From a virus, in the IMG/VR virus record IMGVR_UViG_3300035698_009019, positions 1-28,563 of that record: a stretch of DNA of 28,563 nucleotides. The stretch is one strand, 5' to 3'. Made by a program: the position numbers and the translations under genes. Of the stretch, positions 1 through 28,563 are shown piece by piece (the first letter of the stretch is position 1; each line of letters opens with the position of its first letter). The notes under the pieces are model-generated. The model was not told the origin of the DNA. It did no database searches and saw only the letters and a program-made list of their open reading frames with translations.

Positions 1-2
1 AG

Positions 3-491
3 CAGTTGAGTGAGGGCGATAAACGGCAAGATGTGCTTATTCAACTGGAAGGCATCTTTGCAAAAGTCAAAGGGCTCCCGAAACGCCTTGCCGCGGACTT
101 GTTGAATGTTTACGGCCTGACGGCATTTGAGGTCGTCAAAAATAATCCTTATGTGCTGATCGAAATGAGCCGGATAGGGTTTGTTTCAGCGAACAAGGTT
201 GCGCTGGCTTGCGGGGTTAAGCTGGATGATCCTGAGCGTATCAAGGCCGGGATTATATATGTTATCAAACAAACGATGCAGGAAGCCGGGGACGTATGGC
301 TAAACCCAAAGGCAATTACTGTAAATCTGATGGATTTAATTCCTGGGGTTAAACCTGCTAAAATAAGCTTGATGGCAGGTGAGCTTATTAATGATCAGAC
401 TTTGACTGAACACAACGGATTTTTCACATTCGCGCAGTTTGCAGACGACGAAAGTTTGATAGCGGACTGTGTAACGAGGTTTTTGGGTTGA
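3..491 (+). CDS. RecD2-like helicase, N-terminal helix-hairpin-helix part (split gene, 5' end outside window)
   Basis: The frame is open from the window edge, so the true start is probably upstream; a TTG at 6 is the only start-like codon nearby. The protein matches the RecD2/TraA-type N-terminal region: a helix-hairpin-helix stretch (GLPKRLAADLLNVYG), the NPYVLIEMSRIGF segment and DDPERIKAGIIYVI, the order seen just before the helicase core in full-length RecD2. It stops at TGA 489-491, where a complete RecD2 would run into the Walker A region. That region follows at 850 as a separate frame. I infer one ancestral gene split by the 491-850 insert. This half has no ATPase motif and could at most be a DNA-binding partner of the second half. 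Family assignment is good; function as a separate polypeptide is unknown. Confidence 0.75.
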   Translation, partial: QLSEGDKRQDVLIQLEGIFAKVKGLPKRLAADLLNVYGLTAFEVVKNNPYVLIEMSRIGFVSANKVALACGVKLDDPERIKAGIIYVIKQTMQEAGDVWLNPKAITVNLMDLIPGVKPAKISLMAGELINDQTLTEHNGFFTFAQFADDESLIADCVTRFLG

Positions 492-514
492 CATTTACTT
501 TAAATTACTATAAT
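488..514 (+). promoter_or_regulatory. sigma-70-type promoter at the left edge of the insert
   Basis: A perfect TTGACA (488-493) and a perfect TATAAT (509-514) are separated by 15 bp, slightly shorter than the usual 16-18. The -35 box contains the TGA stop of the upstream RecD2 half. Transcription would begin near 520-522, about 20 nt before the first hairpin of the folded RNA at 541. The surroundings are very AT-rich compared with the flanking helicase sequence. Both hexamers are seen directly; activity is inferred, and the short spacer lowers confidence. Confidence 0.6.
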
Positions 515-540
515 AAAATAATGAAAAGGAAAAGCTTTTA

Positions 541-652
541 TGAGAAGTCACGGTCTCAACAATCAATTTAAGATTCAAATAGGGTATATCAAAAGACTGC
601 ATTCCACGTGCAGTTTAGGAGCCGTGACCTCCGTTTTGGTATGCCCTATTTG
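541..652 (+). ncRNA. structured RNA with kissing loops upstream of an HNH remnant
   Basis: Four helices can be read by eye. Hairpin A: TGAGA 541-545 with TCTCA 554-558. Long helix B: 576-590 with 638-652, 15 pairs, two of them G-U. Inside B, hairpin C: CTGCA 597-601 with TGCAG 609-613, extendable by AGA 594-596 with TTT 614-616, one pair being G-U. Also inside B, hairpin D: GGAG 618-621 with CTCC 629-632. The loop of A contains GTCACGG (547-553) and the whole loop of D is CCGTGAC (622-628). They are perfectly complementary over 7 bases, so a kissing-loop pseudoknot is predicted. The fold ends 6 nt before the Shine-Dalgarno sequence of the HNH remnant. It could be a translational switch, a homing-element RNA or a processed RNA. 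I do not recognise it as a named family. Confidence 0.65.
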
Positions 653-670
653 TGTTTTAAGGGGGTTGTT

Positions 671-853
671 GTGGAATTAATTGAATTAACCAAGGTGTGT
701 AGTAAGTGTGGGGAAAGAAAAGGTTGGTTAGGTTTTCATAAAAAGAAAAGTGGTTGTTGGGGCTTAAAAAACTTACAATTATTACCTCTTATGAAAAATA
801 AAATTAAAGGTGGTAAACTTAACAAGCCATTTCAACCATCATTACCATTATGA
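671..853 (+). pseudogene. collapsed HNH homing endonuclease remnant (60 aa)
   Basis: GTG 671 is chosen as start because AAGGGGG lies at 659-665; a start at GTG 608 would fall inside hairpin C of the upstream RNA. The protein begins like phage HNH endonucleases, with a zinc-knuckle half (CSKCGERKGWLGFHKKKSG). It then passes directly into the typical C-terminal tail of the same kind of enzyme (CWGLKNLQLLPLMKNKIKGG). The whole catalytic His-Asn-His core that should lie between is missing, so it cannot be an active nuclease. Its TGA (851-853) overlaps the ATG (850) of the helicase half, so its translation may feed ribosomes into that gene. I infer an internally deleted homing endonuclease. The alternative is a retained small leader peptide. 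Confidence 0.6.
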
Positions 854-2118
854 TAAAACTTACCCAACAACAGTCAAGCGCTTTGAAAATGGTACGAAAA
901 AATAAACTGTCTATCCTAACAGGCGGGCCAGGCACGGGTAAGACTACAATAACAAAGTCTATTATTGATTGGATGAAATCAGAAGGGCATGCAATATCGT
1001 TATGTTCTCCCAGCGGTAAAGCTGCAAGCATTTTAAGTGAAATGACAAATCACCCGGCAAGTACAATCCACCGGCTGTTGCGTCCCATTCCAATTAAGGT
1101 TAATGGAAAATTACAATTCCAATTTTCTTATAATTCTGACAATCATTTAGACTGTACATTCTTAGCGATTGATGAAGTCTCTATGGTTGGCAACGACCTT
1201 ATGGCTTCATTGTTATCAGCGGTGAACTCTTCTAAAACCAAGGTTTTACTGATAGGGGATAGCAACCAGTTGCCTTCAATAACTCCAGGCAATATTTTAT
1301 ATGACCTTATATCCTGCAAAGCAATACCATGCACGGAACTTACAGAGGTGTTTCGTAATAGCGGTGCGATAGTAGATCTGTGTACTTCCATCAGGACGGA
1401 TACAGCTTATGTCTTACCAAATGCGCTTGACATTGAGGCCGGTCAAAATTATATTCATGTTGAATGCTCCAACCCACAGACCATCCATGATACAATTGTC
1501 AAGCTGGCCACGGTCAACATGCCTAAACGAAATTATGACACTACAAAAGATGTCCAGATCCTTTCACCGGTCAACAGTAAAACGGTGTTATCATGCGATG
1601 CGTTAAATGGATCGATCCAGGGTATTGTGAATCCACAGGCTCCGCAGGAATGTATCAACAACAGCGTTTTTAGGCTGGGCAGCAAGGTAATCAACTGTAA
1701 AAATGTATATGATTCTGTGTCTTTTGAGTCCAACGATAAAGAAATCGTGCTTAACGGTGATTGCGGTACGATCATTGACTTGATGGGTGACAGTAAAAAT
1801 ATGGTAATAGCATTTGATAACCCTCCACGGAAAATTATAATAAATAAATATAAGCATAATTTAAAGCTTGCCTACTGCCTTACTTCCCACAGAGCGCAAG
1901 GTTCAGGCTATCCCGTGGTGATATTTCCGGTTCATAATTGTTTTTCTTATCAAACCAACAGGGCATTATTATACACGAGTGTATCACGAGCCCAAGAGAT
2001 ATTAATTACAGTTGGGCAGCGAACAGCTATTGAAAAAGCCAGAAGAGACACAAAGGTTTATTTTCGTAAGACTTTTCTTTCCGATAAAATACAAGATAGG
2101 CTTTTAGATAATCTATAA
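850..2118 (+). CDS. RecD2-like SF1B DNA helicase, C-terminal ATPase part
   Basis: This is a 422-residue 5'-3' helicase core. Motif I is GGPGTGKTT (residues 25-33) and motif II is DEVSM (108-112). Motif III is GDSNQLPSITPGNIL, then ELTEVFRNSGAI, and near the C-terminus LTSHRAQGSGYPVVI (motif V) and LLYTSVSRAQEILITVG (motif VI). All motifs look intact, so ATPase and unwinding activity is plausible. The protein starts exactly where the core follows the helix-hairpin-helix region in full-length RecD2; that region is the separate frame at 3-491. ATG 850 overlaps the stop of the HNH remnant (ATGA), and I see no Shine-Dalgarno of its own, so it probably depends on translational coupling. It ends at a natural RecD2 C-terminus (RKTFLSDKIQDRL). 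Confidence 0.85.
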   Translation: MIKLTQQQSSALKMVRKNKLSILTGGPGTGKTTITKSIIDWMKSEGHAISLCSPSGKAASILSEMTNHPASTIHRLLRPIPIKVNGKLQFQFSYNSDNHLDCTFLAIDEVSMVGNDLMASLLSAVNSSKTKVLLIGDSNQLPSITPGNILYDLISCKAIPCTELTEVFRNSGAIVDLCTSIRTDTAYVLPNALDIEAGQNYIHVECSNPQTIHDTIVKLATVNMPKRNYDTTKDVQILSPVNSKTVLSCDALNGSIQGIVNPQAPQECINNSVFRLGSKVINCKNVYDSVSFESNDKEIVLNGDCGTIIDLMGDSKNMVIAFDNPPRKIIINKYKHNLKLAYCLTSHRAQGSGYPVVIFPVHNCFSYQTNRALLYTSVSRAQEILITVGQRTAIEKARRDTKVYFRKTFLSDKIQDRLLDNL

Positions 2119-2289
2119 CCTGACAATATCGACTTTCAAAAATGTTGGGCTTTAAAAAATCTTCAATTACTTTGTCTTGACGGTTGGCGGGAATCAAAAG
2201 GAATTAAAACCGAAAGGGATTACGCAATGAGCAAATCTATGCCGATTGTATTGGATAAACACAGCCCGATAGGATGGGATAGAAAATGA
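2119..2289 (+). pseudogene. C-terminal fragment of a second HNH endonuclease
   Basis: Immediately after the helicase stop, and in the same frame, the sequence reads NIDFQKCWALKNLQLL and is open to TGA 2287-2289. This is the conserved tail of HNH endonucleases and closely parallels CWGLKNLQLL in the remnant at 671-853, also at DNA level (TGTTGGGCTTTAAAAAATCT against TGTTGGGGCTTAAAAAACTT). There is no N-terminal half, no catalytic core and no start codon, so it is a relic. After about residue 25 the sequence no longer looks like HNH. It suggests a second HNH insertion, or a rearrangement of the same element, between the helicase and methyltransferase genes. Confidence 0.55.
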
Positions 2290-2438
2290 AAATGTTTTAT
2301 TGGGAACAAGACGGAAATATTATACATCAAGGGCATGTTTTAGATGTGCTAAAGGAGATGGCCCCAGAGAGTGTCCAGGTTTGCACAACCTCGCCACCCT
2401 ACTGGGGCCTTTGACTTAGGGATTACGGTCTACCGCCG

Positions 2439-2762
2439 ATGATATGGGATGCTGTTGAGGGGTGTGAGCATGTTTGGGGAGATGAATGCTCGAGGCCTCG
2501 AGGGGGAAATCCGAACCAAGGGCTTGCGTTTACAGGGACAGGAGCGCCAGAAACAAGAACTCGAGGCCTCGAGGATAGAATTATAAAGGACGGTGCATCT
2601 TCACAAGGTCAATTCTGCCAAATCTGCGGAGCATGGCGCGGCTGTTTAGGATTAGAGCCTACACCTGACTGCGGACGGCCCTTTATGGAGCTCCGAGACG
2701 ACCTGACGGATAAAGAGCGTGAATATGTAATGAGTGAGCTGAAAAAAGCGGGGTTAATCTGA
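2439..2762 (+). CDS. DNA methyltransferase fragment, middle part
   Basis: This is the portion of the methyltransferase frame after the in-frame stop, from the first ATG. It holds the insertion region with FCQICGAWRGCLGLEPTPDC, which in intact relatives leads into the 'FRE(L/V)RRVLR' block. Here it instead runs into a 30-residue charged tail (GRPFMELRDDLTDKEREYVM onward) that I cannot place, and stops at TGA 2760-2762. Two identical 14-bp palindromes lie inside this stretch. It has no clear Shine-Dalgarno and is unlikely to act alone. Listed separately because a gene caller would report it. Confidence 0.45.
   Translation: MIWDAVEGCEHVWGDECSRPRGGNPNQGLAFTGTGAPETRTRGLEDRIIKDGASSQGQFCQICGAWRGCLGLEPTPDCGRPFMELRDDLTDKEREYVMSELKKAGLI
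2489..2573. repeat. two copies of a 14-bp perfect palindrome
   Basis: CTCGAGGCCTCGAG occurs at 2489-2502 and again at 2560-2573, 71 bp apart start to start, both followed by G. Each copy is its own reverse complement and contains two CTCGAG hexamers around AGGCCT. Both lie within the broken methyltransferase frame, where they encode CSRPRG and TRGLED. I did not notice other copies in the window. Confidence 0.8.
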
Positions 2763-2790
2763 TTTTAATTACCTCTAACCCAAGGCTACC

Positions 2791-4074
2791 ATGAAACATA
2801 TTGATATGCAAGAAAAAGCTGTGTTGCCAAACTATAGAGTTCCACACCATTTAAGAAAGTTCTTTCGCCCTAAATTGTGCAGTTGTTATATCTGCAACAT
2901 GACAACCATATTCCGAGAACTGAGAAGGGTGCTTAGAAACGATGGCACGCTTTGGTTGAATATTGGCGATAGTTATTGCGGAGCGGGCGGAGATTATAAA
3001 AACGGGTCTCAGGGAGAAAATAGTTGTGTTGGGAAAACGGCGCCGGAAACCATGCCGGGATCCGGAAGGCGGGAAAGAATTAAAAAAATGGGTCAGGTTG
3101 GACTAAAACCAAAAGACCTTGTAGGGATCCCGTGGATGCTCGCCTTCGCCCTTCGTGCTGACGGCTGGTATCTACGCTCAGCCATGCCCTGGGTAAAAAG
3201 ATCAGCCATGCCAGAAAGCGTGACCGACCGCCCTGCGAGTGCTTTGGAGTATATGTTTTTGCTTACGAAATCAGCTCGTTATTTTTTCGACATGGACGCA
3301 ATTAGGAAACCACAAAGCGAAAAAACTAATCCCCGATATTCAAAAAGAGTTGAAGCCGGTCTCGAGGAACCTCCTGCAGCAAGAAAAGACAGCAAAGAAA
3401 TTACAGGACCAGGCTTTGAAAAGTTCCGAGAACATACCCCAAAAACCGACCTTGGAGACAGAGGCCGCAACTTTCGCAACACAGACCTATTTTTTGAGAG
3501 CCTAAAAGAGCCTTATGGCATGATATTTTGTGGTGATGAGATGGTGGGGATTGATTGCAATCCGCAGGCTATGAAGGAGGCCCATTTTGCCACCTTTCCT
3601 GAGAAGCTAATAACGCCCTGCATCCTTGCGGGAACGTCAGAGAAGGGTTGCTGTGTTGAGTGTGGGGCGGCTTGGGCGAGGGTTGTGGATTATAAAGCTA
3701 ATTACGAGAAACGAGAACCGGCACACGCTCCAAATAACTGCCCAACAAAAGTTGATTCAACCGGATGGAAACCACCAACGATAAATCAAAAGGGCTGGAA
3801 ACCTTCTTGCGAGTGCATACGAAAGCAGCATCCAGGGCTTGAGATGTCGGGGTCTAATTGGCTGGAGTTAATTGACATGGTAGCCGAAAACCACAAACCA
3901 ATTCCATGCACCATACTCGACATTTTCGGGGGATCGATGACCGCGGCCATAGTATCTCACAAACACGGCCGGAAATTTGTAATGATAGAATTATCCAAGA
4001 CTTATATTGATGAAATCGGAATACCACGCATTGAGAAGGCAACAAAGCAGAAGGGATGGAATAGGTTTAAATGA
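2791..4074 (+). CDS. DNA methyltransferase, C-terminal part (target recognition and SAM-binding)
   Basis: This is a 427-residue frame. The first ~35 residues (to about FFRPKLCSC) are foreign to the family; from YICNMTTIFRELRRVLRNDG it follows the beta-class methyltransferase pattern. WLNIGDSY and KPKDLVGIPWMLAFALRADG are followed by SAMPESVTDRPASALEYMFL and FFDMDAIRKP. A Cys-containing element (CCVECGAAWARV ... CECIRKQ) and the SAM motif DIFGGSMT at residues 377-384 come last. Motif IV (TSPPY) is not in this piece but in the interrupted upstream frame, so it should not methylate DNA unless complemented. The stop TGA 4072-4074 overlaps the ATG of the nuclease gene at 4071. Confidence 0.65.
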   Translation: MKHIDMQEKAVLPNYRVPHHLRKFFRPKLCSCYICNMTTIFRELRRVLRNDGTLWLNIGDSYCGAGGDYKNGSQGENSCVGKTAPETMPGSGRRERIKKMGQVGLKPKDLVGIPWMLAFALRADGWYLRSAMPWVKRSAMPESVTDRPASALEYMFLLTKSARYFFDMDAIRKPQSEKTNPRYSKRVEAGLEEPPAARKDSKEITGPGFEKFREHTPKTDLGDRGRNFRNTDLFFESLKEPYGMIFCGDEMVGIDCNPQAMKEAHFATFPEKLITPCILAGTSEKGCCVECGAAWARVVDYKANYEKREPAHAPNNCPTKVDSTGWKPPTINQKGWKPSCECIRKQHPGLEMSGSNWLELIDMVAENHKPIPCTILDIFGGSMTAAIVSHKHGRKFVMIELSKTYIDEIGIPRIEKATKQKGWNRFK

Positions 4075-4529
4075 TAATTATAATCGACAAACAAGAGAAA
4101 AAGTTAGGCGTAAGGGGTTATGATTTTAAAACCATCAAACCAGATCCGCCCTTGACCGAACGAGCGCATTTAAAAACGGGTGATTACAGCATTAAGGGAC
4201 TAGAAGATAAAATAACCATAGAAAGAAAAACCTTGACCGACTTGTTTGGCTCGGTTGGCAACGGAAGGAAGCGACTGGAGGCTGAATTTCAACGGATGAA
4301 ATCTTTTGATTATGCGGCCATAGTAATAGAGTCTCCTCTTGCCAGTATATTCACAAATCCCCCGGGCAGGTCAGACATGAAACCAAAATCAGTTTTCAGA
4401 ACGCTCATCGCATGGTCACAGCGGTATAATGTACACGTTTGGCCGATGTGGAATCGTGAAGCTGCGGAGCGCGTAACATATTTAATCCTTAAACGATTTT
4501 ATAATGATTATAAGAAGGGTGGAAAATGA
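4071..4529 (+). CDS. ERCC4-type nuclease
   Basis: The 152-residue protein has the XPF/ERCC4 nuclease pattern: IIDKQEKK near the N-terminus, LKTGDYSI (acidic metal ligand), IERKTLTDLFGSV (the ERK signature) and a following NGRKRLEAE helix. ERCC4 domains cut branched or structured DNA. In phages, stand-alone versions sit among recombination and replication genes, as here beside a RecD2-like helicase. There is no helix-hairpin-helix dimerisation domain, so it is only the nuclease core. ATG 4071 overlaps the preceding stop, and its own TGA overlaps the next ATG at 4526, so translation is probably coupled. All recognisable catalytic residues are present, unlike in its methyltransferase neighbour. 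Confidence 0.85.
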   Translation: MIIIIDKQEKKLGVRGYDFKTIKPDPPLTERAHLKTGDYSIKGLEDKITIERKTLTDLFGSVGNGRKRLEAEFQRMKSFDYAAIVIESPLASIFTNPPGRSDMKPKSVFRTLIAWSQRYNVHVWPMWNREAAERVTYLILKRFYNDYKKGGK

Positions 4530-4666
4530 GCTATGTATTTTTAACGTTTATTAGTTTAGTGTTATTTGCTGTTATGATTATCTGTTTTCTTTTGAGCCAA
4601 AAGATGATCCGATTGATAACGATGTTATATTGTGTAAATTTGAGACACAGGACACGTTCCAAATAA
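4526..4666 (+). CDS. small membrane protein, probably frameshifted
   Basis: The 46-residue frame begins with the ATG that overlaps the nuclease stop. It encodes one hydrophobic span (VFLTFISLVLFAVMIICFLL) followed by a basic tail. In the -1 frame, starting around the run of T at 4585-4593, a long charged stretch is open (EPKDDPIDNDVILC ... EIDPYLQTR) to TAA 4741-4743, just before the Shine-Dalgarno of the next gene. That stretch looks like normal protein and the in-frame tail does not. I therefore suspect the intact gene spans 4526-4743 and that a one-base change, or a programmed -1 slip, lies near 4590. The function is unknown; a single membrane anchor with a cytoplasmic domain is all that shows. 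Confidence 0.5.
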   Translation: MSYVFLTFISLVLFAVMIICFLLSQKMIRLITMLYCVNLRHRTRSK

Positions 4667-4763
4667 AAGATTGTAGGCCGCAAACAGAGCATTATAAAAA
4701 ATCGAAAGACAAAGAAATTGACCCTTATTTACAAACAAGGTAAATAAAAGGAGGTTAATATAA

Positions 4764-5147
4764 ATGATAAAAATACCGTGTGAATATCGTTTATCAAAAA
4801 GATGTCCAGGTCACAGAATGGTAAAAAAGCGATATTTTAAAGCTTTAAAACATCGTGCCTGTAAACCGTGTATCTCTATATTTTTATCTCAAAAGAGAAA
4901 TACAGAATGTGCGATCAAGGAAAGCAGAGAACACCGCCCATCGGCAAAAGAAACCCGAAAGCCAGAGTGTGACCATTATTATAAATGTTTGACTGCTGCG
5001 GGGCTTGCAAACAGGCCCACTGTTGGTTGTGATGATTGCGAACGCGAATCGTACACACTAAAACCGCAACTCGACGTATTCCCGAACATGAACGCTGATG
5101 ATTATTACACACTGTCATCTGATTTGCGAAAAACCATTCATATCTAA
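4764..5147 (+). CDS. Cys-rich hypothetical protein
   Basis: ATG 4764 follows a strong AAAGGAGG (4747-4754). The 127-residue protein has two Cys clusters. One is N-terminal (CEYRLSKRCPGH ... CKPC), the other central (ECDHYYKC ... VGCDDCERE). This is consistent with one or two zinc-binding sites; the region between is basic. I recognise no named family. It lies between the nuclease and the primase-helicase, so a nucleic-acid-related role is possible but is only inference. Confidence 0.7.
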   Translation: MIKIPCEYRLSKRCPGHRMVKKRYFKALKHRACKPCISIFLSQKRNTECAIKESREHRPSAKETRKPECDHYYKCLTAAGLANRPTVGCDDCERESYTLKPQLDVFPNMNADDYYTLSSDLRKTIHI

Positions 5148-5168
5148 AAACCCCACGGAGAAAAACCT

Positions 5169-7397
5169 GTGACCATTGACGAAGTCAAGCGCGAAGTCCT
5201 GTCTAAACTAAACCTTGAATCTGAGTTTCAATCCTTCGGCATAAATCTAATCGGCAAGCCTTCACCTAAAGGTTGGATTAAATGTCCGAGCCCCTTCAAT
5301 CCTGATAAATTCCCGTCGTGCGGTGTTAATGTTGACGGATCTGGTGTCTTTGGCGGCTACCTGCGGATATTCAACAACAGCGGCCCACGTCAAGCAGTTG
5401 GATTTTTTGACCTGGCACGTGAGCTTGGGCCGTGCGCCGGCAAAGAGTTTATCGAGATTTTAAAATATTATGCCGACAAAACCGGCGTTGAGTTTGATTA
5501 TCATGAGACTAAAAAGAAGGCGCCTGCAGCACCTAAAGATAAAATAGTAGCTACTTATGATTATGTCGACGCATCTGGAAAGTTAATATATCAAGTGTGT
5601 CGATTATCACCAAAATCATTCCGGCAGCGAAGGCCGAATCCTGGAAAACCTGATTCCTTTGTTTGGAATATGGAGGGTGTTATTCCACTGCCCTACCTTA
5701 TTAATAATGTGATCGAAAACAAGACCATTTATATTGTCGAGGGCGAAAAGTGTGCTGATGATTTACTCGAAAAATTTAAGCTACCCACAACAACGTTTCA
5801 CGGTGGCGCCGGCAAATTCTGGCCGGAGATCCTGCCATATTTCAAAGACAAGTACATCATCCTGATACCCGACAACGATTCCCCTGGTAAAGACCACACG
5901 GCGCGTCTGGCCGGTGAGTTCCACAAAACAGCAGCATCGGTCAAAATCGTTGAGCTGCCGGACCTCAAACCAAAGGGCGATATATCAGACTGGATAACTG
6001 CCGGCGGCACAAAGGACCAACTGTTTGATTTATGCAAAAAGACGGCAACCTTTGAGGCGTCAGAATGCCCGATTGATGAACTCAACAAAACTCACGCTGT
6101 AATTATGATCGGCGGCAAGGTCCGCATACTATACGAAACGAAAAACTTTTCAGACCGTCCGGATATTCAATTTTTAACCGAGTATGATTTTAAAGTTTTA
6201 CATGCAAACCGTAAGATTCCGAATCCACAGGCTGGCCAAAAAGGTCAACCAAAATTAATACAGCTCGCAACCGCCTGGTTGGGATCCGCGAAGCGTCGAG
6301 AATATCGCGGCATAATATTTGAGCCCCAGGTGAAAAATGATAAATTTTATAACCTCTTCAGTGGGCTCGCATACCACCCAGAACCTGGTGATTGGTCATT
6401 ATTCAAAAAACATATATTTGAAAATATCTGCGCCGGCAACCTGTCTGATTTTGATTGGCTGATATCCTGGCTTGCTCGAACGGTTCAGTATCCAGGAGGC
6501 GAAAAGCCTGGAACCGCTGTTGTTATGCGTGGTGAACGCGGCACCGGTAAGGGTATATTTGCTGAGATATTCGGGAAAATATTCGGACACCATTTTTTAC
6601 AAATCACGAATTCAAAACAAGCGACCGGGCGATTTAACGCACACTTAAAAGATTGTTTATTGCTGTACCTGGATGAGGCGTGGTTCGCTGGTGACAAGGG
6701 CAGCGAGGGCGTCCTGAAAGGCCTTATAACATCAGATAGGCATATGATAGAGCTTAAAGGCAAAGATGCTTTCATGGTGTCAAATCACGTCAACTGTATT
6801 GTTGCGTCAAACGCTTCATGGGTGGTCCCAGTCGGCAACAAAGAACGCCGCTTCTTCCTTCTCGATGTTTCAAACGCACATATTCAGGATCATCAATATT
6901 TTAAGGCAATATCTGACCAAATGTATAAGAAAAACGGAATATCGGCCATGTTGCACGACCTGTTAGCCGTTGATATTTCAAAGCATAACCTGCGAGAAGT
7001 TCCAAAAACTGTGGGACTGTTCGATCAGCTCATTCAAAACTTTTCATCATTCGAACAATTCTGGTTTGAAAAACTGCTTTCCAGTGCCGATGTCGGTTAT
7101 ATTGACGGCTTCAAAACAAGCATTTTGACGACCCAATTATACGATCAATATGCCGATTTTTCCAAGAAAATAAATGCAAAATATATTTTAACACCGGCTG
7201 TTTTTGGTAAAAATCTGTCAAAATATTGCGATGTCGAGGTCAAACAGCGTCTCAATTCAGACCAAAAGTATGCCAGATATTACTTTTTACCCGATAAAAC
7301 GTCATGCAGGCAGCAATTTTCAAAACAAATCGGTATGAAAATTGATTGGAAGATTTTGAGGGCAGAAAATATTGATGATGAAGTGGACGGGATTTAG
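5169..7397 (+). CDS. TOPRIM primase / SF3-type helicase (DUF5906-like)
   Basis: GTG 5169 is chosen because ACGGAG lies at 5155-5160 and no ATG precedes a homologous-looking N-terminus. The 742-residue protein has a degenerate zinc-finger-like N-terminus (CPSPFNPDKFPSCGVN). A TOPRIM domain follows, with VEGEKCADD (190-198) and PDNDSPGKD (234-242). The C-terminal half is a helicase with Walker A GERGTGKG (455-462) and Walker B LLLYLDEAW (about 497-505). Downstream, HVNCIVASNASW and NKERRFFLLDVS match the sensor and arginine positions of phage D5/DUF5906 helicases. It should prime and unwind phage DNA at the fork and is the main replication protein of the window. The next 400 bases look like an origin, in keeping with this role. 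Confidence 0.85.
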   Translation: MTIDEVKREVLSKLNLESEFQSFGINLIGKPSPKGWIKCPSPFNPDKFPSCGVNVDGSGVFGGYLRIFNNSGPRQAVGFFDLARELGPCAGKEFIEILKYYADKTGVEFDYHETKKKAPAAPKDKIVATYDYVDASGKLIYQVCRLSPKSFRQRRPNPGKPDSFVWNMEGVIPLPYLINNVIENKTIYIVEGEKCADDLLEKFKLPTTTFHGGAGKFWPEILPYFKDKYIILIPDNDSPGKDHTARLAGEFHKTAASVKIVELPDLKPKGDISDWITAGGTKDQLFDLCKKTATFEASECPIDELNKTHAVIMIGGKVRILYETKNFSDRPDIQFLTEYDFKVLHANRKIPNPQAGQKGQPKLIQLATAWLGSAKRREYRGIIFEPQVKNDKFYNLFSGLAYHPEPGDWSLFKKHIFENICAGNLSDFDWLISWLARTVQYPGGEKPGTAVVMRGERGTGKGIFAEIFGKIFGHHFLQITNSKQATGRFNAHLKDCLLLYLDEAWFAGDKGSEGVLKGLITSDRHMIELKGKDAFMVSNHVNCIVASNASWVVPVGNKERRFFLLDVSNAHIQDHQYFKAISDQMYKKNGISAMLHDLLAVDISKHNLREVPKTVGLFDQLIQNFSSFEQFWFEKLLSSADVGYIDGFKTSILTTQLYDQYADFSKKINAKYILTPAVFGKNLSKYCDVEVKQRLNSDQKYARYYFLPDKTSCRQQFSKQIGMKIDWKILRAENIDDEVDGI

Positions 7398-7430
7398 AGC
7401 CTTGAAACAACAGGCATATAATAAGTAAAA

Positions 7431-7718
7431 AACGGGCAAACCATAGGGCAAGCGGATTATAAATGTTTTATTTTATTACACATAACAAGCACAACAGGTA
7501 AAGTCCTTACTTTAATAGAAGAAAGATAGTATATATATATAGGGAAATACGATAATACACAATATGCGATTAGGTATCTTATATATAACAAATTTAAAAT
7601 TTGCCCGTTATGGCCGTTTGCGCGTTATATACAACAAAATCAAACACTTGCAAAAAAGTTGCCCACCAATTACCTATTATTGCCTGTTATGGTCAATAAT
7701 ATCAGTGGTTTATCCACA
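7431..7718. other. candidate replication origin (iteron-like repeats, DnaA box, AT-rich DNA)
   Basis: Between the primase-helicase and 7805 I find no convincing gene. Three related 13-mers occur: TTGCCCGTTATGG (7601-7613), TTGCGCGTTATAT (7618-7630) and TTGCCTGTTATGG (7680-7692). An inverted relative, AACGGGCAAA, is at 7431-7440. A full consensus DnaA box, TTATCCACA, is at 7710-7718. CAAATTT A AAATTTG (7589-7603) is a perfect inverted repeat with a one-base centre. AT-rich, TA-repeat DNA around 7525-7590 could melt. Together these are the usual parts of an iteron-type origin. The repeats are seen directly; origin function is inferred from them and from the primase next door. Confidence 0.5.
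7710..7718 (+). promoter_or_regulatory. DnaA box
   Basis: TTATCCACA is identical to the high-affinity bacterial DnaA box. It lies downstream of three iteron-like repeats and an AT-rich stretch. One such 9-mer could occur by chance, so the case depends on the repeats around it. Confidence 0.5.
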
Positions 7719-7804
7719 CTGTTTAAATATATTATCAAAAACGCTGTATGCAAAAGGCGTGCCACAACCACAAAACCAAGATCAGGTTTGGGAGGGATAG
7801 GGGA

Positions 7805-8011
7805 ATGAAGAAATATAGCGATGTCGATTGTCCGTATTGCGGAGAAGGTCAAGAAATATGCCACGATGATGGGTATGGTTATGAGGAAGACGAGGTTTTT
7901 GAGCAAGAATGTAGCGGTTGCGATAAGATTTTTGTATTTACGACGTCGATAAGTTTTTATTACGAGGCACGGCAGGCGGCGTGTAAAAACGATGACGGCG
8001 AACATGAATGA
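7805..8011 (+). CDS. small zinc-ribbon phage protein
   Basis: ATG 7805 is preferred over an upstream ATG at 7748 because GGAGGGATAGGGGA lies directly before it and the family begins with the zinc ribbon. The 68-residue protein reads DCPYCGEGQEICHDDGYGYE, then QECSGCDKIFVFTTSISFYY. It has a CxxC...CxxC ribbon, an acidic Gly/Tyr loop and the conserved FVFTTSISFYYEA segment of a small protein found in many phages. Its role is not established. It probably binds zinc and may act in regulation or DNA handling. Confidence 0.8.
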   Translation: MKKYSDVDCPYCGEGQEICHDDGYGYEEDEVFEQECSGCDKIFVFTTSISFYYEARQAACKNDDGEHE

Positions 8012-8103
8012 AAAGACAAGGTGGGGTATCCAAGGGCGGCATTTATAGGAAAGCAATTTTGTGTTGTTTGTGATGAACAAAGAGACACCGTGGACCCCTT
8101 TTT

Positions 8104-8220
8104 ATGGGTTGGGTAGTAGGAATGTTAACGGCTGGCGTTTGGTTTGCTTTTTGGTGGGTTGAAAAGAACTATGGCATGCCGGACCAGGACGACGTTGATC
8201 CGAATAATATTGACATTTGA
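8104..8220 (+). CDS. tiny membrane protein (38 aa)
   Basis: The frame encodes one hydrophobic helix (GWVVGMLTAGVWFAFWWVE) and an acidic tail ending PDQDDVDPNNIDI. No strong Shine-Dalgarno is visible. The clear helix-plus-acidic-tail layout and position between two other small genes make it plausible. The 8012-8103 stretch before it holds only short frames I cannot support. Confidence 0.35.
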   Translation: MGWVVGMLTAGVWFAFWWVEKNYGMPDQDDVDPNNIDI

Positions 8221-8283
8221 TGTTAAATAATATACATAGCAATAATGGAGACTAAAAAAGAGGGGCTGTAATCGAGAGATAAT

Positions 8284-8529
8284 ATGAACAAACTATTAGA
8301 AATACTCATAAGTACGAAGCCTAAGCATCAAATTTTTACCGGTATTATGGTCGCGATTCTGTTTTCACCGCTTATTTGTGCGATTATAATATATCAACCA
8401 GCATCAGCACCAGCATCAGTATCAGCACCAGCACCAGCACCAGTAAATTACAAAAAGCTATATGAGAAAATAAAGAAGATACGAGAGATTGTGAAAAAGC
8501 AGGAAATTATTAAGATAGGAAATTATTAA
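8284..8529 (+). CDS. single-pass membrane protein with Ala/Pro/Ser linker
   Basis: The 81-residue protein has a short basic N-terminus and one membrane span (about residues 20-38, GIMVAILFSPLICAIIIY). A low-complexity PASAPASVSAPAPAP linker follows, then a Lys/Glu-rich helix (YKKLYEKIKKIREIVKKQEI). The linker is written by a hexamer repeat of CCAGCA/TCAGCA type at 8398-8445. An anchor, flexible arm and charged helix is reminiscent of inner-membrane spanins, but no partner gene lies next to it, so lysis is only one possibility. Confidence 0.6.
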   Translation: MNKLLEILISTKPKHQIFTGIMVAILFSPLICAIIIYQPASAPASVSAPAPAPVNYKKLYEKIKKIREIVKKQEIIKIGNY

Positions 8530-8553
8530 GCGAGACGAGGATATGATTAAACC

Positions 8554-9120
8554 ATGACTCCAACGCGAGATGAGATAATCACTAAGCACATACCCTACGC
8601 TGTTGGCATAGTTCACAGACTACAAAAAATATTACACTATGACGCTGTTGAATATATGTCTGTAGCGCTCGAAGAATTAGTGAGCGCGGTTGATAAGTAC
8701 GAACAAAACAGAGGAGCAACACTCAAGACCCACATCGGCAACAAAATTCGACACGCCCTGATAGATCATTATCGATCAACCACAGCATGGAATCACACCA
8801 AAGGCGAACCTCTCAAACGCCATCCCCTAACCGCGACAAAAAATCTTGACGATTACTCAAACACGTATGCGGTATCTGTCAACGGCACGGAAAAGAAAGT
8901 ATGCGACAGGGACCTAGCCCACAAAATCTTAGTGTATGTTAAAACTATCGACCTTCCTATTAGAAAAAGCGATCCTTTCGAGGCTTTTAGGGCATTTTTT
9001 ATGGACGATCTTTCAATGAGCGAAATAGCAGAGATTCAAAACATTACCGGAGGCCGGGTATCTCAAATCATATCACAGATAACAGCCAAAGTTAAAAAAC
9101 GTTTCCGGCAGGAGGTCTGA
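8554..9120 (+). CDS. phage sigma-70-family RNA polymerase sigma factor
   Basis: The 188-residue protein has a sigma region 2 layout: an N-terminal helix, EYMSVALEELVSAVDKYEQN (compare 'DLIQEG..GL..AVDKFDP') and GATLKTHIGNKIRHALIDHY, the region 2.3-2.4 helix that contacts the -10 element. A C-terminal helix-turn-helix resembles region 4 (DLSMSEIAEIQNITGGRVSQIISQI). Region 3 is missing, as in small phage and ECF-like sigma factors. Its stop overlaps the terminase small-subunit start by one base. Placement immediately before the packaging and virion genes suggests that it directs host RNA polymerase to late promoters. The fold assignment is fairly safe; the target promoters are unknown. Confidence 0.75.
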   Translation: MTPTRDEIITKHIPYAVGIVHRLQKILHYDAVEYMSVALEELVSAVDKYEQNRGATLKTHIGNKIRHALIDHYRSTTAWNHTKGEPLKRHPLTATKNLDDYSNTYAVSVNGTEKKVCDRDLAHKILVYVKTIDLPIRKSDPFEAFRAFFMDDLSMSEIAEIQNITGGRVSQIISQITAKVKKRFRQEV

Positions 9121-9707
9121 TGGCACCAAAAGGCAAAAAGAACAAAAACGGACTGACTCCCAACCAACAGATATTTGCCGATGAGTGGCTGAAGGACCGG
9201 AACGGCACCAGGGCATACCTCGTAGCATATCCCACCGCAAAGAAAGAAGAAACCGCAGCAGCAGCAGCAACCAGGTTGTTAAAGAATGTTAATGTAAGGG
9301 CCTACACCGACAAACGCCTCGATAAACTATCCGCAACAGCCCAGATTGACCAAGAATGGGTGCTCGAAAGATACCGGCGTCTCGTTGAATATAAGATCAC
9401 CGATTTCTTTAACGATGAGGGCAACATGAAGCCTCTCAGCGAGATTTCCGAAGATGCTATTTTCGCGGTCATGGGTCTTGAGGTTGATACCAAATACGGG
9501 GGCGAGGACCAAATGAACGTCATAAAGTCCTTCATTCAGAAGTTCAAACTTCCCAATAAAACTGATTCCCTGAAAGCCCTGGCCAAGCACCTTGGGATGT
9601 TCGAGAAGGACAACGCACAAAAGGGCATAGGTGACGCTCTTGAGCGCCTGCTTGATAGGATAGCCGAGCAACCGCAACCGGAGCTTAAACAACCGAATGA
9701 AAAATAA
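9120..9707 (+). CDS. terS: terminase small subunit
   Basis: The 195-residue protein carries the Terminase_2-type N-terminal DNA-binding domain. GLTPNQQIFADEWLKDRNGT, AYLVAYPTAKKEETAAAAA and TRLLKNVNVRAYTDKRLDKL give the typical helix-turn-helix with the 'A(A)..L.N..V..YI' pattern. A central segment WVLERYRRLVEYKITDFFND and the C-terminal DSLKALAKHLGMFEKDN are also common in this family. It would recognise phage DNA and feed it to the large subunit at 10009. ATG 9120 overlaps the TGA of the sigma factor and follows GGCAGGAGG. Confidence 0.9.
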   Translation: MAPKGKKNKNGLTPNQQIFADEWLKDRNGTRAYLVAYPTAKKEETAAAAATRLLKNVNVRAYTDKRLDKLSATAQIDQEWVLERYRRLVEYKITDFFNDEGNMKPLSEISEDAIFAVMGLEVDTKYGGEDQMNVIKSFIQKFKLPNKTDSLKALAKHLGMFEKDNAQKGIGDALERLLDRIAEQPQPELKQPNEK

Positions 9708-9735
9708 ATTCTAACACCCAAAAGGAGGATTACAC

Positions 9736-10002
9736 ATGCTACACAACGATGGAGGGTCCGAGAGTCCCGGGATGACCATGAAAAGTAAACGATGCAAGCC
9801 GGATTACGAAGCAATGATTTCAAAGCTACAGGCGCGGATGCATGATCGTGCTGAAAAGTTTCGTGACGCTGCTCTTGACTATTTTACTAGCAAGAGGGCG
9901 AAAAACAAAGCTGAATTGATTGGCGAAATTGTCACCGAGTGCCAAGCGTTTAGAGGTGAGTTTGATTTGCTGATAAAGCAGCAGGAAGAAGACCAAGAAT
10001 AA
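9736..10002 (+). CDS. small helical protein between the terminase genes
   Basis: ATG 9736 has an excellent AAAGGAGG at 9721-9728. The 88-residue product is mostly predicted helix (YEAMISKLQARMHDRAEKFR ... KAELIGEIVTECQAFRGEFD), ends in an acidic Gln/Glu tail, and has no motif I recognise. Small genes often sit between terminase subunits and may help packaging; that is context only. Confidence 0.65.
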   Translation: MLHNDGGSESPGMTMKSKRCKPDYEAMISKLQARMHDRAEKFRDAALDYFTSKRAKNKAELIGEIVTECQAFRGEFDLLIKQQEEDQE

Positions 10003-10008
10003 TAATGA

Positions 10009-11544
10009 ATGAGACTAACCGCCGAACAACTACAATGCAAGTGGACCAGGATGAACAACCTGTACTGGATCATCAATCAGTTCGGGAAAAAGGTTCTGTT
10101 CCGGTGTAACGAGGCCCAGAAGCAGCTCTTTGACAAAACGTGGTGGCAAAATTTAATTCTTAAAGACCGACAGCGCGGTATGACTACATTCGTCTGCCTG
10201 TATATTCTGGACGATGTTCTCTTCATGCCGAACCTTGAGGCCGGCATAATAGCCCATAGGGAAGCGGACGCGATCAAGATCTTCCGGCGAAAGATCAAGT
10301 TTCCTTACGACAACCTGCCTCCCGAGCTAAGGGAAAAGCGCCCATTGATCACCAGCCGGAACGATGAGCTATCATTTCCTAACAACTCCATCGTTTATGT
10401 CTCAACGTCAATCAGGAGCGGGACTGTTCAGCGATTGTTGCTTTCGGAATTCGGCAAAGTATGCGCTCAGTTCCCGCACAAGGCCAAAGAGATTGTATCC
10501 GGTTCACTTGAGGCGCTGCATCCTAGTTCGATAGTGTGGATCGAGTCAACCGCGGAGGGGAAAGAAGGCTATTTTTTTAACTATTGTGATGATGCCCAAA
10601 AGCTGAAACAGTCCGGACGGCCGGCAACACGCCTAGACTTCTGGCTACATTTTTACGGGTGGACCTCGGACCCGAACAAACGCCTTGATCAAGAATACCC
10701 TTTGACCCAGGCGGACCATGAGTATTTTGCTAAGATTGAGAAAACATTAGGCATTACCCTAGATAATGAGCAAAAATGGTGGTACGCAGCCAAAAAGAAA
10801 ATTCAGCGGGAATCCATGATGAAGGAAAACCCTGCGACGCCGGAAGAGGCTTTTATGGCTGCGGTCGAAGGTGCCTATTACGCCATAGAGCTTATGGACG
10901 CCCGGGAGCAGGGCAGAATCAAGGCTGTACCGCATGTTGATGGAATACCGATAAAAACATGGTGGGACCTGGGATTTAGAGACTCAACGGCTATTTGGTT
11001 CACTCAGACCGTGGGCAGAGAGATCCATGTGGTTGATTATTACGAGAACAACGACAAAGGCCTCCTGCATTACGCAAAGATAATGGACAAGAAGGCGACG
11101 GCCGGCGACTGGATCTACGGCCAGCACACCGGCCCACATGACACAATGAAACATGAACTTGGCCCAGGTAAGACGTTAGTGCAGCAGGCCGCGGAACTAA
11201 AGGACCCCGTTACGAAGGAAAGCTATGCTTTTTATTTTACCGTTGCGAATAGAATCAACCACCAGCAGGAAGGGATCGAGGCGGTCCGGTCAATCTTACC
11301 GTTTTGCTGGTTTGACATTGAGAATACAACCCAGACACTTAAGCAGGGGGTTAGAGAAAAAGAAGTGGGGCTGCCATCATTAGAGAATTACCGGAAAGAA
11401 TACGACGGAAAGAAAGAAACATACCGTGACCAACCACTTCACAATTGGGCGAGTCATGGGAGTAAGGCATTTGAAACAATGGCAATAACGCATCAATTTG
11501 GCACCACGACCGGCCATGACGACCTAAAGGCGGCGTTTGGATAA
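10009..11544 (+). CDS. terL: terminase large subunit
   Basis: The 511-residue packaging motor has an ATPase domain with a deviant Walker A KDRQRGMTT (residues 52-60). It is followed by AGIIAHREADAIKIFRRKIK, and by a Walker B plus catalytic carboxylate LLLSEFGK (about 143-150, Glu147). A coupling region (IVWIESTAEGKEGYF) comes next. The nuclease domain begins around TWWDLGFRDSTAIWF (Asp320) and contains IYGQHTGPHDT, the later metal-binding region. The length is usual for phage large terminases. It translocates DNA into the prohead and cuts concatemers at the portal. ATG 10009 lies 7 bases after the previous stop; an alternative ATG at 10005 is in another frame. Confidence 0.92.
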   Translation: MRLTAEQLQCKWTRMNNLYWIINQFGKKVLFRCNEAQKQLFDKTWWQNLILKDRQRGMTTFVCLYILDDVLFMPNLEAGIIAHREADAIKIFRRKIKFPYDNLPPELREKRPLITSRNDELSFPNNSIVYVSTSIRSGTVQRLLLSEFGKVCAQFPHKAKEIVSGSLEALHPSSIVWIESTAEGKEGYFFNYCDDAQKLKQSGRPATRLDFWLHFYGWTSDPNKRLDQEYPLTQADHEYFAKIEKTLGITLDNEQKWWYAAKKKIQRESMMKENPATPEEAFMAAVEGAYYAIELMDAREQGRIKAVPHVDGIPIKTWWDLGFRDSTAIWFTQTVGREIHVVDYYENNDKGLLHYAKIMDKKATAGDWIYGQHTGPHDTMKHELGPGKTLVQQAAELKDPVTKESYAFYFTVANRINHQQEGIEAVRSILPFCWFDIENTTQTLKQGVREKEVGLPSLENYRKEYDGKKETYRDQPLHNWASHGSKAFETMAITHQFGTTTGHDDLKAAFG

Positions 11545-11549
11545 AACCC

Positions 11550-11663
11550 GATTACAGGCGATTACGCGGAAACAGAAAGCTATGATTTACGCGAACGTGA
11601 TTACAGGCACTTACGGGGAACGGGCGAACGACCGACCTCTGATTATCTCCTAAAAGCGGAGAT
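11550..11663. repeat. short direct repeats and a hairpin after the terminase gene
   Basis: The 11545-11765 gap holds an imperfect direct repeat, GATTACAGGCGATTACGCGG (11550-11569) and GATTACAGGCACTTACGGGG (11599-11618). A related GATTTACGCG at 11584 lies between. Next comes a hairpin ATCTCC 11645-11650 with GGAGAT 11658-11663, and two GGAGATTT(G/A)CT copies. There is no T-run, so the hairpin is not a classic terminator. The repeats could be protein-binding or promoter sites for the next operon; no gene is convincing here. Confidence 0.4.
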
Positions 11664-11765
11664 TTGCTGGAGATTTACTAAAAGTTTACATATAATACCT
11701 TGCATTATAGATGTCAGGAAGGGGCTTTTTGAAGACAACGCTGCCAAGATGCCAAAGGATATCCT

Positions 11766-12197
11766 ATGACACCCCAAATAATAACAGTCCACAACATCCA
11801 CGAAGCCATCGAAGACGTCGGCATAGTACCCTACGCTAACACCATCGTCCAGGAGCTCGGCGGCGGGTACTTTTTTGTGGATGCTGAGATGGTGTATGAA
11901 ATTCCAAGGCACAGTGTCGATTCAGAATATTCATTTAAAAGGTTTGGCGAAAAGGGTGACTATTTTTGGTGGGTCTGGAGGATTTACCCTGTTCCGATGA
12001 AAATAGCCTACTTCATCATCCAGGCGCTACAGCTTAAATCAAGGATGGCTCAACTGGGGATCCCGCCGGCCAGCGAGATATTTGAGGGCAGCATGTCTGT
12101 CTATCTCACCCCCGGCAAGGAGCTGTTTGGCAAGAAGATCGAGAAATTGACTGAAATACCGGCCGAGTTGAGGCCGGTGGTTGTGGAGAGACTATGA
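11766..12197 (+). CDS. hypothetical protein
   Basis: The 143-residue protein starts at ATG 11766 after AAAGGAT. It has a mixed alpha/beta character with a Trp/Phe-rich segment (GDYFWWVWRIYPVPMKIAYF). A helix and a C-terminal part (SVYLTPGKELFGKKIEKLTE) follow. I recognise no family. It begins the accessory run of genes between terminase and portal, and its TGA overlaps the next ATG (12194), so the two are probably made together. Confidence 0.65.
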   Translation: MTPQIITVHNIHEAIEDVGIVPYANTIVQELGGGYFFVDAEMVYEIPRHSVDSEYSFKRFGEKGDYFWWVWRIYPVPMKIAYFIIQALQLKSRMAQLGIPPASEIFEGSMSVYLTPGKELFGKKIEKLTEIPAELRPVVVERL

Positions 12198-12466
12198 GGT
12201 GGGCAGGGTTTAATCCAGAACATCAATACGGCGATGTTATCTATTTCAGCAAGGACGACTGGCCTCTTTCCAGAGCAGGCTTAAAGGAAGCTGTGAAGCA
12301 CACTGTTTTAAGAATAGTCGAGGCCGTGCCGCCTGAATACTGCGACAAAGTTAAGTATTTTGTACAGGAGCCGCCTGAAGAAGAGTTTTACTCGGACAAA
12401 GACCCGTTGGCCGCAGAGATATTTAATAGTGGGTTTTTGGCCTGGAAATATCCTGGAAAACTGTAA
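12194..12466 (+). CDS. hypothetical protein
   Basis: The 90-residue frame starts with the ATG overlapping the previous stop (ATGA). It is acidic and aromatic (WAGFNPEHQYGDVIYFSKDD ... YFVQEPPEEEFYSDKDPLAA) and ends WKYPGKL. There is no recognised domain, signal or membrane span. The coupled start and ordinary composition support a real gene. Confidence 0.6.
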   Translation: MRWAGFNPEHQYGDVIYFSKDDWPLSRAGLKEAVKHTVLRIVEAVPPEYCDKVKYFVQEPPEEEFYSDKDPLAAEIFNSGFLAWKYPGKL

Positions 12467-12542
12467 TTTCATATCTTCAATGATTTCAATAGGCGAGTCA
12501 ACTACTCCCACAGGCGGGAGACCTCGTCAAAAAGGTGATATA

Positions 12543-12785
12543 GTGCGAAGATCAATCATCATATTAATAGCCCTAATCCTACTGTCCGGTTGCTGGACCG
12601 TCAAGCGCCATGTCATAGCGCCGGATGGATCAATCTATACCGCCGACATACTGAAAGACGATCATGTGAAATTCGAAGATGGCAAGGTTAAGTTTGAGAT
12701 CGACGGCCGGGGGCGTCCGGGAATGATCGAGCAGGCCCTGGGGATAATATTTCTTAATCTCCCTGATGTAACGCTGGAGAAATGA
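12543..12785 (+). CDS. small lipoprotein
   Basis: GTG 12543 is chosen over an upstream in-frame ATG at 12360 because AAGGTGAT lies just before it and the protein then begins with a textbook lipoprotein signal: VRRS, a hydrophobic IIILIALILLSGC, and the lipobox LSGC with Cys at residue 15. The 80-residue precursor would be lipidated and held at the outer or inner membrane. The mature part (CWTVKRHVIAPDGSIYTADI onward) has a short beta-rich look. Phage lipoproteins of this size can be outer-membrane spanins, superinfection-exclusion proteins or anchors; the sequence does not decide between them. Confidence 0.7.
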   Translation: MRRSIIILIALILLSGCWTVKRHVIAPDGSIYTADILKDDHVKFEDGKVKFEIDGRGRPGMIEQALGIIFLNLPDVTLEK

Positions 12786-12844
12786 TGATCACAATCACAA
12801 TGGTTTGCTCTGAGTGTGATACGGAGAGGATTTGTAACGCATGA
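12785..12844 (+). CDS. possible 19-residue micro-ORF with half a zinc ribbon
   Basis: ATG 12785 overlaps the lipoprotein stop, and its own TGA (12842-12844) overlaps the ATG of the next gene (12841). The peptide MITITMVCSECDTERICNA has a CxxC and a third Cys. It may be only a translational bridge between two genes, but its perfect stop/start fit at both ends is noteworthy. Confidence 0.3.
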   Translation: MITITMVCSECDTERICNA

Positions 12845-13044
12845 TATCACTGGAAGAACACGACAGCCAGAGGATAAAGGCTGAACATTCCATGAACAAA
12901 GATCCGCATCCGAACGGGATTGAGTGCCCTGTTTGCAAAAAAGAACTTTGGGACAGCAGCCCAACGGTAATGCTTTATAGCTACCCGTCACAAAAGCACA
13001 TACATTGCCCCGAGTGTGGTTATAAAGGATATCGGATATCGTGA
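12841..13044 (+). CDS. small zinc-ribbon protein
   Basis: The 67-residue protein has CPVCKKELWDSSPTVMLYSY and a second half HIHCPECGYKGYRIS: a two-CxxC zinc ribbon separated by about 30 residues, as in many small phage proteins. A Shine-Dalgarno-like GGAGAGG lies at 12823-12829. The first ~20 residues are charged and helical; a start at an internal ATG (12892) is possible. Its TGA overlaps a GTG at 13041. Zinc binding is likely; the function is unknown. Confidence 0.65.
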   Translation: MISLEEHDSQRIKAEHSMNKDPHPNGIECPVCKKELWDSSPTVMLYSYPSQKHIHCPECGYKGYRIS

Positions 13045-13121
13045 ACAGGCGCCTCTTTATAAAAACCCTTGCTGTAGCAGGCGGGATGCGCATGCCCCTC
13101 AAGAAGGTAATTTATCAATGA
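13041..13121 (+). CDS. possible 26-residue micro-ORF resembling a Tat signal start
   Basis: GTG 13041 overlaps the previous stop (GTGA). The peptide VNRRLFIKTLAVAGGM then ends MPLKKVIYQ at TGA 13119-13121, overlapping the next ATG 13118. The RRxFIK pattern plus a short hydrophobic Ala/Gly stretch looks like the start of a twin-arginine signal peptide, but there is no cargo. It may be a relic or chance. Confidence 0.25.
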   Translation: MNRRLFIKTLAVAGGMRMPLKKVIYQ

Positions 13122-13336
13122 CTCTTAGCGAACAAACCCCAAAAGAAATATGGGATTCATTGTCGTATGAACAAAGGCTCGCAGCTACGGCCCATGTTTT
13201 CGAGAAGATATGCGACAATGCCCGAGAGGGTGGCACGTTTCGGTTTTTAATCTATGACCGCCTCGGGTTTAGGGAAGACGCCTACTTAGCCTTATATCCG
13301 GAGGGGATGCAGATCAAAAACGGGTTTTCATTGTGA
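13118..13336 (+). CDS. hypothetical protein
   Basis: ATG 13118 is preferred because AAGAAGGTAA lies before it; the frame is open further upstream to 13016 but that part overlaps the zinc-ribbon gene. The 72-residue protein is helical at first (PKEIWDSLSYEQRLAATAHV) then mixed (FRFLIYDRLGFREDAYLALY). No known family. Its TGA overlaps the GTG of the next gene. Confidence 0.6.
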   Translation: MTLSEQTPKEIWDSLSYEQRLAATAHVFEKICDNAREGGTFRFLIYDRLGFREDAYLALYPEGMQIKNGFSL

Positions 13337-13971
13337 TAATCAACAAACCCTTCACATCAAACATAGACCGAGAGAATCACTACTCGACTTACCTTCACTT
13401 CGAGGGCGGGGCGGTCAAGAAATTCTATATGCGGGGATCAATAGCCTGGCCGGAAGGAAAAAATGAAGGCTTTGCATTAATGGCCGGCTATGATTTGACC
13501 GAAGATATAGTTATAATCTTTGAAGAATTCCCGTTTTGGACTATTTCGCACTGGTTAAAGGGTGATCAAACTGTTATGGAAAGGCCCGAAGGCGGGTATC
13601 ACTTGGGATTAATACAGTTTATTGTAGACAACTTCTCAAAGTACAAGTGTTGTTCTTATTTCAGAGGCGGCCAGCATGAAAACATATGGCAAAGGTTTGG
13701 CCAGGAAGTTTACCGGACCACAAGGCTACCGAAAGAAACTGAACTGATTGAGGTCCCGTATGTTTCAGAGATAGGAGACGGCTTGATACTGGAAAAGCTG
13801 AAAACACAGAAGTTTAAGGGTCAGACTGACAGCGATTTGGACAAGGCCGTAAAACAGTTTTACAATATGCAGGCCGCGAAGGTTGACCATGGCAATGAAA
13901 TTATGGCGCTCAGGGCGCTGCTTGCGGGTTTTGAGCATCAATCCTGGGTTGACTTGGCGGGGGCGGGATAA
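13333..13971 (+). CDS. hypothetical protein
   Basis: GTG 13333 overlaps the previous stop (GTGA) and is the only start near the natural N-terminus. The 212-residue protein is mixed alpha/beta in its first 150 residues (STYLHFEGGAVKKFYMRGSI, EDIVIIFEEFPFWTISHWLK, RGGQHENIWQRFGQEVYRTT). It ends in a helical tail (DLDKAVKQFYNMQAAKVDHG). There is no signal peptide or membrane span. The fold reminds me of nuclease-like or DNA-handling domains (the IVIIFEE strand), but no motif is decisive, so I leave it unassigned. Confidence 0.7.
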   Translation: MIINKPFTSNIDRENHYSTYLHFEGGAVKKFYMRGSIAWPEGKNEGFALMAGYDLTEDIVIIFEEFPFWTISHWLKGDQTVMERPEGGYHLGLIQFIVDNFSKYKCCSYFRGGQHENIWQRFGQEVYRTTRLPKETELIEVPYVSEIGDGLILEKLKTQKFKGQTDSDLDKAVKQFYNMQAAKVDHGNEIMALRALLAGFEHQSWVDLAGAG

Positions 13972-14073
13972 ATGAGCGAATTCCAACATCCATACGGGAA
14001 GGTCCCTGTTTGTGAACTCATTGGCGGTATCGAAATTTATAACGATCCAGGCTTGGGATTGATATGGACCTAG
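13972..14073 (+). CDS. small hypothetical protein, perhaps frameshifted
   Basis: ATG 13972 directly follows the previous stop (TAAATG). The 33-residue frame reads MSEFQHPYGKVPVCELIGGI and stops at TAG 14071. In the -1 frame the sequence GIDMDLEYEMIEHEGRTLFF is open to TAA 14121-14123 and makes a natural continuation. A one-base loss near 14045-14060 would explain this. The intact gene may have been 13972-14123. Confidence 0.4.
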   Translation: MSEFQHPYGKVPVCELIGGIEIYNDPGLGLIWT

Positions 14074-14133
14074 AATACGAGATGATAGAACACGAAGGGA
14101 GAACCCTATTCTTTACTAAATAACTAACATTTC

Positions 14134-14226
14134 GGGCGGTGCCTGGGGCTATAATGAGTTGCAAAGCTTCTCCTGATGCCTGCCGCCGCCCACATAACAA
14201 TTTGGGCTAACCTGTAGGCATACAGG
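14134..14226 (+). ncRNA. structured non-coding stretch before the late terminator
   Basis: Between 14124 and 14340 no gene is convincing, but hairpins follow one another. GGGCGG 14134-14139 pairs with CCGCCC 14186-14191, enclosing about 46 nt. CCTGTA 14211-14216 pairs with TACAGG 14221-14226 around a GGCA tetraloop. The long terminator hairpin follows from 14247. This could be the 3' end of the upstream transcript or a small phage RNA. No promoter is obvious, and it does not fit a tRNA. Confidence 0.35.
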
Positions 14227-14246
14227 GACGCAATAGCGAACAATTC

Positions 14247-14294
14247 AAGGCAGCCGGTGAGGGCTCACCCCCTTACCGAGCTGCCTTTTTTGTT
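14247..14294 (+). terminator. rho-independent terminator
   Basis: AAGGCAGC (14247-14254) pairs with GCTGCCTT (14280-14287). The stem continues inside as CGGTGAGGG against CCCTTACCG around a short loop. A T-run (to 14291, then GTT) follows. This is the best terminator in the window. It separates the accessory genes from the virion genes that start at 14347. Confidence 0.8.
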
Positions 14295-14346
14295 GCCCGA
14301 GCACTTTAGCAGGGTGGAGTAAACACTTAAAGCAAGGAGATTTAAA

Positions 14347-14643
14347 ATGAGACCATCGGAACTGCGAAAATTCAGGAAAGAGATCAGCACATTGTTTGAC
14401 AAGAACGACGCGCTGGACGCCAAGCAGTCGGCAGAGATTGCCGAACTGCAGGGCTTGGTTGACGGCCTTAAAGCGTCTCTTGATTCTATGGGGCCAAAGG
14501 TTACCGAAACCCAAGCCCAGCTAAAAGGGGCTATTCGGCGCATTGACGAAGCGATTGCCGTTGCGAATAGGGCGATTGCTGCTATTAGCAAGCGTGTTGC
14601 TGGAATAGAGAAGGCTCCGGCCAAGGGTAAATCCAATAAATAA
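14347..14643 (+). CDS. coiled-coil hypothetical protein
   Basis: ATG 14347 has GCAAGGAGA just upstream. The 98-residue protein is almost all helix, with heptad-like spacing (SAEIAELQGLVDGLKASLDS ... RRIDEAIAVANRAIAAISKR) and a basic Lys/Ala-rich tail. It opens the virion operon after the terminator. The size and coiled-coil nature would suit an assembly or head accessory protein, but nothing specific shows it. Confidence 0.65.
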   Translation: MRPSELRKFRKEISTLFDKNDALDAKQSAEIAELQGLVDGLKASLDSMGPKVTETQAQLKGAIRRIDEAIAVANRAIAAISKRVAGIEKAPAKGKSNK

Positions 14644-14655
14644 GGCTGGTGTGTA

Positions 14656-14967
14656 ATGATCAACCTGAAAATGACCAAGAAGCAGGCTAAGAAGCGGGAC
14701 AAGGTTTTATATGGCTCGCCCTCTTCCGAAGAGTCGTACCCACGGGGATCAAGCCTCAGCTTTGAAAAGCCCGAAATCGACAAGATCAAGGCGCTACAGG
14801 GTGTCAAGGCTGGTGATCAGGTGGAAATCAAGGCCATTGGCAAAGTGATAGAGGTTCGATCCACGGACGCCGAGAAGGGCCGGTCTCACCGTAGCGTTGA
14901 AATCCAGGTCCAGAAAATTGAGATTGGGAACCGGGACGAAGAGGATGCTGCGTTTGAGGAGGATTAA
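14656..14967 (+). CDS. capsid-staple-like protein
   Basis: The 103-residue protein starts MINLKMTKKQAKKRDKVLYG. It has a YPRGSSLSFEKPEIDKI segment, then VKAGDQVEIKAIGKVIEV and RSVEIQVQKIEI, a pattern I associate with small phage proteins annotated as capsid staples, which lie near the portal gene. The acidic C-terminus (RDEEDAAFEED) ends at TAA 14965-14967, overlapping the portal ATG. The family call is from memory of the pattern and of the gene order. Confidence 0.6.
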   Translation: MINLKMTKKQAKKRDKVLYGSPSSEESYPRGSSLSFEKPEIDKIKALQGVKAGDQVEIKAIGKVIEVRSTDAEKGRSHRSVEIQVQKIEIGNRDEEDAAFEED

Positions 14968-16994
14968 TGTCTCAATTTAACGACAGCACATACGTCTGCG
15001 GTCTGTCAGAGTTCATCGACAAGACCCTCCTGCGGTGGGCCAATCAGAAAAAGCAGTTTTTAGAGCCGAAGTTCACCCGGAACTATCAAGCCGTCACCAA
15101 CCGCGACTTCCGGCTAAAAACATGGAAGAAGGGCGAGGCGGAGGGGTGGCGGTCTAAAACATGGATAGGCTACGTCCGGGTTAAGATTTGGAGCTTCTAC
15201 TCGGTTTTGCTGGATACTGTCCTAAAGGCCGGCAAGATACCGTTCACCCTGGATCCGTCTCCATACGACGACGAGACCATGGAAGATGAAATGCTCGCTG
15301 ATCGGGACGAACGCATTGACCACATGAAGGCCAAGATCGAGCAGCAGCTTATCGCACGGAAAGCCGACCGGGAATACATGAAGAAATGGCTCTCCGGCGG
15401 TTATTACGGCATGGCTTTTTCTAAGTTTAACATTGAGGCCGTTTCTCACACCGAATTCAAACGTGTTGATATGGACATCGGAAACGCTGCCCAATATTTG
15501 AGCCCGGAAGAAATGGAACAGTACACCCGGTACGAACCGGCAGAGATCGAGGAGGACGTACCGGGACATCGATATGTATCTGTCTGGAACATGGTCTGGG
15601 ACATGGAGGGCGACAACTTACAGGAAGGCGCGGGATACGGTGAGCGCATTCTGTCTTCACCGTATGACCTGAAAAAACTCGACGGCCCGGGCTACATTAA
15701 AAAGGCAATCGAAAGGGTTATCAAGCGAAACCGCGACAGTGGGGACGACGATGCCAATGTTGCCAAACATCCAGCGATAGAAAGCCTGAGAGATCGTAAA
15801 AAGGGTATCAATCGTTTTGAATTTTATATGTTGGCTCCCCGGAAGCTGGTTGATGAGTTCGAGAAGATTGTCAAAACCAAGGAGAAAAGCAGCACCTTTA
15901 CACTCGGATTAATCGAAGATTACGAGGATGCAGAGTCCAGCGGTGATGATGTTGAGATCATGGGTGAGATTGCCGACAAGGAGATAATTCGGTTTATCCG
16001 GAACGAAACCGGTAAGCGCTCTCATCATATGTGGGTTGTTGAGCAAAATCTTGACGAATCAACCGGGACAGGTATCGCAGACAACATGGAAGACGTCCAG
16101 GGGTCTCTTGTTGGGATGATCAGGTCTTTCGAGGACAACAAAAAACTGAGCGCCAACGTCACCACGGCCATTAAGGCGAGGTTTTTCAACAAGCCGAGCG
16201 AACTGAACGACATTGTACCAGGAAAGAAGTACGACATTTCCGATGCTTGTGACGATGTTAGAAAGGCTATTTTACCGATTGTTTACCCGGACGTTGGAGA
16301 GTCGTTAATATCAGGTATTAACCTGATGATGCAGCTAAAAGACGATGTTTCGATGATTCCTACGATCATGCAGGGGTTCACTCTACCGAAACATAAGCCT
16401 GATACCGCCTACGAAATGCGCCAGCTTACGGAGAACTCCGGCAAGTACATCGGCCAGGCGATCAGGAACAACGATGAACAGTTTATCGAGCCTGAAATCA
16501 AGGACATTTACGAATATAACATGATTTTCGGTGAGGACGAAAGCTGCAAGGTCAATGCCAGGGTTAAGGCCAACGGGTTTACGTCTTTTCAGAGTAAAGA
16601 AATTCGCGGTCAACGTATGCAACAGGCGTTAAGTCTGTTTGTTTCCAATGAATTCTTGATGCAAGAGGTCAATATTAAGCCTCATTTGGACATTATTTAT
16701 GAATCGATGGACGAGGATCCCGAGAAGTTCCTGAAATCAGAGGAGATGAAACAGAGTGAATCACAGCAGGCGCAAGAGGCGCAAGAGGCCGAGGAACAGA
16801 AGGCCATTCAGGCTTTTGAGATGGAAGCAAAGAAGGACTTAGACCTGAAGGACCAGGAGCACCAGCACAAATTAGCGGAGAACGACCAGAAGCACGACCA
16901 AGACATGGAGACAGCCGAGCAAAAGCACGTTCATAAACTCGAAGAGGACGCCTTGAACGATAAGCGCAAAGAGACCCAGGAGGTCCAGGAATGA
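14967..16994 (+). CDS. portal protein
   Basis: The 675-residue protein follows the terminase and staple genes and precedes the scaffold and capsid genes. It has the features of a large portal: an N-terminal helical region, the YVRVKIWSFYSVLLDTVLKA entry, WLSGGYYGMAFSKFNIEAV and VSVWNMVWDMEGDNLQEGAG. The stem region is KPDTAYEMRQLTENSGKYIG ... RNNDEQFIEPEIKDIYEYNM. About 110 residues of Gln/Glu/Lys-rich coiled coil form the C-terminus (AQEAQEAEEQKAIQAFEMEA). As a dodecamer it would form the DNA entry pore. ATG 14967 overlaps the staple stop, and its own TGA overlaps the next ATG. Confidence 0.8.
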   Translation: MSQFNDSTYVCGLSEFIDKTLLRWANQKKQFLEPKFTRNYQAVTNRDFRLKTWKKGEAEGWRSKTWIGYVRVKIWSFYSVLLDTVLKAGKIPFTLDPSPYDDETMEDEMLADRDERIDHMKAKIEQQLIARKADREYMKKWLSGGYYGMAFSKFNIEAVSHTEFKRVDMDIGNAAQYLSPEEMEQYTRYEPAEIEEDVPGHRYVSVWNMVWDMEGDNLQEGAGYGERILSSPYDLKKLDGPGYIKKAIERVIKRNRDSGDDDANVAKHPAIESLRDRKKGINRFEFYMLAPRKLVDEFEKIVKTKEKSSTFTLGLIEDYEDAESSGDDVEIMGEIADKEIIRFIRNETGKRSHHMWVVEQNLDESTGTGIADNMEDVQGSLVGMIRSFEDNKKLSANVTTAIKARFFNKPSELNDIVPGKKYDISDACDDVRKAILPIVYPDVGESLISGINLMMQLKDDVSMIPTIMQGFTLPKHKPDTAYEMRQLTENSGKYIGQAIRNNDEQFIEPEIKDIYEYNMIFGEDESCKVNARVKANGFTSFQSKEIRGQRMQQALSLFVSNEFLMQEVNIKPHLDIIYESMDEDPEKFLKSEEMKQSESQQAQEAQEAEEQKAIQAFEMEAKKDLDLKDQEHQHKLAENDQKHDQDMETAEQKHVHKLEEDALNDKRKETQEVQE

Positions 16995-17308
16995 ACAACC
17001 TAACAGAGCCAAGCGTATCAGAGGAAAACAAGATCGAGGAGATATCCACGAATCTTTATCGGCGGATTGAAGAGGAAACAACGACCTTGCTGAAAAGCCA
17101 GCTCAAGCAGTTGGGTGTTGAGTATGACCTTGACACCATAGGGGACATAAAAAAGTATGTATTCCCAGCGGACCCTCAAGCCCTGGCGATCTACGAATAC
17201 CAAGGCCGGAAGATACTCGGCCTGAGAATATCCGACAACGGCATGGGCATTGATTTTGATGTGCCGAACCTAGAAACCCAAGAGGAAAGAGAGGTTCAAA
17301 GTGATTAA
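16991..17308 (+). CDS. hypothetical protein in the virion cluster
   Basis: The 105-residue protein is acidic, with a helical N-terminal part (IEEISTNLYRRIEEETTTLL) and a beta-looking middle (IKKYVFPADPQALAIYEYQG). ATG 16991 overlaps the portal stop and its end overlaps the next start at 17301, so it is part of the same coupled chain. No family recognised. Confidence 0.6.
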   Translation: MNNLTEPSVSEENKIEEISTNLYRRIEEETTTLLKSQLKQLGVEYDLDTIGDIKKYVFPADPQALAIYEYQGRKILGLRISDNGMGIDFDVPNLETQEEREVQSD

Positions 17309-17672
17309 AGCCAAAGCGTATAAAGGTCAAGTTGTCCATTTGTTCGGAAGCATAAATGAGTATGTCGGAGAGCTGGACACGAAACCGCACAAGAACGGGC
17401 CGGGGTGGTACAGGATCTTAAATCCATGCGTAGTCTTCCAGCAATCAGACCCGCAAAAAGGAATCCTGACCAATGTTCTCATGGCCTTAACCGGGCCGGG
17501 GAACGCATACAAAAAGTATGTGGATATTCGTATCCCCGATGATTTTGTTATTGAAATCAGAACGGTAAACAAAAGTGGCAATATGTACGAGTTTTATAAA
17601 AAGGAAATTGACCGGGTGGTGGCAAACAGAATCATCATCCCCGACGGCTCTAATGTGGTGCCGCTGCAATAA
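17301..17672 (+). CDS. hypothetical protein in the virion cluster
   Basis: GTG 17301 lies within the end of the preceding gene, with GAGAGG upstream. The 123-residue protein is mostly beta and basic (YKGQVVHLFGSINEYVGELD, GPGWYRILNPCVVFQQSDPQ, KYVDIRIPDDFVIEIRTVNK). Its TAA overlaps the next ATG (TAATG). No family recognised. A structural or head-accessory role is inferred from position. Confidence 0.6.
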   Translation: MIKAKAYKGQVVHLFGSINEYVGELDTKPHKNGPGWYRILNPCVVFQQSDPQKGILTNVLMALTGPGNAYKKYVDIRIPDDFVIEIRTVNKSGNMYEFYKKEIDRVVANRIIIPDGSNVVPLQ

Positions 17673-17911
17673 TGGACACGGCACACCGGGACCACCTTAT
17701 AGCCATGCTTCCCAAAACGGAGTATGGTAGGGCGTTCTTTGACTGGATAGACGAGGAAATTGCCATCATCGAAGCGGTCGAAGAGAGCAGCGACAAGATT
17801 TCCCCCGACCCGCTCATTGAAGATTTTAGAGTAAAAAGAGGTATGAAAATAGCATTTAAGAGGGTTAAGCGAAAGCCCCAAGAGATTATTGAAAATCAAA
17901 AAGGAGGATGA
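17672..17911 (+). CDS. small hypothetical protein
   Basis: The 79-residue frame starts in the TAATG overlap with the previous gene. It is charged and helical (TEYGRAFFDWIDEEIAIIEA) with a basic tail (KIAFKRVKRKPQEIIENQKG). The Shine-Dalgarno of the next gene lies inside its 3' end. No domain recognised. Confidence 0.6.
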   Translation: MDTAHRDHLIAMLPKTEYGRAFFDWIDEEIAIIEAVEESSDKISPDPLIEDFRVKRGMKIAFKRVKRKPQEIIENQKGG

Positions 17912-17915
17912 TCAC

Positions 17916-18686
17916 ATGAAAAAGTTTAATCCATTCAAATTACTGATCTTGTTTTTGGCGGCCTTCGCATTTCTCATTACACCCGCGATAGCCGCTTCAC
18001 CGTCGACGCTCAAGAAGCAGTCCTGGAAGGCCAAACAGACGTTCAGGCAGGGGATCGAGGTGCGGAATAGCACAGGGTCAACGTACAACGTCGAGAGCAA
18101 GAACGCTGCCGGGACTACTACTTTTGCAATTACTCCCGCTGGTGTGGCTACAGTTACGGGCATTACGGGAACCGGAGTTGTTTCAGCGACCAATATTGCC
18201 GACACAACCGGCTCGTTTACTTTACAGCTGGGAGCCGGTGGTGTTGATGGTGGCCAAGATGTTGATGAAGCCACCGCACCGGACCTTTCTACCTGTGATG
18301 GCGTACCTTGTCTTGTATGGGCTAGTTCGAGTGAAACAACCGCTATCGGGTGGACATTCCGACTGAAGCCAGACTTTGTTTCGGATTTGGTGATCTATGC
18401 TTTGGTTAGTTCTAATGCAACGGGGACTGGAACTAAGCTGGGCTGGGCCGTATGGATGAACAAAACCGGTACGGTATTTGATGCGGCTGCTGTACCACAG
18501 ACCGTTGTTACCAGTACCAGTGCGCTTTTAAGCACTAAGAACGATGTGTTGACGTTGACATCGAACGCAACCGCAGAGGCGCTATACACGGCTGGCGATT
18601 GGATCACGCTGGAATTCTTTAACGCATCAACAGACGATAACGATCTGGAGCTAAAAGGGCTTGAAGTTACCTACACCAAAAAATAA
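17916..18686 (+). CDS. exported protein with signal peptide, virion or surface associated
   Basis: ATG 17916 is preferred over ATG 17889 because AAAGGAGG lies between them and the protein then begins with a classical signal peptide: MKKFNPFK, hydrophobic LLILFLAAFAFLITPAIA, cleavage near AIA-AS. The 256-residue precursor has a mature part rich in Gly, Thr, Ser and Ala with beta repeats (VRNSTGSTYNVESKNAAGTT, FAITPAGVATVTGITGTGVV) like phage fibre or surface proteins. Signal peptides are unusual for virion proteins, which stay in the cytoplasm. It may instead be displayed on the infected cell. The end overlaps the next start. Confidence 0.7.
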   Translation: MKKFNPFKLLILFLAAFAFLITPAIAASPSTLKKQSWKAKQTFRQGIEVRNSTGSTYNVESKNAAGTTTFAITPAGVATVTGITGTGVVSATNIADTTGSFTLQLGAGGVDGGQDVDEATAPDLSTCDGVPCLVWASSSETTAIGWTFRLKPDFVSDLVIYALVSSNATGTGTKLGWAVWMNKTGTVFDAAAVPQTVVTSTSALLSTKNDVLTLTSNATAEALYTAGDWITLEFFNASTDDNDLELKGLEVTYTKK

Positions 18687-19824
18687 TAAATGGGCAATGC
18701 TCGCAGCCCTGATCCTGATTGCAGTTTCAGTGGTGCGAGTTCCCGTTGCAGAAGGATATCTCAGGTCGTTGTTTCAGTTATTGGCTGAAACCGGAGCATT
18801 CTTTTTGTTTGCGGTGTTCATTTATTGTTTTGTGAATAAATGGTGGGGGCTGTTTCTCGCACTGACTTTGTTCTCAACGATATATCCGGGTTTTGGTAAG
18901 TGGACCCACATGGCAAGAGGGGTTATTCTCGTCGGCTGTCTTTGGTATGCGCTGCTGGTTTTAACGGTAAAAGACCCGAGGCGTTTACTGGATGCTATTT
19001 GCGTGATTGCCATAGCAAATATATTGTTTGCGAACTTACAATATTGTGGATTTGATCCGTACAACATCGCTACTTTTGGTTTGATGGACAGCGCCTCGAT
19101 TCATCCCACCGGGTTTATGGCAAACAAGAATCTATTGTCTGCATTGCTGGCTTTTTCGTTGACAGCGTTTTTCCGCAAGAGATGGGCCTGGTTTGTCCCG
19201 TTTGTTTTCTTTGGGTTGACCATAGCATCGTCATCCGGTGGCGCAGTGGCAGCCACAGTGATGACGTTTGGGTATTTCTTCTTAAAGGACGGAAGGGATG
19301 CGCTTCGGAAGAACTTTTGGAAGATGTCCCTGTTGGTTGTATGGTTTTGTTTCTTTACCTTTAAAATTGATCAGCCAGTTACAATTGAAGTTGAGAAGAA
19401 AGGCGAAGTTTTAATGATAACTCATGGGCAAGAATCAAGAACAAGCACATGGAAAACAGGATTGGATCTTTATGCACAACGACCATTTTGGGGGTTTGGA
19501 ATCGGTCACTGGAAGCTGATCTTCAAGAAGATGGCCAAGCCCGGGGCTTCCGTAATGGTTCAGGCTCACAATGAGTATGTTCAAGGCTTGTTTGAAATGG
19601 GCATACTCTTCCCCGTTATAATATTGGGTTATTTCATTTCAGCTATACGCAGATACAAAAAAGGAGCCATTTTGTCCATAACGGCGGTAGGCATTATCGC
19701 TCTTAATTCGCTCGTGAACTTCCCTTTCCATGTGGCAACTACGGCAATTATGGCGGTTACATGGATGGCGATTTTGGAGATTCAGCTAAGGCAAGAAAAA
19801 CAAACAATCAAAGGAGTAGTCTAA
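18661..19824 (+). CDS. O-antigen ligase/polymerase-like membrane protein (Wzy_C family)
   Basis: The 387-residue polytopic membrane protein has about 10 hydrophobic segments. The family signature is clear: HPTGFMANKNLLSALLAFSL (the 'F.N.N..a..l' block), ASSSGGAVAATVM, a large loop with ESRTSTWKTGLDLYAQRPFW and GFGIGHWK, then AHNEYVQGLFEMGILFPVII with the conserved His303-Asn304. Such proteins join or polymerise O-antigen or capsule units in the inner membrane. In a phage this points to altering host surface sugars and blocking other phages. The TTG start at 18661 overlaps the previous gene and has GGAG upstream; ATG 18697 is the alternative. The stop overlaps the scaffold ATG. Confidence 0.75.
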   Translation: MKLPTPKNNKWAMLAALILIAVSVVRVPVAEGYLRSLFQLLAETGAFFLFAVFIYCFVNKWWGLFLALTLFSTIYPGFGKWTHMARGVILVGCLWYALLVLTVKDPRRLLDAICVIAIANILFANLQYCGFDPYNIATFGLMDSASIHPTGFMANKNLLSALLAFSLTAFFRKRWAWFVPFVFFGLTIASSSGGAVAATVMTFGYFFLKDGRDALRKNFWKMSLLVVWFCFFTFKIDQPVTIEVEKKGEVLMITHGQESRTSTWKTGLDLYAQRPFWGFGIGHWKLIFKKMAKPGASVMVQAHNEYVQGLFEMGILFPVIILGYFISAIRRYKKGAILSITAVGIIALNSLVNFPFHVATTAIMAVTWMAILEIQLRQEKQTIKGVV

Positions 19825-20912
19825 TGGAAACAGAAGACCATGGAGTCTCAACAGATCAGAACGCAGCCGATCCGGGTCCGGGCACGGAGCATGACGAGGA
19901 CGCGGCGTTTGGGGACGAGACTAAAGAGGACAAGGCCGAAGAGCTGGGGATCGAAGTAGACGAGTTTGAATCCGAGCTCGATGAAGGGGCTGCGGAAGGA
20001 GCTGAGGCAGAGGGAGGGGCTGCCGAGGAGGGGGCGGGGGAGCAGACCGAGGCCGACAAAGAGGCCGCCGAGGAGGTTGCGAGGGAGGCCGACGAAAAGG
20101 CAGAGGCAGAGGCTAAAGAGAAGTCCGAAGCAGAAGCTAAGGCCAAGCTTGAGGCCGGAGAAACGGCTGAAGAGACGGCTGCGCGGGAAGCCGAAGAGGA
20201 GGACATTGCTCGGGGCCAGGAAATTATTGATGCAGAAAAAGAAAAAGAAGCCGAAGCGGTCAAGGGCGAAGAGGGCACCGATAAAAAACCGGCAGAAGGC
20301 GAGGGGTATTCACCCTTTGGGTTTTCGTATGGGCCTGATGATATTAAGTTTGTCCATTCTGTTGTACCAAAAGACCTTCTTCCCAAAGAGCCAATGACGC
20401 TGGAAGACGGCACCGAGCTTGATTTTGAATACTTTCAGAAGGAAAACCCGGAGTTTTTGCCTGCGGTGGCGGCCGTAACCAAGAACATCATTGATCAGAT
20501 GTTGGCCAACAATGCTTTGATTGGCGGTGATGCTGTTGATAATCAGTTATTCTTTCGCACGGTGACAAACAAGGCCGATGGCGTACCCAAGGCCGGGGAG
20601 ATCCATGGGAGCGAAGATTTTAAAAAGTGGATGCCCACCCAACCGGAAGCCATCCAGGCGCTTATGAAGTCGAGCGATCCTTATGACCATATCCGGGTTT
20701 TTAACCGTTTTTTGGGCGAAGAGGGCCTGAGTAAAGCCAAAGAGAAGGTTGTCGATACCGACAAAAAGCGCAGGGTCCAGAAGAAAAAATTCGATTCGGT
20801 TCACAAGAGCACGGTGAAAAGCAAGAGGGCTGCCCAGAAATCCGCCGCCCTGGGCGAAGATGAAGAAACAGAGGCGTTTGAGTCTGATGAAGACACCGAC
20901 GACATTTATTAA
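19824..20912 (+). CDS. putative scaffolding protein, acidic
   Basis: ATG 19824 overlaps the previous stop (TAATG) and has AAAGGAG before it; the open frame further up is inside the membrane-protein gene. The 362-residue protein has about 150 residues of Glu/Ala/Lys low complexity (AAEGAEAEGGAAEEGAGEQT and similar). A folded middle (FSYGPDDIKFVHSVVPKDLL ... ENPEFLPAVAAVTKNIIDQM) comes next, and a basic helical end (KKKFDSVHKSTVKSKRAAQK) then an acidic tail. The acidic character, length and position just before the major capsid gene fit a scaffold that guides shell assembly and is removed later. Confidence 0.6.
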   Translation: METEDHGVSTDQNAADPGPGTEHDEDAAFGDETKEDKAEELGIEVDEFESELDEGAAEGAEAEGGAAEEGAGEQTEADKEAAEEVAREADEKAEAEAKEKSEAEAKAKLEAGETAEETAAREAEEEDIARGQEIIDAEKEKEAEAVKGEEGTDKKPAEGEGYSPFGFSYGPDDIKFVHSVVPKDLLPKEPMTLEDGTELDFEYFQKENPEFLPAVAAVTKNIIDQMLANNALIGGDAVDNQLFFRTVTNKADGVPKAGEIHGSEDFKKWMPTQPEAIQALMKSSDPYDHIRVFNRFLGEEGLSKAKEKVVDTDKKRRVQKKKFDSVHKSTVKSKRAAQKSAALGEDEETEAFESDEDTDDIY

Positions 20913-21099
20913 AAACGAAATACCCGACGAAGTTACGCTCCGTGTTCCCGACGGAGAAGAGGTTCGGTGTCCTCATTATGTTCACAAAAAAAGAGGACCC
21001 TGTAATAAGAAGTTTTTTAATGGGAGACCATCGCCTGATCCGCAACAGTTTAAATGTGGCGGGTGTGGGAAGGTTACAACAATTCAGCGCATAGTGTAG
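20887..21099 (+). CDS. small zinc-finger protein (Com-like)
   Basis: ATG 20887 lies within the end of the scaffold gene in another frame. The 70-residue protein ends with a zinc-finger-like part: RCPHYVHKKRGPCNKKFFNG, then KCGGCGKVTTIQRIV. The pattern 'CxH...C.K.F...KC..C' resembles the Mu Com finger proteins that bind mRNA. Overlap with the scaffold and position just before the capsid gene would suit a translational regulator, but this is inference. Confidence 0.55.
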   Translation: MKTPTTFIKNEIPDEVTLRVPDGEEVRCPHYVHKKRGPCNKKFFNGRPSPDPQQFKCGGCGKVTTIQRIV

Positions 21100-21171
21100 C
21101 GCGTAATATAAAACAGAGAGTCATTAGAACTCCAAGTCTTTAGAACCTTTAGAAAAAGAGGAGGAGTTCCA

Positions 21172-22191
21172 ATGCAAAATTTTAACGCAGCAGGAGACAT
21201 TGGCTATCGCTCAACCGGCTTGGTCAAGAAACGCCTTTTACGGCGAGGTAATTACAAGCTGGTTGCCGGGAAGTTCGGACAACCCTTTACTCAGCCGAAG
21301 CACACCACGCTTACCGCGAAGTGGCGCCGGTATGACAACTTTCCCACCGCAGAAGCCCCGCTTTCCGAGGGCATCACCCCCGCCGGCCGCAAGCTGGCAA
21401 AAACCGATGTAACAAGTACGCTGCAACAGTACGGCGACTGGGCCGAGCTGACAGACATTGTGTTTGATACCCACGAAGATGACGTTCCCAAGGAAACCGT
21501 CAATCTCTGTGGTGATCAGATGGGCGAGACCGTCGAGGTTGTTACCATTGCCACCTTAAAAGCGGGCAGTAATGTTTTTTATGCCAACAATGCCGGCAGC
21601 CGGTCAGCAGTAAACTCCCCGCCCCTGGCAGGCGATTTCAAGCGGATCGAGCGGTCCCTTGCCAAAAACAAAGGCGAGATGATCACCAGCATGATCAAGG
21701 CCACCCAACTCGTATCCACCGAGCCGATTGACCCCGCCTTTATCTGTATGGGTCATACCGACCTTAAGGCCGACATCGAAGGCCTGGAGGGCTTTGTGCC
21801 TCGCAGAAACTACGCGGACTCTACCAAGGCGCTTCATCCTTCCGAGGTTGGTTCGCTGGGAGTCTTTCGTTTCTGTCTGACCCCGCTTTTTGAGTCATGG
21901 CAGGCCGCCGGGACCGCCGGCACCACATACCTTACCAGCGGAGACATTCCCTCAACATCCACGGCCGCCGATGTATTTCCGATGATCGTTGTCGCAAAAG
22001 ATGGCTATGGCACCGTGAGACTGCAGGGTAAGAACGCCGTGAAACCGGCTGTGGTCTATCCGAAACCCGTAGTGGGTGATGAGTTGGCACAGAGGGGATT
22101 TGTAAGCTGGAAGATTTACTACACGTCCGTAATCCTCAACAGCTCATGGGTTGCCAGATACGAAGTAGCAGCCACTGCTGTTCCGAGCTAA
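21172..22191 (+). CDS. major capsid protein, N4-gp56 family
   Basis: ATG 21172 has GAGGAGGAG before it. The 339-residue protein shows the N4-gp56-type pattern: a mostly unbroken N-terminus, then TLTAKWRRYDNFPTAEAPLS, EGITPAGRKLAKTDVTSTLQ and QYGDWAELTDIV. A middle DLKADIEGLEGFVPRRNYAD and a C-terminal SWKIYYTSVILNSSWVARYE follow. These blocks are conserved in HK97-fold capsids of this family. It would form the icosahedral shell. Length and position after the scaffold agree. Confidence 0.88.
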   Translation: MQNFNAAGDIGYRSTGLVKKRLLRRGNYKLVAGKFGQPFTQPKHTTLTAKWRRYDNFPTAEAPLSEGITPAGRKLAKTDVTSTLQQYGDWAELTDIVFDTHEDDVPKETVNLCGDQMGETVEVVTIATLKAGSNVFYANNAGSRSAVNSPPLAGDFKRIERSLAKNKGEMITSMIKATQLVSTEPIDPAFICMGHTDLKADIEGLEGFVPRRNYADSTKALHPSEVGSLGVFRFCLTPLFESWQAAGTAGTTYLTSGDIPSTSTAADVFPMIVVAKDGYGTVRLQGKNAVKPAVVYPKPVVGDELAQRGFVSWKIYYTSVILNSSWVARYEVAATAVPS

Positions 22192-22248
22192 ACGCCCGGA
22201 GTTTTGAGGGTTTTTAATTTGTAACCATTAATTTTTAAGGAGGACACC

Positions 22249-22962
22249 ATGAAAATTATTCAAGGAAATTTTTTGGGGACCGGGGTTGATATCTACCTGT
22301 GCCTTGGAACTATCCCTCGATGGATCTGTGTTACCAACCTGCAGACCGCCCAGCCTATCCAGACGATCTGGAGTCGCGAAATGATGACCGAAATTCTCAC
22401 TGTTGGCGGTATCAATATAGTAGCGGCCGGCACGGTCACAGATAACGCTTATGGCGAGGGTATTGATCCGTATTATGGTGGCGACATTATGACCACCACC
22501 AACCAGACCGACGTAGCCTATGCCGGTAATCCTGTCTACATCGAAAGAGACGACAAGGATTACCGGTACTACACCAACGCTGCAGCCGGCATATCGGGCG
22601 ATGCTTCCACCGAGGACATTACCACTTGGCAGCTTGACACCTCGGGAGCCGGAACGGGTCGGTTTAACGCTGACGTTGCCGGGACCTATATCGGTAAGGG
22701 CAGCCGGATTGTCATTCAGGACGACAACAACAAGCATCGCAAGGAGGCTTATATCACCACGGATCTAAGCTCTTCCGGCGGAGGAGCCAACGAGGTTTAT
22801 CTGAACCAGGACATTGCTTCCGGCAAAGTTCAGTTCATCGGCGGCAAGTACAGCTATATCGCCGTGCCTATTGGAAAGGTATCCAAGGCCGGGGTTATGA
22901 TTGGCAATGCCACGACCAACGAAAACGACATGATGATAGGCTTCACGGCATTTTGCGACTAA
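22249..22962 (+). CDS. putative decoration or head-accessory protein
   Basis: ATG 22249 follows AAGGAGG. The 237-residue protein is beta-rich with many Gly, Thr and Asn (VGGINIVAAGTVTDNAYGEG, GKGSRIVIQDDNNKHRKEAY, GKYSYIAVPIGKVSKAGVMI). It lies directly after the capsid gene and before a hairpin. It may be a decoration protein or head fibre; no family is recognised, so the role is inferred from position and composition. Confidence 0.6.
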   Translation: MKIIQGNFLGTGVDIYLCLGTIPRWICVTNLQTAQPIQTIWSREMMTEILTVGGINIVAAGTVTDNAYGEGIDPYYGGDIMTTTNQTDVAYAGNPVYIERDDKDYRYYTNAAAGISGDASTEDITTWQLDTSGAGTGRFNADVAGTYIGKGSRIVIQDDNNKHRKEAYITTDLSSSGGGANEVYLNQDIASGKVQFIGGKYSYIAVPIGKVSKAGVMIGNATTNENDMMIGFTAFCD

Positions 22963-22965
22963 TCA

Positions 22966-22990
22966 AAAGGGGTGGCAACCCCGCCCCTTT
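22966..22990 (+). terminator. terminator-like hairpin after the capsid cluster
   Basis: AAAGGGG (22966-22972) pairs with CCCCTTT (22984-22990) around an 11-nt loop that can form a further GG/CC pair. After the stem the sequence reads ACAAAAC, so there is no U-run. The stem is symmetrical and could act in both directions, as an attenuator or an RNA-stabilising end after the highly expressed capsid genes. Confidence 0.45.
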
Positions 22991-23020
22991 ACAAAACTTA
23001 ATAACATGGAGGATTGAATC

Positions 23021-23881
23021 ATGACAGAGGAACATGAGGGTAATAAAGCCCCAGAGTCCCAAGAAGAAGAAAAGAGGTTTATCAATAAATTTACGCGAAT
23101 CGTGCAGGAGCCCATTTTAAAGAAGTTTGAAGAGAACAACAGGGCCGAGATTGCCGAATCGTCCCTGTTTGTTAGGGATGCTTTTGACCAGAAGTGGAAG
23201 AAGGTTACGGGAAACAGTTATTACCAGCCGACGACCACTATTCAGCCGGTGCACCTTCCCGGCCAGAACGTCATGGAGCGCAGTGATCCCAGATCGAAGA
23301 AGTACCGGGCCACTGTAATCTTTTCAAGGGTTATGTGGACAAAGATCAGAAGGAAGATCAGCAAGAAGTTCGTAGACCTTTATATTCTCCACGGTGAGGT
23401 TGCCGATACCAACAAAACCCGGCCTATATTTCAGAATCTTGCGGTCAACCGCCTTAAAGAAGTTATGGGCGAGAAGGACGCGGAGCTGATACTGAAAGCG
23501 GCCAGGAACAAAGACAAGCCGACCATGGAGGGAGAAATAAAGGGCACGTTCGAGTTAGAGGTTGAGGGATATTGGGAAGTTCAGTTTTCTCCCCAGAAAG
23601 ATCCCAACGACCCTATTGACGTCCGCCTGATGTGGGAAGGTCAATGCCTGATCATAAAACGCATGGTTCCGGTTGTATTGCCTGGGTTTTATTTGGAAGT
23701 CGCCGACAACTCAATGAGAGACCATTTCATCCAAACGCCCAAAGACGGCCGGAAAAAGATAGGGACTGTTCAAGAATATCCCTACACCGTTTTTAGGCCG
23801 GCGCAGATGGATGAATACCTCAAGCAGAAGTCGATCGGTGATAAGATCATGAGAGATGTGAGGAATCGGCAAGACGGTTAG
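23021..23881 (+). CDS. hypothetical virion-cluster protein
   Basis: ATG 23021 has TGGAGG upstream. The 286-residue protein has an acidic N-terminus (EEHEGNKAPESQEEEKRF), then basic and mixed alpha/beta parts (RATVIFSRVMWTKIRRKISK, KGTFELEVEGYWEVQFSPQK, VDVRLMWEGQ-like strands). There is no signal peptide or membrane span and no family I recognise. Its place between capsid and adaptor suggests a head or connector component. Confidence 0.6.
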   Translation: MTEEHEGNKAPESQEEEKRFINKFTRIVQEPILKKFEENNRAEIAESSLFVRDAFDQKWKKVTGNSYYQPTTTIQPVHLPGQNVMERSDPRSKKYRATVIFSRVMWTKIRRKISKKFVDLYILHGEVADTNKTRPIFQNLAVNRLKEVMGEKDAELILKAARNKDKPTMEGEIKGTFELEVEGYWEVQFSPQKDPNDPIDVRLMWEGQCLIIKRMVPVVLPGFYLEVADNSMRDHFIQTPKDGRKKIGTVQEYPYTVFRPAQMDEYLKQKSIGDKIMRDVRNRQDG

Positions 23882-23909
23882 CGGCTAAACAGTACATGGA
23901 GGGCGGTAG

Positions 23910-25010
23910 ATGTCCACAGATATATCTGATTGGCGTACAGAGGTAGCGTATTTTGTTCCTGGTGTAGACAATACGGAATGTGATGCCGCCGTTTTAAGGG
24001 CGTGTATCGATTTCTGCAACTACACTAAATTGTGGAATGAGAAACTATTCCCCATTGACACCGTATGTATCGAGGATGCTTCTGATATTCAGTTTGTGAA
24101 CGATGCTCCGGCGTTTATTACGGTCACGCCTATATCTTCGGGTACGACTGACGGAACAACTGCCAGCAAGCTTGTTGATTCTGATGTCGATTTCGTAACA
24201 GACGCCGTTGCTATTGATGATGTGGTCCACAATCTTACGGATAACACCTTTACTGCCGTGTCTGCCATTGACGACCTGAACACGCTTTCCCTGGACGATG
24301 ATTATTTCATAACGGGGGAAGATTACAGGATTTACACCGGCACCGCCAGAACTCTGACGGATTTTACTGATTATTTTGCTGCCGGTGAAACCATAGTCAC
24401 AAATCATCAATCATCTGAGGCCGATGAGAAAGACAACACCGGTCCTTTTGTGATCGCTGCATCCGGGGTAACGGCTGACAGCTTAGTATTATATACAGGG
24501 GAGGTAGTCGTTGGAGATACCTCCATATCTTCTCTTTACATCGCCAAGTCTGTGTACGCCCTTTCTTCCGGAAATGGTGACATTGTTGAAGTCACCGCTG
24601 CGAAGTTCGACGGCAAGGTTTTGATACCTAAAGGTGAGCCGTGGCTGGATGAGTATATCGACAACTGGCGGGTAGGTATGTCTTCGATCCCTGACTATTT
24701 TACGGTGGACAGTGACAAAAATCTAAGAATGGTCCCGGTGGTTAGCGATCAGATTGAAAACGGTATCGAGGTTCAGGTTGCCTTAAAACCCAGCAGGACC
24801 GCAACCACTGTTGAGGACTTTTTATATGATGATTGGTTTGAAGCAATCACAGACGGAGCTATTGCTCGTTTGTTGAGTCAGACATCTAAGCCGTGGCGAG
24901 ATTTCGAAGCAGCCGGGTTTTATTGGGGTCGTTACGATTCCTATAAAAACGATGGCCGATCTAGGGCTATTGACGGGTATTCGGAGGCCATAGGCAATAT
25001 GGAGGCGTAG
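23910..25010 (+). CDS. head-tail adaptor protein with an inserted beta domain
   Basis: ATG 23910 follows GGAGGG. The 366-residue protein begins like phage adaptors (RTEVAYFVPGVDNTECDAAV, RACIDFCNYTKLW). It ends like them too: GKVLIPKGEPWLDEYIDNWR, PDYFTVDSDKNLRMVP, VQVALKPSRTATTVEDFLYD and a DGAIARLLSQTSKPW helix. In relatives I know these two parts are almost adjacent; here about 165 residues are inserted (roughly 65-230), Asp/Thr-rich beta sequence with DDVVHNLTDNTFTAVSAIDD and LDDDYFITGEDYRIYTG. It would join portal to tail. The insert may be a surface-exposed module. Confidence 0.65.
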   Translation: MSTDISDWRTEVAYFVPGVDNTECDAAVLRACIDFCNYTKLWNEKLFPIDTVCIEDASDIQFVNDAPAFITVTPISSGTTDGTTASKLVDSDVDFVTDAVAIDDVVHNLTDNTFTAVSAIDDLNTLSLDDDYFITGEDYRIYTGTARTLTDFTDYFAAGETIVTNHQSSEADEKDNTGPFVIAASGVTADSLVLYTGEVVVGDTSISSLYIAKSVYALSSGNGDIVEVTAAKFDGKVLIPKGEPWLDEYIDNWRVGMSSIPDYFTVDSDKNLRMVPVVSDQIENGIEVQVALKPSRTATTVEDFLYDDWFEAITDGAIARLLSQTSKPWRDFEAAGFYWGRYDSYKNDGRSRAIDGYSEAIGNMEA

Positions 25011-25014
25011 CACA

Positions 25015-27906
25015 GTGCGATATCCTAAAACATTTACGCGACAAGCTACCCATTCCCCCACAAATCCGCGAAGGGCTGAGTTAGTACCGACTCCGTTGTT
25101 TGCTCATTTTAACGGTGGCGCCATTACCGTTGTTGAAAAAGCCTTGATACCAAACGGTGGCTTTTCAATGGTGCAGAACATGCGCCAAATGCCCGCAGGG
25201 ATGAAACAAAGGGCGGGGCAAAGCAAGCTCCACCCCATCGCTGACGGCACAAACAGGGCGCTTTCCTTGTTTCAATTCTCAAAGGGTAAAACAACCGAGC
25301 GAATCACATATGCCCAGATGTCAGACGGAGACGTACTTGAGGCAGCGACCGCACCGCCCGGGGTAGCAACCACTGTTTTTGGAAGTGAGGCCTATTCCGG
25401 ATCAACCGGACAGATTCCCGCCTCATGGGCGGTTTTAGATGATGTCATGTTTCATTCCAACGGTGTGGATCAACATCAATCTTATCCCGGAACACTCAGC
25501 TATATAGACAGGTTTATTGTTTATAAAGACACCGGGGCGATTGCCGTTATCCCGGAAAAAGGTGAAGATTACTCCGTAGAGGTTGCCGATGGTCTGGACA
25601 CTACCGTAGCGGTTTTAGATTTTTTGGGAGACCTTGCTGTTGATTACGACTGTATATTTATCAAAACCGCCTTTCCGGCTAAACAGTTCACATGGACGAT
25701 ATCCAAGGGCAATGTCGCCGCCTCGGTAGGAGATATTAATTACTGGAACGGTGCATGGGCCGACCTTACTGTTACCGACAACACCAAGGACGCAACCCCG
25801 GCGACATTGGCCCAAAGTGGCTCAATGACCTTCACCGCACCGACCGACATGATTCCTCATTATTTATTCGGAGAGTGTGGATATTGGTATCAGTTCCATC
25901 TTGATTCAGGGGATCTTGACGCAGAGGTCGAGGTTACTGCAGTAACTTACGAGGCCAGTTGGCAGAACATCGAGAATGTTTGGGACGGAGTTCCGGTGCC
26001 CGCCATCGAGGTCCAGGTTTACGATAAAGCCGACGACACCTACTCCACCTATTCCTCATCGTCCGTTACCATTAGCGATCTTGTGTCTGATGCTGCCGGC
26101 GCCGACGACATGGTTTATCTTAGCTCCGCGGATCCTCTTGTCGGACTCTATGTAGACGTTGGAAGCACTCCAAACACCGTTGACACCACCACCTTGTATC
26201 AAGTTGAGTATTGGAACGGGACCGCATGGGCAAACGCTACCGCAACTGACGGAACAAGCGGTATAAATAAGTCCGGATGGATTACGTTCGCAAGACAGGC
26301 CGCTGTTCAGCCTACCCAGTTTAACGACACCAAGTATCATGCTTATTGGTACAGATTTTCCGTATCAACGGCTGATGTAAGCTCTGGTGTGGTGATCAGC
26401 ATAGAAACAATGCCGTATTTCGACATTAACGATTTTGGCAGCAAAGGGTTTACCTGTTGTCCGTGGAAAGGGCGCATGTGCTACACATTCAATGAATTTC
26501 CTCATTGGACATATGTTTCGGCCCACGGCAAACCGTTATCATTAAATGGGAGCGACTACGGACCCTTAGAGGCCGGGGATGGCAGAGCAAATAAGATAGT
26601 CTCCATGGAGAACGTCCTGCAGGAACTAATCATATTCCAGGAAGAAAAAGGAACCGGCGGCGGGTGTATTACCATGTACCAGGGCAATTCACCGGCTAAT
26701 TGGGGCAAAACGATATTGTCAACCAAGATAGGATCTTTGAACGCTAAGTCTGTCGCTATTGTCGAAGGTGCCAAAACCTCCACCATGACACACGAAAAGA
26801 TCGGCACCCGGGCTTACTTTTTAAGCCACACAGGGGTTATGGTGGCCAACTTTTTAGACGACATAGAGGCCGTCTCCGATGATATTCAGAATTATTTCGA
26901 CCCGACCGGCTCGGAATGTATCCGAAGAGGACAAGAAAACGAGATGTGGCTAGAGTACGACTCGGCAACCAATGTACTAAGGGCGTGTTTAATCTGCGGT
27001 CATACAGAAGATGATTGTGCCGATGACAGTACTTCCGGTTGGAGTATCGCGGTTGACGCCGTTAATTCTGCAATAGCGTTTTCTACTGACCATTATACCC
27101 TTTCTTCTTCCGGTGACGCTAACGAGATTTTTTATATAGGGAGTCTTTCTTTAAGGAAAGGCTGGTCTTATCGATTGCTTATAGACTTTAAGGACGGCAC
27201 GGAAACCAGTGAAGTCGTTAACCTTGTCAATCTTAACGGAACAGCCGTCGAGACTTCTACCGCGGGTACGACTACCGCAACTTCAACTACTGTAACCCAC
27301 GACTTTACGGCCACCGACGACACTGACGGTATAGGTATCCGGATCCCCGCGAACCTGGCAGGGAAAAACATCCAGATCAAAAACGTAATATTGCAGCAAT
27401 ACGTTTATCCTGTCTACAGCCTGGCACGGCGGGAGTGGTCTTTTGATGCACCAGGACAAAAGCTCTCATGCATGGCCGAGATCGAGGCCGCCACTGGTGA
27501 AAACCCAATATTGCAAATAGCCGGAGGAGTTGATGACGGGTTTATTTATCGCCTGAATAACGGCACGAACGATGTCACAACCTCTTATCCAATAGACGCT
27601 TTTACCCGGATGGAGTTTGGATATCCCGGACTAATGGTTGAGTGCCGGGACGCTGCCCTTCGAATGAAAGCTCAAAGCGCTGGAAATGTAACAATAACAC
27701 CATATTTAAACGGTGTTGCACAAACGGCTCTAACAAAAGCCATGACCGTCAATGCCACAGGAGACGAATTAAGGCGCTGGAGATTACCCGATTTGCAGGA
27801 AATTGCAACCGAGCACCTTTCTTTAGAGTTCAGGAATAAAGTTGCAAGCCAAGAATTGTATTTATACGATTTAGCGGTTTGGCTAAACGCCGACGAAACA
27901 AGATGA
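25015..27906 (+). CDS. large connector/tail protein with duplicated beta modules
   Basis: GTG 25015 has GGAGGCG just before it. The 963-residue protein starts with a segment like phage stopper or tail-tube-end proteins (PNGGFSMVQNMRQMPAGMKQ, RAGQSKLHPIADG), with beta-propeller-like strands. Two related modules lie inside: YWNGAWADLTVTDNTKDATP (about residues 241-314, ending WYQFHLDSGDLD) and YWNGTAWANATATDGTSGIN (about 398-465, with YWYRFSVSTADV). A galactose-binding-like region (about 700-800, SLRKGWSYRLLIDFKDGTET) and further strands follow. It overlaps the next ATG. Tail or connector is the best reading; receptor binding by the modules is only a guess. Confidence 0.6.
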   Translation: MRYPKTFTRQATHSPTNPRRAELVPTPLFAHFNGGAITVVEKALIPNGGFSMVQNMRQMPAGMKQRAGQSKLHPIADGTNRALSLFQFSKGKTTERITYAQMSDGDVLEAATAPPGVATTVFGSEAYSGSTGQIPASWAVLDDVMFHSNGVDQHQSYPGTLSYIDRFIVYKDTGAIAVIPEKGEDYSVEVADGLDTTVAVLDFLGDLAVDYDCIFIKTAFPAKQFTWTISKGNVAASVGDINYWNGAWADLTVTDNTKDATPATLAQSGSMTFTAPTDMIPHYLFGECGYWYQFHLDSGDLDAEVEVTAVTYEASWQNIENVWDGVPVPAIEVQVYDKADDTYSTYSSSSVTISDLVSDAAGADDMVYLSSADPLVGLYVDVGSTPNTVDTTTLYQVEYWNGTAWANATATDGTSGINKSGWITFARQAAVQPTQFNDTKYHAYWYRFSVSTADVSSGVVISIETMPYFDINDFGSKGFTCCPWKGRMCYTFNEFPHWTYVSAHGKPLSLNGSDYGPLEAGDGRANKIVSMENVLQELIIFQEEKGTGGGCITMYQGNSPANWGKTILSTKIGSLNAKSVAIVEGAKTSTMTHEKIGTRAYFLSHTGVMVANFLDDIEAVSDDIQNYFDPTGSECIRRGQENEMWLEYDSATNVLRACLICGHTEDDCADDSTSGWSIAVDAVNSAIAFSTDHYTLSSSGDANEIFYIGSLSLRKGWSYRLLIDFKDGTETSEVVNLVNLNGTAVETSTAGTTTATSTTVTHDFTATDDTDGIGIRIPANLAGKNIQIKNVILQQYVYPVYSLARREWSFDAPGQKLSCMAEIEAATGENPILQIAGGVDDGFIYRLNNGTNDVTTSYPIDAFTRMEFGYPGLMVECRDAALRMKAQSAGNVTITPYLNGVAQTALTKAMTVNATGDELRRWRLPDLQEIATEHLSLEFRNKVASQELYLYDLAVWLNADETR

Positions 27907-28563
27907 ACAGACGCACAAACATAAAAAAACCTGTCAATGACCTGGATTATGGTATCAGGGCGTTTGCCAGCGATAAAAGCAAGGGCGAACAGGCTCGAAG
28001 GTCTACGGCTAAACAGCAACATGATGCTGTTGGGAGTCATCCATATTCAGTCTTTAAAAGACCGTATGGACAGGACAACTATCAGGCCATGGAGTATTTG
28101 GGAGATTTTCCACCGGGTTTCTTTCCAATGGGGCCGTTTTTGCCGGATGTGCCCGGTATGGAAATGCCGGTACCTGATTGGGACGTATATATTCCCTGGA
28201 ACCTTACATTTTTTTGCACTTCTTCTTTATGCTGGTGTGAGGGTGGGGAAGTATGTAAAACGGTTAGTTGCACCTATGAAATCGTTAGTGCTTTGTTTGT
28301 CGAAGGTGACGGAAAAGGATGGGGTCTGACAGCATCAAAAAGCAATCTTTGCATAACCGCCCCTGCTGATGCTCACGGCTCACAAAATATTGACATTTAC
28401 ATGAGAGCTAAAAGACCTTGGCCGAGCCCTCACGGTACGTCAGAGTTTGTTTTTGGTACGCATTGCAATATTTCCATACCTGAGTGTAAGAAGGCGGAAT
28501 GCTGTAGCGGAACTGTCACCTCTTGGGATAGCGTTAATAGTGCTGATACAGTTGTGAGAGAGC
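27903..28563 (+). CDS. virion protein, 3' end outside window
   Basis: ATG 27903 overlaps the previous stop (ATGA) and the frame stays open to the window end, giving 220 residues so far. The first part is basic, then Pro/Gly/Phe-rich (YLGDFPPGFFPMGPFLPD). It continues as a Cys-rich beta sequence (NLTFFCTSSLCWCEGGEVCK) and ends in CCSGTVTSWDSVNSADTVVR, which resembles the start of Ig-like or adhesion repeats in phage tail and fibre proteins. The Cys content is unusual for a cytoplasmically assembled protein. It is probably a tail or fibre component. Confidence 0.6.
   Translation, partial: MNRRTNIKKPVNDLDYGIRAFASDKSKGEQARRSTAKQQHDAVGSHPYSVFKRPYGQDNYQAMEYLGDFPPGFFPMGPFLPDVPGMEMPVPDWDVYIPWNLTFFCTSSLCWCEGGEVCKTVSCTYEIVSALFVEGDGKGWGLTASKSNLCITAPADAHGSQNIDIYMRAKRPWPSPHGTSEFVFGTHCNISIPECKKAECCSGTVTSWDSVNSADTVVRE

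Follow-up and report, generated by a model that had tools for sequence, protein, structure and literature searches.

What is the role of a strongly folded RNA that lies between the two parts of a phage recD2 gene, directly ahead of the remnant of an HNH endonuclease gene? The DNA examined is a 28.6-kb virus record (IMGVR_UViG_3300035698_009019, positions 1-28,563), and this whole stretch of 28,563 nt is referred to here as the window.

A split recD2 gene with an insert at the domain junction

The N-terminal part of a phage RecD2 (recD2-N) is encoded on the plus strand at 3-491, the gene start being outside the window, and carries the HHH_RecD2 domain (Pfam PF14490, E 1.3e-19). The C-terminal helicase part (recD2-C; Pfam AAA_30, 2e-36, UvrD_C_2 and SH3_13) is encoded on the same strand at 850-2118. 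recD2-N covers positions 166-304 of PHROG 4412 and recD2-C covers 329-737 (E 6.9e-108). The HHH and helicase domains are separated by an insert of 359 nt, which contains TTGACA/TATAAT hexamers, a folded RNA and the HNH ORF remnant. Three uninterrupted RecD2 proteins align over both parts, and about 22 linker residues are absent at the junction. RecD2 probably works as two polypeptides in this phage. No close relatives of either part were found when viral contigs were searched with both, and no DNA similarity of the window to phages was found.

Further downstream, the reading frame of recD2-C goes on beyond its stop (2119-2286), first with a second HNH fragment, PDNIDFQKCWALKNLQLL, and then with a DUF4406/deoxyribosyltransferase-like tail. 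Between 2286 and 4074 a DNA methylase is present in several open pieces, and an in-frame TGA splits YWGL/RDYG.

At the 5′ edge of the insert, a -35-like TTGACA (488-493, plus strand) overlaps the recD2-N stop codon, and a -10-like TATAAT (509-514, plus strand) follows after a spacer of 15 nt, below the optimal length. TTGACA-N15-19-TATAAT occurs once in the window with both strands counted, and 0.018% of shuffles of 441-560 contain it. The hexamer pair at 488-514 was absent from a promoter scan with spacers of 16-18 nt, and the 15-nt spacer is a point against reading the RNA as a structured leader.

The HNH ORF (671-853, plus strand, 60 aa) starts with GTG at 671 and is preceded by a Shine-Dalgarno (SD) sequence AAGGGGG (659-665, plus strand). 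Aligned with its full-length relatives (237 and 246 aa), it is recognizable as the remnant of a homing endonuclease: the zinc-ribbon N-terminus is joined to the C-terminal CW.LKNLQ..KPFQPSL and the catalytic middle is deleted. Its stop and the ATG start of recD2-C overlap as ATGA. The ORF list and the sequence also give a candidate uORF of 46 codons (540-680, plus strand), which spans the whole RNA and may be translated. It is preceded by an SD-like AAAGGA at 525-530 and stops 10 nt into the HNH ORF, overlapping the HNH start.

Like this insert, phage introns often lie within a gene and carry an HNH ORF. It is nevertheless very unlikely that a remnant self-splicing intron (group I or other) with its HNH gene is spliced here from the recD2 mRNA. 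No Rfam intron model matches, neither a group I nor a group II core was found with Rfam in the window, the insert begins with a promoter at its 5′ edge, the recD2 parts each have their own stop and start, and linker residues are missing.

Fold and loop complementarity of the leader

The minimum free energy of 530-670 is -53.8 kcal/mol, whereas shuffled sequences give -28.8 +/- 3.5 (z -7.2, reached by none of 200). Together with the deletion of the HNH middle seen by alignment, this bears out the preliminary description, in which a structured RNA precedes an HNH remnant. Folding predicts, on the plus strand, a 5′ hairpin (541-558; stem 541-545/554-558, loop GUCACGG 547-553) and a main stem of 18 bp (576-652; 576-593/635-652). 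The main stem encloses hairpin Y (594-616; 594-602/608-616, loop UCCAC) and hairpin X (618-632; 618-621/629-632, loop CCGUGAC 622-628); the 14-mer of hairpin X at 617-630 is AGGAGCCGUGACCU. The helix had earlier been given 15 pairs (576-590/638-652); these pairs are present, but the stem extends for 3 more. The two hairpins within it were recovered at the coordinates reported earlier, as was the exact complementarity of the loop at 622-628 to the outside loop at 547-553. This match had been thought improbable by chance, and a loop-loop match of at least 7 bp was indeed reached in 1 of 3000 shuffles (0.03%), and an equally strong one in none.

The complementarity of GUCACGG and CCGUGAC extends into the stems (CUC/GAG), so that a 10-bp long-range helix could take the place of a kissing interaction; this helix is what folding predicts for a transcript that stops at 630. 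Kissing loops and a plain long-range helix are indistinguishable by sequence. When the start codon was included in folding, two states of nearly equal energy were predicted (-57.3 and -56.7 kcal/mol). The competing states have either the 5′ hairpin closed or its 3′ arm paired with the start-codon region. The fold had been described as ending just before the ribosome binding site (RBS). It does lie near this site, but most of the SD at 659-665 is paired within the predicted fold (mean P(unpaired) 0.29). The loop of hairpin Y is complementary to the start codon (TCCAC/GTGGA); this match is short, which is a further point against the structured-leader reading.

The same region could be a long inverted repeat of the ordinary kind with no function as RNA, for instance a DNA-level repeat or decaying sequence, since it is single copy with no homologue and its stem forms an inverted repeat in the DNA as well. 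Two apex hairpins, a loop match, a promoter just upstream and an SD inside the fold would not be expected of such a repeat, and we consider this explanation quite unlikely.

Searches for relatives of the RNA

No homologue of the entire RNA was found in DNA, pattern and single-sequence-model searches. Among these, an exact pattern search for both kissing hairpins in viral contigs gave none, and the single-sequence model gave no relative over ~1 Mb of collected loci. Rfam gave no match in the window at the gathering threshold and only chance matches in 400-860 at E<=10, in keeping with the earlier remark that no familiar family was recognized in the fold.

A structured RNA immediately upstream of an HNH ORF might also be a guide-type RNA for the HNH protein. 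The HEARO or omega RNAs of IscB are structured RNAs that likewise lie beside an HNH gene. The RNA had already been set apart from HEARO/IscB systems, and this distinction stands: in the window there is no HEARO match in sequence or structure and no IscB-type protein with RuvC/PLMP domains, and the HNH is of a different family and is deleted. Moreover, RNAs related to it are found ahead of GIY-YIG and other nuclease genes. A guide function is thus extremely improbable.

Eighty HNH loci were collected by protein similarity alone. Leaders of the HNH family fold with z < -4 in 14 of the 80, compared with 5% of controls, and strongly folded ones often sit immediately after a -10-like box. In L040 the SD of the HNH gene lies wholly within a long stem (1915-2000, z -8.3). 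Two further layouts were observed. A large H-type pseudoknot occurs in an HNH-family leader of L084, L085 and L086 (~1720-1890), with the pairings AGCAAACAG/CTGTTTGCT and AGGGAAAAGAG/CTCTTTTCCCT. In L050, L059, L060, L063, L069, L081 and L088 a -10-like box, a GC-rich hairpin, CUAAC/CUAAAC and a small SD-bearing hairpin recur.

Hairpin X is identical at 12 of 14 positions to hairpin P2 (AGGAGUCAUGACCU) of the phage int-alpA-like leaders described below, and a similar hairpin is contained in the HNH leaders of L073 and L074. The HNH and RecD2 loci chosen without reference to the hairpin motif (389 kb) contain sites with at most two mismatches to AGGAGTCATGACCT only in these two HNH leaders. The window itself has exactly one such site, at 617-630, with a shuffle p of 5e-4 that is partly post hoc because the degenerate motif was chosen after three cases had been seen.

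A phage branch of int-alpA leaders

Viral contigs were scanned for the hairpin in combination with a -10 box, and separately for the 14-mer. The scans gave many leaders of one architecture, an overall three-way junction of P1, P2 (RGG-loop-CCY), P3 and P1′ with a pseudoknot in which the P3 loop pairs just ahead of the SD. Among 26 curated members, the strands of P1 and of the pseudoknot match much better when both come from the same sequence than when they come from different ones (permutation p <5e-5 each), and the pseudoknot sequences are unrelated (UUUUCCUAA/UUAGGAAAA, GCCAACG/CGUUGGC, CUUACUCU/AGAGUAAG). The covariation score of 23 model-aligned members, in an alignment fitted to the model, is 0.545, compared with 0.194 for shuffles and at most 0.169 for slid alignments. 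Model R1 (nine members) recovers only L073 and L074 in 378 kb of HNH loci. An R1 match of 23 bits in G035 was rejected as a false positive.

Start codons lie 66-111 nt past P2 in the tabulated genes, mostly 83-86. The proteins encoded downstream carry HNH (Pfam; L096, L097, L098), HNH_3 with NUMOD4 (L132, L188, L220) or HNH_3 only (L095), and GIY-YIG with NUMOD3 (L112, L118) or a weak GIY-YIG (L103); DUF723 (L104) and TnsA-like (L099) proteins are also found. A few downstream genes are non-nuclease early genes (KilA-N, Phage_rep_O, Phage_rep_org). Other leaders adjoin phage tRNAs, and those of L159 and L210 begin right after a tRNA. Homing-endonuclease ORFs directly after tRNA genes in L159 (1504-1760) and L210 (1493-1760) contain in-frame TAG, which suggests TAG-recoded phages.

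In the tRNA arrays of L129, L127, L177, L174 and L145, a AGGAGUCAUGACCU hairpin lies between phage tRNAs with other flanks (GAAAU...GAAAUAAG). This hairpin has no Rfam match, and some array matches, which share only P2, may not be full members. The HDV-like theta ribozymes of phages are, as here, compact pseudoknotted RNAs near phage tRNAs, with a nested double pseudoknot; they are proposed to take part in cleaving tRNA 3′ trailers (PMC10879173). Unlike theta ribozymes, the RNAs here gave no HDV-type Rfam match.

Rfam gave no matches for the first family members. L318 aligns across the full int-alpA model (RF02996) with 26.6 bits (E 7e-4), and L095 and L111 reach 33.6-33.7 bits (E 3-5e-7); the view that the leaders are absent from Rfam was rejected after such weak int-alpA matches emerged. 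The order of elements is shared, with P1-UAG-P2-GAAAAG-P3 in int-alpA and the junctions GAUAG and UGAYAA in the phage branch. An int-alpA match of 43.6 bits, above the gathering cut-off of 35.8 bits, lies directly before a GIY-YIG-like/NUMOD3 gene (L374), and one of 35.0 bits, just under it, directly before the HNH gene of L035 (L378). By these alignments, and by the int-alpA matches before endonuclease genes, the leaders form a divergent branch of int-alpA in phages. Most of them score under the cut-off, and for these we make no claim of formal membership. A genome scan with the type-A motif gave 6 matches, with ~14 estimated by chance and none in a hairpin context; the leader type therefore looks phage-restricted. 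To our knowledge, no function of int-alpA RNA has been established.

Palindromic P2 loops and the place of the window RNA

Four of the eight distinct P2 loop types hold a 6-nt palindrome (UAGCUA, UAAUUA, CUGCAG, CUUAAG), where shuffled loops would be expected to give 0.46 (p ~1.5e-4; types from members found without using the loop, loop limits set by the analyst). L159 and L375 break this rule, and in L320 and L374 the palindrome is no longer than 4 nt. The palindromes suggest loop-loop dimers. A two-hairpin palindrome scan gave one real case, L182, which carries two P2 hairpins; the notion that every P2 loop is accompanied by another copy close by was rejected. The two P2-like loops of the window are non-palindromic and complementary to each other.

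The int-alpA RNAs and their phage relatives, like the window RNA, precede homing-endonuclease genes and have a hairpin of the general form RGG-AGUCAUGA-CCY and palindromic or complementary loops. The window RNA might then be a rearranged leader of this type, in which P2 corresponds to hairpin X (or to the 5′ hairpin) and P3 to hairpin Y, whose loop would pair with the start codon; a duplication of P2 would have let the two loops pair in a single molecule. The P2-like 14-mer at 617-630, the similar setting of promoter, leader and homing endonuclease, and the precedent of L182 speak for this, and two copies of an often palindromic P2 loop would be expected to match. However, the window RNA (in a stretch of 401 nt) fails both family models (R1, 6.7 bits, E 0.42; R2, 7.9 bits, E 0.07), and no RF02996 match was found in it at E<=10. 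It is thus at most a rearranged int-alpA-like relative. P1 enclosing P2 and then P3, with UAG and GAAAAG or GAUAG and UGAYAA between them, is not present; Y before X reverses the order of P2 and P3, and a loop-3 pseudoknot before the SD is absent. Compared with the P2 consensus (RGG-[AG][AG]UCAUGA-CCY or another palindromic loop), the 12/14-identical hairpin has a non-palindromic loop, complementary to 547-553. A family member would be expected to have a promoter directly upstream and the endonuclease start codon 77-98 nt after P2; in the window the promoter hexamers are present, and the distance from hairpin X to the GTG is 54 nt. Such a rearrangement is conceivable but doubtful. Perhaps the window leader was assembled from int-alpA-type hairpins.

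A putative translational gate

We favor, with a probability of about 0.6, the reading that an HNH cassette was inserted into recD2 and that its leader gates translation of both the HNH ORF and the RecD2 helicase. With the fold strength, the complementarity, the split gene, the promoter hexamers and the overlaps established here, we infer transcription, translation, gating and a two-piece RecD2 along the following lines. A freestanding cassette of promoter, structured 5′ leader and HNH ORF would have been inserted at the recD2 domain junction, and the catalytic middle of the ORF deleted afterwards. The leader transcript would begin near 520. Its fold would hold the larger part of the HNH SD in base pairs, joined by the GTG start in one of the two near-isoenergetic states, and would act as a gate on translation in cis. 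GUCACGG/CCGUGAC pairing would stabilize the state with a closed 5′ hairpin, in which the start codon is less paired, and translation of the uORF could unfold the whole structure. Through the ATGA overlap of the HNH stop with the start of recD2-C, RecD2-helicase translation would by now be coupled to this gate as well. The HNH ORF is catalytically dead and the RNA could therefore be decaying, although the fold seems intact. The first interpretation of this RNA is in part supported; it had overlooked the split recD2, the promoter, the masking of the SD, the uORF and the P2-like hairpin.

Hairpins sequester the RBS of I-TevI, segB and Aeh1 mobE, and HNH endonucleases split nrdA (mobE) and gene 60 (mobA) (PMC2988022). 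As in these T4 and Aeh1 cases, the window has an HNH-type endonuclease in a split DNA-metabolism gene, a covered RBS, which in the window is a prediction, and a start/stop overlap (PMC2988022). The T4/Aeh1 leaders have a late promoter inside a simple hairpin, whereas the window has a branched fold, a loop match and its own upstream promoter; its endonuclease is deleted and its host gene is recD2. By analogy with the RBS-covering leaders of T-even phages (PMC2988022), the window RNA may function as a structured homing-endonuclease leader.

More speculatively, and unlikely as we hold it to be, int-alpA RNAs would be concentration-sensing endonuclease leaders that dimerize by palindromic P2 loops (GUCAUGAC, UAGCUA, CUGCAG, CUUAAG, UAAUUA), with the window as a built-in kissing pair. 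If so, RNA concentration, and hence phage genome number, would set endonuclease translation, and the non-palindromic pair within the window molecule would make the switch concentration-independent. The int-alpA relatives precede endonucleases of unrelated families, with the start codon at much the same distance in most cases, which makes their function testable, as translation gating or as loop dimers. In the window the endonuclease is dead, and its leader appears to have been turned into an expression signal for half of a split recombination helicase.
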